Shown here: positions 1-64,000 of the stretch, in pieces
Layout of the letters: every line of letters begins with the position of its first letter
How positions within the stretch are numbered: the stretch's first letter is position 1
DNA from: Peptococcaceae bacterium BICA1-7
GTDB lineage: Bacteria > Bacillota > Desulfotomaculia > Desulfotomaculales > Desulfocucumaceae
Assembly (NCBI GenBank): GCA_000802095.1
Contig: JUEB01000016.1
Location: forward strand, 1-64,000
Reading direction: 5' to 3'
Length of the DNA stretch: 64,000 nt
Notes under the pieces: model-generated
Databases searched by the model: none
Told to the model about the DNA's origin: nothing
Seen by the model: only the letters and a program-made list of their open reading frames with translations
Translations under genes and position numbers: made by a program

Positions 1-20
1 TTTCAATAAAAGCTGAATAA
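1..20 (+). CDS. 3' end of a DUF6809-like small protein (partial)
   Basis: Only the last few codons (S-I-K-A-E-stop) are inside the window. They are identical to the end of the complete gene at 7121-7408, which is followed by the same XRE module. The 5' part lies upstream of the window. By analogy the product is a small helical protein of unknown function. Confidence 0.5.
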
Positions 21-55
21 AAAAAAGAGGCTTTGTTTTGCTCAGCCTTTTTTTC
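21..55. terminator. Bidirectional terminator-like hairpin
   Basis: An A-rich run leads into AGAGGCT, a short loop, then AGCC and a run of seven T. It lies between the tail of the plus-strand small gene and the 3' end of the minus-strand XRE gene, so it could serve both. An identical copy sits at 7409-7443. Confidence 0.6.
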
Positions 56-152
56 TTGTCTTCCATTGATTTTATTATCCTGATGGCCTTTTGACATTGG
101 CAGGGGTTATGGGGTTGGCTTTCGGTTAGCATTGCAATGGGGTGCAGGGGTT

Positions 153-488
153 TTATTTCTCCTGATCGGTTTTTAATGCCGTTATAAATGCAGATATTGT
201 TCTGGGGGGAATGCCGGTTTTTTCGGAGAGCAATTTAACGACAGGGTCTGATATCAAAGTGTCCAGATTAATATCGCTCCTGGGATTATCATTTTTTAAC
301 CCGGCAATTTCATCCAAAGTAACGCCATATATTGAGCGCAGTTTTATAAGTATATCTATGCTTGGCTGCTTTTCTCCTCTTTCCCAATTGGAAACAGTAG
401 TTCTGTCCACATTTAACATTAAAGCAAGTTCTTCTTGCTTGAGATTTCTTTCTTTCCTTAATTCTTTTAATTTTTCTCCGAGATTCAA
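153..488 (-). CDS. XRE-family HTH transcriptional regulator (module copy A)
   Basis: A small cytoplasmic DNA-binding regulator. The N-terminal half is a Cro/C1-type helix-turn-helix (residues about 5-60: LKQEELALMLNVDRTTVSNW, then the ERG motif typical of XRE proteins). The C-terminal half, about 50 residues, has no recognisable domain. A TTG start at 488 is preferred because GGAGG lies 8 bases upstream. An ATG at 503 in frame has no good ribosome site and would add five residues. It is divergent from the coiled-coil gene at 640, whose promoter lies between them, so autoregulation and control of the divergent gene are likely but inferred. The protein is identical to that at 7541-7876. Confidence 0.85.
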   Translation of the reverse strand: MNLGEKLKELRKERNLKQEELALMLNVDRTTVSNWERGEKQPSIDILIKLRSIYGVTLDEIAGLKNDNPRSDINLDTLISDPVVKLLSEKTGIPPRTISAFITALKTDQEK

Positions 489-537
489 ATAGTTTTCCTC
501 CATGCGTTTTACACAACAATAGAAGATGGATGAGGTG

Positions 538-566
538 TTGACAAGTTTCTAGATGGCACATAAAAT
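538..566 (+). promoter_or_regulatory. Sigma-A promoter for the 62-residue gene
   Basis: TTGACA (538-543), a 17-base spacer and TAAAAT (561-566) form a near-consensus vegetative promoter facing the gene at 640. The same promoter occurs at 7926-7954. It lies between divergent genes, where the XRE protein could bind. Confidence 0.75.
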
Positions 567-639
567 GTTGCCTATGGGGAACATGTATATGATTGCCATT
601 TTACTAATTTTTATGTATCTAATGGAAAGAGGAGATTAA

Positions 640-828
640 ATGGATGCATTGAATGACAACGAATTGGAAGAGTTGCGTAGAAAAACAATCGAAGAGATTG
701 AGGAAGTGCGAAACGATTTGACCCTCACGCAGGAAGAAAAAAACATGCGCAGCATCGAACTGGCGAGAAAATTAGGGGAAGCATTCTTTGTTAAATTGTG
801 CAAAATTCCTTCAACAGAAGAGGAGTAA
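640..828 (+). CDS. Small charged coiled-coil protein, unknown function (copy A)
   Basis: A 62-residue, highly charged protein (many Glu, Lys, Arg) predicted to be almost entirely helical. Heptad-like spacing of Leu/Ile suggests a short coiled coil. No known family was recognised. In particular it lacks the SQELD-type motif of Spo0E phosphatases, which are of similar size. The start is supported by GAGGAG 7 bases upstream. A strong sigma-A promoter precedes it and an XRE gene is divergent. A copy with two changes in the C-terminal part (E/K and C/G) is at 8028-8216. It could be a partner or antirepressor of the regulator, but that is a guess. Confidence 0.7.
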   Translation: MDALNDNELEELRRKTIEEIEEVRNDLTLTQEEKNMRSIELARKLGEAFFVKLCKIPSTEEE

Positions 829-927
829 AAATGGAGGATATCTGTCCGTTAAGTGGGGTTCTTCGTCCCGCCCGACCTTCAGGCAGGACTTTTTCCGGCT
901 TGTAGATGCACGGGTGGAGGTGGCGGG
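829..927 (+). pseudogene. Truncated 5' part of a DUF6809-like gene
   Basis: The sequence after the 62-residue gene matches the start of the DUF6809-like gene at 8302 up to base 927. It is then replaced by a RAYT-type end, so only the leader and first few codons remain. It contains the hairpin found at the start of the sister genes. Confidence 0.6.
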
Positions 928-994
928 ACAAAATGGTGCCAGGCCCTTAACTTATTAACTTATTATTGATTGTGTAGACACCTTCTGTTAGGAA
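926..994 (+). mobile_element. RAYT element, solo left end
   Basis: It carries the family signature GGTGCCAGGCCCTTAAC followed by the tandem TTAACTTATT unit and the promoter block (TTGATT, 17 bases, TAGGAA; the -10 is weaker than in intact copies). No transposase follows. It interrupts module copy A. Confidence 0.75.
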
Positions 995-1011
995 AAACGG
1001 GGACGGTTCGT

Positions 1012-1106
1012 AACCACTGAAAAAGTTGATTTCTAAATGAAAATGAGTCCGGAAACCCGCATTCTACCACGTGTCAACCCTAAAATATGATATTTTTTCA
1101 GTGGTT
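1012..1106. repeat. Inverted-repeat element with 13-bp arms
   Basis: AACCACTGAAAAA (1012-1024) is exactly complementary to 1094-1106. About 70 bases of non-coding sequence lie between. Both arms are flanked by GGACGGTT-type sequence, which also occurs near 6075 and 9530. It looks like a small non-autonomous element or palindromic repeat inserted next to the RAYT end. Confidence 0.6.
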
Positions 1107-1170
1107 TCGGACGGTTCTTGAATTGAACCAGATATTTATGCTGAAGGGTATCTCTGGTTTCGTTAAAAGT

Positions 1171-1196
1171 AAAGAAGGCTTTTTTAGCCTTCTTTT
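1171..1196. terminator. Terminator-like hairpin
   Basis: AAGAAGGCT and AGCCTTCTT flank a short T-rich loop and are followed by T residues. No gene is seen on either side that clearly needs it, so it may have come with the surrounding mosaic of repeats. Confidence 0.5.
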
Positions 1197-1230
1197 GTCG
1201 GGGTTATGGGGTTTGATTTCGGCTGCCCTT

Positions 1231-1260
1231 GGGGACAAATGGTGCCAGGCCCTTAACTTA
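1231..1260 (+). mobile_element. RAYT element end fragment
   Basis: GGGGACAAAT followed by GGTGCCAGGCCCTTAAC, cut off 18 bases before the stop codon of the DUF2935 gene. Only the terminal 30 bases of the family remain. Confidence 0.7.
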
Positions 1261-1277
1261 TATCAATCGCAAATCAT

Positions 1278-2237
1278 TCACTCTTCAATTGGGTCAGTAT
1301 TTTTAGATTTATCTTTAAGCCCGGGTAAAAACTTGCAAGGTGAGGGCAATTGCTTTGAAAGCATTGTAATATCCTCAATAGCTCTTTCGGCTTCTCTTAA
1401 TACATGGTCAGCCAGTGTCGGCGAGATAATACTCAATATTCTGCAATTATTTATCAGCTCTGCGGCGGTCTCCTTAAAATCCCGGAGGTCGGTGGTTGTT
1501 TCTAACGCATCTTTAGTAAACCGCTCCAGCGTTCCGATGGAAAACGGTTCGGGTAGCCCCTGGCCAAAAGCACCCGGCCTTACGCAGGGTTTAGCTGTGT
1601 CGTCCAGTAAAGAGTTTTCAAAAGTTTGTGGGACAAGCATAGATTCAAAGTCTCTGGCGTGAAGGCGCAGACTATCAAACTGTTCACTAAAGTCTAGCGC
1701 AGTGTTAAAGAATTTACGCTCAGAAGGGTCGAGAAGGTGTGCAATAAACTTACTGTGGTCGGCCATAATCCGTAACCAGAACAGTTCTTCCTGTATCAAT
1801 TCTTCAACCGGGCCAACCGTCAAACCTTCCTGTAACCGCGCCAGTGCTGCGCGGAAAAAAATTGCTTCACGGCGAATGTGGTCGATAAGTAGCGGCAGGT
1901 TAAATCCGGTTGTGATAATACAGCAAATAATTAGCTGAAGTACACGGCTTTTAAAGTCTATTATTGCTGTTGTCAGATTAATTGCTTCCCGGTTTAGCGC
2001 GGCAACTGCATCTTTAGTCGGATTTTTGGCTATTTTCCTGGCCTCTTCCAATAGCTGTGCAAATTCATTCTCAAGTTGCTGGGCTTCTAAACGTAAAGCT
2101 TCTTCATCACAGGGCAATCCAAGCCGAATAAACAGGGCATGTTCTTTCATAATCCGGAGCCAGAATAAGTTTTGTCGCAAGGATTCTTGAATAAATTGGT
2201 CGGGTGGCTTTGGCACAAATACGGTTAATTCCGCCAT
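1278..2237 (-). CDS. DUF2935 family protein (two tandem domains)
   Basis: A 319-residue protein with two copies of the DUF2935 helical-bundle repeat. Each begins with the family signature: QNLFWLRIMKEHALFIR near residue 22 and EELFWLRIMADHSKFIAH near residue 150. The conserved E..H..F pattern resembles metal-binding four-helix bundles. The family is common in spore-forming Clostridia and Bacilli. Its function is not established and a spore-related role is only suspected. The ATG at 2237 is chosen because AAGGAGG lies just upstream; a longer frame to 2270 lacks a ribosome site. It stands alone between two RAYT-derived sequences, and its 3' end abuts a RAYT end fragment. Confidence 0.85.
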   Translation of the reverse strand: MAELTVFVPKPPDQFIQESLRQNLFWLRIMKEHALFIRLGLPCDEEALRLEAQQLENEFAQLLEEARKIAKNPTKDAVAALNREAINLTTAIIDFKSRVLQLIICCIITTGFNLPLLIDHIRREAIFFRAALARLQEGLTVGPVEELIQEELFWLRIMADHSKFIAHLLDPSERKFFNTALDFSEQFDSLRLHARDFESMLVPQTFENSLLDDTAKPCVRPGAFGQGLPEPFSIGTLERFTKDALETTTDLRDFKETAAELINNCRILSIISPTLADHVLREAERAIEDITMLSKQLPSPCKFLPGLKDKSKNTDPIEE

Positions 2238-2338
2238 AGCAAAAAACCTCCTTAAAACGATATAATCCAATATATGTAAATATGGAATAATTGTTAAAAA
2301 GCAAGACGGTGCCGGGCTCTTAACTTATTAACTTATTA

Positions 2339-2367
2339 TTGATTGTGTAGACACCATCTGTTAGAAT
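2339..2367 (+). promoter_or_regulatory. Promoter of the RAYT transposase gene
   Basis: TTGATT (2339-2344), a 17-base spacer and TAGAAT (2362-2367), inside the element's left end. Related promoter blocks occur in the solo ends at 966, 3925, 6605 and 10214. Confidence 0.65.
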
Positions 2368-2389
2368 GAACGGCAGGAGGTGTAATATT

Positions 2390-3232
2390 TTGGCAAGAGG
2401 GGCGCGGGTTGAGTATCCTGGGGCGCTGTATCATGTTATACAGCGGGGAAATAACAGGGAACACATATTTGAAAGACCCGAGGATAAAGAATACTTAATA
2501 GATCAGTTAAGGAAGTCGGTGGCGGTGGATGGCATGGAGTTATATGCCTATGTGGTTATGAGCAACCACTATCACCTCGCCCTTAGGACCTGCGTGGAGC
2601 CTCTGAGAAAAGTAATGCATCGAATAAATACCAGGTATGGCCTGTATTACAACCGGGCAATTGAAAGGACCGGCCATGTTTTTGAGGGAAGATACAAGGC
2701 CATAACAGTGGAAAACGAGAGATACTTAATATCTCTAATAAGATATATTCACCTGAATCCGGTCAGAGCTGGGATTTGTTCTAAAATACAGGATTACCTC
2801 TGGTCTAGTGACCGTTTTTACAGAAAACCAGAAAATGATTTTGTCGAGACTGGATTACTGCTGGACATAATATCCGGGGGCGGGCTGAAGTCTGTTCAAA
2901 AATATAACCTGTTCATGGAACAGGATGATGATCAGCCTATAACTGAACGTTTGACTATGCCAAAAAACGATAAATCGGAGGGCAAAAATCAGGCCCTAAA
3001 AAATTTTGTAGGCAGAAAACCGCTGGATGAAATATTAACAAAGACCGGGATTAACCATGAAGAATTAGAGCTGATAAAAAGAGGCTGCAGGATGAGAAGG
3101 CTTACAGCAGCCAAGGAAAAGTATGCGAAAAAAGCATTTAATGAAGGATATTCTATGGAAGAAATAGCGCGCCATATTAGCGTTTCCGCAGTGGCAGTTT
3201 TTAAATATATTAACAGGCGGTGCAACCAATAA
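2390..3232 (+). CDS. REP-associated tyrosine transposase (RAYT, IS200-like Y1)
   Basis: A single-strand HUH endonuclease that probably cuts and rejoins the element's terminal palindromes. The N-terminal Y1_Tnp domain (residues about 5-135) starts with the RAYT signature PGALYHVIQRGNNRE. It contains the HUH metal-binding motif in VVMSNHYHLALRT and the catalytic-tyrosine region RYIHLNPVRAGI. The C-terminal 80 residues include a helix-turn-helix (MEEIARHISVSAVAVFKYI), as in clostridial RAYTs. The TTG start at 2390 follows GGAGGTG by 7 bases. The ATG at 2366 lies in the -10 region and is rejected. A frameshifted sister gene is at 3971-4808. This copy appears intact. Confidence 0.93.
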   Translation: MARGARVEYPGALYHVIQRGNNREHIFERPEDKEYLIDQLRKSVAVDGMELYAYVVMSNHYHLALRTCVEPLRKVMHRINTRYGLYYNRAIERTGHVFEGRYKAITVENERYLISLIRYIHLNPVRAGICSKIQDYLWSSDRFYRKPENDFVETGLLLDIISGGGLKSVQKYNLFMEQDDDQPITERLTMPKNDKSEGKNQALKNFVGRKPLDEILTKTGINHEELELIKRGCRMRRLTAAKEKYAKKAFNEGYSMEEIARHISVSAVAVFKYINRRCNQ

Positions 3233-3375
3233 GTTAAAAAAGTTAAGAGCCTGGCACCATTTGCCTATTTGCCTGTTGTGTATTACAACCAAATGCTAAA
3301 AAATACGATGAAAATCGGCCACAAATACGTGATATGTGCTTCCTCATAATTTAACAAATTAAAGGAACAAGCCCG

Positions 3376-3416
3376 ATAAAAAAAGAACAACCCGTCTAAT
3401 AGCACGAGTTGTTCAG
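3376..3416 (-). terminator. Terminator of the YjcZ-like genes
   Basis: Read on the minus strand: GAACAACTCGT, a short loop, ACGGGTTGTTC and then a run of seven T. It follows the stop codon of the gene at 3440. Confidence 0.75.
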
Positions 3417-3439
3417 AAAAGTTTTAGGCGAGATAAAGT

Positions 3440-3550
3440 CTATTTTTGCTCGCCGTACATTCCTCCACCGAGACCGCCGAAAAGCAGTAGGATAAGGATA
3501 ATGAAGATTATTAACGAGGAACTGCCACCGCCACCAACTCCGAAACCCAT
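3440..3550 (-). CDS. YjcZ-like small glycine-rich membrane protein
   Basis: A 36-residue protein: a glycine-rich start (MGFGVGGGG), one hydrophobic segment (LIIFIILILLLF) and a short Gly-rich tail ending GEQK. This layout fits the YjcZ-type sporulation small proteins, which are thought to sit in the forespore or spore envelope. The start is supported by AGGAGTG upstream. It lies 35 bases downstream of a similar gene (3586-3753), so both are probably co-transcribed and end at the hairpin at 3376-3416. A third paralogue is at 9917-10060. The family assignment rests on composition and layout, not on a decisive motif. Confidence 0.7.
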   Translation of the reverse strand: MGFGVGGGGSSSLIIFIILILLLFGGLGGGMYGEQK

Positions 3551-3585
3551 TTAAAATCACTCCTTTTTATTTTTTTGTGAGGTAA

Positions 3586-3753
3586 TTATTTTTTTTCACC
3601 GTAGTAGCAGCCGCCACCATAACCGAAACCGCTGCCGAAAACAAGCAGTATTAGTATGAGGAATAGAATAAAGCTGCCGTCAAAATATGGTGATGGGTAA
3701 TATCCCCCACCGCCGCAACCGCCGCCGCCGGTGTAACCTCCACCATAGCCCAT
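3586..3753 (-). CDS. YjcZ-like small glycine-rich membrane protein
   Basis: A 55-residue protein with a long Gly/Tyr/Cys-rich head (MGYGGGYTGGGGCGGGGYY), the segment YFDGSFILFLILILLVF and a tail of GGGCYYGEKK type. The middle section is nearly the same as in the gene at 9917-10060, so the two are close paralogues. AGGAGTG precedes the start. A CATATTATG sequence about 35 bases upstream could be the -10 of a sporulation promoter (sigma-K-like), but this is weak. It is the first gene of a two-gene unit with 3440-3550. A spore-envelope role is inferred from family resemblance. Confidence 0.7.
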   Translation of the reverse strand: MGYGGGYTGGGGCGGGGYYPSPYFDGSFILFLILILLVFGSGFGYGGGCYYGEKK

Positions 3754-3882
3754 TGAGATCACTCCTCACCTTTTTTACCATAATATGTGTCATGGGGGTA
3801 ATGGTGAGAGAATCTGCCATCTTTTTTTCCACCACCTATCATGCTATTCTTTATTCTCTTCAGGAGTTTGAACGCTTGTAGG

Positions 3883-4842
3883 GGACGAATGGTGCCAGGC
3901 CCTTAACTTATTAACTTATTGTTGATTGTGTAACACCTTCTGTTAGAATGGCGGCAGGAGGTGTAATATTTTGGCAAGAGGGGCGCGGGTGGAGTATCCT
4001 GGGGCGCTGTATCATGTGATACAGCGGGGAAATAACAGGGAACACATATTTGAAAGACTCGAGGATAAAGAATACTTAATAGATCAGTTAAGGAAGTCGG
4101 TGGCGGTGGATGGTATGGAGTTATATGCCTATGTAGTTATGAGCTACCACTATCACCTTGCACTTAGGACTTGCGTGGAACCTCTGAGAAAAGTAATGTA
4201 TCGCATAAATACCCGGTACGGTCTTTATTACAACCGGGCAATTGAAAGGACCGGCCATGTTTTTGAGGGAAGATATAAGGCCATATCAGTGGAAAACGAG
4301 AGATACTTAATATCTCTAATAAGATATATTCACCTGAATCCGGTCAGAGTTGGGATTTGTTCTAAAATACAGGATTACCTCTGGTCTAGTGACCGTTTTT
4401 ACAGAAAACCAGAAAATTGTCGAGACTGGATTACTGCTGGACATAATATTCGGGGGCGGGACGAAGTCTGTTCAAAAATATAACCTGTTCATGGAACAGG
4501 GTGATGATCAGCCTATAACTGAACGATTGACTATGCCGAAAAACAATAAACCGGAGGGCAAAAATCAGGCCCTAAAAAATTTTGTAGGCAGAAAACCGCT
4601 GGATGAAATATTAACAAAGACCGGGATTAACCATGAAGAATTAGAGCTGATAAAAAGAGGCTGCAGGATGAGAAGGCTTACAGCAGCCAAGGAAAAGTAT
4701 GCGAAAAAAGCATTTAATGAAGGATATTCTATGGAAGAAATAGCGCGCCATATTAGCGTTTCCGTAGTGGCAGTTTTTAAATATATTAACAGGCGGTGCA
4801 ACCAATAAGTTAAAAAAGTTAAGGGCCTGGCACCATTCGTCC
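3883..4842 (+). mobile_element. RAYT element, copy 2 (inactivated)
   Basis: A 960-base element with well-preserved inverted ends. The outer 27 bases (GGACGAAT, then GGTGCCAGGCCCTTAAC, then TT) are perfectly complementary left and right. The promoter block near 3925 has a spacer one base shorter than copy 1. The transposase gene inside is frameshifted, so the element would need a transposase supplied from elsewhere. Confidence 0.88.
3971..4808 (+). pseudogene. Frameshifted RAYT transposase
   Basis: Closely related to 2390-3232 from the same TTG start, but five bases are missing near 4416 (GAAAATTGTCG in place of GAAAATGATTTTGTCG). This shifts the frame after about 150 residues. The rest of the protein, including the C-terminal helix-turn-helix, continues in another frame to 4808. 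The HUH motif also has Asn to Tyr just before the two histidines (MSYHYHLA). The deletion probably arose by slippage in the T-rich stretch. It is expected to be inactive. Confidence 0.92.
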
Positions 4843-4975
4843 ATAGAAGATTTTTAATATAATGCTAAAAGGTCAATTGGTACGGTAAATTAGTATGTCA
4901 TAGGTATGTCATAGGGGCGGTTCCGCTGACATTAAATACATGATGTCACAGGGACGGGGGAATTGACATGGTTCG

Positions 4976-4999
4976 GGACAAATGGTGCCAGGCCCTTAA
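4976..4999 (+). mobile_element. RAYT end interrupted by a group II intron fragment
   Basis: GGACAAAT followed by GGTGCCAGGCCCTTAA. The family sequence then stops and the group II intron 5' end (GTGCGCC) begins at base 5000. Upstream, TATGTCATAGG is repeated twice near 4893-4914 as an 11-bp tandem. Confidence 0.65.
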
Positions 5000-5301
5000 G
5001 TGCGCCAAGCAAAGGCGTGTCATATAGTGGGTGGGAACCCCACTGAACAAGGCTTAGCCGGCCATTGATAGCGAGTCTTGGAGGATGTGAGGCGACTCTC
5101 ATAGACTTAAGCGTAGACAGCAAGACAGTAGGCCGGAAGCGGAAGCTGAAGTGATTGAGCCCCGAAATCTGGCTTAATTGGAGAAGGCCGATGTGGTTTA
5201 AGACACAGAAGGCAACATCTGCACATGCGAAACGGCGAGTATGTGCAGGCTTCCCCGGGGTCAAGGAGCCCGGCATGCTGGATATAGTTATTACTCAACT
5301 T
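5000..5301 (+). mobile_element. Group II intron 5' fragment (domain I), no reverse transcriptase
   Basis: The sequence begins with the intron boundary GTGCGCC. It then shows typical domain I landmarks of bacterial chloroplast-like group II introns: GTGTCATATAGTGGGTGGGA, CTTAGCCGGCC, TAGCGAGTCTTGGAGGATG, GGCCGGAAGCGGAAGCTGAAG and GTAGACAGCAAG (quoted in part). It stops at about base 5300. The intron-encoded protein and domains V/VI are absent, so it cannot splice or move. Recognition is from memory of intron consensus and needs a covariance search. Confidence 0.7.
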
Positions 5302-5975
5302 TTGTCCTGCGAAAGTTGAGTAATTAAATCTTTTAGAATATTTTCGTCCATTCCATTTCCGAATAGAATGTTATGTGTATCCTTTGCTATACCAATAACA
5401 TAATTTCCATTAGCTTTATATTGTTGTTTTTCATATTTACCATTTACTAATTTTACAAAACCTTGGTATGGATTAACATGATCAGCAGGGCCATTATCAT
5501 GTGTTAAAAGGAAAAATATTCCCTGCATATTTGGGGTGTAAATCTCCGGAAAATCAGTAGGATAGTCTATATCTTTATAGGTGCCGCCCAATTGTCTAAC
5601 CTGAATTTCCTCACCAGGTTTAAGGGCACCCTTTAATGATTCGATTACACGGACATCTGACACGGTAAAAACAGCATTCATTGATTTCTCCGAAGTAGTT
5701 CCCTTATTAATGGTACCTATAGTCATAGCTTCTGGGGAGTGAACACTTATAACCACCCCTTTAATTATCGAATTACTTGCAGCATTCAACTCTTTAATGC
5801 TTCCAAATGTAATATAATCATAATGTGTGTACGGGTTTAAACCCTCATCATATGTCCATTTAATACCCTTAATTTCTTTTTGCGTAGCAACAGGTAATGT
5901 TTGAGCGCTTATAAACAATATCCCCAATAGGCCAATAAACACAGATATACTTATATACTTCAATTTATTCTTCAT
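5295..5975 (-). CDS. Secreted hypothetical protein
   Basis: A 226-residue protein with an N-terminal signal peptide or anchor (basic MKNKLK, then a hydrophobic segment to about residue 28). The mature part is about 200 residues, AT-rich in codon use and rich in Asn, Thr and Tyr. No catalytic motif was recognised. The stretch with RVIESLKGALKPGEEIQVRQLGG resembles small exported proteins of Bacillus and Clostridium with a beta-rich fold. The 3' end is directly against the group II intron fragment: the last codons form a perfect inverted repeat with intron sequence (5291-5323). Low GC compared with the right half of the window suggests acquisition. Confidence 0.7.
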   Translation of the reverse strand: MKNKLKYISISVFIGLLGILFISAQTLPVATQKEIKGIKWTYDEGLNPYTHYDYITFGSIKELNAASNSIIKGVVISVHSPEAMTIGTINKGTTSEKSMNAVFTVSDVRVIESLKGALKPGEEIQVRQLGGTYKDIDYPTDFPEIYTPNMQGIFFLLTHDNGPADHVNPYQGFVKLVNGKYEKQQYKANGNYVIGIAKDTHNILFGNGMDENILKDLITQLSQDKS

Positions 5976-6154
5976 GCCTTAAATACACCTCCCTCTATAA
6001 TCTAAGGTTTTCTAAAGATATCTCCTTGAATCTTAGATTTTCACATTTCCAATAATGAGCCTTAGAAATTCAGTGACGGTTCTTGAATTGAATGGAAGAT
6101 CTAATAAAATATTTCCACAACATTACAAGGAGTGGAATTCTATTATCTATTTCC

Positions 6155-6520
6155 TTAAGTGTGTAGTCCTCTTAGCTTTGCTCTTCTATATTCAAAATAG
6201 TCCGCCATGTCTTCGGCGAGTATTTTCTTTTCTTCCTGTGTTAAATCATTATACATACCCAGTATGGCCATTATTTGTTCTTCTACTGATTGAGTTTTTG
6301 GGGTGGTGCTTCGGGAAGGAGTATCAGTTATTCCGAGGAGGTAATCGGTAGTAACAGAGAAGAAATTAGCAATTTTTTTAAGGGTGTCAAAGTCTGGCTC
6401 ACGCTTATCAACCTCATACATTGCTAATGTACTCGGAGCGACATTTAACAACTTTGCTAATTGCCGCTGGCTTAAATTCTTACTTTCTCGTAATTCTTTC
6501 AATCTTTTTGCCAAATTCAT
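6155..6520 (-). CDS. XRE-family HTH transcriptional regulator
   Basis: A 121-residue cytoplasmic repressor-like protein. Residues 1-60 are a classical Cro/C1 HTH (LSQRQLAKLLNVAPSTLAMY, then VDKREPDFDTLKKIANFFSVTTDYLLG). The TDYLLG ending is typical of phage-like and ICE-like repressors. The C-terminal part is a helical tail (EEKKILAEDMADYFEYRRAK) that may dimerise. GGAGG lies 7 bases before the ATG. It stands alone, transcribed away from a solo RAYT end. Its target is unknown. Confidence 0.85.
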   Translation of the reverse strand: MNLAKRLKELRESKNLSQRQLAKLLNVAPSTLAMYEVDKREPDFDTLKKIANFFSVTTDYLLGITDTPSRSTTPKTQSVEEQIMAILGMYNDLTQEEKKILAEDMADYFEYRRAKLRGLHT

Positions 6521-6567
6521 ACATCATCCCTCCAAGCAATAATATCACTGGGGGTTAGCTATACAAG

Positions 6568-6634
6568 GGGTGAATGGTGCCAGGCCCTTAACTTGTTAAC
6601 TTATTTGGCGTTTTACACAGGCTTCCGGTATAAT
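6568..6634 (+). mobile_element. RAYT solo left end with outward promoter
   Basis: GGTGCCAGGCCCTTAAC and tandem TTAACTT, followed by TTGGCG (6605-6610), an 18-base spacer and TATAAT (6629-6634). No transposase follows. The promoter points toward the 3' end of the minus-strand XRE gene at 6698, so it would make antisense RNA. Confidence 0.7.
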
Positions 6635-6697
6635 TTACGCGTGGCAGGGGGGTGCTGTGGATCATTGCTAATTTACGGGCAAAGACTATATCCGGCA

Positions 6698-6925
6698 CTA
6701 TCTTTTAGCTTGTCTTTCAACCCTCTCGAATAACTCCGTTAAGCTCATGGCAAAAGCCTCTGCGAGTTTTTGTATGTTAACCACGGAAATGTTCCTGATG
6801 CCTCTTTCAACTCCGCTTATGTATGTCCTGTCCAGGTTGCTGTCAAAAGCAAGCTGTTCCTGGGATTTTCCCTGGGAGATCCTTATTTCCCGGACGGCTT
6901 CCCCAAAGGCTTTTTTTATTTCCAA
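6698..6925 (-). CDS. XRE-family HTH transcriptional regulator (small)
   Basis: A 75-residue single-domain HTH protein: IKKAFGEAVREIRISQGKSQ, then LAFDSNLDRTYISGVERGIRNISVVNIQKLAEAF. The RTYISGVERG turn is characteristic of restriction-modification controller proteins (C proteins) and similar XRE regulators. No methylase or nuclease gene is adjacent. The TTG at 6925 is preferred (GGGGTGA 5-6 bases upstream). An upstream TTG at 6964 has no ribosome site. Upstream lie two TATGAGTCACA repeats and a promoter for the divergent gene. A relic of this gene's antisense strand recurs at 11088-11160. Confidence 0.8.
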   Translation of the reverse strand: MEIKKAFGEAVREIRISQGKSQEQLAFDSNLDRTYISGVERGIRNISVVNIQKLAEAFAMSLTELFERVERQAKR

Positions 6926-6989
6926 ATTATTCACCCCGTCAATTTGATAGTTTATTATTACCAATATTGATGCTTATAAGTCTACGGAT

Positions 6990-7068
6990 TATGAGTCACA
7001 ATATTTGTCTGTCAGGTATTGACGAGGGCAAATTATTTCTATAAAATACATGTAGACTATGAGTCACA
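6990..7068. promoter_or_regulatory. Promoter flanked by paired operator-like repeats
   Basis: TATGAGTCACA occurs at 6990-7000 and again at 7058-7068. Between them is a plus-strand promoter: TTGACG (7019-7024), 17 bases, TAAAAT (7042-7047). The layout between a C-protein-like XRE gene and a divergent gene suggests the regulator binds the two repeats. Binding is inferred. Confidence 0.55.
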
Positions 7069-7120
7069 TTGAATTATTAAAGATAAGATTGCGAAGCGGA
7101 GTGTTTTGGATGTCCGTTAA

Positions 7121-7408
7121 GTGGGTTCTTCGTCCCGCCCGACCTTCAGGCGGGATTTTTTCCGGCTTGTAGACGCGCGGGTGGAGGTGGCGGGGAGGGT
7201 TATGCCAGGCTGTGACAGGAGGGAATATGAGGCTTTTAGCGTTAAACACTCAAGGCTGTTCGAGGAAATATGCGGCAGGCTGGGGGAGGGAGATAGGGTG
7301 CTCCTGGCGGAGTTTGATTTTACCAGCGAGGCCATGGCTGCTATTGATGCTGATAATGCTTATATACAGGGCTTTGCCGACGGGATCATTTCAATAAAAG
7401 CTGAATAA
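7121..7408 (+). CDS. DUF6809-like small protein
   Basis: A 95-residue reading frame from a GTG at 7121. The core (VAGRVMPGCDRREYEAF, then EEICGRLGEGDRVLLAEFDF, then YIQGFADGI) resembles the small helical DUF6809 family of Clostridia: a basic/Pro head, two helices and a final Y-x-x-GF-x-x-G motif. Function is unknown. A hairpin with a T run (7132-7160) lies over the first codons, so the real start may be the in-frame GTG at 7181. A promoter is at 7019-7047. The gene is followed without a gap by module copy B, and its last bases equal window bases 1-20. Confidence 0.55.
   Translation: MGSSSRPTFRRDFFRLVDARVEVAGRVMPGCDRREYEAFSVKHSRLFEEICGRLGEGDRVLLAEFDFTSEAMAAIDADNAYIQGFADGIISIKAE
7132..7160 (+). 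terminator. Hairpin with T run at the start of the DUF6809-like gene
   Basis: TCCCGCC, a nine-base loop and GGCGGGA followed by six T form a terminator-like stem. Weaker versions (one arm altered to GGCAGGA) lie at about 870-890 and 8255-8282. It may attenuate read-through into the gene. Confidence 0.5.
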
Positions 7409-7443
7409 AAAAAAGAGGCTTTGTTTTGCTCAGCCTTTTTTTC
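7409..7443. terminator. Bidirectional terminator-like hairpin (copy B)
   Basis: Same structure as at 21-55: AGAGGCT, loop, AGCC and a T run between convergent 3' ends. Confidence 0.6.
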
Positions 7444-7540
7444 TTGTCTTCCATTGATTTTATTATCCTGATGGCCTTTTGACATTGGCAGGGGTTATGG
7501 GGTTGGCTTTCGGTTAGCATTGCAATGGGGTGCAGGGGTT

Positions 7541-7876
7541 TTATTTCTCCTGATCGGTTTTTAATGCCGTTATAAATGCAGATATTGTTCTGGGGGGAAT
7601 GCCGGTTTTTTCGGAGAGCAATTTAACGACAGGGTCTGATATCAAAGTGTCCAGATTAATATCGCTCCTGGGATTATCATTTTTTAACCCGGCAATTTCA
7701 TCCAAAGTAACGCCATATATTGAGCGCAGTTTTATAAGTATATCTATGCTTGGCTGCTTTTCTCCTCTTTCCCAATTGGAAACAGTAGTTCTGTCCACAT
7801 TTAACATTAAAGCAAGTTCTTCTTGCTTGAGATTTCTTTCTTTCCTTAATTCTTTTAATTTTTCTCCGAGATTCAA
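7541..7876 (-). CDS. XRE-family HTH transcriptional regulator (module copy B)
   Basis: Identical in protein sequence to 153-488: an N-terminal Cro/C1 HTH and a C-terminal half of unknown fold. The TTG start at 7876 with GGAGG 8 bases upstream is preferred over the ATG at 7891. Perfect conservation of both copies suggests recent duplication or gene conversion. With two functional copies, both would act on the same operators upstream of 640 and 8028. Confidence 0.85.
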   Translation of the reverse strand: MNLGEKLKELRKERNLKQEELALMLNVDRTTVSNWERGEKQPSIDILIKLRSIYGVTLDEIAGLKNDNPRSDINLDTLISDPVVKLLSEKTGIPPRTISAFITALKTDQEK

Positions 7877-7925
7877 ATAGTTTTCCTCCATGCGTTTTAC
7901 ACAACAATAGAAGATGGATGAGGTA

Positions 7926-7954
7926 TTGACAAGTTTCTAGATGGCACATAAAAT
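7926..7954 (+). promoter_or_regulatory. Sigma-A promoter for the 62-residue gene (copy B)
   Basis: TTGACA, a 17-base spacer and TAAAAT, as at 538-566. Confidence 0.75.
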
Positions 7955-8027
7955 GTTGCCTATGGGGAACATGTATATGATTGCCATTTTACCAATTTTT
8001 ATGTATCTAATGGAAAGAGGAGATTAA

Positions 8028-8216
8028 ATGGATGCATTGAATGACAACGAATTGGAAGAGTTGCGTAGAAAAACAATCGAAGAGATTGAGGAAGTGCGAA
8101 ACGATTTGACCCTCACGCAGGAAGAAAAAAACATGCGCAGCATCGAACTGGCGAGAAAATTAGGGAAAGCATTCTTCGTTAAATTGGGCAAAATTCCTTC
8201 AACAGAAGAGGAGTAA
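8028..8216 (+). CDS. Small charged coiled-coil protein, unknown function (copy B)
   Basis: The 62-residue paralogue of 640-828. It differs at two positions near the C-terminus (GKAFFVKLGK here, GEAFFVKLCK there). The substitutions are few and the frame is open in both, which suggests both are translated. GAGGAG precedes the ATG. It is followed after 85 bases by the DUF6809-like gene at 8302, so these two may form a transcription unit. No family recognised. Confidence 0.7.
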   Translation: MDALNDNELEELRRKTIEEIEEVRNDLTLTQEEKNMRSIELARKLGKAFFVKLGKIPSTEEE

Positions 8217-8301
8217 AAATGGAGGATATCTGTCCGTTAAGTGGGGTTCTTCGTCCCGCCCGACCTTCAGGCAGGACTTTTTCCGGCTTGTAGATGCACG
8301 G

Positions 8302-8538
8302 GTGGAGGTGGCGGGGAGGATCATGCCCGGCTGTGACAGGAAGGAATATGAATCTTATAGCGCCAAGCATTCAAGGCTGTACGAGGAAATACGCGGCAGG
8401 CTGGGGGAGGGGGATAAGGGCCTCCTGACGGAGTTTGACTTTACCGGCGAAGCCCTGGCGGCCTTTGACGTTGATAATGCTTATATACAGGGCTTCGCCG
8501 ACGGGATGATTTTTATGGGGCTGTTTAAGAAGGTATAG
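8302..8538 (+). CDS. DUF6809-like small protein (second copy)
   Basis: A 78-residue protein starting at GTG 8302, equal in layout to the C-terminal part of 7121-7408 (VAGRIMPGCDRKEYESY, EEIRGRLGEGDKGLLTEFDF, YIQGFADGMIFMGLFKKV). Relative to the first gene an extra G near 8244 moves the upstream GTG out of frame, so the shorter start is used. The C-terminal tail differs (IFMGLFKKV instead of ISIKAE). Function unknown. The terminator at 8646 closes the module. Confidence 0.55.
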   Translation: MEVAGRIMPGCDRKEYESYSAKHSRLYEEIRGRLGEGDKGLLTEFDFTGEALAAFDVDNAYIQGFADGMIFMGLFKKV

Positions 8539-8645
8539 CCCGAACTTGTTTTTGGATACCACGGATTTCCGCCTCTATGTATTGCCGTATACTGGCGAAT
8601 GCTGTATCCGTTTGGCTTTTGGTTGACCCCTGTTACCTAAACCTT

Positions 8646-8666
8646 TAGCCTACGGCTATTTTTTTG
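8646..8666 (+). terminator. Terminator
   Basis: TAGCC, TAC, GGCTA followed by seven T, downstream of the DUF6809-like gene. Confidence 0.6.
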
Positions 8667-8715
8667 TCTAATGAGTTGAGGACCTGACACCTGTTTCAAA
8701 AAAGCTGTTCGCTGC

Positions 8716-9048
8716 TCATAAATATATTATATTTTGATTGCCATTTATAACATTGCTCACAACACTGTTTATAGGAAGGTTTTCAAATTCTTCGGGTGTA
8801 TAGGCCAGCGGTTCTATCGGTTCCATTAATTCGGCTATGGCGCGGCCCAAAACTTCACAGCGCTGTTTAAATCCCATGACTGTAAAGTCCTTTGAGATGA
8901 TCACTAAATCAATATCGCTGTATTTACCAGCTGTACCCTGGGCATGGGAACCAAACAGTATTATTTTATCAGTATTAATTCCCTGCCTGGTAAGTGCCTC
9001 TTTGAATTCTTGAATTACTTCAGCAACCTTTTTTCCTGTGTTATACAT
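8716..9048 (-). CDS. MNT-type nucleotidyltransferase (antitoxin of HEPN/MNT pair)
   Basis: A 110-residue minimal nucleotidyltransferase with the signature GSHAQGTAGKYSDIDLVII (residues about 33-51). It includes the GS and D-x-D residues that bind metal and NTP. In characterised HEPN/MNT modules the MNT protein neutralises the HEPN ribonuclease, in some cases by adding AMP to a tyrosine. Here it overlaps the HEPN gene by 34 bases and is translated second, the usual tight coupling. AT-rich accessory context. It could alternatively be a DNA polymerase beta-like domain of other function, but the pairing makes HEPN/MNT most likely. Confidence 0.88.
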   Translation of the reverse strand: MYNTGKKVAEVIQEFKEALTRQGINTDKIILFGSHAQGTAGKYSDIDLVIISKDFTVMGFKQRCEVLGRAIAELMEPIEPLAYTPEEFENLPINSVVSNVINGNQNIIYL

Positions 9049-9407
9049 TTAATCACATCCCCGGACTTTTTAAGATACTCCACCGCTATATCCCGGCTGA
9101 AGGTATTTAATGACTTTGCCAATTCCTCCGGATACCTGGTTGTGATACTGGCGGTATTTATTTCAGCAATGAATTGTTTTTGTTCAGTATTGAGATTTAC
9201 CGACCCGAGTTTTACTAATTGAATAAGATTGTGGGTTCTTGGCGGCGTTTCCCCCGTTACGACGATAACCAAAGATTTTAACGCCTTTTCAATGGCCAAG
9301 TGGCACATGTAAACTGTATAGATATACCTGCCTGCATTGAGCATATCTCTGGCCGTATTCAAATCGTAATCAGACTGTTTAATCCACTCGTCGGAAAGGC
9401 TTGTCAT
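9015..9407 (-). CDS. HEPN domain protein (toxin of HEPN/MNT pair)
   Basis: A 130-residue all-helical HEPN protein: WIKQSDYDLNTARDMLNAGR, then YMCHLAIEKALKSLV, then the conserved TPPRTHNL turn. Such proteins are typically ribonucleases or structural partners. The Arg-His of PPRTHNL is the only candidate for the RX(4-6)H-like active centre, so activity is uncertain. The ATG at 9407 is chosen because GGGAGG lies 8 bases upstream; a TTG two codons earlier is also in frame. It overlaps the MNT gene at 8716-9048 by 34 bases. A plasmid- or island-type toxin-antitoxin unit is inferred. Confidence 0.85.
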   Translation of the reverse strand: MTSLSDEWIKQSDYDLNTARDMLNAGRYIYTVYMCHLAIEKALKSLVIVVTGETPPRTHNLIQLVKLGSVNLNTEQKQFIAEINTASITTRYPEELAKSLNTFSRDIAVEYLKKSGDVIKCITQEKRLLK

Positions 9408-9916
9408 GATCAAGGCCTCCCTTGATTTCCTGTTATTTTATAGTATATCAGTGGGGGAACATTATTAATAGTAAAAGATAGATAGTCCCATTAATATGTG
9501 CCAGAGGATGTTTCTAATGAGTCGGGGGACGGTTCGGATAGGGGTCAATCGGAAGTTTTGCGCGTAAAAAAGCCCAAGCACTGCATGTTTACTGCATTTT
9601 TTGAGCCCTGATAACAACTATGCGCACCGCAGAATCCTGGTAAACTTTTGTAGGGAATATACCAGAATACCTCACCGTGAGTTGGCAGAAGCATTCAGTA
9701 TTACTGAATCTGTAATATCCAAGATGTTGGCCCGAGGTAAATAAGATGTGGAAGTACATATAAAAAGTTCCACAAAATGTCAAGTATTCAGGCCTGACCC
9801 CCCTGAGTTCAAAATCTGGAAGGCCAATTATTTGACTAAAAGAATTGGCCTTAGGAACAGTTTAAGTAGCTCTGGAATATAATGACATCATATAAAATGT
9901 AAGAGGAGGCATAATT
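9408..9916. other. Intergenic region with repeats
   Basis: Besides the HTH relic at 9600-9744, this stretch holds a GGGGGACGGTTC-type repeat near 9524 and a 10-bp inverted repeat (AGGCCAATT and AATTGGCCT, 9820-9852) that may be a terminator or operator. CATATAAAAT about 30 bases before the YjcZ-like gene could be a sporulation -10 element. No intact gene was seen. Confidence 0.5.
9600..9744 (+). pseudogene. C-terminal HTH relic of a transposase-like gene
   Basis: One frame reads DNNYAHRRILVNFCREY, then RIPHRELAEAFSITESVISK and MLARGK before a stop at 9744. This resembles the C-terminal helix-turn-helix of a different RAYT lineage. No start codon or N-terminal Y1 domain precedes it. The flanks contain GGGGGACGGTTC-type repeat sequence. 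It is probably the tail of a decayed element. Confidence 0.45.
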
Positions 9917-10060
9917 ATGGGATTTGGTGTTGGATATGGCGGCGGCGGCGGCGGTGGCCCATACTTTGACGGCAGCTTCATTCTTTTCCTGATTTTGATT
10001 CTGTTGGTGTTCTCCTATCCATCCATAGGTGGAGGATATTATGGCGCTGACAAAAAATAA
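9917..10060 (+). CDS. YjcZ-like small glycine-rich membrane protein
   Basis: A 47-residue protein: MGFGVGYG, seven glycines in a row, then YFDGSFILFLILILLVFSYP (one transmembrane segment) and a Gly/Tyr-rich tail ending GADKK. The YFDGSFILFLILILLVF core is shared with 3586-3753, so the two derive from one ancestor. GAGGAGG precedes the ATG. It is monocistronic, ending in the hairpin at 10083-10115. Likely a spore-envelope or sporulation membrane protein, from family resemblance only. Confidence 0.72.
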   Translation: MGFGVGYGGGGGGGPYFDGSFILFLILILLVFSYPSIGGGYYGADKK

Positions 10061-10082
10061 CCAGCCGAAACCGTAACTCGCT

Positions 10083-10120
10083 AGAAAGCCCGAGCAAATA
10101 ATGTTCGGGCTTTCTGGTTA
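10083..10120 (+). terminator. Terminator of the YjcZ-like gene
   Basis: AGAAAGCCCGA and TCGGGCTTTCT form an 11-bp stem around a 10-base loop, followed by a T-rich stretch. Confidence 0.75.
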
Positions 10121-10172
10121 TTATTTTAGATGCCACAGGGACGGGGTTTTCCTGCGTTGATGTGCGTTATAA

Positions 10173-10242
10173 GGACAAAATGGTGCCAGGCCCTAAACTT
10201 TATTAACTTATTTTTGCGTTCTACACAGGTCCCTGGTATAAT
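10173..10242 (+). mobile_element. RAYT solo left end with a strong outward promoter
   Basis: GGACAAAAT then GGTGCCAGGCCCTAAAC and TTAACTTA, followed by TTGCGT (10214-10219), 17 bases and TATAAT (10237-10242). The promoter is the best in the family here. It overlaps the last codons and stop of the Doc gene on the other strand, so the repeat supplies the toxin's C-terminus and fires antisense to it. Confidence 0.7.
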
Positions 10243-10616
10243 TCCCTGAAAATATTTGCCACACCAGATTTTTCAAGCTTTCCCGAAATTATCGACATTA
10301 CAGTTTCGTATAGTATACCAGTCTCATCAAGTAATGTAATGCCGTTCATTTCAAGAAAGACAAGACTACAGGCAAGGCCTGTCCTTTTATTGCCGTCAAC
10401 AAAAGGATGGTTTTTGCAAATATGATAGAGATAGGCTGCGGCCATCTCGAAAATATCACTATGTAGATAAACTCCACCGTAAGTTGCTTCCGGCACAGCT
10501 ATAGCGGAACAAAGCAGGTCATAATCCAACAGACCCGGATGTCCCCCGTAGTGCTCTACCTGATCTTTATGCACCTCGATAACTTCGGCCAGAGAGAGAA
10601 AAAATATACCTTCCAT
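10221..10616 (-). CDS. doc: Doc-type (Fic superfamily) toxin
   Basis: A 131-residue death-on-curing protein. The active-site motif HPFVDGNKRTGLA (residues about 69-81) matches the Fic/Doc consensus H-x-F-x-D/E-GN-K/R-R. In P1 Doc this site phosphorylates elongation factor Tu. The Doc fold is indicated by the N-terminal Leu-rich helices and the GGHPGLLDYDLLCSA segment that contacts target. It is translated after an AbrB/MazE-like protein (gap 6 bases) rather than the usual Phd antitoxin. The last codons (QGPV, stop) lie in RAYT-derived sequence, so the natural C-terminus may have been replaced. Confidence 0.92.
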   Translation of the reverse strand: MEGIFFLSLAEVIEVHKDQVEHYGGHPGLLDYDLLCSAIAVPEATYGGVYLHSDIFEMAAAYLYHICKNHPFVDGNKRTGLACSLVFLEMNGITLLDETGILYETVMSIISGKLEKSGVANIFRELYQGPV

Positions 10617-10622
10617 TTATTA

Positions 10623-10850
10623 TCACTCGCTTAATTTTTTAAGTGTTGCGCAGTGATTTGAATTAACTTTGTTTAAAGCCGCCTTGAAATTTCCGTCACG
10701 CTGGTTATGGGGGAGTGGCGAAACAATAAGGCTTTTCCCATCAGTCGTTATTTTCAATGGTGTGGATATAGTTATACCCAGCAGTTCAAGAATAGCCTTA
10801 TCAATTACCAGAGCTGCGCTATTACCATGAGACGTCAAAGTTTTAATCAT
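10623..10850 (-). CDS. AbrB/MazE-type antitoxin paired with Doc
   Basis: A 75-residue protein with an N-terminal swapped-hairpin (SpoVT/AbrB/MazE) DNA-binding fold: MIKTLTSHGNSAALVIDKAI, then LLGI and PLKITTDGKSLIVSPL. The C-terminal 25 residues, ending TLKKLSE, are likely the flexible toxin-binding tail. It is encoded directly upstream of Doc, consistent with an antitoxin. A near-perfect inverted repeat just upstream (10864-10893) is a probable autoregulatory operator. GGAGG precedes the ATG. Confidence 0.85.
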   Translation of the reverse strand: MIKTLTSHGNSAALVIDKAILELLGITISTPLKITTDGKSLIVSPLPHNQRDGNFKAALNKVNSNHCATLKKLSE

Positions 10851-10863
10851 TTAAACTCCTCCA

Positions 10864-10893
10864 GGTGATACATTGTAAGAACATTGTATCACC
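10864..10893. promoter_or_regulatory. Operator-like inverted repeat of the Doc module
   Basis: GGTGATACATTGT (10864-10876), four bases, ACATTGTATCACC (10881-10893). The arms match at 12 of 13 positions. It contains TACAAT on the minus strand, fitting a -10 element, and ends 14 bases before the antitoxin start. Confidence 0.75.
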
Positions 10894-11087
10894 AATGAAA
10901 TGTGGCTACAAGAAAAATATTGTTACAGTATTGTCAGTATTGTCACAGGGGGACAAAGGGGGTCAGGTCTAAAGCTATGATCAACAAAATCAACGGTCAA
11001 TTGGTACCGGTTAACTAAGTTTTCAAGTTATTGGGATCATTCAGAAATGGCCCGAATGTGACAGGGGACAGTTCTCTGTCACATTGC

Positions 11088-11269
11088 CAATTACGGGCGG
11101 GGACTATATTCGGGTTAAACTCATGTCAAAGTCCTTTGCGAGTTTTTGTATGTTAACCACGGAGTTTGATTTTGTCAGCGAGGCCCTGGCTGCTTTTAAT
11201 GATGATAATGCTTATATACAGTGCTTTACCGACGGGATCATTTTTATGGGGCTTTTTAAGAAGGTATAG
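11088..11269 (+). pseudogene. Relic fusing XRE antisense and DUF6809-like sequence
   Basis: Bases 11090-11162 match the region around the 3' half of the XRE gene at 6698 (shared GCGAGTTTTTGTATGTTAAC). They join directly to the 3' part of a DUF6809-like gene (EFDFVSEALAAFNDDNAYIQ, ending FMGLFKKV). About 500 bases present at 6780-7310 are missing. The resulting reading frame is a chimera and unlikely to be functional. It is the third trace of the module. Confidence 0.7.
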
Positions 11270-11283
11270 TCGGGAGGCACGTC

Positions 11284-11418
11284 GGACGAATGAGTCAGGA
11301 CCTTAACTTATTATTGATTGTGTAGACACACACCTTCTGTTAGAATTGCGACAGGAGGTGTAATATTACGGTAAGAAAGGCGCTGTATTATGTGATACAA
11401 CAGGGAACATATATTTCG
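11284..11418 (+). mobile_element. Decayed RAYT element remnant
   Basis: A mutated left end (GAGTCAGGACCTTAACTTA), the promoter block with a four-base insertion (spacer 21, so probably dead), the ribosome site GGAGGTG, and a collapsed start of the transposase gene (GGCGCTGTATTATGTGATAC, then CAGGGAACATAT). Everything downstream is lost. Confidence 0.75.
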
Positions 11419-11481
11419 TTAATGGTCAATACCTCCTTCCCTGTGACAAATGCAACCCTAATGAAATAGGTGATATTATTG

Positions 11482-12336
11482 ATGATAAAAAAGAGAATAT
11501 TCAGGGTAGTTGTTTTTTTAATACTACTAATGGGCATTAGTATTGTTTTTTTGCCCAATATCCATTTAACCCCTCAAGGCAATGTTGGTACTATTGACTA
11601 TACTAATGTATTTGTTTCTGTATTTTTTATTATTGCATGGTTATTTCTAGCTATATATTCTGGATACAAAAAAATACTTGAGATATTTATAGCGGCCATA
11701 ATTTACTCGCTTTTACCAGTATTTTTATTTGTTAAGGCAGGCAATAATGTTGGTATTCCAAATGTGGCAGCTTGGGTTTGGACGTTGCCTCTTCAGGGGC
11801 TATTATTTGACGATATATATATGGTTGTTCTGGCTATTACTCAGCCTTTGACATTTGCTTTAGGATATATGATAGGTCTCAAAAAACGCAAAGCTAATAT
11901 AAAATGTGACAAGGAAGGGAATCGGCAAAAACCCTTAACTTTGCTATTTAGGAGAATTCATATGAGAAAGAAACAAAAATTGGTTATATTGATGTGTTTA
12001 GGTATTTTTGTTCTGCTACTTATTATATACTCTTATTACTTCATATATGGGTTTGAAGTGGCATCAGATTCGCTGTATATTAGCAATATAAATATAACTA
12101 GCAATTATGTTCATATTTCAGGGGACACATCAAGTTCAGCACTTGGTTTTTCTGGCTATAATACAAAATTGGATGGAAAACAATTACTAATAAAACCTCG
12201 TTACAGTATGGTTTCACCTTTCAACAAATACGGTAAATTTGAAATAAAGTATGGCACGAAAGGTAAAACTATAGACAAAATTTTTTTTATTGGGAAAGGA
12301 GAAAATGACAAAAAGCAGATTTGGTCAACAAAGTGA
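11482..12336 (+). CDS. Membrane protein of unknown function
   Basis: A 284-residue integral membrane protein. The first 150 residues hold about four hydrophobic segments (VVVFLILLMGISIVFL; VFVSVFFIIAWLFLAIY; an IFIAAIIYSLLPVFLFV helix; VVLAITQPLTFALGYMIG). After a basic loop a fifth segment (LVILMCLGIFVLLLIIYSYY) leads to an extracytoplasmic tail of about 85 residues (SLYISNINITSNYVHISGD). The tail resembles small secreted Bacillus proteins of unknown role. The ATG at 11482 is chosen over upstream GTG/TTG because of spacing to TAGGTGA. Strongly AT-rich, unlike the right half of the window, which suggests acquisition. Confidence 0.7.
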   Translation: MIKKRIFRVVVFLILLMGISIVFLPNIHLTPQGNVGTIDYTNVFVSVFFIIAWLFLAIYSGYKKILEIFIAAIIYSLLPVFLFVKAGNNVGIPNVAAWVWTLPLQGLLFDDIYMVVLAITQPLTFALGYMIGLKKRKANIKCDKEGNRQKPLTLLFRRIHMRKKQKLVILMCLGIFVLLLIIYSYYFIYGFEVASDSLYISNINITSNYVHISGDTSSSALGFSGYNTKLDGKQLLIKPRYSMVSPFNKYGKFEIKYGTKGKTIDKIFFIGKGENDKKQIWSTK

Positions 12337-12355
12337 TCTGTTGGAGGATAAGAAG

Positions 12356-12922
12356 ATGATTGTCAATGAGACTCTAAAAATCATTAAACAGCGCAGGAGT
12401 ATCAGAAGTTATAAAGATGAACAGGTCAAGGAGGAAGAATTACAGGCGGTACTGGAAGCGGGACTGTATGCTCCCAACGCCGGAGATCAGGCGTGGCATT
12501 TTACAGTAATTCAAAACAGGGGACTGCTGGACAGACTAAATCTTGCAGCTAAAGAAACCGCTAAGCAACTGGATATTGAGCATCTAAGGGAACTGGGGAA
12601 TAATGAGAAGTTCAATTGTCTGTATGGAGCACCGACACTGATCATAGTATCTGGCAATGAGCACACTCCCGTACCTCTCGAAGCGGATTGTGCCGCTGCT
12701 ACTCAGAATTTGCTGCTTGCCGCAGAGTCAATCGGGCTGGGGTCGTGCTGGATTTTCTTTGTCATGCTAGCGTTTTATTCACCACAAGGATCCGAATGGC
12801 GAAAAGAACTGAAAATACCCGATGGCTACAAGCCATACTATTCGGCAGTGCTTGGGTACAAGAAAGCTGCGACTGTCAACGTACCGGACAGGAAGCCCAA
12901 CCTTATTACATACATCAGGTAA
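12356..12922 (+). CDS. Nitroreductase family protein
   Basis: A 188-residue FMN-dependent oxidoreductase. The N-terminal signature IIKQRRSIRSYKDEQVKEEE and APNAGDQAWHFTVIQN (FMN phosphate and ring contacts) are typical. The C-terminal part (ESIGLGSCWI, then LGYKKA) completes the fold. Substrates of such enzymes range from nitro compounds to flavins and dehydroamino acids and cannot be told here. The start at 12356 follows GGAGG by 8 bases; the longer frame from 12290 overlaps the upstream gene and is rejected. A second, unrelated nitroreductase is at 30844. Confidence 0.9.
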   Translation: MIVNETLKIIKQRRSIRSYKDEQVKEEELQAVLEAGLYAPNAGDQAWHFTVIQNRGLLDRLNLAAKETAKQLDIEHLRELGNNEKFNCLYGAPTLIIVSGNEHTPVPLEADCAAATQNLLLAAESIGLGSCWIFFVMLAFYSPQGSEWRKELKIPDGYKPYYSAVLGYKKAATVNVPDRKPNLITYIR

Positions 12923-13022
12923 TTATTAGAGTTCATCCATAACACAGAAAACATCCCGCAAGTCGGTTTGCTTGATACTTTACAGTCCAAGGGTAAAAAT
13001 AAATTTTACGGAATTTTATCTT

Positions 13023-14045
13023 TTACCCCTGCCTGGATGTCACCACCGGCGGGTTGTAAAGGGCATTGCGGGATGATGCCAGGGAAATTACCTGTTCAAA
13101 AAATTTTATTTCCGTTTTGAGAAAACCTACGAGCAGCTGGCTGATATCGGGCCTTATGGCCATAGTGAAGGACTCAATGTGGTGATACATGGCCACCTGC
13201 ATGGCTGATATGAGGATCCTGATAATTTCTCCGTCACCTAGAATAATTTTGTTGACCTGCCCCGGTGGTCCCTGTCCCATACGCTTGGGCGGCCGGGCCG
13301 GTACGGAAAAGCCCTCCTGCTTTAACAGATCCTCTATTTGTTTCAATTGGGGGAGTACCACATTATTGAGCCCGATTTTCAACACTTTTATAAGTTCGGG
13401 GTCTTTGGTGTTGGCTATGTATGTTTCCAGATTGACGATACTTATGTCCCGGGCCCCCAATTCGTCCCAAAGGGTGGCCACCTCCCCCATATTAAGGCTG
13501 TTGTCCTTGGCTGTGGCAGGGGGGGAAGAATACAGCACCTGCCTTCTTTTACCCAGTGCCAACAGCAGGCCGTGCATCTTTATATCATTAAAAATAATAT
13601 CTTTAAAAACCTGCCTCAGGGAATCCTTGGAGGTGGCCCCCACAGCCCTTATATCATGCTTTAAGAGCACCTGTCCCCAGGCAATTAAATCCCGGATGAC
13701 CTCGTCGTCATCCAGTTTAATCTCCTGCCCGGTACCCGGGGTTCCCTGCAGTATTTTGGAAGGGGGCCTGGGCGGAACGGTGAAGCCCTCTTCTTTCAAC
13801 ATTCTTTCCATGGGGTTGATCCGGGTAAGCTCAGCCCCTTTGATAATTCCCTCCAAAATAAGATGGAGCTCGGTATCCGAAGTATTCATCATATATGTTT
13901 CCACCAGTGAGAATAAATTTAAGCCAGAGGTCAGGGTTTCCCACATGTAGTAGATCTCACCGGAGTGCATGGGTTTGGTGGTTACCGCCGAAGCTGCAAA
14001 GGGAAGAACTTTTTTAACGGAATTTTTGAACATATTTTTTAGCAT
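13023..14045 (-). CDS. DUF3231 family protein (duplicated domain)
   Basis: A 340-residue soluble protein with two tandem DUF3231 helical bundles. Each half repeats the same landmarks: MHSGEIYYMWETL and LNMGEVATLWDEL, LVETYMMNTSDTEL and LETYIANTKDPEL, then GFTVPPRPPSKILQGTP and GFSVPARPPKRMGQGPP. The family is found in spore-forming Firmicutes and includes spore-associated proteins of unknown activity. The ATG at 14045 (GGGGGA 6 bases upstream) is preferred to a TTG at 14090 without a ribosome site. Monocistronic. Together with the DUF2935 and YjcZ-like genes it marks a spore former. Confidence 0.88.
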   Translation of the reverse strand: MLKNMFKNSVKKVLPFAASAVTTKPMHSGEIYYMWETLTSGLNLFSLVETYMMNTSDTELHLILEGIIKGAELTRINPMERMLKEEGFTVPPRPPSKILQGTPGTGQEIKLDDDEVIRDLIAWGQVLLKHDIRAVGATSKDSLRQVFKDIIFNDIKMHGLLLALGKRRQVLYSSPPATAKDNSLNMGEVATLWDELGARDISIVNLETYIANTKDPELIKVLKIGLNNVVLPQLKQIEDLLKQEGFSVPARPPKRMGQGPPGQVNKIILGDGEIIRILISAMQVAMYHHIESFTMAIRPDISQLLVGFLKTEIKFFEQVISLASSRNALYNPPVVTSRQG

Positions 14046-14312
14046 ATTGTCCCCCGAATGCAATTTTAATAATGTTAATATTATTTGCAAAAAAAAGATA
14101 ATTATAATCCAATGACTTACCTAAAAAATTTACAATGACCTATACATAGTAAAGCCAGGGGAATTTCTTTGGCTAGAGGCGTTGCTTCGATATAAGCAAG
14201 GCCTTTTATAATAGCCATGATATGCCAGAAATCTAATTATATGGCTTTGAAGGAAAGTTTTATTATATGTAGAAGAATGAAAGATGATGAAAAACAGGAG
14301 CTGACTTGACAC

Positions 14313-15536
14313 ATGTCTAAGAAAGTGCTCTTATTATTGCTGTTAATTAGCCTCTCCCTTTGCACGCCTGTTCTGGCGGCAGAAGGTATCGGGGTTTTTA
14401 CTGTTGGATCGACTGAATACCTGGTTGACGGGCAGAAGTATTCCATGGAAGTGGCCCCCTTCATACAGGAGGGAAGAACCTTTATTCCCGTTAGGTACGT
14501 TGCCGGGGCTATGGGCATAGCTCCGGATGACATCACCTATAGCAATGGCGAGATAATGCTTATTGCAGACAACAAGGTGGTCAGGCTCTGCACCGGCAGC
14601 AATGTGATGGTGGTAAACGGTGTAGAGATTAACATGGATGTTGATGTGAAAGTTGTTAACGGGCGGGCAATGCTGCCGGTCTGGTGGGTTGGTCTGGCTC
14701 TGGGAGGCAATGTGGTTTGGGATGAACCCAGCCGGACGGTAACAATCTCGGGCGCCGGCTATTTCAATCCCGGCGAAAGCCAGGCTGTGAGAAAGGTAAA
14801 TCCGGTCACGTTCACATCCACAGAGACTGCCGAAAGGGATTTTGGCTGGATATATAACGGCTTAAGCTATACCTGGCATGTTGAAATACCTGACCAGCTG
14901 CTTGTTTTTGGTAGGGAGATTAATGGGTTAATAGATAAATTCTACGATAGTAATGGTGCTGTTCAGCATTCCATATTAGCTTCGGCTCCGGATGATATAA
15001 AGAAAGTTATTCTCTCACTGGCAACAGATGGCAATTATGCTCCCTGGGCGGAAGAGGGAGAAAACTATATATATGCCGGCTATCTTGCCCAGAGGCTGAA
15101 GGAGCAGGCCCTGCTTGACGGATATGACTATTTTCAAACCGCTGAGTTTGTGCAAAGCTTTGTGGCTGGAGCTATACCTTATGAATTTACAGACAAACCT
15201 CTGCTACCGGCACAAACCCTGATGGAGAAGGGGGACTGCAAGGATAAGTCAATATTAATGGCGGCTATTCTCAATAATTTAGGCTATAAGGTGGCTTTGC
15301 TGAAGTTTCCTCCCCCGCCGGGGGAATTTGCAGGACATATGGTGGTCGGCGTCGCGTTTAACGCTAATCAGTTGCCAACAGAGCGAAAGTTATTATATTA
15401 TACAAATAGTGGTGTAAAATACTATTTTGCCGAAACCACTGTGCCCAATTGGAGAATAGGTGAAATTAGCGATATTAAACTGGTGAAAAAAGGTTCTCTT
15501 TACCCAGTTAAAGAGTCATCAAAACCTGTTAATTAG
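14313..15536 (+). CDS. Secreted copper-amine-oxidase-like N-domain plus transglutaminase-like protein
   Basis: A 407-residue exported protein. A signal peptide (residues 1-22, LLLLLLISLSLCTPVLAAEG) is followed by a stalk domain of the copper amine oxidase N-terminal type (about 28-148: FIQEGRTFIPVRYVAGAMGI and GRAMLPVWWVGLALGGNVVW). That domain is a wall-associated module in Clostridia. The C-terminal 250 residues look like a transglutaminase-like cysteine peptidase: MEKGDCKDKSILMAAILNNL supplies the Cys nucleophile and EFAGHMVVGV the His. It may remodel envelope proteins. The mature enzyme could be wall-attached. No neighbour points to a substrate. Confidence 0.82.
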   Translation: MSKKVLLLLLLISLSLCTPVLAAEGIGVFTVGSTEYLVDGQKYSMEVAPFIQEGRTFIPVRYVAGAMGIAPDDITYSNGEIMLIADNKVVRLCTGSNVMVVNGVEINMDVDVKVVNGRAMLPVWWVGLALGGNVVWDEPSRTVTISGAGYFNPGESQAVRKVNPVTFTSTETAERDFGWIYNGLSYTWHVEIPDQLLVFGREINGLIDKFYDSNGAVQHSILASAPDDIKKVILSLATDGNYAPWAEEGENYIYAGYLAQRLKEQALLDGYDYFQTAEFVQSFVAGAIPYEFTDKPLLPAQTLMEKGDCKDKSILMAAILNNLGYKVALLKFPPPPGEFAGHMVVGVAFNANQLPTERKLLYYTNSGVKYYFAETTVPNWRIGEISDIKLVKKGSLYPVKESSKPVN

Positions 15537-15627
15537 TTTAAACTCAACTTTTACCAAATTTTTTTGAAGAGGGCAGTGGTATTTCAATTATTTAGTGGAA
15601 TTACTATCAATAAGAAAGGCAAACTAT

Positions 15628-16134
15628 ATGAAACTAGAAACTAACCGGCTGTTGCTAAAGACTCTTGATCTTAATCTGGTTGAGGCGGCAGCACAGCGTG
15701 ATACGCAGGCAATCGAAGCTTTAGGATATAAAACCAACGGTGAATGGCCGGGTTCTGATTTTTTTGAAGCCTTACCCTACTTTCGGGAACTTCTGATTAA
15801 AAATAATGGCACTAAAGGATTTGATTCCTGGATCGTTGTGGCGAAGGGCACTCAAGAAATAGTTGGTGGTATTGGCTTTTTAGGCGAACCAGATCTGAAC
15901 GGTATGGTTGAAATTGGTTTTGCTACCAATATAAGTCACCTCCGGAAAGGTTATTGCTTTGAAGCAGCCCAAAAACTATTAAACTGGGCATTAAGTCAAG
16001 ATGCGGTCAAATGTATCATCGCTAGATGTGAACCTGACAATATTTGTTCTAAAAAATTATTATTGAAGCTAGGATTTCAGATCGACCACAGCGATGCAGA
16101 ATTGATTTATTGGAAATATTGCAAGAAGATGTAA
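15628..16134 (+). CDS. GNAT family N-acetyltransferase (RimJ/RimL-like)
   Basis: A 168-residue acetyltransferase: LETNRLLLKTLDLNLVEA at the N-terminus is the RimJ/RimL signature, and IGFATNISHLRKGYCFEAAQ includes the acetyl-CoA-binding loop. EPDNICSKKLLLKLGFQ is the usual GNAT C-terminal strand-helix. It transfers an acetyl group to an amine of an unknown substrate. The ATG at 15628 gives the family-typical start; a frame to 15595 is possible but atypical. A loner between convergent and divergent neighbours. Confidence 0.88.
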   Translation: MKLETNRLLLKTLDLNLVEAAAQRDTQAIEALGYKTNGEWPGSDFFEALPYFRELLIKNNGTKGFDSWIVVAKGTQEIVGGIGFLGEPDLNGMVEIGFATNISHLRKGYCFEAAQKLLNWALSQDAVKCIIARCEPDNICSKKLLLKLGFQIDHSDAELIYWKYCKKM

Positions 16135-16198
16135 TCCTGCTACATTTTTCCCATTCCGCCAACGAAGAAATATTTTAATAAACGAAAAGTAATGGTTA

Positions 16199-17185
16199 TT
16201 AGAGTTCCCTTTTAACCGGCTTTCTGGCCCATAAGATGCTGAGCATCACTCCAATTATTATCACCAGGCCACCCATTAGCTGATTAAAAATAATTACTTC
16301 GTGAAGGATAATAACGGAGAAAAGCACACCGAAAACAGGAACCAGATTCATTAGAATTACTGCAGTGCTTGCTGGCACTTGTCTTAGGCCGTAAGCATAT
16401 AAGTAGAAAGCCAGCAGAGAACAAAACACCCCCAGATATACAACAGCAATCAATGAATCTGCAGATGGAGCCGACCATTGGTCAATCTCAAGAAAAACAA
16501 GAGGCAGAAATCCTATGGCACCGGCCACTGTTTGGTAAAAGGTGATGGTGGTCATAGAATAAGTTGATACCACCGTACTTGTGATAAAGTTGTAGCAAGC
16601 CCATACAGCTCCGGCCAGGACAAGTAAAATATTACCCAGGACCCTATCTGCGGCTTCAGAAGAGTGACCGTTGGAAACAATCATATATACTCCGACCACG
16701 GCCAGCCCTACACCAATGTATGATATGGCCGGGAATTTGGCTCGAAAAAACAGTGTTTCCAGTAACATTGTTATTGCCGGGTAAGAGGATACGATTAGAG
16801 CGGCGTCCGATGCGGTACTATATTTTACTCCTACATTCTCAAGGGAAAAGTAGACGGTAATTCCCAAAAACCCGCTTAAGGCCAATTTGGCTAAATCCTT
16901 TGACGCGGGTTTTTTTATATCTTTCCGTATGGCCAGGAAGAATCCCAGCAGTATTGCGGCCAAGCCAAACCGTATTAAGCCCAGGCTCAGTGGAGGGAAT
17001 GTTTTCAAGGCAATTTTTGTAGCTACGAAGGAAACGCTCCATATTAATATAGCTGTTACAATGGAAAACAGGTGCCTGTCGCATTGCCTTGAATAGCTAA
17101 GAGAAAAAAATGCCAGGCCTGGCCTGGGTTTTATCGGTGTGTTCAATATACTCATTCCTTTTGCCCGTGTAGAGGGCTTTACCAC
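16199..17185 (-). CDS. EamA/DMT-family transporter
   Basis: A 328-residue inner-membrane transporter with two EamA halves (about ten transmembrane helices; landmarks WSVSFVATKIALKTFPPLSL and LVLAGAVWACYNFITSTVV). DMT proteins export amino acids and other small metabolites; the substrate is unknown. The GTG at 17185 is 2 bases after the stop of the AraC gene, which indicates an operon. An ATG at 17155 would drop the first ten residues, and the true start may lie further in, since the region before SIVTAILIWSVSF is unusual for the family. Confidence 0.88.
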   Translation of the reverse strand: MVKPSTRAKGMSILNTPIKPRPGLAFFSLSYSRQCDRHLFSIVTAILIWSVSFVATKIALKTFPPLSLGLIRFGLAAILLGFFLAIRKDIKKPASKDLAKLALSGFLGITVYFSLENVGVKYSTASDAALIVSSYPAITMLLETLFFRAKFPAISYIGVGLAVVGVYMIVSNGHSSEAADRVLGNILLVLAGAVWACYNFITSTVVSTYSMTTITFYQTVAGAIGFLPLVFLEIDQWSAPSADSLIAVVYLGVFCSLLAFYLYAYGLRQVPASTAVILMNLVPVFGVLFSVIILHEVIIFNQLMGGLVIIIGVMLSILWARKPVKREL

Positions 17186-17187
17186 AA

Positions 17188-18012
17188 TTAGTTTTTATGT
17201 TCCTGGAAGTAAAAGCCGGGAGTGACGCCGACCGAACGTTTAAAGCGGTTGGCAAAGTGGCTTTGATCGCTGAATCCGGTTTCAAAGGCGACCTCTTTGG
17301 GAGAAAGCCCCTGTTTGAGAAATTTCTTGGCGTGGCTTATCCTTATGCTATCCTGATATGAATGGGGCGGCATGCCCACCTCATTGCAAAACACCCTTAA
17401 AAAATAGTAGCGGCTTAATCCTACATACTCTGAAAGCTCACTGAGTGTTATCTTTTGCGACCAGCACGAGTGGATGTATTCCCGCGCTTTCCGAACCGCC
17501 TTCCGCTCACGGCCAAAGGTAAGGATGGGATGCCTTATTTTTGCGGTCTTTGTGATGATGCTACTTAAAGCATTTAAGAAGACCGACTCGGTTTCTAATG
17601 TGTTCTCGTTGCCCAGCAGTGAAGCATAAAGATTCCTTACACAGCCGGCCACCATTCTGTTGTCCACACGTATATTGATAAAAAACGGGCTGTCCTGATG
17701 GCGGCCAGTCATTTCAACCACCGCATCCTGCATGTGATCCAAAGTCAGGTAAATGGCCCGGTACTCAAATCCCAAATGGTTTGCCGGTTCACCGGTATGA
17801 GCATCCCCGGGGTTAAGCAGGATCAGTCCCCCCGGTGGCGTTTCATATCTCGACCCACGATGGGAAAAGGACTGCAGCCCTTTCTCGATCAGGCCTATCA
17901 CGTAGTAATCATGCATGTGCACCGGATAGGCATGTTTTATATAAAAGGCATGAAATAATTCAATATTAAGATTTGCATTACAGTGGAGCGTGCTCCATTC
18001 CCGCTTGAACAT
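17188..18012 (-). CDS. AraC-family transcriptional regulator with cupin sensor
   Basis: A 274-residue regulator. The N-terminal cupin-like AraC sensor has the H-x-H pattern (HAYPVHMHDYYVIGLIEKGL, then NPGDAHTGEP). The C-terminal double HTH has ITLSELSEYVGLSRYYFLRVF and KEVAFETGFSDQSHFANRFK. It is translationally close to the EamA gene (2-base gap) and probably controls it in response to a small molecule. The same layout is seen in the AraC paralogue at 39052, whose sensor shares the NPGEAHTG motif, so both may sense related ligands. GAGG precedes the ATG. Confidence 0.92.
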   Translation of the reverse strand: MFKREWSTLHCNANLNIELFHAFYIKHAYPVHMHDYYVIGLIEKGLQSFSHRGSRYETPPGGLILLNPGDAHTGEPANHLGFEYRAIYLTLDHMQDAVVEMTGRHQDSPFFINIRVDNRMVAGCVRNLYASLLGNENTLETESVFLNALSSIITKTAKIRHPILTFGRERKAVRKAREYIHSCWSQKITLSELSEYVGLSRYYFLRVFCNEVGMPPHSYQDSIRISHAKKFLKQGLSPKEVAFETGFSDQSHFANRFKRSVGVTPGFYFQEHKN

Positions 18013-18133
18013 GGTATGCCTCCGGGAGTTTTTCTTTGGTTACCTGAGGGCGCCACTCTTATTCCTTATTATAGTTAAGTGCCCGGTGGAAGTCTTGAAA
18101 GAAATTGCTCTTTTGCGGGAAAATATATGGCAG

Positions 18134-18245
18134 GGACAAAATGGCGCCAGGCTCTTAACTCTCTAAACTTATTTTGATTGTTCGCGCACCTTCTGCTGAA
18201 TTGGCAAACGGGAGGTGTAATATTTGGAAAAGGGGGCGGGGTGAA
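18134..18245 (+). mobile_element. Decayed RAYT element remnant
   Basis: A GGCGCCAGGCTCTTAACTCT end variant, TTGATT and a mutated -10 (TGAATT), then GGGAGGTG and the first degenerate codons of the transposase. The body is missing. Confidence 0.65.
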
Positions 18246-18355
18246 ATCGGTGTCACAGGGGTGGTGCAATTGTTTTTGGGCGCTGGTTGTGTTTTCTAAC
18301 ATGCTGCGGTAATATGTTTGGGGTGTCACCTTTTATCTGGAGCGGGAGGATTATT

Positions 18356-19264
18356 ATGAAGTATAAAAATACTGTTAGTCTGCTAGTGGTGTGTATTATT
18401 CTATTATCGCTAACGGCATCGGTCTATGGAGTATTCTCAAATGAGGGACAGGGTCAATATGAATTCAAATCTCTACAGGGTGAAACCGTATCAATATATG
18501 GAAAAGGTCTCTATAAGAATGATTCTACCGCTATGGCGGTACAGGCCAGGGCACAGGATACCATTACTATGTTTTTGGGTGTACCGCTACTGGTTATATC
18601 GCTTTATATGGCGCGAAGGAATAGTCTTAAGGGCAGACTGCTGCTCACCGGCACATTGTCATATTTTCTTTATTCTTATGTGATGTACACTTTTATAGCC
18701 ATGTATAATCAGTTTTTCCTGGTGTATGTGATACTTATGGCTACAGCCTTATATGCCTTTGTATTAGCTATGCTGTCATTTGATGTGGAAGAATTAAGCT
18801 GTTCTTTTAGTGAAAAGCTTCCTGTAAAGTTAGTGGGCGGATTTCTACTTTTTTTAGGGGCAGCGGTTGGACTGCTGTGGATTGGAAGGATCGTGCCGCC
18901 ACTTATGGAGGGCACTGTGCCTGTCGGGCTGGAACACTATACTACGCTGGTTATTCAGGGATTGGACCTGGGGATTGTGATACCTGCTCAGTTCATCGCT
19001 GGTGTGCTGCTGATTAGGAGAAAAAGCTTTGGCTATCTTTTAGCGCCTGTCATGACGGTAAAGCTTATCACGCTGCTGACCGCACTTACCGCCATGGTTG
19101 TCGGACAGGCCCTGGCCGGAGTTAAGATGGTCTTTTTTGAAATGGCCATGTTTCCTCTTTTTAATTTAATGGCCATCTACTGCCTGGCTGTAATTCTAAA
19201 GAACATGAAAGAGAAGGGTTCCAATAAAGCCGTTACTCCCCGGGCAGGTGGGGGCCATTCCTGA
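18356..19264 (+). CDS. Multi-spanning membrane protein, unknown function
   Basis: A 302-residue protein. After a signal-like first helix (SLLVVCIILLSLTASVYGVF) an extracytoplasmic loop of about 40 residues is followed by some seven helices (for example LLTGTLSYFLYSYVMYTFI and LVGGFLLFLGAAVGLLWIGR). No transporter or enzyme motif was recognised. The ATG at 18356 with GGGAGG upstream is preferred over a longer frame from 18287. It is followed after 81 bases by a cupin protein, possibly in the same unit. A RAYT remnant lies just upstream. Confidence 0.75.
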   Translation: MKYKNTVSLLVVCIILLSLTASVYGVFSNEGQGQYEFKSLQGETVSIYGKGLYKNDSTAMAVQARAQDTITMFLGVPLLVISLYMARRNSLKGRLLLTGTLSYFLYSYVMYTFIAMYNQFFLVYVILMATALYAFVLAMLSFDVEELSCSFSEKLPVKLVGGFLLFLGAAVGLLWIGRIVPPLMEGTVPVGLEHYTTLVIQGLDLGIVIPAQFIAGVLLIRRKSFGYLLAPVMTVKLITLLTALTAMVVGQALAGVKMVFFEMAMFPLFNLMAIYCLAVILKNMKEKGSNKAVTPRAGGGHS

Positions 19265-19345
19265 CGGGCCTTTGGTTTATCACTTGGCCTGCCGCTGAAA
19301 TATGTCCTGTGATGGCTTACAGACAAGTTTAATGGAGGTGCGACT

Positions 19346-19753
19346 ATGGAGGAAAAAGTTATTGGTAATCTTTATGACCTTTTAAAATCTGCAGAGCTTG
19401 ATCCGGCAGTGGGTATAAGAATTGCCCATTTATCCGGCAGCGAGCAGTTCTCCTTCTATGGGGCGGAAATAGCTCCCCACAAAAGAATCGCGGCCCATTA
19501 TCATAAAAGCGGGTCGGAAATATACCTCTTAATTGAGGGAGAGGGGATAATGTACACGGGAAAGCCGGACAGCAGCGGCCGTGTTGACTGGAACCCCCCG
19601 CTAACCCTGAGTAGGGGAGACTGCTTTACGGTAAACCAGGGGGAGGTTCATCAGCTATTTAATAATTCCGGCGACAGGGCTATTATAGTCTTCGGCTGTC
19701 CGGCCGCTCACCTGTCCACAGACAGGATTGTTGTGGAAGGATTTAATAGCTGA
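19346..19753 (+). CDS. Cupin domain protein
   Basis: A 135-residue single-domain cupin. Motif 1 (HYHKSGSEIYLLIEGEG) and motif 2 (GDCFTVNQGEVHQLFN) contain the His, Glu and distal His that bind a metal ion. Such proteins may be isomerases, dioxygenases or binding proteins, and no more precise call is possible. GGAGGTG precedes the ATG. Likely co-transcribed with the membrane protein at 18356. Confidence 0.85.
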   Translation: MEEKVIGNLYDLLKSAELDPAVGIRIAHLSGSEQFSFYGAEIAPHKRIAAHYHKSGSEIYLLIEGEGIMYTGKPDSSGRVDWNPPLTLSRGDCFTVNQGEVHQLFNNSGDRAIIVFGCPAAHLSTDRIVVEGFNS

Positions 19754-20326
19754 TTACGTTATTTATGTGAAGTCTGAGGAAGTCTAGACGCTTATGAGTA
19801 ATAAAAAAAACTTATACTACAGGAAAAAGTTTTAGAGTCACCAGAAAGGCACTGTCAATGATAGTATACATCGACGATCTTTAAAGTGGCAACATTCACA
19901 AGCAATATTGTAAAAAGTATAAATTTACTGTCAATTTATGTTGATTTTTATAATAAGCACCTCTTATAATAAGGCTATTACCACAATTTTCATTATGGCA
20001 CATATTTTGCAAATGAGCCTTTAGAACAGCAAAAGCAAGAAACGAAAGGTTCTCTGTGAACTGACAATATACAAAGAATGATTTGCGATATGGTCTTTTG
20101 TAGGAGGGGGTAGTGACAATATGTATGTGAAATATTTAACAAATTAAGGCAATTTCTAGATTAGACGTAATGACAAAAAACATAGCCAGGGCTATTGTGG
20201 ATGCTGGCTTTCTTCAGAAATAAGAAGCAGCTTAACTTATTGAGGGACAATAAAATTTTATAATTTATAGCTGGTAAATCTACAAAGGGCTAAACTATTA
20301 GTTATATTGCGTAAGGGGGGAGGGTA
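19754..20326. other. AT-rich intergenic region before the c-di-GMP/chemotaxis genes
   Basis: No gene of convincing length. A 17-codon frame at 20170-20223 (MTKNIARAIVDAGFLQK) might be a gene relic. I looked for a c-di-GMP riboswitch before the GGDEF gene and found no match to its conserved core. AT-rich runs could hold promoters, but none stands out. Confidence 0.5.
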
Positions 20327-20503
20327 ATGGATACACGGAAAGATCTAAAACTTATGGCTGAAGAAATATTAAACTCTGTTACGGTTATTTACGGTTTTTT
20401 TATTTTGCTTTCGTCTAGCCGCACAGATTATGAAGAAATTGTTGATATGGAGGTGAAAAAAATAGTTTCATTATTGAGGGAAAATATATTAATAAAACGA
20501 TGA
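20327..20503 (+). CDS. Small hypothetical protein
   Basis: A 58-residue protein with a charged N-terminus (MDTRKDLKLMAEEIL), a short hydrophobic stretch (VTVIYGFFILLSS) and a charged C-terminus. GGGGGGAGGG precedes the ATG, a strong ribosome site. It lies 15 bases upstream of the GGDEF/HD-GYP gene, so it is probably translated from the same message. No family recognised. It could be a small membrane-associated regulator of the neighbour, which is a guess. Confidence 0.55.
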   Translation: MDTRKDLKLMAEEILNSVTVIYGFFILLSSSRTDYEEIVDMEVKKIVSLLRENILIKR

Positions 20504-20518
20504 AAGGAAGTGATTACT

Positions 20519-22627
20519 TTGGGGGACTATATTGAAAAACATATTACTGCTGTATTTTTGACGGTGGTTGTCATTACAGTATCGATGGCAGTTGTGGTTG
20601 TATGGAAGATAAATATAGTTCAGAGGCAAACCGGAGTAATATCAAGTCAGATTAACAAAATAATTACTATCTCCGAAATAAAAGAAAATGTCCTGCTGCA
20701 AATTGGAGCGATGAACAACTATGTTTTAACTGGAGAACCTGATTATCTAAATAAGTTTAATGAGTATACAGAAAAGAATAACCATATGCAGACTGCTTTA
20801 ATAAGGGAAATCAGGGAGTCAAGGAAACCCCTGGCCGGGCAGTTGCACCAAACCTATACTGACTACATCTCTTATTGCGACAAAGTGGTGAATCCATTTG
20901 TGAAAGTTAATGTGAGAGTGCCGGAAGATATTTTAAATGAGATAGGCCAAAAACAAAATAAACTTACCGAGTTATCCACCCAAATACAAGAGTTAAGGCG
21001 GGCAGATACTATTTCCGTCCTGGGCGATATAGTCATTAGCAGCCAGAATGCCTCAAAAACTTCACAATATTTTGCACTTTTAGGTTTGGTGTTGGGTGTT
21101 TCTCTTAGTATTACATTGGGACCTAAGTTTATTCGCAATCATAAGATTAAGAATTCCATACTAAATACTACGAGAAATATTACAATAACAATAGATGATA
21201 AGGGGATTATTACCTCCATAAACCGTACTGCAGAAGCATTTTTCCAAAACTCCAAAGAGCTATTACTTAAAAAGAATTATCAAGACATTATTGGGATAGG
21301 TAAAATGATAGATATGGAATTACCTATTAATAAAATTGTTAACTCCGGAATAGGAGTGTGCAATCTTGAAAGGGTATACAATTTTGGAGACGGGTGGAAG
21401 AGTGTGCTAAACGTGGACTGCCTCCCAATGAGTGAGAGAACGCCCTGTGGAGTCTTGATTGTAGCCAGGGATATTTCTGAAAGAAAAATTCTTGAAGAAA
21501 AGCTATATGCCATGACATTAAGGGATAGTCTGACCAATCTGTACAACCATGCCTACCTAAAACGGAGGCTTAAGGAAGAGATACTTAAGGATAAGGATAA
21601 CTCACAGTCTTTATCTTACATACTGCTTGATATCGACGACTTTAAATTTTATAACGACAGATTCGGCCATCAAGCAGGCGATGCATTGCTGAATGAATTT
21701 GCCAAGTTATTGAAAAAGTGTGTACGGGGTAACGACGTTGTGGGCAGGTACGGTGGTGATGAATTTGCCGTAATATTGCCTAAGGCGGGCAGGTCTACTG
21801 CGCTGATGCTGGCCGAGAGAATCAGGTCCACCGTGGAAAAGCACCCCTTCAATAACAAGATGCTTGTGCCTGGCAATAATATCACGGTAAGTATTGGTGT
21901 AGCTGTATACCCTGATGACGCATGCGAAGGTGAGGAATTAATAAAACTGGCTGACGAGGCAATGTACCGGTGCAAGCAGAATCAAAAGAATGGTGTACAG
22001 CTATATTTTTCAGCATTAAAAGAGTTTCAGAAGGAATTAAAAGAATCTGAAAAGACAATGTACAATTCCGTTAAGATGCTTTTGGGCATTATAAACTCCA
22101 AGGACAGGGATACATATTTGCATCTGGAAAAAGTGGCCGAGTATGTTGAAATAATATGCAGCCGCATGAACCTGGACGAAAATATGAAAAAGGACATTAA
22201 GATTGCCGCCTTCTTACATGACCTGGGCAAAATTGAAATTCCACGCACTATATTGCATAAAACTGAGCAGATATCTAAGGAGGAGTGGTCAATAATAAGA
22301 CAGCATCCAAAGTGGGGGGCCAGCATGTTACGTTCTATGCAACAAATGGATAGTATAATTCCTCTTATTTTACATCATCATGAGAGGTATGACGGAAATG
22401 GTTATCCCAAAGGCCTTAAAGGAGAGGATATTCCACTGGGGGCCCGTATAATAGCCGTAGCAGACAGCTTTGACGCTATGACCACTTTAAGGCCGTATAG
22501 AAAACCCAAAAGTATTGCAGACGCCATCGAGGAAATAGTTATAAACAGCGGAACTCAGTTTGACCCACAAGTAGCCGGGCTATTTGTTAAAAATTATTCA
22601 GCAAGTTGCGGTGTGCAAATAATATAA
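20519..22627 (+). CDS. Membrane PAS-GGDEF-HD-GYP c-di-GMP signalling protein
   Basis: A 702-residue sensor. A first helix near residues 10-30, an extracytoplasmic region and a second helix (ALLGLVLGVSLSITLG near 185) frame a sensing domain. A PAS domain follows (about 215-325). Then comes a GGDEF domain with an intact active site (GRYGGDEFAVILP) and an RGND inhibitory site five residues before it, so it can probably make c-di-GMP. The C-terminal HD-GYP domain (FLHDLGKIEIP and HHERYDGNGYP) should hydrolyse c-di-GMP. Both opposing activities look intact. The TTG at 20519 is preferred (GGAAG 8 bases upstream); a GTG at 20510 is too close to it. It is 20 bases from the chemotaxis receptor gene, suggesting a motility or attachment switch. 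Confidence 0.92.
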   Translation: MGDYIEKHITAVFLTVVVITVSMAVVVVWKINIVQRQTGVISSQINKIITISEIKENVLLQIGAMNNYVLTGEPDYLNKFNEYTEKNNHMQTALIREIRESRKPLAGQLHQTYTDYISYCDKVVNPFVKVNVRVPEDILNEIGQKQNKLTELSTQIQELRRADTISVLGDIVISSQNASKTSQYFALLGLVLGVSLSITLGPKFIRNHKIKNSILNTTRNITITIDDKGIITSINRTAEAFFQNSKELLLKKNYQDIIGIGKMIDMELPINKIVNSGIGVCNLERVYNFGDGWKSVLNVDCLPMSERTPCGVLIVARDISERKILEEKLYAMTLRDSLTNLYNHAYLKRRLKEEILKDKDNSQSLSYILLDIDDFKFYNDRFGHQAGDALLNEFAKLLKKCVRGNDVVGRYGGDEFAVILPKAGRSTALMLAERIRSTVEKHPFNNKMLVPGNNITVSIGVAVYPDDACEGEELIKLADEAMYRCKQNQKNGVQLYFSALKEFQKELKESEKTMYNSVKMLLGIINSKDRDTYLHLEKVAEYVEIICSRMNLDENMKKDIKIAAFLHDLGKIEIPRTILHKTEQISKEEWSIIRQHPKWGASMLRSMQQMDSIIPLILHHHERYDGNGYPKGLKGEDIPLGARIIAVADSFDAMTTLRPYRKPKSIADAIEEIVINSGTQFDPQVAGLFVKNYSASCGVQII

Positions 22628-22647
22628 ATAATGGGGAGGATTAATAA

Positions 22648-24207
22648 ATGTCATTAAAAGTAAAGATTATTTCGAGTTTTTTTCTTACAGTAGTAATATT
22701 CGCTATTGCAGCTAGCATTATTTTTTCAAAGTCAACCAAGGCCGGAATACATGTGATTGATATCCCTCACCAGTTCAACAGAAATAGTCAGTATTCTCTT
22801 ATAGGTCACAATATTGCAATGGAAACTGCAAGTATACGCGGGTATTTGTATTACAGGGATATTAAATTTCTGGACGCTTTTAAAAAATATAGTACAGAAA
22901 ACAATAACACAATTAAAAACCTCATAGATACCGCAAAAGAAGAAAGTAACAAGCAAAGGGCGCTGAAACTTAAAGAGGTACATGATAAGTACGATGATTT
23001 ATGCATGAACAAGCTTGTCGGTCTTGTTGACTCGGGCAAGGATGATGAAGCCAGAGAACTGGCATACACCCAGGGTGTGCCTCTAAATACTGACCTGACC
23101 GAACTTATTGATGAAATGATCACATTACGGGAAAAAACTTTAGCAACAGATATTGATAACACCGCCCGGGAGGTAAGCAACATCCGCTACTGGGCATTGA
23201 TTTCCACAATAATTTCTCTGATTGCTGGTTGTGTCGCCGGTTACCTGCTGTCTAGATCAATTGCCGGGCCAATAAAACTTGTATCATCAGAAGCAACCAG
23301 AATTGCTGGTGGAGATTTGACAGGGGAAGAAATAGCAGTCAAGTCAAAGGACGAAATAAGCCAAATGGCTAAGGCTTTTAATACAATGCAGGGCAATTTA
23401 AAGGAGATTGTAAGGCAACTGGCTGAGCAGTCCAAGAATGTGGCTTCATCTTCGGCCCAACTGTCAGCCAGTGCGGAAAGCGTTGCTGCCGGGTCAAGTG
23501 AAACTGCCGCCAATATAAACCGGGTTGCTTCCACCTTTGAAATAGTTTCCAATAATACCCAGAAGATAGCGCGGATTTCATCCGAATCTGCCAATCTGGC
23601 GCGGGAAGGTAGTCAAGGTATTAAAGGTTTTACCGTACAGATGGAGGGTATACAGGAAGCTACAGTTTCCAGCAGTGAGGTGATTAATGGACTAAATCAA
23701 TCTACAGTGAAAATATCCCAGATAGTGGAGCTTATAACTCAAATAGCCGACCAGACAAATTTATTAGCGCTGAATGCCGCAATTGAGGCGGCGAGGGCCG
23801 GGGAACAAGGCCGAGGATTTGCGGTGGTGGCGGAAGAGGTAAGAAAACTTGCTGAACAGTCTTCAGGTGCGGCTAAAGAAATATTTCAACTTATATTTTC
23901 CATCCAGCAGGAATCGCAGAAGGCGGTACAGACTATGGCTGAGGGGGCTTCCAGGGTTGAAGAAGGAGCGAAAACAGTAGAGGTGATGGGTAGGACATTT
24001 GAGAATATTATCGATTCTGTTCGGTCCTTGGCTGGTGAAATACAATTTATTGCAACATCAGTGGAGGAAATGTCAGGGCTGGTGCAAAACGTTGCAGCTA
24101 CGGCACAGGAGCAGACTGCTACAATGGAGGAGGTTTCCTCAACATCACAGGACCTTTCCGGATCGGCCTTCAAACTTGAAGGATTGGCTGGAAGGTTTAA
24201 AATATAA
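22648..24207 (+). CDS. Methyl-accepting chemotaxis protein
   Basis: A 519-residue receptor. Two transmembrane helices (residues about 8-28 and 175-200) bracket a ligand-binding region that looks like a four-helix bundle. A HAMP domain ([20 protein letters not shown]) and a long cytoplasmic coiled coil follow. The signalling tip [20 protein letters not shown] is canonical and contacts CheA/CheW. Methylation-type glutamates flank it. There are no che genes in the window, so the rest of the system lies elsewhere. It is in a probable operon with the c-di-GMP protein upstream, coupling taxis with c-di-GMP. Confidence 0.95.
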
Positions 24208-24255
24208 CCCCCTGTGGAAGGATTTATAGGCTAATTGGCGGCGGGATGTCGATAG

Positions 24256-24286
24256 GTAAGGCCTCACGGGATCCGTGAGGCCTTAC
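24256..24286. terminator. Strong hairpin between convergent genes
   Basis: GTAAGGCCTCACGG and CCGTGAGGCCTTAC form a 14-bp perfect stem with a three-base loop, lying between the convergent receptor and SLH genes. There is no clear T run on either side, so it is a likely but not classical terminator. Confidence 0.55.
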
Positions 24287-24305
24287 TGGCATGTTTGAAA
24301 AACAG

Positions 24306-27300
24306 TTATTTTATGAACTTCCCTAGTCCTCCGGGAGAGTCCCCGACGGGTATCGTGGCAATGACATTATTGGTGTTGGTGTCTATAACGGAAACATTGT
24401 CGCTTCCTGAATTGATGACGTATAAAAGTTCCCCGTTCTCTGTAAATGACAGGCCCTCGGGGGCTATTCCGTCTACGAGAGGTATATATCCCTCATTTGT
24501 ATTCATAGCGGTATCAATTACGCGCACCGCGTTTTCATTGGAGAGGGTGATGTATACCCTTGTTCCGTCCGGGCTGACGGCAATTCCGTTAGGGCCGTCC
24601 CCTACCGGATAATTGCCTAGGAAGGTGTTGCTGGTTATGTCTATTACCGACATATTGTCGCTGCCGTTGTTAGCCACGTATGCCTTTGGCATTACCGGGG
24701 AAACTGCTATGCCGTAAGGGCTTGTGCCCACATTGACGGTAGTGATTACCGAGTTGTATACGGCATCTATTACCGATACATTATTCATATCGGGGCTTGT
24801 CACGAAAAGGCGTGAGCCGTCCGGGCTGACATCAATTCCGTAGGGGCCGCTGACATAAGGGTCGGTGGTGACGATAATAGGTGAGAAAGAATAGCCGTCC
24901 AGATCGGCTATTGTATTGCTGTTGTAAAGTGCCACATAGATTTTTGATCCGTCCGGATTATAGGCTATACCTTTGGGGTTGCCCATAAGGCTTGGATATG
25001 TTGTAGAAAGGTCGCCGGTATTGATAACCGTCAGGTTACCGCCCAGCAGGTTTCCTACAGCCACCTCATTGGCACTGGGGTTGACAGCCGCTCCCCAGGG
25101 GCCGCTGCCCGCACTAACGGTATCAATTACTGTATTGCTGCCGGTGTTGATAATGGAGACAGTGTTGGCGTTGTAATTGGGGATAAAGGCCAGTTGCGCG
25201 CTTTCCATGTCGTTTATGGGAATAATGGCGGCCACTGCGCTTTTGTATAAAGTGTTATAGCCTTCATTCCTGGAAAAAACGCCAAACTTTAGAGCTCCTT
25301 CAGGGATAACTGTATCATAGGGTATTGTCAGGGTATATGTGGGGTATCCCGCCTCAACCACGGCAATTTCCGGCCCTATGATGTAATTGTCCCCATTGAG
25401 GTAATGAACCACATAATGGGTAAGGGCGATGGACTCATTCTGAGCCGATTCCCATGTCAGGGCGCCCTCTATTTTACCTGTCCTGCTGTCGGTGTCGCTA
25501 AAGGCCGGGTTTTGGGCCAGTGCGGTGACAAATATCTCGGTAGTCCGGCTTTCATTAATGGCCCCTTTCTCATCGATGGCGTCTTGATAAGTTATCACAA
25601 TGGTATCGCCAGTTAAAGCCCCTATTATATCGCTGTCGTCAGCGGTGCTCCCACCAATTTTAAAAGATCCGGTAAATGTATCGGAGTCTATATCCTCCTC
25701 TGCCAGCTGAACGGTTATTCCGGCAGGGTCGGTGTCTGATTTGACATTGGCGGATAGATACTCAATTTGTGCACTGTTATGGTTTGAGTCAGGGTCTATC
25801 ACCATCATTTCCACTTTTTGCTCTTCCGGATAATGGACATGCAGCGGTTCGCCAAAGGTCCAGACGCTTCCGGTTGAGCCGGGAATTGTGGTCAGGCTGA
25901 AGCTGTAAGGAGCCGCCAGGGAATTTCCCGCACTATCGCGGATGGCCCCCTGGGGGATGCTGACTGTGTATGTTTGTCCGTAATTCAGAGGATTGACTGG
26001 ATCTATGATAATTACTTGGCCGTCTATCCGACTGTTAGCTTCCACGGCAATGCTATCGGGGCCTTTAACGGAAATGCCTGTGAAGCTGCCGCCCGGCTGA
26101 ATGACTTCACTGAACAGAACCGTTATATGGTTCCCGTAAAGCCTGTTGCGGGTTTCCACCACAAGGTGTCCAAAGGCCTCGGCCACGTGCTTTACAGGAA
26201 CGAAGGGGATACCGTTCTGTACAAACGGGGATACATCCATGATCTTTTCTTCGGGATCGCTGTCACGGTAGATATACATTGTTGAGTCGTTGATGAAAAT
26301 TGCAACAGATGTATTATCCCGGTAAAAAGTAATTCTCTGGTTGACTTCGTCCCAAATGACTCCAAGATCAAGTTTCCTGGCCAGGAATTTGGGCGTTACA
26401 AAGAACCGGTCATTAAGCATTACCGGAGCCATATCCATGACTTCGGGCTCGCCGTCAAAATAAGCTGTTGTCTCTCCTAGAATAAGCTCTCCTTTTTTGT
26501 CTATTTTAAGCTTCACGCCTTCTGCCGGAGATGATTTTACCACTGAAGGCGCAGTGGAATCAGAAGAGCTGCTACTGGAAGAGTGATTGGACGGACTGGG
26601 CGGACTGGGCACGCCGGACGTGGCCTGGGACAGGGCCTGAGTAATGGTGCTGACAATATCTTGATCCTGCGGCTGATCTACCTGCTGCTGCTCTTGCGGC
26701 ACCGGATTCTCTACCGGAACCTGGGGCGGCAGGATAGCCGGGGCCGGGGCCGGAGGCAGGTTGTTTTGTATTTCGGCTGCCCGTTCCTGGACCCACTGTT
26801 GAGCCTGCTGCCAGGACTGCTGTTCCTGCAGGCTCATGGGGGCGGGGGGAGCGGGGGGGGCTGCGGCGGACGTTACTGAAGAAGATTGCCCCGGAGAAAT
26901 CGAGACAGTGACTCCTCCGGAGGTTACCGTCGCATCACCTGTAATAATTGATGTAGTTGAATGTTGGTCAGTAACCAGATTGGACCAGAAGGTTCCTCTT
27001 ATGCCGGCTATGCCCCAGGGCATGTCCACAACCACCCGCTCACGGGCCTGATAGGGCTGATCCCACCAGGGAACGGCCTCCTGGCTGTCCGGGCCGGCCA
27101 CGGCAATATCCCGATAGGCCGGAAGGAAATGGGAGGCGGAGGCCAGCATGGGCCCCGGCAAAGTATTTTTACTTACTGATGGCTGCGCTTTTTTCTCATT
27201 TCTGGAGGCCAGGGTGCCGAATACTTTACCCCTGGCTAATTCTACCTTCAGCCTGTCAATCATTACTCCCCGGGTGCCGTTACTGCGCATGTAGTTTATG

Positions 27301-28154
27301 CCCCGGCTTTCGGTAATGGTAAGCTCTGTTTCGGGCTCAATAAGAAAGCCGCTGCCGTCATCAAAGATTAATTCGGCCTGGCTGTCAGCATAAGTAATTA
27401 TTTTGGTACCTGAACCAACTTTAATGCTTTCGGAGACTCTGGTGACAGTCCCCTGATCTGAGATGATTTCTACCGTACCCTTTTTGACAATAATATTTCC
27501 GGTTAAATCAGCGCTCCGCAGTGAAGGTCCAATGGTGTACGCTTTGCTGATGGCGCGGGCCAGGTCGCCCCTCCGGAAAGCTGCCTCAGGGTTAAAGAGC
27601 CTGTCTCCGGGCAGGCTGGCCAGCCCGGACTCTACAGCGGTGGCCACCTGTCTGTAGGCCCAGTGCCCGGCGGCAACATCGGCTATGGCCACATTTTTTT
27701 CGGTAAGGCTGCCTCCGGACAGGCCTAGAATTATGGTCACGGCCTCAGCCCTTGTAACTGTGCTGTCGGGACCGAAGGTTCCATCCGGATAACCTTTTAA
27801 AAGCCCGGCTCCGGCAGCGGCCTCAATAGCCCCGTAGGCCCAGTGTCCGGCAGGAACATCGCTAAAGGTTTGAGACTGGCCGGATGCAGGTGAGAGTCCC
27901 TTGACTTTTAGTGCCACCACTGCCATCTGGGCCCTGGTGACACTCTCACCGGGGCGGAAAGTATTATCGGGGTAGCCCTTTATAATTTCCCTGCTGGTTA
28001 AGTAACGGACGTGCGGGAATAAGGGGCTGTCAGTATTTATGTCGGAGAATTGCGAAGCATTTTCGATTGCCGCAAAATCAGCCGGGGCGGAAAGCGCTGC
28101 TGTGCCGGGAATCAACAGTATAAGAAGGGAACATAGTAATACTAACAACTTCAA
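24306..28154 (-). CDS. SLH-FecR-stalk-beta-propeller envelope protein
   Basis: A 1282-residue exported mosaic. A signal peptide (1-22) is followed by three SLH repeats (about 36-84, 94-147 and 157-208; for example LTSREIIKGYPDNTFRPGES) that attach to secondary wall polymer. Then comes a FecR-like domain (about 215-430), a Pro/Gln/Ser linker (440-545) and a copper-amine-oxidase-like stalk (about 565-680). After this are an Ig-like segment (about 690-775) and a region with repeated Asp-rich patterns. The C-terminal 280 residues hold seven YVTN-type units (SPDGSRLFVTSPDMNNVSVI), which should close as a seven-bladed propeller. It is monocistronic and probably an adhesin or S-layer-associated protein. 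The combination of FecR and YVTN on an SLH anchor is unusual. Confidence 0.9.
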   Translation of the reverse strand: MKLLVLLCSLLILLIPGTAALSAPADFAAIENASQFSDINTDSPLFPHVRYLTSREIIKGYPDNTFRPGESVTRAQMAVVALKVKGLSPASGQSQTFSDVPAGHWAYGAIEAAAGAGLLKGYPDGTFGPDSTVTRAEAVTIILGLSGGSLTEKNVAIADVAAGHWAYRQVATAVESGLASLPGDRLFNPEAAFRRGDLARAISKAYTIGPSLRSADLTGNIIVKKGTVEIISDQGTVTRVSESIKVGSGTKIITYADSQAELIFDDGSGFLIEPETELTITESRGINYMRSNGTRGVMIDRLKVELARGKVFGTLASRNEKKAQPSVSKNTLPGPMLASASHFLPAYRDIAVAGPDSQEAVPWWDQPYQARERVVVDMPWGIAGIRGTFWSNLVTDQHSTTSIITGDATVTSGGVTVSISPGQSSSVTSAAAPPAPPAPMSLQEQQSWQQAQQWVQERAAEIQNNLPPAPAPAILPPQVPVENPVPQEQQQVDQPQDQDIVSTITQALSQATSGVPSPPSPSNHSSSSSSSDSTAPSVVKSSPAEGVKLKIDKKGELILGETTAYFDGEPEVMDMAPVMLNDRFFVTPKFLARKLDLGVIWDEVNQRITFYRDNTSVAIFINDSTMYIYRDSDPEEKIMDVSPFVQNGIPFVPVKHVAEAFGHLVVETRNRLYGNHITVLFSEVIQPGGSFTGISVKGPDSIAVEANSRIDGQVIIIDPVNPLNYGQTYTVSIPQGAIRDSAGNSLAAPYSFSLTTIPGSTGSVWTFGEPLHVHYPEEQKVEMMVIDPDSNHNSAQIEYLSANVKSDTDPAGITVQLAEEDIDSDTFTGSFKIGGSTADDSDIIGALTGDTIVITYQDAIDEKGAINESRTTEIFVTALAQNPAFSDTDSRTGKIEGALTWESAQNESIALTHYVVHYLNGDNYIIGPEIAVVEAGYPTYTLTIPYDTVIPEGALKFGVFSRNEGYNTLYKSAVAAIIPINDMESAQLAFIPNYNANTVSIINTGSNTVIDTVSAGSGPWGAAVNPSANEVAVGNLLGGNLTVINTGDLSTTYPSLMGNPKGIAYNPDGSKIYVALYNSNTIADLDGYSFSPIIVTTDPYVSGPYGIDVSPDGSRLFVTSPDMNNVSVIDAVYNSVITTVNVGTSPYGIAVSPVMPKAYVANNGSDNMSVIDITSNTFLGNYPVGDGPNGIAVSPDGTRVYITLSNENAVRVIDTAMNTNEGYIPLVDGIAPEGLSFTENGELLYVINSGSDNVSVIDTNTNNVIATIPVGDSPGGLGKFIK

Positions 28155-28293
28155 CCTGCTGACGCTTCTAATTTTGGATAACCCCTCTCTAAATAAAATA
28201 GATAATTAAATACAAGATCTAATAATGTAATATATACTATATTATTGTCGATTTTCCTTTTTCATCACATTTTACCGATGTGGCAGGGAGATC

Positions 28294-28324
28294 AAAAAAA
28301 TCCCGGAGTATCCGGGATTTTTCA
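28294..28324. terminator. Bidirectional terminator
   Basis: AAATCCCGGA, GTA, TCCGGGATTT with A and T runs outside. On the minus strand it ends the small Cys-containing gene at 28384. Confidence 0.7.
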
Positions 28325-28383
28325 CATTCATAGACAAATCATCCTATAAGATTATCAGGATATTCTATAGCCGGAGGCCATGC

Positions 28384-28560
28384 CTACCCTGCCAGTTCTT
28401 CTTTCTGTATGGCCTTTTTATATAAGCAGCTCTCTTCCTTTTTCTCTTCTTTCAGACCGCACCCCCAGAAGGTATTGGATGCGACTAAGAGGCGGTAATT
28501 ACACCAGCTGCAAAAGGTATGGGCGATTTGCTCCGGTGTCATATCCTTTGTTTTTGTCAT
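28384..28560 (-). CDS. Small cysteine-containing protein
   Basis: A 58-residue protein (MTKTKDMTPEQIAHTFCSWC, then a NYRLLVASNTFWGCGLKEE stretch and a charged tail). Four cysteines (C17, C20, C34, C45) include a CSWC pair, which suggests a zinc or redox site. No family was recognised. AGGAGG with GGAG repeats precedes the ATG, and a terminator follows at 28294-28324, so it looks like an independent gene. The plus-strand frame over this region is a shadow. Confidence 0.55.
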   Translation of the reverse strand: MTKTKDMTPEQIAHTFCSWCNYRLLVASNTFWGCGLKEEKKEESCLYKKAIQKEELAG

Positions 28561-28685
28561 TCTCCGCTCCTCCTTTACCAGATATCTTATTTTTATTTAT
28601 AAAACGGTACAAACTAATTAATATTTCTACTTCCCGATGTGTATTCCTTCTCTAAAAAAAATTATCTCAGCTGCCGGTATAGCGA

Positions 28686-28727
28686 AAACAAAAGACACCT
28701 GCTTGGACATAGTCAGGTGTCTTTTGT
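28686..28727. terminator. Terminator downstream of cvfB
   Basis: AACAAAAGACACCTG and CAGGTGTCTTTTGTT form a 15-bp stem. The U-rich side on the minus strand ends cvfB. Confidence 0.75.
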
Positions 28728-28771
28728 TCGGATATTCAGCTGCAGTGGGTGTTTAGGACCAGTGTGTGCGT

Positions 28772-29620
28772 TTAAGGGCCGTCCACCGGGTTTCGGAGAA
28801 CCAGGCTCTCCCCGCTCTGCTCAATTTTATTCTCCTTTAACAGCCGGCCCACCGCTCTTTTGAAGGCCGACTTACTCATGTTCAGCTGTATTTTAATGTC
28901 AGTGGGGCTGCTCTTGTCGTTTAAGGGAAGGGAGCCCCCCTTTTCATTGATTTTTTCCAGTATCAGTCCGGCGTCTCCTTCCATCTGCTCATGGGACAGC
29001 TTCCTGGGTGAAAGGTCCAGCTTACCGTCCTCTCTGACCCTGGTAACCCTGACCTCCACCATATCGCCGGGCTTTATGTCACTGTACTGCTCGCTTTCCG
29101 GTATAAGTCCGTAATACTGGTTGTTCACTGCCACCAGCGCCCCTATGTCTTTTCTGATGGAGTAGACCGTTCCCGTGACCTGATCATTTTTGTTAAAGCT
29201 TTCCGCGGGCTTAAGGTACTTATATATATCGGTGGTGGCGATAAGCCTGCCGTTCCTGCCTGTCTCAACCGCTACCAGATAGCTTTTCCCGGCCTGGACC
29301 CGGTATTTTTGCTCGCTTAGAGGCAGAAAAAGGTCGAAGTCCAGCCCCCAGTCCAGATAGGCTCCGGCCTCGGTGGTTTCCACAACCTTTAAATAGGCCA
29401 GCCCGCCAAGCTGGGCAGCAGGCTTTTTGACGGTGGCCGCCAGATGGCCCAGAGAGTCCCTGTAGATAAACACCTCCAGATCATCGCCCTCTTTAGCCCC
29501 CTCGGGCAATTGTCCTGCGGGAAGCAGCACGGTATCCCCCGGCCCGGCTTCCCCTGCCTCCAGATAAACTCCTGAAGGCCTTATTTTTGCTATCCTCAGT
29601 TTCTTGTATTGACCTATCAA
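28772..29620 (-). CDS. cvfB: CvfB-like S1 RNA-binding protein
   Basis: A 282-residue protein of the CvfB/YitL family: three S1-like OB-fold domains (landmarks ATVKKPAAQLGGLAYLKV, GAYLDWGLDFDLFLPLSEQ and GDMVEVRVTRVREDGKLDLS), then a winged helix (MSKSAFKRAVGRLLKENKI). CvfB proteins bind RNA; in Staphylococcus aureus the protein affects virulence gene expression. The length and domain order match the family. It stands alone, with a terminator immediately downstream. The start is family-typical. Confidence 0.9.
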   Translation of the reverse strand: MIGQYKKLRIAKIRPSGVYLEAGEAGPGDTVLLPAGQLPEGAKEGDDLEVFIYRDSLGHLAATVKKPAAQLGGLAYLKVVETTEAGAYLDWGLDFDLFLPLSEQKYRVQAGKSYLVAVETGRNGRLIATTDIYKYLKPAESFNKNDQVTGTVYSIRKDIGALVAVNNQYYGLIPESEQYSDIKPGDMVEVRVTRVREDGKLDLSPRKLSHEQMEGDAGLILEKINEKGGSLPLNDKSSPTDIKIQLNMSKSAFKRAVGRLLKENKIEQSGESLVLRNPVDGP

Positions 29621-29860
29621 AGTCAGTCACCCTGCTTCCCTGCCGCTTTTTATAATATAATTTTTACCGCAGCTCATCTATATTATAATATTTTTACCAT
29701 GATGACCAGGATAACACATAAAATTAATGGTAATAGTGCGTTCCGCTCATAGCGTTTCCCCGGATATAGCTATTTACCCGGGTGCATGGTCAAAGTAAGC
29801 AGGGTCTGGATGGAACAAACGAAGGGGCACTAAGGTCAAATCTTTTTAGGAGGTGCTTTT

Positions 29861-30730
29861 ATGGGTAAAAAGATAGCTGCCTTGCTGGTGGCTCTGCTTC
29901 TTTGGGCAGTGCTTATAGCCGGGTGCGGGCAGGAGAATTCAGCCCCCCAGGGGGAGACCCTCCCCCATCAGGCCGGTCCCGGAGGCGAAGTTGGGGGAGA
30001 AGTCAGCGCCGTAGAGTTTAATAATATTTTCGGAACCTATGTGGGGCAGGCCGACGGCAATTTTATAGAAATAAGGGCCGATGGCGGGAGTTTTTTTCCC
30101 GGGGCCGGTCAAAGCATGACTTTTCTGGTGCCGGATGGACTGAAGGGAGAACTTGCCCATTTTAAAAAAGACGACCCGGTGAATTTTGACTGCTTTAAAA
30201 ATAAGCAGCAGCAGTGGGAAATCAACCGGCTTGAAAAAGAGGGGCGGGTAATCGGCCAGGACCGGGGTGAAATAGAAAAGGGCGATTTTACCGTAAAGGT
30301 TAGCGGCGGCGCTATAGAACTGGGCGTTTGGGATAAAGATATGGACCTGGTAAAAATGCTGGGCGGACCTCTGACCGAGAGAATAGAAAAGCTGGGGCCG
30401 GGGGCTGACACCTTCACCGGTTCCTATATAAAGCGGCAGTACTACGACGGCCTTGAGCTGGGCTTCATGTCCCCTGCGGATAACGGAAAAACCTTTCTGA
30501 TGGACCGGATAGTGATAAGCGGTGGCCAGTACCAAACGGCCCGGGGAATAAAGGTTGGAGACGGCTATGAAAGGGTGCTTCAGACATATGTCTATGCCCC
30601 CCCTGATAATGCCGTCTATGATCAAAAGAACCACACATACAGCTTTAAAGACAGCAGCACAAAGCTTATAAATTTTGAGGTAAAAAATGGCCTTGTTAAA
30701 TCAATCGCACTTTTTATAGAGCACCCCTAA
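29861..30730 (+). CDS. Lipoprotein of unknown function
   Basis: A 289-residue lipoprotein. The signal peptide ends in LIAGC (lipobox; Cys near residue 22), so it is anchored on the outer face of the membrane. The mature part begins with a Gly/Pro-rich linker. The remainder (for example NNIFGTYVGQADGNFIEIRA and GKTFLMDRIVISGGQYQTAR) looks beta-rich. The last 100 residues resemble domains that monitor or bind wall or ligand, but no family was recognised. AGGAGGTG precedes the ATG. Confidence 0.8.
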   Translation: MGKKIAALLVALLLWAVLIAGCGQENSAPQGETLPHQAGPGGEVGGEVSAVEFNNIFGTYVGQADGNFIEIRADGGSFFPGAGQSMTFLVPDGLKGELAHFKKDDPVNFDCFKNKQQQWEINRLEKEGRVIGQDRGEIEKGDFTVKVSGGAIELGVWDKDMDLVKMLGGPLTERIEKLGPGADTFTGSYIKRQYYDGLELGFMSPADNGKTFLMDRIVISGGQYQTARGIKVGDGYERVLQTYVYAPPDNAVYDQKNHTYSFKDSSTKLINFEVKNGLVKSIALFIEHP

Positions 30731-30843
30731 AACCGGCAGGGTAATTACACCTCTGGAATAACGGTATTTTTTTGCTTCATATTATTCAGTTGACAGGGGT
30801 GCCCTGGCAATGTGAATATGGAAGAAAAGGAAAGTAGGGATGT

Positions 30844-31512
30844 ATGCTGGATATTTTGGAAGCTGTCAGGAGCCGTAAAAGTATCAGGGGCTATAAGCCC
30901 GATCTCGTGCCCAGGGAGGTTTTGGAGGGCATTTTGAATCTGGCCGCCCGTTCCCCCTCGGCCATGAACACCCAGCCCTGGGAGTTTACCGTTGTTTCCG
31001 GCGGGGTGATTGACAGTATCCGTAAAGAAAACACACAGGCGCTTCTTTCCGGGGAGGCCCCCGGTCCTGATTTTCCGGTGGAGTCCTACAGCGGTGCGTA
31101 TAAGCAGCGCCAGGTGGACCTGGCGGTGGAAATTTTCAGACTGATGGGCATCGCCAGAGAAGACGGGGTTAAAAGAATGGAATGGATGCAGAGGGGCTTC
31201 CGTTTCTTTGACGCCCCTGCAGCCATATTAATATCGGCCGACCGGTCCATCGAGGGATCCCTTTGGCTATTCGACCTGGGGGCCGTGACCCAGACTATCT
31301 GCCTGGCGGCCCTGGAATGCGGCCTGGGCACCTGCATTGAGGCACAGGGGGTAACGTTTCCCCGGGTAATCAGAAAACACACCGGCATACCGGAGTCCAA
31401 AAAAATTATAATGAGCATTGCCATTGGCTATCCTGACTGGGAATTTCCGGCCAACCGCCTGGAAAGCGGCAGAGAGCCGCTGGAGAACATTACCTCCTGG
31501 CATGGTTTTTGA
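30844..31512 (+). CDS. Nitroreductase family protein
   Basis: A 222-residue FMN oxidoreductase. EAVRSRKSIRGYKPDLVPRE and ARSPSAMNTQPWEFTVVSGG are the FMN-binding signatures and SIAIGYPDWEFPANRLESGR is the typical C-terminal end. This type is common in anaerobes and reduces diverse nitro or quinone substrates. It is separate from, and not closely related to, the one at 12356. The start codon context is acceptable but weak. Confidence 0.92.
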   Translation: MLDILEAVRSRKSIRGYKPDLVPREVLEGILNLAARSPSAMNTQPWEFTVVSGGVIDSIRKENTQALLSGEAPGPDFPVESYSGAYKQRQVDLAVEIFRLMGIAREDGVKRMEWMQRGFRFFDAPAAILISADRSIEGSLWLFDLGAVTQTICLAALECGLGTCIEAQGVTFPRVIRKHTGIPESKKIIMSIAIGYPDWEFPANRLESGREPLENITSWHGF

Positions 31513-31579
31513 GAATTAGTCCATAGAATGCCCGCAGGCTAACGGCCCGGCCCATTTTTTAAGGGCTTTGTAAAAACTA

Positions 31580-31608
31580 TTGACAATATTCTTTTATCAT
31601 ACTAATAT
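31580..31608 (+). promoter_or_regulatory. Promoter of the T-box transcript
   Basis: TTGACA (31580-31585), 17-base spacer, TAATAT (31603-31608). It is placed correctly for a transcript beginning just before the T-box stem I. Confidence 0.75.
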
Positions 31609-31619
31609 AACCATTAGCT

Positions 31620-31912
31620 GTATATTTTTTATAAGCCATGACGGGGAAAAGTAGGTTGGAAACCTCCTTCCAGGGAGAAGGCGCCATTGACTGGGAGCGC
31701 TTTCAAGGGTAAGGGCCCGCTGAAGTTCACCCCTGAGCTTTGAGGCTGAAACCGGATCATTGACCGGAAAGTAGGCTGAAACGGGTTTCTCCCGTTACAG
31801 GGAAAGGGTATAAGCAGTTAACTTCTGTACCCAAGGAGCCGGGCCCCTCGGGGCCAAATAGGGTGGTACCGCGAGCCGTTCGTCCCTAAGTGGATGGAAC
31901 GGCTTTTATTAT
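31620..31912 (+). ncRNA. T-box leader (predicted Phe-type specifier)
   Basis: An uncharged-tRNA-sensing leader. Landmarks are an AGTA motif near 31650, stem I with a GAAGTTCACC specifier loop, the T-box core GGGTGGTACCGCG (31861-31873) and a terminator stem (AGCCGTT, AACGGCT, then a T-rich run, 31874-31912). Aligned to the Geobacillus glyQS T-box (GAA-A-GGC-A), the specifier here is TTC (31726-31728), which would pair with tRNA-Phe. It should let the downstream genes be read when Phe-tRNA is uncharged. The specifier assignment is by eye. Confidence 0.88.
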
Positions 31913-32045
31913 TTTGGGGGACCAACCTGGCTTAGAGGGATAGGGGGTTATATATGCCGTACCCGTTTGAGTGAGTTTCTTTAATGAAACTAATCTGGGT
32001 GGTACCGCGGTAAAATCCGTCCCTTAAAGGGGGCGGTTTTTTTAT
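31913..32045 (+). ncRNA. Second, partial T-box expression platform
   Basis: A second GGGTGGTACCGCGG (31997-32010) is followed by CCGTCCC, a short loop, GGGGCGG and a T run. This is an antiterminator/terminator unit. No second stem I with a specifier fits in the roughly 90 bases between, so this looks like a duplicated 3' half under one sensor. It may add a second check of tRNA charge or be a relic. Confidence 0.7.
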
Positions 32046-32385
32046 TTATAGAGAAGTTTTTGCAACTGGGAGGTGATTATATTAGGGGTTAAAAGTATTT
32101 TTAATGAGAGCATGTCATGGACTTAATACCACGGGGAAGTTTTAGCAGTGTCGGGAAGTACGGTAGGATGGGTATATTGGAATAATATTTTTTAAAGTCC
32201 GGATTAGCAGGCAGCTTATAGACATCACCATTGAAAACAAGTGGGAAGACAGTGGAATTCAAAAAGTGAATTCCGGCCGGCCCTGTATATAACTGCAGAT
32301 ATATCCTTGGCCGTACTTTATAGAAATGACCTATGCCCGGGAGTTCATGCGGCGGGAAAAGTCTTTGTATTTTAAAGGAGTGATA
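32046..32385 (+). other. Leader region before the symporter operon
   Basis: About 340 bases between the second T-box terminator and the accessory gene. No ORF with a ribosome site was seen. A GGAATTC...GAATTCC inverted repeat (32256-32275) is present. It may hold another promoter, but nothing clear. Confidence 0.4.
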
Positions 32386-32505
32386 ATGATGCTGGGAATG
32401 GCTGACGGCTGGACGGCAGCCGTATGGATACTGAATGTGGCCTCCATGCTTGTGTGTGTTGTTTACGGAGTGATTAACTGGAATAAGGACGGTGAGGGCT
32501 GGTGA
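32386..32505 (+). CDS. Symporter small accessory protein
   Basis: A 39-residue protein (starting MMLGMADGWTAAVWIL, then a VASMLVCVVYGVINW helix, ending NKDGEGW) with one transmembrane segment. Its end overlaps the symporter start by four bases (GTGA), a translational coupling typical of the small accessory subunits found before sodium:solute symporters. AAAGGAGTG precedes the start. It is too short for most gene finders. The role is inferred from position and similarity to this recognised group of small proteins. Confidence 0.8.
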   Translation: MMLGMADGWTAAVWILNVASMLVCVVYGVINWNKDGEGW

Positions 32506-34118
32506 ATATTACCATACTGGCGGTAATACTGGTAGGCTATATAGCCGTGGTGACCTACCTGAGCTACATAGGCTACAGGCAGACCCAGAGCGCCGATGAC
32601 TACATGGTGGCCGGGAGGCAGATGAGCGGCTGGGTTATGTCCCTTTCCTACGCCTCCACCTTTATAAGCACCTCTGCCATAGTGGGCTTTGGCGGGGCTG
32701 CCGGGGTATTTGGCTTCACCCTTATGTGGCTATCGTTTTTTAATATAATATTGGGGATATTTGTGTCCTTCATCTTTCTGGGAGAGCCCATCCGGAGGAT
32801 GACCACCAACCTGGGCACCAGCACCCTGGCCTCCATGCTGGGCGAGAGATTCCAGTCAAAGTTCATAACCTGGTTTATAGGCCTTATGATTTTCCTGCTG
32901 ATGCCGGCATACACCGGTGTGGTGCTCATCGGGGGAGCCCGTTTTGTAGAGGAATCTCTGAAAATTGACTTTAACCTGGCCCTTTTGTTTCTGGCCCTGA
33001 TCATAGCCCTATATGTTGGGTGGGGCGGTTTAAAGGGGATAATGTACGCCGATGCCTTTATGTGTGGCATGATGATACTGGGCATGGTGGTGCTGCTGTA
33101 TAAGACCTACGCTGTGGTGGGCGGGGTGACCGCCGGACACCAGGCTCTGACCTCCATGGCCAGCCTGGTTCCTGAAAACCTGGCCAAGGGAGGGCACCTT
33201 GGCTGGACGGCCATGCCCACACTGGGATCTCCCATCTGGTGGTCTGTAATAAGTACCATTGTGATGGGTGTGGGCATAGGGGTGCTGGCCCAGCCCCAGC
33301 TTATCCTGCGCTTCCTTACCGTGCCCAACAAGAGGGCCCTCAACCGGGCGGTGCTGACCGGAGGGGTGTGTATTTTCCTGTTTACCGGCACTGCCTTTAT
33401 GGTAGGCCCTCTTACCAATGTTTATTTTCATGAAACACTGGGCCAAATCTCCATTGCGGTGGCCAAGGGCAATACCGACCTGATTATTCCTTCCTTCATC
33501 AATGCCGTGATGCCCCCGGCCTATATTTATCTGTTTATGGTGACCCTTCTTTCAGCCTGCATCACTACGGTGAACGGACTTGTTCACGTGCAGAGCGTGG
33601 CCTTTTCCCGGGACCTGATGGCCACCTGGAATGTTAAGGCCAGCCCCCTGACACTTTCCCGTATCGGTGTTGCCTTAGGCACTATTGGCGCTGTGGCGAT
33701 GGCCTATTCGCTGCCCCCCAGCATTATTGCCAGGGCTACCGCCTTCTGGTTCGGCATATGCGCCGCTGGAATATTGCCCGTACTGATTGGGGCCATATTC
33801 TGGAAAAGGGTTACCAAACCGGCAGCGGTTTGGAGTGTGGCCCTGGGCTACGGTGTTTCCATATTCGGCTTTGTTTTCCTGCACGCTTCCGAGGCCGTGC
33901 CCTTCAAAATCTGCCAGGCTATTTTTGGGAAGCCCACCCTTTTGGGATTCCCATGGACCCATGTGGACCCGCTTTTCTATAGCATAGTGGTATCCTCCCT
34001 GGCCCTGGTGGTGATTACCCTTCTGACCAGCCCCCTTCCCAAAGACCATGTGGAAAGGTGCTTCCGCAAGGCCGGCGCAGGGGCCGACCTGGGTACCGGC
34101 AGACAGGTTGGGGCATAG
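32502..34118 (+). CDS. Sodium:solute symporter (SSS family)
   Basis: A 538-residue transporter with about 13 transmembrane helices. SADDYMVAGRQMSGWVMSLS near the N-terminus is the SSS signature and SYASTFISTSAIVGFGG contains residues of the first broken helix and sodium sites. The family includes PutP, PanF and related carriers. The specific substrate is unknown. A T-box with a Phe-type specifier upstream suggests an amino acid, possibly Phe or a relative. The GTG start overlaps the accessory gene by four bases. A terminator follows at 34142. Confidence 0.9.
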   Translation: MNITILAVILVGYIAVVTYLSYIGYRQTQSADDYMVAGRQMSGWVMSLSYASTFISTSAIVGFGGAAGVFGFTLMWLSFFNIILGIFVSFIFLGEPIRRMTTNLGTSTLASMLGERFQSKFITWFIGLMIFLLMPAYTGVVLIGGARFVEESLKIDFNLALLFLALIIALYVGWGGLKGIMYADAFMCGMMILGMVVLLYKTYAVVGGVTAGHQALTSMASLVPENLAKGGHLGWTAMPTLGSPIWWSVISTIVMGVGIGVLAQPQLILRFLTVPNKRALNRAVLTGGVCIFLFTGTAFMVGPLTNVYFHETLGQISIAVAKGNTDLIIPSFINAVMPPAYIYLFMVTLLSACITTVNGLVHVQSVAFSRDLMATWNVKASPLTLSRIGVALGTIGAVAMAYSLPPSIIARATAFWFGICAAGILPVLIGAIFWKRVTKPAAVWSVALGYGVSIFGFVFLHASEAVPFKICQAIFGKPTLLGFPWTHVDPLFYSIVVSSLALVVITLLTSPLPKDHVERCFRKAGAGADLGTGRQVGA

Positions 34119-34141
34119 CCTACTGTTTAGCATTGCAAAAA

Positions 34142-34178
34142 AGGGGCGCTGTGAAAAATAACAGGCGCCTCTTTTTTC
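34142..34178 (+). terminator. Terminator of the symporter operon
   Basis: AGGGGCGC and GCGCCTCT (one G-T pair) with a 15-base loop, followed by T residues. Confidence 0.7.
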
Positions 34179-34255
34179 TTCCAAAAAGCTATTGTATTTT
34201 GGTGGACATATGTGTTTAAATTACAGAAGCTGTTGGCCCCAGTGGGGTCCAGGTC

Positions 34256-34283
34256 TTGACAAATATTTTTCATGTGTTAGTAT
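34256..34283 (+). promoter_or_regulatory. Promoter of rplU-rpmA
   Basis: TTGACA (34256-34261), 16-base spacer, TAGTAT (34278-34283), directly before the L21 leader. Confidence 0.7.
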
Positions 34284-34289
34284 ATAGTA

Positions 34290-34385
34290 TTGTAGGCTAC
34301 AAGTGACCACCGCACGGGGCAGGTTAAAAAACGGCAGTGCCGTACCTGGTTCGGCGAGTCCTGAAATTTAAAAGGGGGAGGTAGA
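34290..34385 (+). ncRNA. L21 ribosomal protein leader
   Basis: The sequence between promoter and rplU shows the known L21 leader pattern: GTAGGCTACAAGTGACCACC, CGGGGCAGGTT, CCGTACCTGGTTCGGCGAG and TCCTGAAATTT before a GGGGGAGG ribosome site. In Firmicutes this leader probably mediates feedback by a ribosomal protein. Recognition is by eye. Confidence 0.75.
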
Positions 34386-34387
34386 AA

Positions 34388-34699
34388 ATGTACGCACTTA
34401 TTGAGACTGGTGGAAAGCAGTTCAAGGTACAGGAGGGGGACACCCTTTATGTGGAGCTGCTTAAAAATGAGCCCGGTGAAATGGTGGAGATAGGCAGTGT
34501 TCTGGCTGTGGAAAAGGACGGCAAGCTGGTAGTGGGTTCTCCCACGGTGAGCGGGGCCAAAGTTACTCTTAAGGTTGTACGCCACGGTAGAGGACCTAAA
34601 ATTATTGTTTTCAAGTATAAGGCCAAGAAGAATTACCGGCGCAAAACCGGCCACCGCCAGCCCTTTACCCAGGTTACGGTGGAAAAGATAGAGGCATAG
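34388..34699 (+). CDS. rplU: Large ribosomal subunit protein bL21
   Basis: A 103-residue protein that binds 23S rRNA in the large subunit. [18 protein letters not shown] at the start and [18 protein letters not shown] at the end are diagnostic. The length is normal. GGGGGAGG precedes it. It is followed by rpmA after only 35 bases, with no prp/ysxB gene between them. Confidence 0.99.
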
Positions 34700-34734
34700 C
34701 GATAAGTTTTTGTTATTAACGGAGGTGAGATTGA

Positions 34735-35004
34735 ATGGCTCATAAGAAGGGTGTTGGCAGTTCGAGGAACGGCCGCGACTCCAAGCCGAAGATGCTGGGG
34801 GTAAAGAGCGCTGACGGTCAGTTCGTCTCTGCTGGATCGATTATAGTGCGTCAGCGGGGCACCAGGATTCATCCGGGCATCAATGTAGGCAGGGGCAGGG
34901 ATGATACCCTGTTTGCCAAGACAGATGGTGTGGTTGAGTTTATAACCAGGGGTAATGACAAGAAAGAAGTAAATATAGTTCCGCCTCAGGCTGAGGTTGT
35001 ATAG
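34735..35004 (+). CDS. rpmA: Large ribosomal subunit protein bL27
   Basis: An 89-residue protein near the peptidyl transferase centre. The mature N-terminus [19 protein letters not shown] is encoded directly, without the roughly 9-residue leader ending FFA that many Firmicutes carry and that Prp cleaves. This agrees with the absence of prp upstream. The conserved [20 protein letters not shown] core is present. GGAGGTGAG precedes the ATG. Confidence 0.99.
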
Positions 35005-35014
35005 CTAAAGCAAA

Positions 35015-35050
35015 GAGCCTGCCCCAAAAGGGCAGGCTATATTTTTTTAC
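35015..35050 (+). terminator. Terminator of rplU-rpmA
   Basis: AGCCTGCCC, five bases, GGGCAGGCT, then a T run. Confidence 0.85.
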
Positions 35051-35157
35051 ATAGCAAATTTTTCCCATTAAAACTGTAACAAATTACCACTCAAGAAAAA
35101 CAAAAGGGGAAACGAAAATAATAGCAGGGGATTTTATTAAAATATACGGGGGTCAAC

Positions 35158-35490
35158 ATGGCGGAGGATTTATTAGGGTACAGAATTAGAAAACAGTTTT
35201 CCTCAATTGATAATCTGATTACCGAGCTGGTGATCACCAGAAAGTATATCTGCTCGGCCAAGGCAGGTTTTATCCGCTGCCGGGAGCACCTTTCGGTGGT
35301 TTCGAAGGCCGGCGGACAGCCTGGCAGTGATCAGGATTTTATGAAGAGCCAGGAGCAGCTTTTAAACAGGCTTAAACTGGTGGAAAAAAGGATAAAAAGG
35401 CAGTTGCGGGAATCTGCAAGGGAACTGGGTCACATCTGCAGCCAGGACTGTTTAGATGGGCAGCCTTCACAGAGAAAGATGCAAAGATAA
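35158..35490 (+). CDS. Helical hypothetical protein
   Basis: A 110-residue, highly basic, helical protein (LLGYRIRKQFSSIDNLITEL, then EQLLNRLKLVEKRIKRQLRE). Cysteines near the N- and C-terminal parts (KYICSAKAGFIRC and HICSQDC) are of unknown role. No family recognised. In many Firmicutes obgE follows rpmA; here this ORF takes that place. A terminator follows at 35489. It may be a small regulator or a phage-like factor; function unknown. Confidence 0.65.
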   Translation: MAEDLLGYRIRKQFSSIDNLITELVITRKYICSAKAGFIRCREHLSVVSKAGGQPGSDQDFMKSQEQLLNRLKLVEKRIKRQLRESARELGHICSQDCLDGQPSQRKMQR

Positions 35491-35514
35491 ACCCTCCAGC
35501 TGGAGGGTTTATTC
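35489..35514. terminator. Terminator
   Basis: AAACCCTCCAGCTGGAGGGTTT is a perfect palindrome followed by T-rich sequence. It lies between the convergent hypothetical gene and the aminotransferase fusion. Confidence 0.8.
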
Positions 35515-35553
35515 TTTATTAATAGCTGACGGCCAGCCGCCCGTAGGGCGGTT

Positions 35554-38196
35554 TTAGCTTATTGATCCGCACCTCAGTGAGTTTTCGGTCCGGGACCGGG
35601 CCTCGGCCACCTTGCGCCACTCCTCCTCGCTCAGGGGGAGGTCGAAGCTGCGCAGCTGGGCCAGGTCAAAACCGTGTCTGGCTGCAAGCTGCCTCAAATA
35701 GATCATGTTGTCCAGGGATAGGTAGGCCCCCAGGCTCATGTCGGTATAGTGGTGCTCCAGGGCCAGCATCATGGTTTCGGCCATGCAGGCATACGCCAGG
35801 CCTGGCTCAAAGCCGAAATCCCAGCCCAGGGACGGGCGGCCAGGAACAGCTACCACTCCACCGTCGATAACCAGAACATCAGGCCTTATCTGCCTCAGGG
35901 AGGGGCGGACATTTGAGGGCTTGGATATGTCGCATATGATGGCCCCCGGGGCCACCCACATGGGATTGATCAGGTCATCCACACTGTTGGTGGCCGTTAT
36001 TACCACCTGGGCCTCAGGTAGAGCCTGGGCCAGCTCTGTGGTGATCAGAAGATAGCCCTCTTTTTCAAGTTCCTCCTCAACAGGCAGCCAGTCCTCGGTG
36101 GTGGCGCCGGTGGAAGGGAGGTCCATCTGCAGCAGCCGGGCTCCCAGGCTGGAGGGTGAGGGGGTCCACCCCCCGGAGGCCTGTTTGGCCAGGTGCAGGC
36201 AGATATCCGCACCCACCCTCCTGAGCCTGCGGGCGCTGGCCTGGGGATGGCGGGAATTGCCCACCAGTATAATGCGCTGCATCTCTTCGGACAGCAGTAT
36301 GGCCAGTGTTCTCCCGATGGAGCCGGTGGCTCCGATAATGGCTGCAGAACACCGTCCCAGGTCCAGGGAGAATCTACTGGCCGCCAGCTTGACGGCCTCC
36401 ACCCCGGATACCACGGTGTAGCTGTTTCCGGTGGTGAGAGGAAGAAACTTTCCCTGCAGAAGTGTGCCGCTGCGTGAAACCACCGATGTGTAGGCCCCCA
36501 GGCCCACCAGGCGGGCTCCCCGGCGGAGGGCAAGATCCAGTGCCTTTTCAAGCTCACCCAGAATAATTTTGCTATCGATCTCCATCATTTCCCTGGCGGT
36601 GTGCGGCAGTGTGATAAATTCCCCGTACGCGCGGTGGCCGGTTTTGGATACCACAGTGGTTCTTCCTATTACAAAGGGCTCCAGTATAAGGCTGCCTATA
36701 TCGGCCAGCCTCTGCAGCTTATCCTCCGGCAGAGCCTTCAGGCTGGGATCAAACTGGTGAAAATTATATAGGTCCAGCGGGTGGATAAGGAAGGCGAAGC
36801 GCCCCTCTTTGGGGTCCTCTGAGGGCTGGTAGCGCTCCCAGGGGTGCGCCTCAACAGAGGTTCTGCCGTAATCCGCCCCCTGATCCAGCTCCAGCATGGG
36901 CCTCATTATTTCTATGGTGTTTCCTGCATCCAGTATGGCTAAAACATTTTCCAGAGACTTGAGGGCCATGCTGCACTCCTCCCAGGTTACGGTAAGGGAA
37001 GGCTCTATGCGGATGACTCTGTTTCCGTTAAGGGTGGGTGCCACTCTTAGCCCTTCCGCGTTAAGAAGGTAGCTTGAAATAAGCGGGGTCAGGTTGTCCT
37101 GCTCGGAAAGCACGCTCAAAAAGCAGCCTGGGAAGTCGGGCCTGCTCATTTCAAACTCCATGCCCAGCATATAGCCCCGCCCCCGGACCCCCTTCAGCAC
37201 CCTGGGGAACCGTTTCTGCAGCGCCTCCAGGGACTCCCGCAGGCGGCGCCCGTTTTCCCTTACCTGCCGGATCAGGGCCTGGCTGTCTCTGGTCAGCAGG
37301 TCCATAACTTTAATGCCCACACGGCAGCCAGGGGTATTGGCGGCAAAGGTGGAGGAGTGCCTTTCTCCGAACTCCCTGGTATAGGCAGCGGAGGTGGAAA
37401 GGCAGGCCCCTATGGGGTAAAGCCCTCCTCCCAGCGCCTTGGCCAGGAGAAGCAGGTCGGGTGTTACGTTTTCCTCCTCGCAGGCAAAAAGACTGCCAGT
37501 CCGGCCCAATCCTGTCTGTATCTCATCAAGTATAAAAAGCACCCCGTGCTGCCGGCAAAGACCGGCGGCTGCAGCCAGGTATCCGGGCTGAGGCACCACT
37601 ATGCCGCCCTCGCCCTGTATTGGCTCCAGTATTAAGGCCGCATAATCGCCGCCGCTGTTATTAAGCTCTTCCCGGAGGGCCTCCAGGTCATTATATGGAA
37701 TGGCCTTAAAGCCTTCTACCGGGGCCCCGAAGGGAGTCTGGTAATGCTCTCTGCCGGTAGCTGAAAGAGCGCCCAGTGTCTTGCCGTGGAAGCTGTTTTC
37801 GGTGCTCAGTATGCCGTTTCTTCCGGTGGCCGACCGGGCCATTTTAATGGCGGCCTCCACTGCCTCTGCGCCGCTGTTGGTGAAGGTCACATACTCCAGT
37901 CCTGCCGGGGCCGCCTCAACAAGAAGGCGGGCCAGCTCACCGGCGGCCTCCAGGGCCGAGGGCTGGATGAAGCTGGGCTCCCCGGAAAGGCGCACCTGAT
38001 CCAGGGCCTCCCATATTTCCGGGGGGTTGTAGCCAAAGGGAAGAGCCCCGTAGGAGGCGATAAAGTCCAGATATCGGCCGCCCCCGGAGTCGTACAGGTA
38101 ATGGCCCTCCCCCCGGGTAAATACCTTGTCCATGCGCATCTGTTCCAGAAGTTCCCCCAGGTGGGGGTTGACATACCGTGTATATTTATGCATCAT
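35554..38196 (-). CDS. Class III aminotransferase fused to an acyl-ACP-reductase-like domain
   Basis: An 880-residue two-domain protein. Residues 1-430 are a fold-type I PLP aminotransferase of the ornithine/acetylornithine type: NSGAEAVEAAIKMARSATGR, the PLP aspartate region ILDEIQTGLGRTGSLFACEE and the lysine segment TPDLLLLAKALGGGLYPIGA. Residues about 450-870 resemble cyanobacterial acyl-ACP reductase: GLGAYTSVVSRSGTLLQGK, TTGNSYTVVSGVEAV and the NAD(P) loop AAIIGATGSIGRTLAILL, then DISKPSNVRPSL. The pairing suggests reduction of an acyl thioester to an aldehyde followed by amination to an amine. This is inference. It lies 82 bases downstream of an HTH regulator on the same strand. Confidence 0.85.
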   Translation of the reverse strand: MMHKYTRYVNPHLGELLEQMRMDKVFTRGEGHYLYDSGGGRYLDFIASYGALPFGYNPPEIWEALDQVRLSGEPSFIQPSALEAAGELARLLVEAAPAGLEYVTFTNSGAEAVEAAIKMARSATGRNGILSTENSFHGKTLGALSATGREHYQTPFGAPVEGFKAIPYNDLEALREELNNSGGDYAALILEPIQGEGGIVVPQPGYLAAAAGLCRQHGVLFILDEIQTGLGRTGSLFACEEENVTPDLLLLAKALGGGLYPIGACLSTSAAYTREFGERHSSTFAANTPGCRVGIKVMDLLTRDSQALIRQVRENGRRLRESLEALQKRFPRVLKGVRGRGYMLGMEFEMSRPDFPGCFLSVLSEQDNLTPLISSYLLNAEGLRVAPTLNGNRVIRIEPSLTVTWEECSMALKSLENVLAILDAGNTIEIMRPMLELDQGADYGRTSVEAHPWERYQPSEDPKEGRFAFLIHPLDLYNFHQFDPSLKALPEDKLQRLADIGSLILEPFVIGRTTVVSKTGHRAYGEFITLPHTAREMMEIDSKIILGELEKALDLALRRGARLVGLGAYTSVVSRSGTLLQGKFLPLTTGNSYTVVSGVEAVKLAASRFSLDLGRCSAAIIGATGSIGRTLAILLSEEMQRIILVGNSRHPQASARRLRRVGADICLHLAKQASGGWTPSPSSLGARLLQMDLPSTGATTEDWLPVEEELEKEGYLLITTELAQALPEAQVVITATNSVDDLINPMWVAPGAIICDISKPSNVRPSLRQIRPDVLVIDGGVVAVPGRPSLGWDFGFEPGLAYACMAETMMLALEHHYTDMSLGAYLSLDNMIYLRQLAARHGFDLAQLRSFDLPLSEEEWRKVAEARSRTENSLRCGSIS

Positions 38197-38278
38197 AAAA
38201 GACCTCTTTTTTTATTATGCCTGCTTGTTTGCGGCAGGTGAATGTTTGGTGAGTACAGCTGTACATAGCAGATAGGAG

Positions 38279-38809
38279 TCAGCCGGCGTTTTTAAGCTGT
38301 ACCACCAGCTGCCTGAGCTGGTCCGGGTTGACCCAGCGGTCTTCTTTGAGTGGGGATATACCTATCTCCCAGCTGATCACCTTGGGGCCCAGTATGGCCT
38401 CCACCAGCTTTATGCGCATGTCCGATCCGATGAAAATAACTGTGTCATAGCTCTTGACCTGGGAAATAAGTGACATGAAGTGGTTTATCAGATCAGCTCC
38501 ATTTTTTTCCTCTACAAAGCTCCAGCGCTCTTTTTCATTCATGAGCAATATAAAATCAACCCCGCCGGCCCTGGCCACATCGGTAAGTTCTCTGGCGTTG
38601 GCCACGGGAAACCCAATTAGTGCCACCTGGGGCCCTTTCCTTATTTCCCCCAGGCTTTCCAGGCGTGATACCAGGGTTCTGTCCACTCCAAGGCGGTCAG
38701 CCACCTCCTGCTGAGACATCCCTTCCTGCCTCAGCCTTAGTATCTCGTCCACCGTGCGGTGAATGCGCTCGGCGTTAAGCACCTTGTCACCTATGCGGAT
38801 GAAATTCAT
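38279..38809 (-). CDS. HTH regulator upstream of the aminotransferase fusion
   Basis: A 176-residue protein. The N-terminal third has a helix-turn-helix (GMSQQEVADRLGVDRTLVSR) and the remainder an alpha/beta domain with a Rossmann-like pattern (QVALIGFPVANARELTDVAR and DTVIFIGSDMRIKLVEAILG). The C-terminal domain may sense a ligand. It is not a standard family that I recognise. The ATG at 38809 with AAGGAG 7 bases upstream is preferred; a longer frame to 38842 has no ribosome site. It precedes the fusion gene on the same strand and probably controls it. Confidence 0.75.
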   Translation of the reverse strand: MNFIRIGDKVLNAERIHRTVDEILRLRQEGMSQQEVADRLGVDRTLVSRLESLGEIRKGPQVALIGFPVANARELTDVARAGGVDFILLMNEKERWSFVEEKNGADLINHFMSLISQVKSYDTVIFIGSDMRIKLVEAILGPKVISWEIGISPLKEDRWVNPDQLRQLVVQLKNAG

Positions 38810-39051
38810 AACAATCTCCTTTGTGCACAAATTTGTGCTCAATAATATTCTACCATAACCGGCTGCAAATACAAGGACCGGAAGGTAGTAGAGACAGAGG
38901 CGGCGGAAAAGCTTTTTTATTGATAAGTATAGTATTGACAGAAGTGTCCGAAAACATTTTTTCCCTTTAGCGGGGCAGGCAATCCAAACACGGAAGGTTT
39001 GGGGAGTTGAAAATAGAAATAGGTACTATAGTGATAGGGCGGTGAGGTTAA

Positions 39052-39909
39052 ATGGCCCGGGGGCAGGGCAGCAGGGAAAAAGTAAAGATATGGCGTTTGC
39101 CACGCCTGGGAGGGCTGGAGCTGATGCGTGCGGCTTATGTAAACCAGTCCTTCCCCAGGCACTTTCACCGGCGCTTTGCCCTGGGTGTTATCGAGGGGGG
39201 GGCGCTGGGGTTCAGCTACCGGGGGGAAAGGTTGGTGGCCCACGCAGGGTGTATTAACCTGGCCAATCCAGGAGAGGCTCATACTGGAAGCGCTGCTTCA
39301 CCGGAGGGCTGGGTCTACCGGATGTTTTACATGGACCCTGCGCTTCTGCGGCAGGCCGCCTCGGAAGCAGCCGGACGCCCATGGGAACAGCCGTACTTCC
39401 GGCCCGGGGTAATCAGGGATGATCACCTGGCCTGGCTTATCCGCAGCCTGCATATGGCCATGGAAAGTACCGGCGGATCTTTTCTGGAACAGGAGACCCT
39501 TTTCCTTTGGACGCTCACCCAGCTGTTGCTGCGGCACGGGGAGGAATGTAAGGTTCCCGGCCCGCCTGGACGGGAGCACCTGGCAGTGAAAAGGGCAAGG
39601 GAGTACATAGAGTCCAATTATTCCGGAGAGGTATCGCTAAAGGATCTGTGCGGCGCGGCCTGTCTAAGCCCCTTTCACTTGACCCGGGTATTTTCCAGAG
39701 ATCTGGGCATACCTCCCCATGTTTATCTTACTCAGGTCCGGGTGGACAGGGCCAGGGATTTGCTGGCCAGGGGACTGCCCCCCGCCGAGGTGGCCTGCGC
39801 AGCCGGCTTCTCCGACCAGAGCCACCTGACCAGGCATTTTAAAAGAATAACCGGCATCACTCCCGGTCAGTACAGCCACTCAGTGCGGGAGAGCCGCTCC
39901 CATTTTTAG
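39052..39909 (+). CDS. AraC-family transcriptional regulator with cupin sensor
   Basis: A 285-residue regulator. The N-terminal sensor has FPRHFHRRFALGVIEGGALG and NPGEAHTGSA, the cupin-like pattern seen also at 17188. The C-terminal AraC double HTH has VSLKDLCGAACLSPFHLTRVF and AEVACAAGFSDQSHLTRHFK. No target gene is adjacent on the same strand. The nearest is the divergent HTH regulator/fusion operon, so it might also act there. Start ATG 39052 after a GGTGAGG site. A terminator follows. Confidence 0.9.
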   Translation: MARGQGSREKVKIWRLPRLGGLELMRAAYVNQSFPRHFHRRFALGVIEGGALGFSYRGERLVAHAGCINLANPGEAHTGSAASPEGWVYRMFYMDPALLRQAASEAAGRPWEQPYFRPGVIRDDHLAWLIRSLHMAMESTGGSFLEQETLFLWTLTQLLLRHGEECKVPGPPGREHLAVKRAREYIESNYSGEVSLKDLCGAACLSPFHLTRVFSRDLGIPPHVYLTQVRVDRARDLLARGLPPAEVACAAGFSDQSHLTRHFKRITGITPGQYSHSVRESRSHF

Positions 39910-39920
39910 TAGAAATGATA

Positions 39921-39947
39921 AAGCAACCCTTTTAGGGTTGCTTTTTT
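39921..39947 (+). terminator. Terminator of the AraC gene
   Basis: AAGCAACCCT, TT, AGGGTTGCTT, then T residues. Confidence 0.8.
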
Positions 39948-39949
39948 AA

Positions 39950-40500
39950 TGTTTTCAGTGAAAGCATGCCAGGTAAATGTTGCGGCTTAAGGTCCGGTAG
40001 GATTTCCCAGAAAGCTACCCGTCGTTGCCGCACGGGCGGTTTCCCTTTAAAGCCTCTCCGGGCGCTAAGCCCGGGACCGGATTGCCACTGAGTCCGCACT
40101 GCAATCCCCGGTCTGCCCCATCCTGATGATGGACAGCCTAGAAGTTTTCCTTGACGGCGACCCCTCTTACTAGCCTCTTTTGCAGTCAACGGTTTCAGGA
40201 TAAATCCATCCCCCGCAGCCACTTCAAGGCGGGCTACACTGCACGCAGCGTCTACCACATGCAGGTTCACACCCCGGGCGTAAGCTTTTGTTGTTCACCT
40301 GCGCTCCGGGTCTCCACGGAAACAGGGACATCATACATGCCTTTGTATTTAGCCCTGGATCCTTAACTCCCAGCACCAGCCCCCGATGGCGTCGAAAGCC
40401 AGCACCAGGAACTTCATCGATGTGCCCTTGGCGGATTTTTAGCCCCGCCTTCGCAAGAGGTTATCCGACTAGGATACTGCTTCACTGATTGTTTAATTGT
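39950..40500 (-). other. Structured GC-rich region, probably a decayed mobile element
   Basis: About 550 bases without a convincing gene. Several hairpins follow one another: GACCGGATTGC with GCAATCCCCGGTC (40076-40113), CGGGC with GCCCG near 40058-40072, CCCGT with ACGGG near 40017-40035. Read on the minus strand, a frame (VVDAACSVARLEVAAGDGF and so on) is open but unlike known proteins. The layout (a decayed coding tail followed by stable hairpins) recalls the right end and guide RNA of TnpB/IS605-type elements. This is a weak analogy. Confidence 0.3.
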
Positions 40501-40558
40501 TTAGTAAAATAATTTTATCATGGTTCATTATAGTTGTAAAAGCCGGTTTATTATCAAT

Positions 40559-41158
40559 TCAGGCCGAATTTCGAGACATCAGGGGAGTGACTAGGTAATC
40601 CGCATAGAATTGGCCAATTTCTTGCAGAGACATAGGTCCCTCTTCGGAATACCAGCGCCCAATCCAGTTGGCCGCACCCATAATGAGGTTGATCACAACC
40701 TTAACCGGAACTTCCCGGAAAATGCGCCTACTAATGCCATCCCTGATTATCCCGGCAATGAAATTTTCATACAAATCTCTCTTTTTTATTATTATGTCGG
40801 AGTATTTGTCTTCCAGCTCGTAATCGCTGCCAAGGGTTACGGTTACAAGATTAAATTCACTCATCAGTGTTTCTATGTGCTCCTTTATTACCTCCTTTAG
40901 CATAGCGTCAGGCGGCAATTCAGAGTCCCTGACCTTTTCAATGTTTTCCAGCAGCAGATTCATGGCCATGTCGTGACACTGGAAAAGAAGGTCCTGCTTG
41001 CTGCTGATGTAATAATATATACTCCCCTTGGTGTATTTTAATTCCCTGGCAATCTCGTCTAAGGTGGCGTCGTGGTATCCTTTTTCACTAAAAAGCCTGG
41101 CGGCTGTCTTCAGTATATTCAGTCTCCGCTCTGCTGCCCTTTCCTCTCTATAGCTCAT
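40559..41158 (-). CDS. TetR/AcrR-family regulator of the acyl-CoA cluster
   Basis: A 199-residue repressor. The N-terminal HTH (LDEIARELKYTKGSIYYYIS) is TetR-type and the C-terminal half is the helical ligand domain seen in fatty-acid-responsive members such as FadR of Bacillus. It is divergent from the degradation cluster starting at 41462. A 9-bp inverted repeat (41324-41349) in between is its likely operator. The inducer is probably an acyl-CoA intermediate. This is inference from position. GGGGGG precedes the ATG. Confidence 0.9.
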   Translation of the reverse strand: MSYREERAAERRLNILKTAARLFSEKGYHDATLDEIARELKYTKGSIYYYISSKQDLLFQCHDMAMNLLLENIEKVRDSELPPDAMLKEVIKEHIETLMSEFNLVTVTLGSDYELEDKYSDIIIKKRDLYENFIAGIIRDGISRRIFREVPVKVVINLIMGAANWIGRWYSEEGPMSLQEIGQFYADYLVTPLMSRNSA

Positions 41159-41323
41159 GAGTACCCCCCTTTACCGATAATATTAACCTTTTTTCGATAC
41201 AGTTCCTTTTATCCTGGTAAAAAATATCTTCTTAAATAACAATTTGAACCTTGAGTCAATTTTTAAACTATTCAACTCCTTTTTTCTACCACACGAAGCT
41301 TATTTTTGCCCAGTGGGATCAGT

Positions 41324-41349
41324 GATATTTCAATGGGTCTTGAAATATC
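41324..41349. promoter_or_regulatory. Operator-like inverted repeat for the TetR regulator
   Basis: GATATTTCA (41324-41332), eight bases, TGAAATATC (41341-41349). The arms match perfectly. It is placed between the divergent TetR gene and the catabolic cluster. Confidence 0.65.
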
Positions 41350-41461
41350 TTACAATACAGTTAGTTAAAATAATACCCGTGGGTCAAAATTATACCAATA
41401 ATATTTTTTTCTTGCCGAAGGCTCAAAAAGCTGTTTGTAATGTGGGAAGGAGGGAAAGGAA

Positions 41462-42247
41462 ATGGATTACCAACAGGTGGCTGTTGAGCGACTGGGAAGG
41501 GTAAGGGTGGTGTACTTAAATCGCCCGGAAAAAAGAAACGCCCTCAGCCGGCAAATGTCTACGGAGCTTATAGCCGCCCTTGGGGAGGCCGACCGGGATA
41601 CCGGGGTAGGGGCGGTGGTGCTTACCGGAAAGGGGGAGTCCTTTTGTGCCGGGGGTGACCTGGCCGATTTTGCGGCTATGACCTCCAGGACCGCGCCAGT
41701 CATATACCGGGAGGGGGAAGAGTCCACTGAGCTATTCAAAATGGGGCTCAGGATGAAGAAGCCCCTTATCGCCGCGGTAAATGGCCAGGCCCTGGGGGGT
41801 GGCTGCGGGCTGGTGGCCATGTGCCACCTGGCGCTGGCCTCGGAAAAGGCCAAATTCGGCACACCTGAGGTCAGGGCGGGTATTTTCCCCTTTGTGATCC
41901 TGCCCCTGCTTATAAGGGCGGTGGGTCCCCGCAGGGCGCTGGAAATGGCCCTCACCGGGAGGAGCTTAAATGCCGGGGCAGCCAGGGAAATAGGGCTTGT
42001 AAACAATGTGGTGGCCCATGAGGAGCTATTGGGGGAGGCATTAAAGCTTGCCTCCGGGGTGGCCGGCAGGAGTCCACTGGTGCTGCGCCTGGGGCTGACG
42101 GCCTTTAACACTGCCATGGATATGGAGATTAATAAAGCCATGGACTTTCTAAATACCCTCAGGGTAATAGATCTTATGAGCGAGGACCTGAAAGAGGGGG
42201 CTATGGCCTTTATTCAAAAAAGAGAACCGGAGTGGAAGGGACAGTAA
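41462..42247 (+). CDS. Enoyl-CoA hydratase/isomerase family protein
   Basis: A 261-residue crotonase-fold protein. GESFCAGGDLADF forms the oxyanion hole and KFGTPEVRAGIFPF keeps one catalytic-type Glu. The other usual Glu position reads GGGCGLVAM (Gly for Glu), so chemistry may differ from a standard hydratase. In Atu/Liu-type pathways the corresponding enzyme acts on branched glutaconyl-CoA. It is the first gene of the cluster. AAGGAGGGAAAGG precedes the ATG. Confidence 0.93.
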   Translation: MDYQQVAVERLGRVRVVYLNRPEKRNALSRQMSTELIAALGEADRDTGVGAVVLTGKGESFCAGGDLADFAAMTSRTAPVIYREGEESTELFKMGLRMKKPLIAAVNGQALGGGCGLVAMCHLALASEKAKFGTPEVRAGIFPFVILPLLIRAVGPRRALEMALTGRSLNAGAAREIGLVNNVVAHEELLGEALKLASGVAGRSPLVLRLGLTAFNTAMDMEINKAMDFLNTLRVIDLMSEDLKEGAMAFIQKREPEWKGQ

Positions 42248-42306
42248 TAGTGGTCACGAGAGTTACAGATGTCCGACGTCCGACGACCGAAATGGGAGGG
42301 ATATAT

Positions 42307-43857
42307 GTGGATTTAAAGGAGCAGACTGCCCTGCTGAATCAGAAGAAGGAAAAGTACCGCCAGATGGGGGGACCGGAAAAGATAGCCCAGCAGCACTCCA
42401 TGAAAAAGCTTACCGCCCGGGAAAGGCTGGAACTGCTTTTTGACCAGGGGAGCTTTGTGGAGATGGGCCTATTGGGACACCACCACTCTGATCACCCGTC
42501 ACTTAAAAATAAAGAGACCCCTGCCGACGGTGTTATTACCGGGCACGGGAAGATAAACGGGCGACCTGCCTGCGCGGCTGCCTATGACTTTACCGTGATG
42601 GCCGGGTCTATGGGGGCCACGGGAGAGATTAAGGTAACCAGGATAAGGGAGTGGGCGCTTAAGCAGAGGATGCCCATGATATGGCTGATTGACTCGGCCG
42701 GCGCCCGTATACAGGAGGCTGTGGGGTCGTGGTTTGCCATTTCCGGTGAATTGTTCCACAACGAGGTGATTATGTCCGGGGTCATCCCCCTGGTGTGTGC
42801 CATGATGGGGCCCGGGGCAGCAGGGACCGCTTACATACCGGCGCTGTCCGACTTTGTGCCCATGGTCAGGGACCAGAGCTTCATGGCCCTGGGGGGGCCT
42901 CCCCTGGTAAAGGCCATGATCGGCGAGGATGTTGACGAAAACACACTGGGTGGCTCCAAGGTGCACTGCGAGGTGAGCGGTGTGGGAGACCTGGAGGTGG
43001 AGAGTGACGGGGAGTGCATAAGGGTGATCAGGGACTATCTCAGCTTCTTCCCCTCACACAACCAGGAAAGCCCCCCGGTGACACCTTCCGGGGACGACCC
43101 GGACCGCTATGTGCCTGAGCTTTTGGATATAGTGCCCGGAGACCAGAGGAAGCGCTACAACATGCTGCAGGTAATAGAAAAAATTGTGGACAGCGGCAAT
43201 ATATTTGAAATAAAGCCCAGGTGGGCAAAAAACCTGATTACCTGCCTGGCCAGGATGAACGGTAGGCCGGTGGGCATTGTGGCCAACCAGCCCATGACTC
43301 TGGGGGGAGTGCTGGACGTTAACGCGGCCGACAAGGCGGCCAGATTTATCAACCTGTGTGACGCCTTTAACATACCCCTTGTTTTCCTGGTGGATGTGCC
43401 GGGGTTTATGATTGGCTCGGCGGTGGAAAAACAGGGGATTATCAGGCATGGCGCCAAAATGCTCTACGCTGTTTCCGAGGCCACTGTCCCCAAAATCACC
43501 GTAGTGTTGAGAAAGGCATATGGCGCCGGCTATTATGTCATGTGCGGAAGGGCTTATGAGCCCGACCTTATCGTGGGCTGGCCCACTGCTGAAATAAGCG
43601 TTATGGGGCCGGAGGGCGCGGTGGGCATAATCTTCCGCAAGGAGTTGGCCGGCGCACCGGACCCCAAGGCCATGAAGGAGGTAATGGTAAACGAGCTGCG
43701 CAAGGTCATCAACCCGGAGATAGCCGCCTCCTATGCCTATATAGACGATATAATCGACCCCGGAGACACCCGCAGGGTGATTATCAGGGGCCTTGAGATG
43801 GCCTCCGGAAAGAGAATAGCCCGCCCGTGGAAAAAGCACGGTGTGGTTCCTGTTTAA
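42307..43857 (+). CDS. Acyl-CoA carboxylase, carboxyltransferase subunit
   Basis: A 516-residue biotin-dependent carboxyltransferase (AccD/PccB/MccB type) with two crotonase-like halves: SMKKLTARERLELLFDQGSF at the start, then WLIDSAGARIQEAVGSW and LVDVPGFMIGSAVEKQGI for acyl-CoA and biotin binding. The length and lack of a zinc finger match the propionyl/methylcrotonyl/geranyl class. Its partners are the BCCP (48786) and biotin carboxylase (49011). GTG 42307 is chosen (GGGAGGG 7 bases upstream); the frame to 42232 overlaps the hydratase gene. Confidence 0.92.
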   Translation: MDLKEQTALLNQKKEKYRQMGGPEKIAQQHSMKKLTARERLELLFDQGSFVEMGLLGHHHSDHPSLKNKETPADGVITGHGKINGRPACAAAYDFTVMAGSMGATGEIKVTRIREWALKQRMPMIWLIDSAGARIQEAVGSWFAISGELFHNEVIMSGVIPLVCAMMGPGAAGTAYIPALSDFVPMVRDQSFMALGGPPLVKAMIGEDVDENTLGGSKVHCEVSGVGDLEVESDGECIRVIRDYLSFFPSHNQESPPVTPSGDDPDRYVPELLDIVPGDQRKRYNMLQVIEKIVDSGNIFEIKPRWAKNLITCLARMNGRPVGIVANQPMTLGGVLDVNAADKAARFINLCDAFNIPLVFLVDVPGFMIGSAVEKQGIIRHGAKMLYAVSEATVPKITVVLRKAYGAGYYVMCGRAYEPDLIVGWPTAEISVMGPEGAVGIIFRKELAGAPDPKAMKEVMVNELRKVINPEIAASYAYIDDIIDPGDTRRVIIRGLEMASGKRIARPWKKHGVVPV

Positions 43858-43887
43858 ACAGATTTTTTCAGGAAAAGGAGGGTGGCT

Positions 43888-45033
43888 ATGAAATATTCCG
43901 CTTTTACAGAAGATCACCATGCGGCGCGCAGGGCCATAAGGAAGTTTGTGGATGCCGAGATAGCGCCGCACGTGGAGGAGTGGGAGAGACAGGAGTACTT
44001 TCCGGACTGGGTTTTCCCCCGCATGGGGGATCTAGGCTTCCTTTCGCTGAGATACCCCGAGGAATACGGCGGGGCCGGCGGTGACTATTTTATGGGGCTG
44101 GTGCTGGGTGAGGAAATGGCCCGCTGCGGGGCGGGGGGCCTGCCCATGGCGGTGGCGGTGCAGACTGATATGGCTACCCCGCCGATTATGCAGTTCGGCA
44201 CTGAGGAACAGAAAAAAAAGTACCTCATTCCCGCTCTCAGGGGCAGGAAGGTGGCCAGCCTTGGGATAACCGAGCCTAATGCCGGGTCCGATGTGGCCTC
44301 CATTGAAACAAGGGCTGTGCGGGATGGCGATCACTGGGTTATCAACGGCCGCAAGATATTTATCACCAACGGGCTAAGGGCCGACTTCATTACCCTGGTG
44401 GCAAAAACAGACCCCGGCCTGGGCTACAACGGGGTGTCCCTGTTCCTGGTGGATAGGGGAACTCCAGGCTTTACTGTGACCAGAAAGCTTAAAAAGCTGG
44501 GCATGAGGTCCTCGGACACGGCGGAACTTCTCTTCGAGGACTGCCGGGTACCGGGGGAGAACCTGCTGGGAGTGGAAAACCGGGGGTTTCACCAGATAAT
44601 GTGGGAGCTCCAGGGGGAAAGGCTGATTGGCGCTGCCGGCGCGGTGGCCGCAGCCCAGAAGACTTTTGAAGAGGCCCTTTTGTATGCCAGGGCCCGCATG
44701 CAGTTCGGCAAGCCCCTGGTCAGGTTTCAGGTTATAGCCCACAGGCTGGCCGGGATGGCTACTGAGCTGGAGGCTGCCAGGGCGCTGGTTTACTCCACCG
44801 CCAGGAAGTTTGCCGCCGGGGAGTACCCGGTGAAAGAGATTTCCATGGCCAAGCTGGTGGGAGGTCAGGTGAGCCACCGTATATCTGACGCCGCCCTGCA
44901 GATATACGGTGGATATGGCTACATGATGGAGTACGGTGTCCAGAGAGCCTGGAGGGACTCCCGGCTGAACCGGATAGGCGGAGGCACCGATGAGATAATG
45001 AAGGAAGTAATTGCCAAGACTTTAGGGATTTAA
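43888..45033 (+). CDS. Acyl-CoA dehydrogenase (isovaleryl/long-chain type)
   Basis: A 381-residue FAD enzyme that introduces an alpha,beta double bond into an acyl-CoA. SLGITEPNAGSDVASIETRA is the FAD site. The usual catalytic Glu of short/medium-chain enzymes is replaced (IGGGTDEIM), while LQGERLIGAAG supplies the Glu used by isovaleryl-CoA and long-chain dehydrogenases. A branched or terpenoid substrate is therefore likely. ATG 43888 follows GGAGGG. A sister enzyme is at 45180. Confidence 0.93.
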   Translation: MKYSAFTEDHHAARRAIRKFVDAEIAPHVEEWERQEYFPDWVFPRMGDLGFLSLRYPEEYGGAGGDYFMGLVLGEEMARCGAGGLPMAVAVQTDMATPPIMQFGTEEQKKKYLIPALRGRKVASLGITEPNAGSDVASIETRAVRDGDHWVINGRKIFITNGLRADFITLVAKTDPGLGYNGVSLFLVDRGTPGFTVTRKLKKLGMRSSDTAELLFEDCRVPGENLLGVENRGFHQIMWELQGERLIGAAGAVAAAQKTFEEALLYARARMQFGKPLVRFQVIAHRLAGMATELEAARALVYSTARKFAAGEYPVKEISMAKLVGGQVSHRISDAALQIYGGYGYMMEYGVQRAWRDSRLNRIGGGTDEIMKEVIAKTLGI

Positions 45034-45038
45034 TTCCC

Positions 45039-45152
45039 GGTCAGAATACAGAATTCAGAATACAGAATGACTTTGAAGACATTCCCATATGCCTACATTA
45101 GCCAGGCATAAAAAGCTTCTGAATTCTGACTCCTGACTCCTGTATTCCGACC
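45039..45152. repeat. Dispersed inverted repeat (CAGAATACAGAATTCAG type)
   Basis: The left arm is GGTCAGAATACAGAATTCAG and the right arm is CTGAATTCTGACTCC...TGTATTCCGACC (quoted in part). The same words occur at 62102-62140. It fills the gap between the two dehydrogenase genes, so it may fold in the operon message. Confidence 0.7.
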
Positions 45153-45179
45153 GAAAAGTATAGCCAAGGAGGTATAAAT

Positions 45180-46325
45180 ATGTCCCACTGGCTTTTCCAG
45201 GAGGAGCACGATATGCTGCGCAGGAGCGTGCGCAGCTGGGTAGCCAAGGAAATAACACCCCATGTGGAAGAATGGGAGGAGCAGGGAGAATTCCCCCGGG
45301 AGCTTTTTAAATGGGCTGGTGATCTGGGCTTTCTGGGTCTGACCTTCCCTGAGGAGTACGGGGGCAGCGGTGTGGACTACCTGGCCGGGGCGGTGTTTAT
45401 TGAGGAACTGGCCCGCTGCGGGTCAGGTGGCATTTCGGCCGGAATAGGGGCCAGTGTATGCATCGCCGCCCCCCAGATATACAGGTTTGGCAGCGGGGAG
45501 CTGAAAAAAAAGTTCCTTGCCCCCACCATTGCCGGAGAAAAAATAGGCTCCCTGGGGATCACCGAGCCCAACGCAGGATCTGACGTAGCCTCCATCAAGA
45601 CCACCGCCAGGGCAGACGGTGAGCACTACGTGGTAAATGGCAGCAAGACCTTTATAACCAACGGGGCCAGGGCCGACTATGTGGTGGCCGCGGTAAAAAC
45701 TGATCCAGGCTCTGGGCACAAAGGCATAAGTCTTCTGGTTATTGAAAAGGAAACTCCCGGCCTTTCCGTGGGCAGAAAGCTTGAAAAGGTCGGTTGGAAC
45801 ACTTCGGATACCGGAGAGCTGTATTTCGAGGACTGCCGGGTGCCCAGGACCAACCTGGTGGGGGAGGAGGGCTCTGGGTTCTATTATATAATGCAGAATT
45901 TTGTCTGGGAAAGACTGGTCATGGCCCTGGGAGGGGTGGTGGGAGCCCAGTTGGCCCTGGAGGAGGCTATCAAATATGCCCGGCAGAGAGTTCAGTTCGG
46001 CAAGCCCCTGACTAAATTCCAGGTTACCAGGCACAGGCTGGCCGACATGGCCGCCGGGATAGAGACTGCCCGGAGCCTGACACACCATGCCCTGTCACTT
46101 TTTGTGGCCGGGGAGGACGCCCTCACTGCGGTGGCCATGGCCAAAATATACGCCTGTGAGACCGCCAGCCTGGTTTGTGATTCGGCGCTGCAGATACACG
46201 GCGGGTACGGGTATATGATGGAATACCCGGTCCAGCGCCTTTGGCGGGACGCCAGGGTAGGCACTATTGGGGGAGGCACCACCGAGATAATGAAGGAGAT
46301 AATAGCCGAGAGAATGATCAGATAG
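45180..46325 (+). CDS. Acyl-CoA dehydrogenase (isovaleryl/long-chain type)
   Basis: A 381-residue FAD enzyme paralogous to 43888. SLGITEPNAGSDVASIKTTA is the FAD-binding signature and FVWERLVMALGG supplies the candidate catalytic Glu. The C-terminal position reads IGGGTTEIM as in long-chain/citronellyl-type enzymes. Two such enzymes in one cluster fit the two oxidations of a terpenoid route such as AtuD/AtuF. GGAGG precedes the ATG. Confidence 0.93.
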   Translation: MSHWLFQEEHDMLRRSVRSWVAKEITPHVEEWEEQGEFPRELFKWAGDLGFLGLTFPEEYGGSGVDYLAGAVFIEELARCGSGGISAGIGASVCIAAPQIYRFGSGELKKKFLAPTIAGEKIGSLGITEPNAGSDVASIKTTARADGEHYVVNGSKTFITNGARADYVVAAVKTDPGSGHKGISLLVIEKETPGLSVGRKLEKVGWNTSDTGELYFEDCRVPRTNLVGEEGSGFYYIMQNFVWERLVMALGGVVGAQLALEEAIKYARQRVQFGKPLTKFQVTRHRLADMAAGIETARSLTHHALSLFVAGEDALTAVAMAKIYACETASLVCDSALQIHGGYGYMMEYPVQRLWRDARVGTIGGGTTEIMKEIIAERMIR

Positions 46326-46346
46326 AAGGAAAGAGGAGGGCAAGGC

Positions 46347-46781
46347 ATGCTTGATAGTTATTTTGACGAAATAGAGATTGGACAAAAGTCGGTTTCCAGG
46401 GGAAGGACCATCACCGAAACCGACATAGTAAATTTTTCTGCCTTTAGTGGTGACTGGTATCCCCTGCACTCAGACAGGGAATATGCCGCAACAACTGTAT
46501 TTGGCCAGCGCATAGCCCACGGAATGCTAATCATGAGCGTGGCCACCGGGCTTATAGGTATGAAGCCCGGGGTGGTGGTGGCTTTTTACGGAATGGACAG
46601 CCTGCGCTTTACCGCCCCCACCTTTATCGGGGATACCGTCAGGGTTGAGGCCGAGCTGCTGGAAAAGAAGGATAAGGGAGCCTTTGGTGTAATCACGGCC
46701 AGGCAGGAGATCAAGAATCAGCGGGACGAGGTGGTGTGCACCGCCCTGTTAAAGGTTGCCCTAAATAAAAAGCCTTTGTAG
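46347..46781 (+). CDS. MaoC-like dehydratase
   Basis: A 144-residue hotdog-fold hydratase. TETDIVNFSAFSGDWYPLHS carries the Asp and His expected of the R-specific hydratase site (D..N..H pattern). VFGQRIAHGMLIMSVATGL continues the signature. It probably hydrates a trans-2-enoyl-CoA in the pathway. AGGAGG precedes the ATG. The downstream gap contains a repeat (46856-47037). Confidence 0.88.
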   Translation: MLDSYFDEIEIGQKSVSRGRTITETDIVNFSAFSGDWYPLHSDREYAATTVFGQRIAHGMLIMSVATGLIGMKPGVVVAFYGMDSLRFTAPTFIGDTVRVEAELLEKKDKGAFGVITARQEIKNQRDEVVCTALLKVALNKKPL

Positions 46782-46855
46782 ACGCCTATACCGTTTAAAA
46801 TTATGGCACACAGAGGAATGAAAATATTTTGCATGCTGTAAATGAGTGTCCTAAT

Positions 46856-47037
46856 AAACCACAGAGCACACAGAGCACACAGAGATTTTTAGCCCTGCCT
46901 GAATGTTTAATAATATTTTGACTAAATAGCGGGGGAAGGATTGGCATATACTGCTGGAATTGTAGAATCCGGCTTAAGACCTGATAGTAGTGCCTATTAG
47001 CTTTTCTCTGTGATCTCTGTGTCCTCTGTGGTTTTAA
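46856..47037. repeat. Inverted-repeat element (CACAGAG type)
   Basis: The left end, AACCACAGAGCACACAGAG (46857 onward), and the right end, CTCTGTGTCCTCTGTGGTTT (to 47035), are imperfectly complementary. The interior is AT-rich and shows no gene. It resembles the dispersed short palindromic repeats seen in clostridial genomes and separates maoC from atuA. Confidence 0.65.
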
Positions 47038-47072
47038 AAAACTGACATCCTATATTGGAAGGTGGTGTGCCC

Positions 47073-48434
47073 GTGAAAAGTGTGCGCATTGGGGCCGGTC
47101 AGGGCTTTTGGGGTGATTCGCCCTTTCCGGCCCTGCAGGTGGCGCAATCCGGAGATGTCAAATATCTCTGCTGTGACGCCCTGGCCGAGCTGACCCTGGC
47201 CATTCTGCAGAAGGCCAGGCAGAAAGATCCCGACAAGGGCTACGTGGAGGATTTGTTCTTCACCATGCTGCTGCAGCCCTGCTATCAAAAGAGCATCAAA
47301 ATACTGACCAACGCCGGTGGGATAAACCCGTCGGGGGCCGGGCGGGCAGTATACGGGCTGGCCCAAAAGATGGGCCTAAAAGGGCTCAAAATAGCCGTCA
47401 TCACCGGTGACGACCTGCTGCCCAGGCTGGGGGAGCTTAAGAAGGCCGGGGTGGATTTGTCAGACATGGAGTGCGGTGGTGATATTTCGTCCATTGAGGA
47501 CAGGATATTATTCGCCAATGCTTACCTGGGGGCGCAGCCAATGGTGGAAGCCCTAAAAGCCGGGGCCGATGTGGTAATTACCGGCCGTACCTCTGACCCG
47601 GCCCAGTTCCTGGCCCCAATGGTGTATGAGCTGGGCTGGGGCTGGGAGGACTGGGACCGGCTGTCCGCCGGCATACTGCTGGGACACCTGATGGAGTGCT
47701 CGGCCCAGAGCACCGGGGGCAATTTTGGCGGTGACTGGTGGAACATACCGGACATGGAGAGGATAGGCTATCCGGTGGCCGAGGTGTGGGAAAACGGGGA
47801 TGCGGTGCTTACCAAGCCTGAGGGGACAGGCGGCTGGGTGAAATTAAATACCGTTAAGGAGCAGATGCTCTACGAGGTACACGACCCGGCCGGGTATATA
47901 ACTCCTGATGTTGTGGCGGACTTTACCTCCCCCACTCTTGAGGAAGACGGCCCCAACAGGGTTAGAATCACAGGCATGAAGGGCCGGCAGAGGCCGGAAA
48001 GGCTTAAGGTATCCATCGGCTACAGCGACGGCTGGCTGGGGGAGGCATTGATCAGGTATTCCTGGCCCCAGGCCATGAAGAAGGCCCGCAAGGCAGAGGA
48101 AATTATAAGGAAACAGTTCGCCTCCCTGGGGCTGACCTTTGATGAGATGATTACAGAATACATAGGCTATAATTCTCTCTCCGGCCCCCTGGCCTGGGGG
48201 GATGGAGACGATCTTAACGAAGTGGGGCTGAGGATTGCCGTGCGCACCCGCAATAAGGCGGATGCCGCCAGGATGCCCCGCCTTCTCCCGCCCCTGGCGC
48301 TTAACGGCCCTCCAACGGCCAGCGGTGCGGGCGGAATGCCCAGGCCCAGGGAGCTGATAGGTCTCTGGTCGGCCCTGGTGCCCAGGGAGGAAGTGGAGAA
48401 GCAGGTCAGGCTGGATATTCTGGAGGTGGAGTAA
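47073..48434 (+). CDS. AtuA-like protein, N-terminal part (DUF1446)
   Basis: A 453-residue protein of the acyclic terpene utilisation AtuA family: SVRIGAGQGFWGDSPFPALQ at the start and ADVVITGRTSDPAQFLAPMV are typical. In Pseudomonas the family is needed for citronellol/geraniol use, but the reaction is unknown. Here the N-terminal module and the C-terminal AtuA-related module are encoded as two adjacent genes (48436 next). GTG 47073 is chosen with GGAAGGTGGTG upstream; a TTG at 47055 is also possible. Confidence 0.88.
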   Translation: MKSVRIGAGQGFWGDSPFPALQVAQSGDVKYLCCDALAELTLAILQKARQKDPDKGYVEDLFFTMLLQPCYQKSIKILTNAGGINPSGAGRAVYGLAQKMGLKGLKIAVITGDDLLPRLGELKKAGVDLSDMECGGDISSIEDRILFANAYLGAQPMVEALKAGADVVITGRTSDPAQFLAPMVYELGWGWEDWDRLSAGILLGHLMECSAQSTGGNFGGDWWNIPDMERIGYPVAEVWENGDAVLTKPEGTGGWVKLNTVKEQMLYEVHDPAGYITPDVVADFTSPTLEEDGPNRVRITGMKGRQRPERLKVSIGYSDGWLGEALIRYSWPQAMKKARKAEEIIRKQFASLGLTFDEMITEYIGYNSLSGPLAWGDGDDLNEVGLRIAVRTRNKADAARMPRLLPPLALNGPPTASGAGGMPRPRELIGLWSALVPREEVEKQVRLDILEVE

Positions 48435-48435
48435 A

Positions 48436-48753
48436 TTGACCAGGGTGCTGCTGGCGGATTTTGCCCATGCCCGCTCGGGTGACAAGGGCAATTCCGTGAA
48501 TATAGGGCTGTTTCCGTACAGAGACGAGGACTATTATTTAATCAGGGAAAAGATAACCGCCGAAAGGGTGAAGGAACACTTTGCCGGGCTGGTGGAGGGA
48601 GAAGTTGTCCGCTACGAGGCCCCCAACATAAAGGCCTTCAATTTTGTGCTGAGGGGAGCCCTTAACGGAGGGGCCTCCAGGTCTTTGCGCAGCGACAACC
48701 TGGGTAAGTGCTTCGGGGCAAATTTACTGAGAATGCCTGTTCAAATAGACTAA
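48436..48753 (+). CDS. AtuA-related protein, C-terminal part
   Basis: A 105-residue protein equal to the C-terminal domain of longer AtuA proteins: LADFAHARSGDKGNSVNIGL and KAFNFVLRGALNGGASRSLR. The TTG start overlaps the end of the previous gene's ribosome-site region (1-base gap), so the two are coupled. It is likely a subunit of the AtuA complex. Function not established. Confidence 0.88.
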   Translation: MTRVLLADFAHARSGDKGNSVNIGLFPYRDEDYYLIREKITAERVKEHFAGLVEGEVVRYEAPNIKAFNFVLRGALNGGASRSLRSDNLGKCFGANLLRMPVQID

Positions 48754-48785
48754 AAAGATATTTAAACATACTGGAGGGATAGTAA

Positions 48786-48998
48786 ATGGCTGATGTATTA
48801 AGCGATATTGCCGGAGTGGTGCTGGAAGTGCTGGTAAAGGAAGGGGATCAGGTCAGCCAGGGGCAGGAGGTAATTAACCTGGAGTCCATGAAAATGGAAA
48901 TACCCGTGCAGTCCACGGCTGCTGGAAGGGTAACAGGGATAAAGGTTGCCGAGGGTGATTTCGTGGACGAGGGCCAGCTGGTGCTTATCCTGGAATAG
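48786..48998 (+). CDS. Biotin/lipoyl carrier protein of the acyl-CoA carboxylase
   Basis: A 70-residue biotinyl domain. The biotin attachment motif ESMKMEIPV is centred on Lys about residue 36. It carries carboxybiotin between the biotin carboxylase (49011) and carboxyltransferase (42307). Being a free-standing 70-residue protein, it differs from MccA-type enzymes where BC and BCCP are fused. GGAGGG precedes the ATG. Confidence 0.95.
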   Translation: MADVLSDIAGVVLEVLVKEGDQVSQGQEVINLESMKMEIPVQSTAAGRVTGIKVAEGDFVDEGQLVLILE

Positions 48999-49010
48999 CG
49001 GGGGTGCCCC

Positions 49011-50369
49011 ATGTTTAAGAAAATACTTATCGCCAACCGGGGAGAAATAGCCGTGAGGGTGATCAGGGCCTGCCGTGAGATGGGCATAGCTTCCGCTTCC
49101 GTCCACTCCGAGGCCGACGCCTGCGCCCCCCATGCCCTGGAGGCCGACGAAACCTATCTTATAGGTCCGCCCCAGGCGGCCTTAAGCTATCTCAACGGAA
49201 AGGAAATAATAGCGGTGGCGGCAAGGTGCGGGGCCGGGGCCATACACCCCGGCTATGGCCTTCTTTCAGAAAATCATTTATTTGCCGGCGCCTGCGCAGA
49301 GGCTGGAATAACCTTTATAGGCCCTTCGGCAGGGGCCATTGCCAGCATGGGCATTAAAACCAGGGCCCGCAGTATTATGCAGGAGGAGGGCATTCCGGTA
49401 GTTCCCGGGAGCGGCCCCCTGGAAACTCCGGAAGAAGCCCTGGCCTTTGCCTCCGGGATAGGTTATCCGGTGATGGTAAAGGCCTCTGCAGGAGGCGGAG
49501 GGATAGGCATGGAGGCGGTGGAAGGCCCGGAGTCTATGGAGAAGGCCTTTAATAAATGCCGGGCCAGGGCCGGGGCTGCCTTTGCCAGTAGGGAGGTTTA
49601 CCTGGAAAAGTATATTGAAAGCCCCAGGCATATAGAGGTACAGGTATTTGCCGACGGCCAGGACAATGTGGTCCATCTCGGTGAGAGGGAGTGTTCCATC
49701 CAGAGAAGGCACCAGAAGTTGATAGAGGAGGCCCCAAGCCCCCTGGTAGACCGGGAAATGAGGCAGAGGATGGGAGCTGACGCGGTAAGGGCGGCCCGGG
49801 CCATCGGTTATGTGGGGGCGGGCACGGTGGAATTCCTTGCAGGAGGAGACGGAAAATACTATTTTCTGGAGATGAATACCCGCCTTCAGGTTGAGCACCC
49901 GGTAACAGAAATGGTCACCGGAGCCGACCTGGTGGTGGAGCAGATCAGGGTGGCCGCAGGCCTCCCCCTTTCCTGGAGACAGGAGGAAATAAAGCTGGAG
50001 GGCCATGCCGTGGAGTGCCGGGTTTATGCCGAGGACCCGGAAAATTTCAGGCCTTCCACAGGGGAGATTACTGCCCTGGAGTTCCCCTCACCGGCGCTGC
50101 CGGCCGGGGAAAGTGTGCGGGTGGACAGCGGCATAAGGGTTGGGTACAGGGTGACGCCATATTATGATTCCCTCCTGGCCAAGGTGATAGTCAGGGCCGG
50201 GTCCAGGGAAAGTGCCCTGAAACTTATGCTTAAGGTTCTGGACAGGGCTGTTATAGAAGGAGTTAAAACCAATTTGCCGTTACTGGGGAAAGTGCTGTCC
50301 CACCCCAATTTTCACTCTGGAATAATATCAACGGATTTTATAAACAGCAGTATTCTAAGAAGTCAGTGA
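49011..50369 (+). CDS. Biotin carboxylase subunit
   Basis: A 452-residue ATP-grasp enzyme that carboxylates biotin using bicarbonate and ATP. MFKKILIANRGEIAVRVIRA is the family start. The glycine loop reads KASAGGGGIGM (Ile where Arg is common). HQKLIEEAPSPLVD and NTRLQVEHPVTEMVTGADLV include catalytic and metal residues. The length is that of AccC, without a fused biotin domain. It is translated 12 bases after the BCCP. Confidence 0.95.
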   Translation: MFKKILIANRGEIAVRVIRACREMGIASASVHSEADACAPHALEADETYLIGPPQAALSYLNGKEIIAVAARCGAGAIHPGYGLLSENHLFAGACAEAGITFIGPSAGAIASMGIKTRARSIMQEEGIPVVPGSGPLETPEEALAFASGIGYPVMVKASAGGGGIGMEAVEGPESMEKAFNKCRARAGAAFASREVYLEKYIESPRHIEVQVFADGQDNVVHLGERECSIQRRHQKLIEEAPSPLVDREMRQRMGADAVRAARAIGYVGAGTVEFLAGGDGKYYFLEMNTRLQVEHPVTEMVTGADLVVEQIRVAAGLPLSWRQEEIKLEGHAVECRVYAEDPENFRPSTGEITALEFPSPALPAGESVRVDSGIRVGYRVTPYYDSLLAKVIVRAGSRESALKLMLKVLDRAVIEGVKTNLPLLGKVLSHPNFHSGIISTDFINSSILRSQ

Positions 50370-50539
50370 ACAAATTTTTAATTTAAAAGAACTGCGGGGA
50401 TAGTCCAGACATTGACCGGCTATCCCTTTGTTTTACTGTCAATCAAATCAGGAGCGCCAAGGTCGGAGTATTGGAGAAATCTTAGGAAAATGGAGATAGA
50501 GCAGTCAGTCTGTAAATAAAAAGTGAAGGAGGATATTTA

Positions 50540-52132
50540 ATGGACCCCAAACTGGCTCAAAACCTGATTCAGAGGGTGGCGGTGGGGGATATCATCCGCC
50601 GCTCGGCAGGGCGCTCCCCGGAAAGAGAGGCACTGGTGGAGTACCGGGAAGGGCAAAGGACCAGCCTGACCTACCGCCAGCTGGATGCTATGTGCAGCGG
50701 GTTTACCAGGGCACTGCGCGGGCTTGGCCTCTGCAAGGGGGACCGGGTCGCGTCCATTTGCCTGAATTCCACTGAGTTTGTCATATCAGTATACGGACTG
50801 GCCAGGGGAGGATTTGTTATGGTTCCGCTAAACCCCGGCCTGAGTCCCCCGGAACTGGCGTACATACTCAGTCACTCCGAGGTTAAAGCTCTTATAATAG
50901 ATGACTGCTTTACACCTGTTTTGGAAAAGCGCCTGGACCAATTTCCCAATGTACATAGCTATATCTCACTTCCGGTGTCAGGACGTCCGGCTAAGGCCCC
51001 GTTTATTGATTTCAAAGAACTTGTAGCCGGGTCTGACACTTCCGGGATAGAGGATGTTATTATATGGGACAGGGATATAGTGCAGGTGATGTATACCAGC
51101 GGGACCACTGCCCTGCCCAAGGGAGTTCTCATTTCAAACCTGAATATATATATGACGGCACTGCAGAACACCCTGGACCTGGGGATAAAGCCCGGAGGGG
51201 TGTTGACCGCCATGATGCCCATATTCCACTGCGCCCAGCACACCCTGCTGACCACAGCCCTCCTGGTCTGCTCCACCACTGTTTTAATGAGGGGCTTTGA
51301 CCCGGCCAATGTGCTGAAAATGATACAGGATGAAGGGATAACCTGGCTTTTTGCCCTGCCCATGATGTACAGGTATATGCTGGACTGTCCTGATATAGAA
51401 AGCTGCGACCTGGCCAGCCTGGAGGTGTGCCTGTATGCTATGACTCCCATGGACAGGAGGACCCTGGAGGACGCCAAAAAGCGTATTAAGGACGTTACCT
51501 TTTTCCTGGCCACCGGCCAGACCGAGGCCTACCCCGGCACCAACTTTTACAGCCCAGGCTGGTATCCTGAAAAGGAGGGCAATGTGTGGGGAAAATCGCT
51601 TCCCAATTACGACACTGCGGTGATGGACGACAATGGCAGGCTGCTGCCCCCGGGAGAGGTTGGAGAGATTGTCTGGAGGGGGCCTGGTGTAATGGAGGGC
51701 TACTTAAAGGATGAGGAGTCCACCGCCCAGGCCAGGAGATTCGGCTGGCACCACTCCGGGGACCAGGGATTTGTCGATCAGGATGGGATGCTGGTTTTTG
51801 TGGACCGTAAGAAGGATATGATTAAGACCGGCGGTGAAAACGTTCCCTCCATTAAAGTGGAGATGTCCATACTGGCCGATCCCAGGGTTGAGGCGGCAGC
51901 CGTGGTGGGACTTCCACACAGACACTGGGCCGAGGCGGTAACCGCCGTGGTGGTGCCTAAAAAGGGGGTCAGCCTCACCGAGGAGGAGGTGATCAGCTGG
52001 TGCAAAAGGGAGCTGGGGGGCTTCCAGATTCCCAAATCTGTAATTTTTGTAGAAAATCTCCCCCGCACCTCCACCGGCAAGGTCAGAAAAAATGAGCTGA
52101 GAGAAAAGTTCATTAACTGGTATGAAAAATAG
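50540..52132 (+). CDS. AMP-binding acyl-CoA ligase
   Basis: A 530-residue adenylate-forming CoA ligase. The P-loop MYTSGTTALPKGVLIS, the TGQTEAYPGT motif, the SGDQGFVDQDG aspartate and the C-terminal KKDMIKTGGENVPSIKVE hinge and TSTGKVRKNELR lysine are all present. It would activate a free carboxylic acid to the CoA ester that feeds the cluster. It is 170 bases after the carboxylase and may have its own promoter. A terminator follows. Confidence 0.93.
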   Translation: MDPKLAQNLIQRVAVGDIIRRSAGRSPEREALVEYREGQRTSLTYRQLDAMCSGFTRALRGLGLCKGDRVASICLNSTEFVISVYGLARGGFVMVPLNPGLSPPELAYILSHSEVKALIIDDCFTPVLEKRLDQFPNVHSYISLPVSGRPAKAPFIDFKELVAGSDTSGIEDVIIWDRDIVQVMYTSGTTALPKGVLISNLNIYMTALQNTLDLGIKPGGVLTAMMPIFHCAQHTLLTTALLVCSTTVLMRGFDPANVLKMIQDEGITWLFALPMMYRYMLDCPDIESCDLASLEVCLYAMTPMDRRTLEDAKKRIKDVTFFLATGQTEAYPGTNFYSPGWYPEKEGNVWGKSLPNYDTAVMDDNGRLLPPGEVGEIVWRGPGVMEGYLKDEESTAQARRFGWHHSGDQGFVDQDGMLVFVDRKKDMIKTGGENVPSIKVEMSILADPRVEAAAVVGLPHRHWAEAVTAVVVPKKGVSLTEEEVISWCKRELGGFQIPKSVIFVENLPRTSTGKVRKNELREKFINWYEK

Positions 52133-52168
52133 AAATAAGCAGCCCGGCTTTAGCCGGGCTGCTTATTT
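52133..52168. terminator. Bidirectional terminator
   Basis: AAATAAGCAGCCCGGCT and AGCCGGGCTGCTTATTT form a 17-bp stem with a two-base loop between convergent genes. Confidence 0.85.
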
Positions 52169-52180
52169 CATTGCTTGCTG

Positions 52181-53347
52181 TTACTTACTTAAGTCCAAGG
52201 CCGGGGCCGGGGCTTTTTTACGCCAGTTGTACAGTGCCAGGGTTATGGAGCCCATGGCCAGGGAGATTACGGCTATGCTTATGATGGTCCCCACAATGGG
52301 TATATTGGACAGCAGTATCAGCCCGGCCAGCCCGATCATGAAGGGCACTATACCGGGAACCCTGTTTTCCCAGCCGAAGCGCCTGGACAGAAATCTTCCG
52401 GCGGCGTCTCCCACAATTATCTTTCCTGCGTAGAGCAGTGCCGCATATAGGAACATAAGGGCCAGCGACAAAGGTATGCCCACAACGGTGATCAGCAGCA
52501 GCAGGGCGGCCAGGGGAGTTACCAGCAGCGCCAGCACACCCCAGCCCAGACTGGCCCAGGGGGATCTGTTTATGGTTTCACTGAGAGTGCCCCACACCGG
52601 CGGAAACAGAAGGGTGAGTATTCCCCACACCAGGACTCCGGAGGCAAACCAGGCCAGCTGTGCCAGCCAGTTAATGCCTTCAGGGCGCTGGGGCCCCTTT
52701 GGGGGCTGGATTTCCTTCCATTCGGTGGTACCTCCTATTTTTGCCCCGGGATCAACCTCGGCCAGGCTTTTTGACCCGTAGGAAAGGTTTCCGGCAATGG
52801 CTCCCCCGGGACCCACTTTTAAGCTTTCCACCGAAGGTATTTTTACATTTCCACCCACCGGGCTGTTCAGATATATATTCTCACCCGCTCCCAGCAGATG
52901 GCGACTTATTTCTCCTGATACCGTCATGCCGCTGGCAGCGGCCACCATGTCCCGGTTTACCCGGGATCCTGCCAGCACCTGGATTTCAGAGGCTGCCGCA
53001 GTGAGGCTCCCGGCTATATTCCCGGCGACAGTTATGCTGGATGCCGCCACCCGGGCATCGCCATTTATGGAGCCGTTGATTCGTATAATATTGCCGGCGG
53101 CGATAAGGTCACCTTCTATCTTTCCATTGACTGTGACGGTCTCCCCGGCGGCAAAAACATCCCCGTCCACATCGGCATTGATTACAATACTACTTCCGGT
53201 TAAAAATACCGGCCCCTCCACCTTTCCCTCCGGAAGGGTGACCAAGTCTCCTTTATAAAATTCCATGGCTCCGGCCGGAATGGCCAGGCATAGTAACGAG
53301 AGCAGCGCCACCATTAGAATGAGCAGCTTATATCTTTTTTTAGGCAT
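52181..53347 (-). CDS. Bactofilin-like polymer-forming membrane protein
   Basis: A 388-residue protein. A signal peptide (to about residue 27) is followed by a beta-helical domain with repeats such as VDGDVFAAGETVTVNGKIEGDL (quoted in part), typical of bactofilin/polymer-forming proteins but exported. The C-terminal half has several transmembrane helices (LAQLAWFASGVLVWGILTLL and LIFLYAALLYAGKI-like). It is the last gene of a sigma/anti-sigma operon and overlaps the anti-sigma gene by 8 bases, so it may be an envelope-stress effector. Confidence 0.85.
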   Translation of the reverse strand: MPKKRYKLLILMVALLSLLCLAIPAGAMEFYKGDLVTLPEGKVEGPVFLTGSSIVINADVDGDVFAAGETVTVNGKIEGDLIAAGNIIRINGSINGDARVAASSITVAGNIAGSLTAAASEIQVLAGSRVNRDMVAAASGMTVSGEISRHLLGAGENIYLNSPVGGNVKIPSVESLKVGPGGAIAGNLSYGSKSLAEVDPGAKIGGTTEWKEIQPPKGPQRPEGINWLAQLAWFASGVLVWGILTLLFPPVWGTLSETINRSPWASLGWGVLALLVTPLAALLLLITVVGIPLSLALMFLYAALLYAGKIIVGDAAGRFLSRRFGWENRVPGIVPFMIGLAGLILLSNIPIVGTIISIAVISLAMGSITLALYNWRKKAPAPALDLSK

Positions 53348-53855
53348 GAGCGGGTCCTCCTTTGCGTAATCTTATTTTAATCCAGGTCAAGCAAAAAACT
53401 ATCACCATCAGGGCCGGCAGCGCCAGCTCACCGCTAAGGGAGGCCAAGGCCGCCTGCCTTAAAAGTCCGGCTATAATCAAAGCGGCTTCGGTAAAAAGTG
53501 TTCCTCCCGCCAGCATTATGGCGAAAAAAAACACATTTTCCAGCAGGCTCCACAGCCCTGCCGCCGACACTGCCAGTATACCTGTCAAGGCCGCCGCCGG
53601 AATCAGTATAAAGAGCCACCTGATTTCTGCTCTGCTTTTAGATCTCAGCCTGTGCCTTATAAATTCCTCCAGGTTGAGGGGAAGCGGGGTTGCTGCCAGT
53701 GCCGCCCCAATAAAACGGTTCTCTTCCTGCAGGCTGTCCGCCAGGAGCCTGCAGTCCCGGCACCGGTCCAGATGTTCCTCCATTTCTTCTTTTTTTGCCG
53801 GGGGAAGCTCATTATCCAGGAACAGGCTCCACTCAAAATTTCCGGGGCAATTCAT
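53340..53855 (-). CDS. Zinc-finger anti-sigma factor
   Basis: A 171-residue membrane protein. An N-terminal zf-HC2 anti-sigma domain (EEHLDRCRDCRLLADSL; H-x3-C-x2-C) is followed by helices (LFILIPAAALTGILAVSAAG and VFFFAIMLAGGTLFTEAALI). It should hold the ECF sigma (53857) inactive until a signal is received. ATG 53855 is chosen with GGAGGTG 9 bases upstream; a GTG at 53867 overlaps the sigma gene. Its 3' end overlaps the bactofilin-like gene by 8 bases. Confidence 0.85.
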   Translation of the reverse strand: MNCPGNFEWSLFLDNELPPAKKEEMEEHLDRCRDCRLLADSLQEENRFIGAALAATPLPLNLEEFIRHRLRSKSRAEIRWLFILIPAAALTGILAVSAAGLWSLLENVFFFAIMLAGGTLFTEAALIIAGLLRQAALASLSGELALPALMVIVFCLTWIKIRLRKGGPAHA

Positions 53856-53856
53856 G

Positions 53857-54414
53857 CTATAGAGCACCTCCTTTTTCTCCGGTGAGGTCTTTCTTTAGTT
53901 TTTCCCTGGCCCTGTGCAGTCTGGTGCCCACCGTGGCCTCGGGTATGTCCAGCACCGCGCTTATTTCTGCATAGCTCAGCTGCTGGTAGTAGCGCAGGAA
54001 CACTATGGCCCTGTCCTGGTCCGGCAGGCGGGCCACAGCCTGTCGGACCCCGGACTGCTCATCTGCCTCCAGCACCGCCTGCTCGGGGGTCGGCTCCGGG
54101 CTTCGGGTAATCCTGGTGTATATTTTGGGCAGGAGCCTTTTGAAGGAGCTTTTTTTCCGCAGTATATCCTGGCAGTGATTATAGGAAACCTTCATCAGCC
54201 AGGCCCGGAAATGATCCTCAGGGATAATCCCGGGGTTGGCATAAATCTTTACAAAAATGTCGGCGGCGGCGTCCCGGGCCTCTTCCCCGGAGCGGAGTAG
54301 ATACAGGGCCAGCCTGTATACATCGGGGCTGTGACTGTTTATCAAATCAGCCACCGCCTTCCGGTCCGGAGCAGGGGGCCCGGTCTGCAGTACGCTTTTT
54401 CCCACTTTTTTCAC
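53857..54414 (-). CDS. ECF-type RNA polymerase sigma factor
   Basis: A 185-residue sigma-70-family factor. Region 2 is around SPDVYRLALYLLRSGEEARD and AAADIFVKIYANPG. Region 4 has QLSYAEISAVLDIPEATVGTRLHRAREKL (quoted in part), the HTH that contacts the -35 element. It is probably autoregulated with its anti-sigma. The stop is adjacent to the anti-sigma start, a translational coupling. The intergenic region to 54630 carries repeats. Confidence 0.92.
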   Translation of the reverse strand: MKKVGKSVLQTGPPAPDRKAVADLINSHSPDVYRLALYLLRSGEEARDAAADIFVKIYANPGIIPEDHFRAWLMKVSYNHCQDILRKKSSFKRLLPKIYTRITRSPEPTPEQAVLEADEQSGVRQAVARLPDQDRAIVFLRYYQQLSYAEISAVLDIPEATVGTRLHRAREKLKKDLTGEKGGAL

Positions 54415-54490
54415 CCTCTTGATTGCGCTCTCATAATATAAACGGCTGAGCGGCCCTTAATCTTCCCCGGGCAGTATAATTTTTTTATCG

Positions 54491-54538
54491 TTAAGAATAT
54501 GTTAAGAATAAGTTAAGGCGGCAGGTTATCTACCTGCC
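54491..54538. promoter_or_regulatory. Triple 11-bp direct repeat and palindrome upstream of the Na/Pi gene
   Basis: TTAAGAATA at 54491 and 54502 and TTAAGG at 54513 recur every 11 bases, a spacing typical of OmpR/PhoB-family binding sites. GGCAGGT, five bases, ACCTGCC (54520-54538) follows as a hairpin. A similar TTAA triple lies before the htrA gene. Confidence 0.6.
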
Positions 54539-54629
54539 AGCATTAGAGGATTTTCGCATTGTGTGCCGAATTTAACAACTTTATAACTTTACTCATATTT
54601 ATAATTATTTTCGGAAGAAGCGTGAAAAT

Positions 54630-56285
54630 ATGTGGCATGTAGTGATATTAGGCCTGATTGGAGGCATGGGGCTTTTATTGTATGGCATGCAGATCCTCAG
54701 TGAGGGCCTGCAGAAGATTGCCGGCGCCAAACTGCGGACACTGATGAGCACCCTGACCCAAAACCGTCTGAGCGCTCTGGCGGTAGGCGCCACCATAACC
54801 GTTCTCTTTCAGAGCAGCACGGCTACTACCGTAATACTTGTGGGGCTTACCAGCGCTGGAATAATGTCTTTGAAGCAGACCCTGGGGGTAATACTGGGGG
54901 CCGATATAGGCACCACTGTCACCGCCCAGCTGATAGCCCTTAAGGTTACCGAAATAGCCCTTCCCATAGTGGGCCTGGGGGCAACCATCATATTCTTTAC
55001 CAAGCGTGAGCGCTACCGCCGCTACGGCCAGGTGCTTATGGGCTTTGGGCTGCTGTTTTTGGGCCTCAAAATAATGTCCGATGTTATGTATCCCTTAAGG
55101 GAGAACCCCATGTTTCCGGAAATGATGGCCAAGATGTCTGACAACCCGCTGCTGGCCATGCTTATTGCCGCGGTATTTACCTTTTTGATTCACAGCAGCG
55201 CTGCCTCTATAGGAATAATAATGGTTTTGAGCATGCAGCACCTGGTCAGCCTGCATGCTGCCATATACCTGCTTTTCGGCGCCAATATAGGAACTTCCTT
55301 CACGGCCATACTATCAAGCCTGGGGTCGAGCCGGGAGTCCCAGAGGGTGGCCACCGCCCACCTGCTTTTCAAGGTGGCCGGGGTGATAGTTTTTCTGCCC
55401 TTTGTAGGTCCCTTCATTGCCCTGATGGAGAAGATTACCGACTCTCCGGGCTACCAGGTGGCCAACGCCCACACCTTTTTTAATATTGCCCTGGCCATTG
55501 CCTTTACTCCCTTCGTCAGCCAGTTTGCCAATCTGTTGATGAAGATTGTTCCTGAGAAGAGAAAGATCGGGGAGGTTTTCGGTCCCCGCTACCTGGATAT
55601 AAAGCTTATTAACACCCCGGCTATAGCCCTCGGCCTGGCCACCAAGGAGATTAACCGCACCTTCGACTATGTTTACGAGATGACCAGGGACACCCTGCTG
55701 ATGCTGGAGAAAAACGACGCCTCCATTATAAGCACAGTGGCCAAGAAGGAGGACAGGGTTGACATACTGTTCAAGGAGATAAGCCAGTACCTCACCAATG
55801 TTTTAAGGCAGCCCCATTCCAGGGGAGAGTTTGTAAAGTGCATGGGCCTCATTAATATAGTGAATGACCTGGAGCATATAGGAGACATCATCGAGAAGAA
55901 TGTAACCTACCTGGCCCAGTGCAAGATAGACGGGCACTGCACCTTTTCAGAAGAGGGCTGGGACGATATTTCCATCATGCACAAGAAGGTTTGTGACCTT
56001 ATGCAGATGACCAGCACCGCCTTTGTCACCAGCAACCATGACCTGGCGGACAGGGCCTACAAGCTGCAGCCTGAGATAACCAAGATGGAAAGGCACCTGA
56101 GGGTGCTTCATATACACCGGCTTAGAATTAGCGGGAGCACCGAGGAGGAAGGAGCGCTGTACCTCGATTTAATCAACGCTCTCTTAAGGATTAGCGAGCA
56201 CGTCCGCAACATAGCCTGGGAGGTGGCCAACGAGGGGCTGGAGTTTACCGCCAGCGGTGAGAGGGTGGCCACGGATGAGCGGTAA
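54630..56285 (+). CDS. Na+/phosphate cotransporter family protein
   Basis: A 551-residue inner-membrane transporter of the NptA/PNaS type. Two inverted halves carry the QSSTATTVI and HSSAASIGIIM motifs, the expected QSS repeats. A C-terminal PhoU-like helical domain (residues about 340-540; EFVKCMGLINIVNDLEHIGD) probably regulates transport. ATG 54630 has a weak ribosome site. The PhoB-like triple repeat upstream suggests phosphate control by the nearby two-component system (57883, 58643). This is inference. Confidence 0.9.
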   Translation: MWHVVILGLIGGMGLLLYGMQILSEGLQKIAGAKLRTLMSTLTQNRLSALAVGATITVLFQSSTATTVILVGLTSAGIMSLKQTLGVILGADIGTTVTAQLIALKVTEIALPIVGLGATIIFFTKRERYRRYGQVLMGFGLLFLGLKIMSDVMYPLRENPMFPEMMAKMSDNPLLAMLIAAVFTFLIHSSAASIGIIMVLSMQHLVSLHAAIYLLFGANIGTSFTAILSSLGSSRESQRVATAHLLFKVAGVIVFLPFVGPFIALMEKITDSPGYQVANAHTFFNIALAIAFTPFVSQFANLLMKIVPEKRKIGEVFGPRYLDIKLINTPAIALGLATKEINRTFDYVYEMTRDTLLMLEKNDASIISTVAKKEDRVDILFKEISQYLTNVLRQPHSRGEFVKCMGLINIVNDLEHIGDIIEKNVTYLAQCKIDGHCTFSEEGWDDISIMHKKVCDLMQMTSTAFVTSNHDLADRAYKLQPEITKMERHLRVLHIHRLRISGSTEEEGALYLDLINALLRISEHVRNIAWEVANEGLEFTASGERVATDER

Positions 56286-56303
56286 ATCTAAGGAGTATTA
56301 AAT

Positions 56304-56333
56304 TCCCGGGTATATTGCCCGGGTTTTTATTTT
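56304..56333 (+). terminator. Terminator of the Na/Pi gene
   Basis: CCCGGG, seven bases, CCCGGG, then T residues. Confidence 0.75.
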
Positions 56334-56380
56334 TGCGCCATCTTTCGTTTTAACAGACAGGGCGGATATTTTATGGGAGA

Positions 56381-56414
56381 TTAAGTGATTTTTAATGTTA
56401 TTTTAAGTTTGTAA
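56381..56414. promoter_or_regulatory. Triple TTAA repeat upstream of htrA
   Basis: TTAA at 56381, 56392 and 56403 is spaced exactly 11 bases apart, like 54491/54502/54513. A TATATAAATAG stretch (56427-56437) closer to the gene may be a -10 region. Confidence 0.5.
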
Positions 56415-56455
56415 TGTAAAATTGGATATATAAATAGATAGCAGGAGGTTTTTTT

Positions 56456-57793
56456 ATGAGCCTGGATGATATGGATAGAGAAAAGATAATTGATGTTGCG
56501 GTGTTTGAAGAAGATGATCATCCCAAGGCCCCGGAAGAGGGAGCCGGCGCGACGGAGACCGGGCAGGCCACTTACGCCGCAGTGGCGGTCACCGCCGTGC
56601 CCCCTCAGGTAAATTACAGGGAGCGTCCCGGGAAGAAAAGGAATATTGCGGCCGCTTTTATTATTGCTGCCTTTGTACTGGGAGTATCTTTGGCCTCGGC
56701 CGCCTTTTATTTTATGCCAATTCTTCCCTCACTGGCGGAATCCGGGAATGCCACGGCCATACAGGCCTCCACGGCTATACCGGGCGTAAATCCGGTAGGG
56801 TCGGGGTCTATTGCCGATATTGTGGATAAGACCAGCCCTGCAGTGGTAGAGATACGAACTACAACACAGTCCGGCAGCTCCAGGGACCCCTTTGCCAGCG
56901 ACCCTTTTTTCAGGCAGTTCTTCGGCAACAGGATTCCCTTTGACTCCGGCCCCAGGACATCGGTGGGCATGGGCTCCGGCTTCATAATCAGCGAAGACGG
57001 CTATATTCTTACCAATGATCACGTTGTAGAAGGCGCCACCCAGATAGAGGTGATCATGACCGGTAAAGATCAGCCCATACCTGCAAAACTAGTGGGGTCA
57101 GATGCGGAGCTGGATCTGGCGGTGCTTAAAATAAGCGGCCAAAACGACCTGCCGACCCTGCAGCTGGGAGACTCCAACTCGGTAAGGGTAGGGGAGTGGG
57201 CAATAGCCATAGGCAATCCCCAGGGGCTGGACCATACTGTCACCGTAGGAGTTATAAGCGCCAAGGGACGACCAATTACTGTCGAGAACAAACAGTATAA
57301 GAACCTTCTCCAGACCGATGCCTCCATCAACCCCGGCAACAGCGGTGGTCCCCTTCTGAATATGAGCGGGCAGGTTATCGGCATCAATACAGCGGTAAAC
57401 GCCTCGGCCCAGGGCATAGGGTTTGCCATTCCCACCAGCACGGTTAAGCCGGTGCTGGACACTCTCATAAACAATGGCAAGATATCAAGGCCCTGGCTGG
57501 GGGTCTATATACAGTCCCTTAACAGGGAAATAGCCGATTACCTCAAGCTGGACAGGACCGAGGGGGCGCTGGTGACCTCGGTGGTTGAGGGAGGCCCCGC
57601 CGCTGCCGCCGGTATAGTGGAGGGGGATGTAATCACCGAGATTGACCACCAGAGTGTGGCCACTCCCGGTGACCTCACCGGCCTGGTAGAAAAAATGAAG
57701 CCGGATCAGAAAGTGGTGGCGGTGGTATACCGGGAAGGTAAAAAGATGCTTATAAATCTGGTTATCGGTGAGAAGGGCAATATAGAGCAATGA
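56456..57793 (+). CDS. HtrA/DegP-type serine protease
   Basis: A 445-residue membrane-anchored protease. An N-terminal acidic cytoplasmic stretch is followed by one transmembrane helix (IAAAFIIAAFVLGVSLASAA). The trypsin-like domain has the catalytic His (TNDHVVEGA), Asp (AELDLAVLKI) and Ser (NPGNSGGPL), and a C-terminal PDZ domain (near residue 350-430, EGGPAAAAGIVEGDVITEID). It probably degrades misfolded envelope proteins. It may be under the adjacent two-component system, since a similar triple repeat lies upstream. GCAGGAGG precedes the ATG. Confidence 0.95.
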   Translation: MSLDDMDREKIIDVAVFEEDDHPKAPEEGAGATETGQATYAAVAVTAVPPQVNYRERPGKKRNIAAAFIIAAFVLGVSLASAAFYFMPILPSLAESGNATAIQASTAIPGVNPVGSGSIADIVDKTSPAVVEIRTTTQSGSSRDPFASDPFFRQFFGNRIPFDSGPRTSVGMGSGFIISEDGYILTNDHVVEGATQIEVIMTGKDQPIPAKLVGSDAELDLAVLKISGQNDLPTLQLGDSNSVRVGEWAIAIGNPQGLDHTVTVGVISAKGRPITVENKQYKNLLQTDASINPGNSGGPLLNMSGQVIGINTAVNASAQGIGFAIPTSTVKPVLDTLINNGKISRPWLGVYIQSLNREIADYLKLDRTEGALVTSVVEGGPAAAAGIVEGDVITEIDHQSVATPGDLTGLVEKMKPDQKVVAVVYREGKKMLINLVIGEKGNIEQ

Positions 57794-57800
57794 GGATAAA

Positions 57801-57837
57801 TAGAGCATTGCCACCTATTAAGGGTGGTAATGTTCTA
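57801..57837 (+). terminator. Hairpin between htrA and the response regulator
   Basis: TAGAGCATTGCCACC and GGTGGTAATGTTCTA form a 15-bp stem with two G-T pairs. No T run follows, so it may be an attenuator or simple terminator-like element. Confidence 0.5.
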
Positions 57838-57882
57838 TAATGATGTAATTGGGTCTGACTATTTTATGGGGTGGGATTGAAA

Positions 57883-58560
57883 ATGAATGTTGTTATAATT
57901 GACGACGACCCCAGGATTACAGCACTTTTAAAAAGAGCCCTCACCTTTGAGGGCTATGACGCACAGGTGGCGGGCAATGGCACTGATGGCCTCAGCCTGG
58001 CGCTTTCCAGCAGCCCTGACCTGGTGGTGCTGGATATTATGATGCCGGGGCTGGACGGGTGGGAGGTATGCAGGAGAATAAGGGCCGAAAAAGATGTTCC
58101 GGTACTCATGCTGACTGCCCGGGACGAGGTGGCCGACCGTGTCAAGGGTCTGGATATAGGGGCTGACGATTACCTGGTAAAACCCTTTGCCCTGGAGGAG
58201 TTCCTGGCCAGGGTCAGGGCACTGCTGCGCAGGCAGAAGGTTTCCTCAGAGCCCTCCGGCTTATTAAATTTTGCTGACCTGCAGCTAAACACCATCACCA
58301 GGGAGGTCTACAGGGGCGACAGAGAGATACGGCTCACCGCCAGGGAATATGATCTGCTGCTTTTCTTTATTGAGCATCCCCGGCAGGTGCTGACCAGGGA
58401 TATGCTCATGGAAAGAATTTGGGGCTATGATTATGGCGGGGAGTCAAATGTGCTGGAGGTCTATGTCAACATGGTCAGGCAGAAGCTGGAGGAAGGCGGG
58501 GAAAAAAGGATTATTAATACCGTCAGGGGAGTGGGGTACGTTCTTAGAGAAAACCCGTGA
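57883..58560 (+). CDS. OmpR-family response regulator
   Basis: A 225-residue regulator. The receiver domain contains acidic residues (IDDDPR), the phospho-acceptor Asp in VVLDIMMPGLDGWE and the Lys in YLVKPFALEEFLARV. The winged-helix output domain (REIRLTAREYDLLLFFIEHP, then NVLEVYVNMVRQKLEEGGE) is OmpR/PhoB type. ATG 57883 is preferred over a GTG at 57871. It pairs with the kinase at 58643. Targets may include the TTAA-triple genes upstream. Confidence 0.95.
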   Translation: MNVVIIDDDPRITALLKRALTFEGYDAQVAGNGTDGLSLALSSSPDLVVLDIMMPGLDGWEVCRRIRAEKDVPVLMLTARDEVADRVKGLDIGADDYLVKPFALEEFLARVRALLRRQKVSSEPSGLLNFADLQLNTITREVYRGDREIRLTAREYDLLLFFIEHPRQVLTRDMLMERIWGYDYGGESNVLEVYVNMVRQKLEEGGEKRIINTVRGVGYVLRENP

Positions 58561-58586
58561 AATACAAAAATGGTAATACTTCTGGT

Positions 58587-58634
58587 CGGGAGACGGGAGA
58601 CGGGAGACGGGAGACGGGAGACAGACAGGAGACA
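58587..58634 (+). repeat. Tandem 7-bp repeat before the kinase gene
   Basis: CGGGAGA occurs five times in a row (58587-58621), followed by GACAGGAGACAGGAG. The last AGGAG serves as the kinase ribosome site. Change in copy number would alter spacing to the start. Confidence 0.8.
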
Positions 58635-58642
58635 GGAGAACA

Positions 58643-60076
58643 GTGGAAAACATGTCTTTAAGGCTCAGGCTTACCATACTGTTTACCGGCATACTGGGGC
58701 TAACCCTGGTTATTTTCAGTTTTGTGGTGTACCTGATCATGTCCAGAACCCTCTATACCGAGGTGGATAACAGCATATCGGCCATGGCCTCCTCAGTGGT
58801 CAGATCAATGAAAGTATCGCCCTTTGAGCTGGATAAGGTACAGATTCCGAATGTGGATGTTTTCTCATCTCCGGGAACCTACCTGCAAATTGTCGATGCC
58901 CGCGGTAAAATGGTTTCCCGCTCCGCAAACATGGGGCTGCAGTATTTGCCCATGAGCGAGGACACTCTGGGAATGGCTGCGGCGGGCAGGGAGTTTTACG
59001 AAAATGTGGGCTACAGGGACAATAGGATAAGGGTATACAATTATCCCCTTATCCTGGAGGGAAAAGTTATTGGGGTGCTACAGGTGGGCCGCTCCCTTTC
59101 TCAGGTGGAGATGGTGCTGGGAAGACTCAGGGCGCTGATGCTTTCCGGGGCTGCTATGGCGGTTCTGACCGCCGGGCTGATGGGTTTTTCACTTGCCCGG
59201 ACCGCCTTTAAGCCGGTGGAGAGGATTATTGAGGCGGCGGCCTCCATCCAGAGGGGAAGCGATCTGAAAAAGCGTATTGACTATCATGGGCCCAAAGACG
59301 AGCTTTATACACTGTCGGAAACACTGAACGGCATGCTGGAAAGGCTGGAGAGTATGTACAGCCGCCTGGAGGAAATCAACGAGGCCCAGAGGCGTTTTGT
59401 GGCCGATGCCTCCCACGAGCTGAGGACTCCCCTGACCACCATTAGAGGCAATGCCGAGCTATTGTTAAAGATGGGAGACAGCCATCCGGACACCAGGGCG
59501 GAGGCCCTGGCCGATATCGCCGGGGAGGCTGAAAGGCTTACCAGGCTTGTGTCCAACCTGCTGTACCTGGCCAGGGCAGATGCCTGCCAGGTAATAGAAA
59601 CCAGCCCGGTGAGGCTGCGGGAGCTCATGGAGAGAGCGGTGGACAGCCTTAAGTTTACCACGGGCAGAAAAATAGAGTTCGAGGGGCTGGAGTCTCTTCC
59701 GGAGGACCTGCAGGTCAATGTAAACGCGGACCTGATCATACAGGCAATCAATATACTGGTGGATAATGCCGTCAAATATACACCGGCGGAAGGGGAGATT
59801 GTCCTGGGGGCCAGCACCGGCGGCGGGTCCGAACCGGGAACTGTTTCAATTTACGTCAGAGACAGCGGCCCGGGCATTTCTGAAGAGGACAGTCAGGATA
59901 TATTTGAGCGGTTTTACAGAGGCGAAACCGCCCGGGGTAAGAGCGGGTCAGGACTTGGGCTGTCTATTGCCCAGTGGATAATGCAAAAGCACGGGGGAAG
60001 TGTTGCCCTAAACAGCAAGGAGGGGAGCGGAAGCTGCTTTTCCCTGCTGCTGGCTGGTGGCTCCAGTTCAGGCTGA
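58643..60076 (+). CDS. Sensor histidine kinase
   Basis: A 477-residue membrane kinase. Two transmembrane helices (about residues 13-33 and 158-180) flank an extracytoplasmic sensor. Then come HAMP, HisKA (FVADASHELRTPLTTI, with the phosphorylated His) and HATPase (NADLIIQAINILVDNAVKYT, RDSGPGISEED, SGLGLSIAQWIMQKHGG). It phosphorylates the regulator at 57883. The GTG at 58643 follows AGGAG; an ATG at 58652 is an alternative. A tandem repeat lies just upstream. Confidence 0.94.
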   Translation: MENMSLRLRLTILFTGILGLTLVIFSFVVYLIMSRTLYTEVDNSISAMASSVVRSMKVSPFELDKVQIPNVDVFSSPGTYLQIVDARGKMVSRSANMGLQYLPMSEDTLGMAAAGREFYENVGYRDNRIRVYNYPLILEGKVIGVLQVGRSLSQVEMVLGRLRALMLSGAAMAVLTAGLMGFSLARTAFKPVERIIEAAASIQRGSDLKKRIDYHGPKDELYTLSETLNGMLERLESMYSRLEEINEAQRRFVADASHELRTPLTTIRGNAELLLKMGDSHPDTRAEALADIAGEAERLTRLVSNLLYLARADACQVIETSPVRLRELMERAVDSLKFTTGRKIEFEGLESLPEDLQVNVNADLIIQAINILVDNAVKYTPAEGEIVLGASTGGGSEPGTVSIYVRDSGPGISEEDSQDIFERFYRGETARGKSGSGLGLSIAQWIMQKHGGSVALNSKEGSGSCFSLLLAGGSSSG

Positions 60077-60092
60077 TACGTCAGGTCCGGGT

Positions 60093-61670
60093 CTAGCCAA
60101 GCATATAAGAGCCAAACAGCTCCTTCCAGTGGGCGGTGGCTGTTTTGGCATCTCCTGCCCGATGATACTTTATTCCCTGCTTGGCCAGGCTGAAGGACTC
60201 GGTAAGCACCCGGCTGAATCTCCCGAAGGTATTGACATTGGAGTAAACATATTCGTCAATGTAGGAGTCCGGCTTGCCCGGATCAGCTATAAAGGGCGAC
60301 TTATTCTGTGTCATAAGAGTATAGGCGTTTCTGAACCAAAGATAAACAGACTCGAAGGAGAGCCCAAGATTGACCTGGGAGGCTATAATATCGGTAAGAA
60401 GCTCCAGATGGAGATTGTTTATGTAGCTGCAGTTAGACCGCTGCCAGGCTTTAATGAGGCGCAGGAAGGGCAGGAAGGAGGGACCGTTTTTTTCTACAGC
60501 CTTTTTCATCCACTGTTCAGGCGCAGCCGGGTTGCGGGGAATCCAGAAGCCACCCTCGGTGCTTGGTATAAACAGCTGCGGCTTCTCTTTTTCCATAGAT
60601 ACCAGCACAGGAATTATATCAAATTCCACCCCGTGCATAACTACACCTATCCTCCTTTTGGAAGAAATTATCTCGGTGCCGGGGGACTTCCTGGCCAGAA
60701 AGCTTTTAAAGTCGTCCAGTGTTTCAGGAACTTTTTTTGCCTGGCCCTGGGGGGGTGACATTACCGCCAGTATATCTACCGGCTGTATCGGCTTGATCAT
60801 GGAGCCCCTGGAAAAAGTGCCGCTATAGTGCACCTGGCGGACATAAATATCATAAGCCTTCTCCAGTATGTGGCACAGGTTGCGGTATCCCATGGACACC
60901 GCCTCCAGCTCTGCCTTGGTAATAGTGCACTGGTCCAGTATCCCCTCCAGCTGACTGTCCAGGACCGGCACCCGGTCAGAGCCGGGAAGTACCAGTGCGG
61001 GTAGGTCAAGCTCGGGTGGCTCAGGGCTTGCGGCCTCAATGCCGGTCGGGGGATTAAGAGGTTCCGGGCTCTCCTCCACGGGGGCCTTTATAATTTGGTC
61101 AGCAAAGCCCAGGCTTTCTATAGCTACTTCGTATACAGGAACATTGCCTACCCCGGTCATATTTTTGACTCCGATAAAACGGGAGACCATTTCATTGAAG
61201 CTTTTTATAAAAGGCTTGATCATTTCCATGGTTGACTCATCGGTCAGTATCTGACTGGGCTGAGCATACTCAAGCAATCGGGAGCACCTGTCCACGGCAT
61301 TTCCTATATAATCGTTTCCATTGTCATCTATTCTTGTCACAATTCCATGGCAAAAAGCCGACTTTGTGCGAAAAAGAAGATTTTCCCTGTCTATTCTCTC
61401 AACCAGTTCCAGTGAAGACAGCATACCCTCCAGGGGAGTATTAAAGGCTGCAATGAGCAAATCCCCGATGTTTTTTACCACCCGTCCCCCGTACTGCCCG
61501 CAGACCTCTGCTGCCAGCTGGTTGTGGGCAACCGCCAGGCTTACCCTGCGGGATTGCTCCAGGTCTTTTTTACTGCTGGTTGAGTCCATTAGACCAAAAA
61601 AAGCAATGCAAAGGGATTCTATCTTGCCAAGTTTTTTGTATTTATAATGTAGGAAGGCCAGATTATCCAC
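60093..61670 (-). CDS. Class III nucleotide cyclase domain fused to a CD-NTase-like nucleotidyltransferase
   Basis: A 525-residue cytoplasmic protein. Residues about 15-180 look like a class III cyclase: metal aspartates in FFGLMDSTSS and KNIGDLLIAAF, and the dimer arm YIGNAVDRCSRLLEYAQPSQ, where the usual N is D. After a Pro-rich linker (about 200-235), residues about 260-500 resemble an OAS/CD-NTase: YSGTFSRGSMIKPIQPVDIL, the third Asp in GVEFDIIPVLV and the helix FLRLIKAWQRSNCSY, LHLELLTDII. One of the first two catalytic acids appears replaced (P before VD). The GTG at 61670 lies within the GGAGGTGG site, so the start may be further in (CTG 61661 is spaced better). Both domain types make nucleotide second messengers. 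The fusion is unusual. No effector gene was recognised next to it. Confidence 0.75.
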   Translation of the reverse strand: MDNLAFLHYKYKKLGKIESLCIAFFGLMDSTSSKKDLEQSRRVSLAVAHNQLAAEVCGQYGGRVVKNIGDLLIAAFNTPLEGMLSSLELVERIDRENLLFRTKSAFCHGIVTRIDDNGNDYIGNAVDRCSRLLEYAQPSQILTDESTMEMIKPFIKSFNEMVSRFIGVKNMTGVGNVPVYEVAIESLGFADQIIKAPVEESPEPLNPPTGIEAASPEPPELDLPALVLPGSDRVPVLDSQLEGILDQCTITKAELEAVSMGYRNLCHILEKAYDIYVRQVHYSGTFSRGSMIKPIQPVDILAVMSPPQGQAKKVPETLDDFKSFLARKSPGTEIISSKRRIGVVMHGVEFDIIPVLVSMEKEKPQLFIPSTEGGFWIPRNPAAPEQWMKKAVEKNGPSFLPFLRLIKAWQRSNCSYINNLHLELLTDIIASQVNLGLSFESVYLWFRNAYTLMTQNKSPFIADPGKPDSYIDEYVYSNVNTFGRFSRVLTESFSLAKQGIKYHRAGDAKTATAHWKELFGSYMLG

Positions 61671-61840
61671 CTCCTATATACATTTGGGCTGATTATGTCA
61701 TATTTTCGCTTATAAAAAGAATATAAGCCATAAAAAGGAATATGTAAACATATTATTGTAAAGTTATGGTTAAGGTTTGTCTTAAATATCTTGCGGAGCG
61801 GTATAATTAGGAGGCTCTTCGCCATGTTTATCCTGATTAA

Positions 61841-61872
61841 AAATAATAAGCCCGCCGGAAACGGCGGGCTTT
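61841..61872 (-). terminator. Terminator
   Basis: AAGCCCGCCG and CGGCGGGCTT flank a GAAA loop. On the minus strand a T-rich run follows, so it ends the small gene at 61884. Confidence 0.8.
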
Positions 61873-61883
61873 AGTGCCGGCTA

Positions 61884-62030
61884 TCAGCCGTGAGGCGGTC
61901 GGACCGGGTCACCGGGCAGATCGTGATACGGAGGCTCCTTGAAAGAGATGTTCTTCTTGTCCCTACCGGCAGGCCCATCAGTGGCGGGCACCTTAAAAAT
62001 TTCCTTGTTGTCCTTTTTTATGCTTACCAC
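61884..62030 (-). CDS. Small proline-rich hypothetical protein
   Basis: A 48-residue protein (MVSIKKDNKEIFKVPATDGP, then a GRDKKNISFKEPPYHDLPGD stretch and VRPPHG). It is charged and proline-rich, with no hydrophobic segment and no recognised family. The GTG start has AAGGGG almost adjacent, a weak point. A terminator immediately after the stop supports it as a gene. It may be unrelated to its neighbours. Confidence 0.45.
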   Translation of the reverse strand: MVSIKKDNKEIFKVPATDGPAGRDKKNISFKEPPYHDLPGDPVRPPHG

Positions 62031-62101
62031 CCCCTTAAAAGAATAATTCCCTGACCAGGGCGGCGGTAGTATGTTAATTTTTTGCTTATGAGTATTGTTG
62101 C

Positions 62102-62140
62102 CGGTCGGAATACAGGAGTCAGAATACAGAATTCAGAATA
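62102..62140. repeat. Dispersed repeat (CAGAATACAGAATTCAG type)
   Basis: GGTCGGAATACAGGAGTCAG followed by AATACAGAATTCAGAATA, the complement-type match of 45039-45152. Confidence 0.7.
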
Positions 62141-62177
62141 ACTGAGTACATTTCTTATGGAAAATATAAAAATATTT

Positions 62178-62522
62178 TTAGTCGCGGTCGCTCACCAGGC
62201 CGTTCAGCAGCCAGCTTACCAGACTTGTGATGATCGCCCCCCAGAAGGCCCCGCCGAAGCTGTATACGTGAAAGCCCGGCACCAGCAAGGCTGCCAGCGT
62301 GAAAGTAATGGCATTGATGATAAAAATAAACAGCCCCAGGGTTATGGCGGTGAGAGGAAGTGTCACCACAAGAAGTACCGGCCTGATCAGTGTATTGACC
62401 ACTCCCAGAACCACGGCTGCAATTACAGCCCAGAGTACTCCTGATATTTCCATACCCCTTAGAAGCCAGTCCGCAACTAAAAGAGCTGCCGAGTTAACCG
62501 CCAGGGTAATCAACCACTTCAT
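62178..62522 (-). CDS. Phage holin family 4-like membrane protein
   Basis: A 114-residue integral membrane protein with about four transmembrane helices (LITLAVNSAALLVADWLL, VLWAVIAAVVLGVVNTLI, a LLVVTLPLTAITLGLFIFII helix and FWGAIITSLVSWLLNG). It belongs to the family annotated as phage holin family 4 (PF04020), which is common in non-phage contexts. Its function is unclear; lysis is not implied. AGGCGG precedes the ATG. Confidence 0.88.
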   Translation of the reverse strand: MKWLITLAVNSAALLVADWLLRGMEISGVLWAVIAAVVLGVVNTLIRPVLLVVTLPLTAITLGLFIFIINAITFTLAALLVPGFHVYSFGGAFWGAIITSLVSWLLNGLVSDRD

Positions 62523-62814
62523 ATAACCGCCTCCATTTTTTGTTTTTTTCAGATATTCTATGATCAGGTCTGCAAATCCTTTACAGGCAAACCCGGGATA
62601 TTAAAGCCCGGAGGAATCCGGACAGTCCCGGGACATCACTGACAGGGGCATGAGTAGGGAAGTATAGATTATATTTTTTGCGGTGTGCAGACAGTGACTG
62701 CCGGATATAATATCCTTGGCATGATATTATTAGACTGTTGCGCAGGCAGTCAGCCATAGGCTGAAGGAAAAGGGTGGGGCCGGGTGGAAAATAATAATTC
62801 TCAGAGATCTCCCT
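62523..62814. other. Intergenic region
   Basis: About 290 bases without a gene. It holds CCCGGGATATT and GTCCCGGG words and a GATATAATATCCTTGGC stretch with a TATAAT that could be a promoter. Nothing definite. Confidence 0.4.
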
Positions 62815-63054
62815 TTATGCGCGGGACCGCCGGGCTGTAACAAGGTACTGCCTCCCGTCGTGGGACCCCCTGGGCTGGTAGTCAAAGCCCTCACTTCTGA
62901 GAATTTCCATCAGCCTGTCGGCCTGGTGGGCGTCGGCAGCCTCCATCACTATGGTAATCTGATCATCTCTGTTAACCTGGGAAAGAGTGTTTTTTACCCT
63001 GTCTATGGCTTCCCGGTCAACAGACGGCTCAATGTGAATGGTCAAATCGGCCAT
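62815..63054 (-). CDS. Small alpha/beta hypothetical protein
   Basis: A 79-residue protein with a beta-alpha-beta-alpha pattern (MADLTIHIEPSVDREAIDRV, then DDQITIVMEAADAHQADRLM and EILRSEGFDYQPRGSHDGRQ). This recalls small regulatory or sulfur-transfer folds, but it lacks the TusA Cys-Pro motif, so it is not assigned. It is divergent from the TtcA-like gene at 63140 and shares its promoter region. GGTAC/GGAG-type ribosome site upstream. Confidence 0.7.
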   Translation of the reverse strand: MADLTIHIEPSVDREAIDRVKNTLSQVNRDDQITIVMEAADAHQADRLMEILRSEGFDYQPRGSHDGRQYLVTARRSRA

Positions 63055-63139
63055 GAAAAGTACCTCCGTAGAGTATAAAATAGTTTAAAATATTCTTTTC
63101 CGGGGCGCTCTAAATTATGCCTGCGGACCAGGAGATGGC

Positions 63140-63904
63140 ATGGGAAAAAAGGAATTCAGGAAAAAGGCCCTGGCTATTGTGAAAAGGGCCATTGTTGACT
63201 ACGGTATGATCACCCCGGGCGATCGGGTGGCCGTGGGGCTCTCCGGGGGAAAAGACAGCGGTGTGCTCCTTTATACACTGGAGGAAGTAAGAAAGTCGGC
63301 GCCGGTTAAGTTTGATCTGCACGGAATATACCTGGACTTGGGGTTTGGGATGGACTACAGGCCCATAAAGGAATTCTGCGCCAGCCTAAATGTGCCGTTT
63401 AGCTATGAGGTTACTGATATAGGGCAGATAGTGTTTGATGTGAGAAATGAGAAAAATCCCTGCGCCCTGTGCTCCACACTGAGGAGGGGGGCGCTGAACG
63501 ACCTGGCGCTTAAGCTTGGCTGCGGCAGGGTGGCCCTGGGGCACCACCTGGATGACGTGGTGGACACATTTTTCTTGAGCCTTTTTTATACCGGGCAGTT
63601 CAGGACCTTTTCACCCAACACCTACCTGGACCGGACCGGACTCCATATGATCAGACCCCTGGTATACCTGGGGCAGGAAACGGTCAGGGAGCTGGCTGTC
63701 CAGCAAAAAATTCCGGTGGTGGAGAATCCCTGCCCGGCCAGCGGGCTCACCAAGCGGGAGGAAGTTAAAAAGCTGGTGTCCGGCCTGTCTTTAAAGTATC
63801 CCGACCTCAGGGGAAAGGTGCTCTCCGCCCTGCAGGGGGCGAACCTTGATAACCTCTGGCCAAGGACACAGCCGAGGGTGAGGAGGACAAAGGATAAGGA
63901 TTAG
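63140..63904 (+). CDS. TtcA-like PP-loop ATPase (tRNA thiolation family)
   Basis: A 254-residue PP-loop protein. The nucleotide-binding SGGKDSGVLLYTLEE motif, the CALCSTLRRGAL pair of cysteines, LGHHLDDVVDTFFLSL and the late CPASG cysteine match TtcA, which puts 2-thiocytidine at position 32 of tRNA with help from an iron-sulfur cluster. Close relatives act on other thiolated bases, so the exact base is not certain. The ATG follows an AGGAGATGG site. The 3' end is followed by a GGGATTGG/CCAATCCC hairpin (63904-63923). Confidence 0.9.
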   Translation: MGKKEFRKKALAIVKRAIVDYGMITPGDRVAVGLSGGKDSGVLLYTLEEVRKSAPVKFDLHGIYLDLGFGMDYRPIKEFCASLNVPFSYEVTDIGQIVFDVRNEKNPCALCSTLRRGALNDLALKLGCGRVALGHHLDDVVDTFFLSLFYTGQFRTFSPNTYLDRTGLHMIRPLVYLGQETVRELAVQQKIPVVENPCPASGLTKREEVKKLVSGLSLKYPDLRGKVLSALQGANLDNLWPRTQPRVRRTKDKD

Positions 63905-64000
63905 GGATTGGGCTTCCAATCCCCAATCCCTGACAAAGGAGGATAACCCATTAGATTTATCTGGGTGGCCGGGGCTCATTCCTGATGGCCGGTATAGGGC
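63904..64000 (+). other. Window end: hairpin and possible next gene
   Basis: GGGATTGG, four bases, CCAATCCC (63904-63923) is a small hairpin. AAAGGAGG follows near 63935. After it a frame is open to the window end (LDLSGWPGLIPDGRYR) but no normal start codon is visible, so the next gene cannot be called. Confidence 0.3.

Follow-up and report, generated by a model that had tools for sequence, protein, structure and literature searches.

Single enzymes that join an aminotransferase (TA) to a thioester reductase (TR) have been described in several bacterial pathways. TamH of the tambjamine YP1 pathway in Pseudoalteromonas tunicata converts C12-ACP to dodecylamine with NADH and L-glutamate, and its TR resembles acyl-ACP reductase (AAR) (PMC9594044). 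The C-terminal domain of this protein (PtTamH) was once annotated as an amino acid dehydrogenase and was later redefined (PMC9594044). In koreenceine-producing Pseudomonas, KecF is a fusion of a TA with a COG5322 domain (PMC6498172). PigE acts in prodigiosin biosynthesis, where the thioester is reduced first and transamination follows; its domains stand in the reverse order (PMC8341465).

The locus described here lies in a 64,000-nucleotide stretch of contig JUEB01000016.1 from Peptococcaceae bacterium BICA1-7, referred to below as the window. It encodes a TA-TR fusion with an HTH regulator directly upstream (Table 1). The sequence-only reading of this locus knew of no described pathway with such an enzyme, a statement overturned by TamH (PMC9594044), PigE (PMC8341465) and KecF (PMC6498172). 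The chemistry and the type of fusion are already described; what is new is the biology, in which a fusion with its regulator and operator has replaced two genes found throughout the order.

An aminotransferase and an AAR-type reductase in one protein

The open reading frame of the fusion is intact, and full-length relatives with 65-92% identity occur in 18 other genomes of the window's order, together with one fragment. Its N-terminal half is a complete class III PLP aminotransferase, as first read from the sequence, with PigE (4ppm) and putrescine aminotransferase (4uox) as the nearest solved structures. The C-terminal half had been likened to AAR on three motifs (among them GLGAYTSVVS and TTGNSYTVV), which are present at residues 565, 588 and 622, and structure prediction bore out this likeness. 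When the TR model was searched against the PDB with Foldseek, the first seven matches were all AAR (E 7e-20 and down), with the carmabin terminal aldehyde domain ranking right after them. Shikimate, malic and formate dehydrogenases appeared only at E 1e-5 or worse, so the comparison with unrelated dehydrogenases fell in favour of an AAR-type domain. A phmmer search with the C-terminal 430 residues retrieved PigE (4ppm, E 1e-27) and AAR (6jzq, E 4e-13), and Pfam returned only Shikimate_DH for this half. Cys804 occupies the same column as Cys294 of SeAAR and the cysteine of PigE, the nucleotide loop GATGSIG is intact, and the acyl-transfer cysteine is conserved throughout the aligned TRs except in the relics described below. 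With an AAR-type TR that retains its cysteine and nucleotide loop, conversion of an acyl thioester to an amine by one enzyme is still the best reading, as originally suggested.

Table 1. Features of the fusion locus, with positions in the window
Feature	Position	Strand	Basis or remark
Fusion gene, 880 aa, N-terminal class III aminotransferase (TA) and C-terminal AAR-type thioester reductase (TR)	35554..38196	-	ORF, Pfam, phmmer, Foldseek
TA domain, residues 24-419	36940..38127	-	Aminotran_3, E 9e-89
PLP lysine Lys253, in LLLAKALGGG	37438..37440	-	alignment/motif
TR domain, residues 456-880	35557..36831	-	AlphaFold model pLDDT 90.8; top PDB match AAR 6jzy
Helical insert, about 45-50 residues (about residues 664-716)	36049..36207	-	comparison of fusions, stand-alone TRs and PigE
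Catalytic cysteine Cys804, in YACMAET	35785..35787	-	aligned with SeAAR Cys294 and PigE
HTH + alpha/beta regulator, 176 aa from ATG	38279..38809	-	82 bp upstream of fusion, same strand
Putative palindromic operator TGAGCACAAATTTGTGCACA	38822..38841	.	conserved palindrome upstream of regulator start; abuts -10-like hexamer
Promoter-like site TTTGCA-16-TATTAT, just upstream of operator	38842..38869	-	consensus match only

By its published description, PtTamH shares with the window fusion the order TA then TR, a class III TA and an AAR-type TR with the cysteine, but its gene belongs to a pigment cluster that includes an adenylation-ACP enzyme of its own. KecF also has the same domain order, and KecF-like Pseudomonas fusions (L162, L198, L220) carry the helical insert too and belong to the clade of the window fusion in both domain trees. 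However, KecF belongs to a type II PKS cluster and its TA is about 50% identical; no HTH regulator of the window's family was found in the KecF-like Pseudomonas loci. The helical insert is present in nearly all TA-TR fusions, KecF-like ones included, and is missing from stand-alone TRs and from PigE. PigE (PDB 4ppm) has the same two activities, fold and cysteine but runs TR then TA and forms a separate clade; the window fusion, with its TA-TR order, scores 534.7 bits against the PigE equivalog NF053554, below the 850-bit cut-off. The TR half shares the fold, NAD(P) loop and catalytic cysteine with cyanobacterial AAR (6jzy, TIGR04058), which carries no aminotransferase and is partnered there by aldehyde deformylating oxygenase. 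Against the AAR equivalog TIGR04058 the window fusion matches in two pieces (35.6 and 32.9 bits), far below the cut-off of 449.7. In the TR and TA trees, which are quick trees with SH-aLRT support only, a few long branches and TamH itself left out, the window fusion groups with Bacillota fusions and KecF-like Pseudomonas proteins (support 100 and 99), apart from PigE and from the stand-alone genes. By sequence and architecture it is a TamH/KecF-type fusion, with an N-terminal TA (Lys253), a C-terminal TR with GxxGxxG and Cys804, and the KecF-like grouping. Distant TA-TR fusions outside pigment clusters were also seen on alphaproteobacterial plasmids (L264, L265, L266), for example near exosortase/VPLPA-CTERM and polysaccharide genes.

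Elsewhere in the window, an acyl-CoA cluster at 41462-48434 encodes an enoyl-CoA hydratase, a carboxylase-like protein of 541 aa and two acyl-CoA dehydrogenases. An acyclic terpene utilisation protein, AtuA, comes next (47055-48434), and TetR and AraC regulators are encoded upstream. A 1282-aa surface protein (24306-28154) combines SLH domains, a copper amine oxidase N-domain, and Ig-like and beta-propeller parts.

Split and fused genes across the order and the phylum

A search for the fusion in other spore formers had been proposed, and many Bacillota families were found to carry a TA-TR fusion. The window's order was sampled with 113 genomes from 55 genera, comprising 20 fusion carriers and 93 non-carriers. 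In this order a separate TR (about 365 aa) lies between dus and greA-lysS and a separate TA (about 475 aa) lies divergent from ylxM-ffh, the neighbour names being read from their sequences. The canonical separate TR is absent from 19 of the 20 carriers (exception G003) and present in 87 of the 93 non-carriers (Fisher about 2e-15), and the separate TA is absent from 17 carriers (exceptions G019, G056, G090) and present in 89 non-carriers (Fisher about 1e-13); both tests treat genomes as unrelated. The non-carriers that lack a separate TR or TA are mostly incomplete genomes. In the window's lineage, the fusion has replaced two separate, near-universal single-domain genes.

Horizontal spread is seen in G070 and G072, carriers in a genus whose remaining members retain the split genes. 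Their fusion nests in the tree among fusions of the window's family. Taken together, these two observations indicate that the cassette most likely came in sideways and that the native genes were lost. This placement lends independent weight to the replacement, beyond the Fisher tests. In a phylum-wide sample of 398 genomes, TR was found in 242 and the fusion in about 55 by hand count from tables; by the same hand count, the fusion and a strongly matching separate TR occur together in a single genome, G221, which is 7% contaminated. Other Bacillota fusion carriers (families f29, f78 and f28) seemingly have a second, weakly matching reductase, possibly a parallel decay.

Outside the window, the same genome still has a TR gene at dus-greA-lysS (G000:C12:3044-4102; L086:3044-4102). 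Its frame is open, and the cysteine, TTGNSYT and the GATGSIG loop are all lost. Similarly altered TR genes are present in G001, G002, G005 and G007, and the cysteine is missing in all five relics. G003 and G006 carry a canonical TR with every motif kept, and in the TR tree the relics derive from it on long branches. Two pairs of relics gave raised dN/dS values (about 0.39 and 0.50); the fusions in those genome pairs gave 0.10 and 0.17, and the canonical pair G003-G006 gave 0.11. From its sequence, the old TR gene appears to have decayed in the window's lineage; since the relics are open frames, another role or a repurposed protein is possible. Relics similar to that of the window's genome were noted at L260-L263.

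The regulator and its palindromic operator

The gene directly upstream of the fusion had been read as an HTH protein with an alpha/beta domain, and the 176-aa product fits this description. A Foldseek search against the PDB returned nothing significant for the regulator fold, partner domain included. The regulator gene is essentially single-copy. It stands upstream of the separate TR in non-carriers and upstream of the fusion in carriers, its linkage to TR or fusion reaches other Bacillota, and in two genomes (G088, G089) it is divergent from the separate TA. The conserved linkage and a shared operator support the view that the regulator belongs with the enzyme. Apparent in-frame TAG codons in some regulators were considered as recoding; the matches appear to overrun the gene end and no recoding is claimed.

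In regulator-bearing relatives, a palindrome, TGTRCACANNNNTGTGYACA, is conserved upstream of the regulator start codon. The copy in the window, which the sequence-only reading did not include, is the sole perfect one in the 4.75-Mb genome, all remaining sites having two mismatches. An operator matrix was built from regulator-upstream sites alone, with the 99.9% point of shuffled sequence as threshold. Of 40 genomes with the regulator, 16 had a site before the unlinked TA, and of 20 genomes that lack the regulator none did (Fisher p 5e-4); the 16 sites lie mainly in families f16 and f7 and are therefore not all independent. By binding the palindrome at the -10 box, the HTH protein would most likely act as a repressor of the operon that contains its own gene and the enzyme gene. 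Given the TA-upstream sites elsewhere and the sole perfect site at the fusion operon, we read this as a two-gene regulon (separate TR and TA) that collapsed into one operon in the window's lineage. A quinate-dehydrogenase-like gene was rejected as a regulon member, with an operator upstream in only 1 of 20 plus G013; a two-mismatch site near this gene in the window's genome is inside the next gene and was counted as chance.

Proposed pathway, alternatives and product

The explanation that we hold with good confidence is a bifunctional enzyme converting an acyl thioester to an amine under its own HTH repressor, in place of split genes. The fold, the catalytic residues and the precedent of TamH, with the same architecture, underlie the amine-making reading. 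In the TR domain, Cys804 would accept the acyl group of a carrier that is probably acyl-ACP, and bound NAD(P)H would reduce the thioester to an aldehyde. The TA domain would receive the aldehyde and convert it to a primary amine with Lys253-PLP and an amino donor (probably glutamate). The HTH protein would bind the palindrome abutting the -10 box and shut down the regulator-enzyme operon. Most genomes of the order would use a separate TR and a separate TA, unlinked and each of one domain, for these reactions, with this operator in control in many of them. In the window's lineage a single cassette of regulator and fusion has taken their place, and the old TR has decayed. Counted against this explanation are an operator before the separate TA in less than half of the regulator-bearing genomes tested, a regulator fold with no significant match in the PDB, a gene neighbourhood that points to neither substrate nor end product, and a searched literature in which no assayed enzyme of this Bacillota clade and no alkylamine lipid in these Bacillota was found.

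The closest characterised enzymes (TamH, PigE, KecF) release a chain for a secondary metabolite, and the fusion could likewise tailor a small antibiotic-like molecule such as tambjamine, prodigiosin or koreenceine, supplying its amine by release of a polyketide or fatty chain. KecF-like Pseudomonas fusions share its clade, and ACP, PKS and AMP-binding genes adjoin PigE loci. The window fusion, however, has rplU/rpmA, a symporter and acyl-CoA genes as neighbours and no PKS, ACP or adenylation gene next to it. Unlike a secondary-metabolite cluster, the module occurs almost throughout the order as scattered genes that resemble housekeeping genes; this role is considered unlikely. Running the chemistry backwards, from amine through aldehyde to acyl thioester, would allow the use of long-chain amines or polyamines. 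The TA half does resemble putrescine aminotransferase and the window holds the acyl-CoA oxidation cluster, but TamH and AAR work in the reductive direction, the conserved operon partners elsewhere are lipid-binding proteins rather than uptake or oxidation genes, and the module is in nearly all genomes of the order, which makes a catabolic role quite improbable. Least credible is a small conventional semialdehyde or amino acid substrate, with the AAR-like half as an amino acid dehydrogenase. The former label of the PtTamH domain and the lone Shikimate_DH match in Pfam speak for it; the Foldseek ranking of AAR and the carmabin domain far above ordinary dehydrogenases, and an acyl-transfer cysteine conserved in all but the relics, speak against it. 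A plasmalogen or free-aldehyde role was set aside as the main reading, since the aminotransferase is fused or co-regulated.

For the favoured acyl-thioester-to-amine enzyme, the replacement of two near-universal genes by a fused one suggests a core, probably lipid-making pathway that has so far gone undescribed in these bacteria. Glyceroyl-alkylamine phosphoglycolipids occur in Thermus, Meiothermus and Deinococcus (PMC3398001, PMC3035268, PMC9636437); no other class of core lipids that contain a long-chain amine is well known. For T. thermophilus, the enzymes behind the third (alkylamine) chain have yet to be identified (PMC9636437). These Deinococcota lipids would require exactly the chemistry from acyl thioester to amine. 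Among 14 control genomes, the TIGR04058 profile matched only S. elongatus, Thermus composti and Deinobacterium chartae, the other 11 giving no match; an AAR-type TR thus occurs in the phylum with alkylamine lipids (T. composti, D. chartae). No Deinococcota TR locus was among the loci from a GC-rich motif scan, which returned other phyla, or from a plasmid scan.

In several phyla the TR and TA genes lie close together. Among the loci read, a Polyketide_cyc/lipid-transport protein stands between TA and TR in one (L212), and an orphan quinate-dehydrogenase-like protein follows TR in three (L180, L204, L219). Of 60 relatives, 54 have a member of this orphan family, which there often adjoins an SCP2 lipid-binding protein. 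Family members (about 310 aa, no Pfam match; e.g., L219:253-1218 and L248:6833-7792) are also often near an APC-type permease. The 'quinate 5-dehydrogenase' of PMC9425974 could be TR or this adjacent family and was not used as evidence. On this circumstantial basis, a long-chain alkylamine for a membrane lipid is a plausible, if tentative, product. A wider and more speculative proposal is that TR and TA, split or fused, may be the missing alkylamine-forming enzymes of bacterial three-chain phosphoglycolipids, in an ancient pathway common to Bacillota, Chloroflexota, Armatimonadota and Deinococcota. In Bacillota a new family of HTH repressors would control this pathway, and in the window's lineage displacement would have condensed it to a single gene.

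The amine-making fusions found with a characterised function tailor a small number of pigments and alkaloids. Here, an order of anaerobic bacteria would use the same chemistry in a regulated module that is nearly universal and resembles housekeeping genes. More than half of the phylum sample has TR, and together these findings point to an amine-bearing cell component that has yet to be described. Mutual replacement of the split and fused versions links two genes without an assigned role to a common pathway. Should an alkylamine lipid prove to be the product, these genes would be candidates for the amine-forming enzymes, reported as not identified, of a Deinococcota lipid that has been known since 1985.
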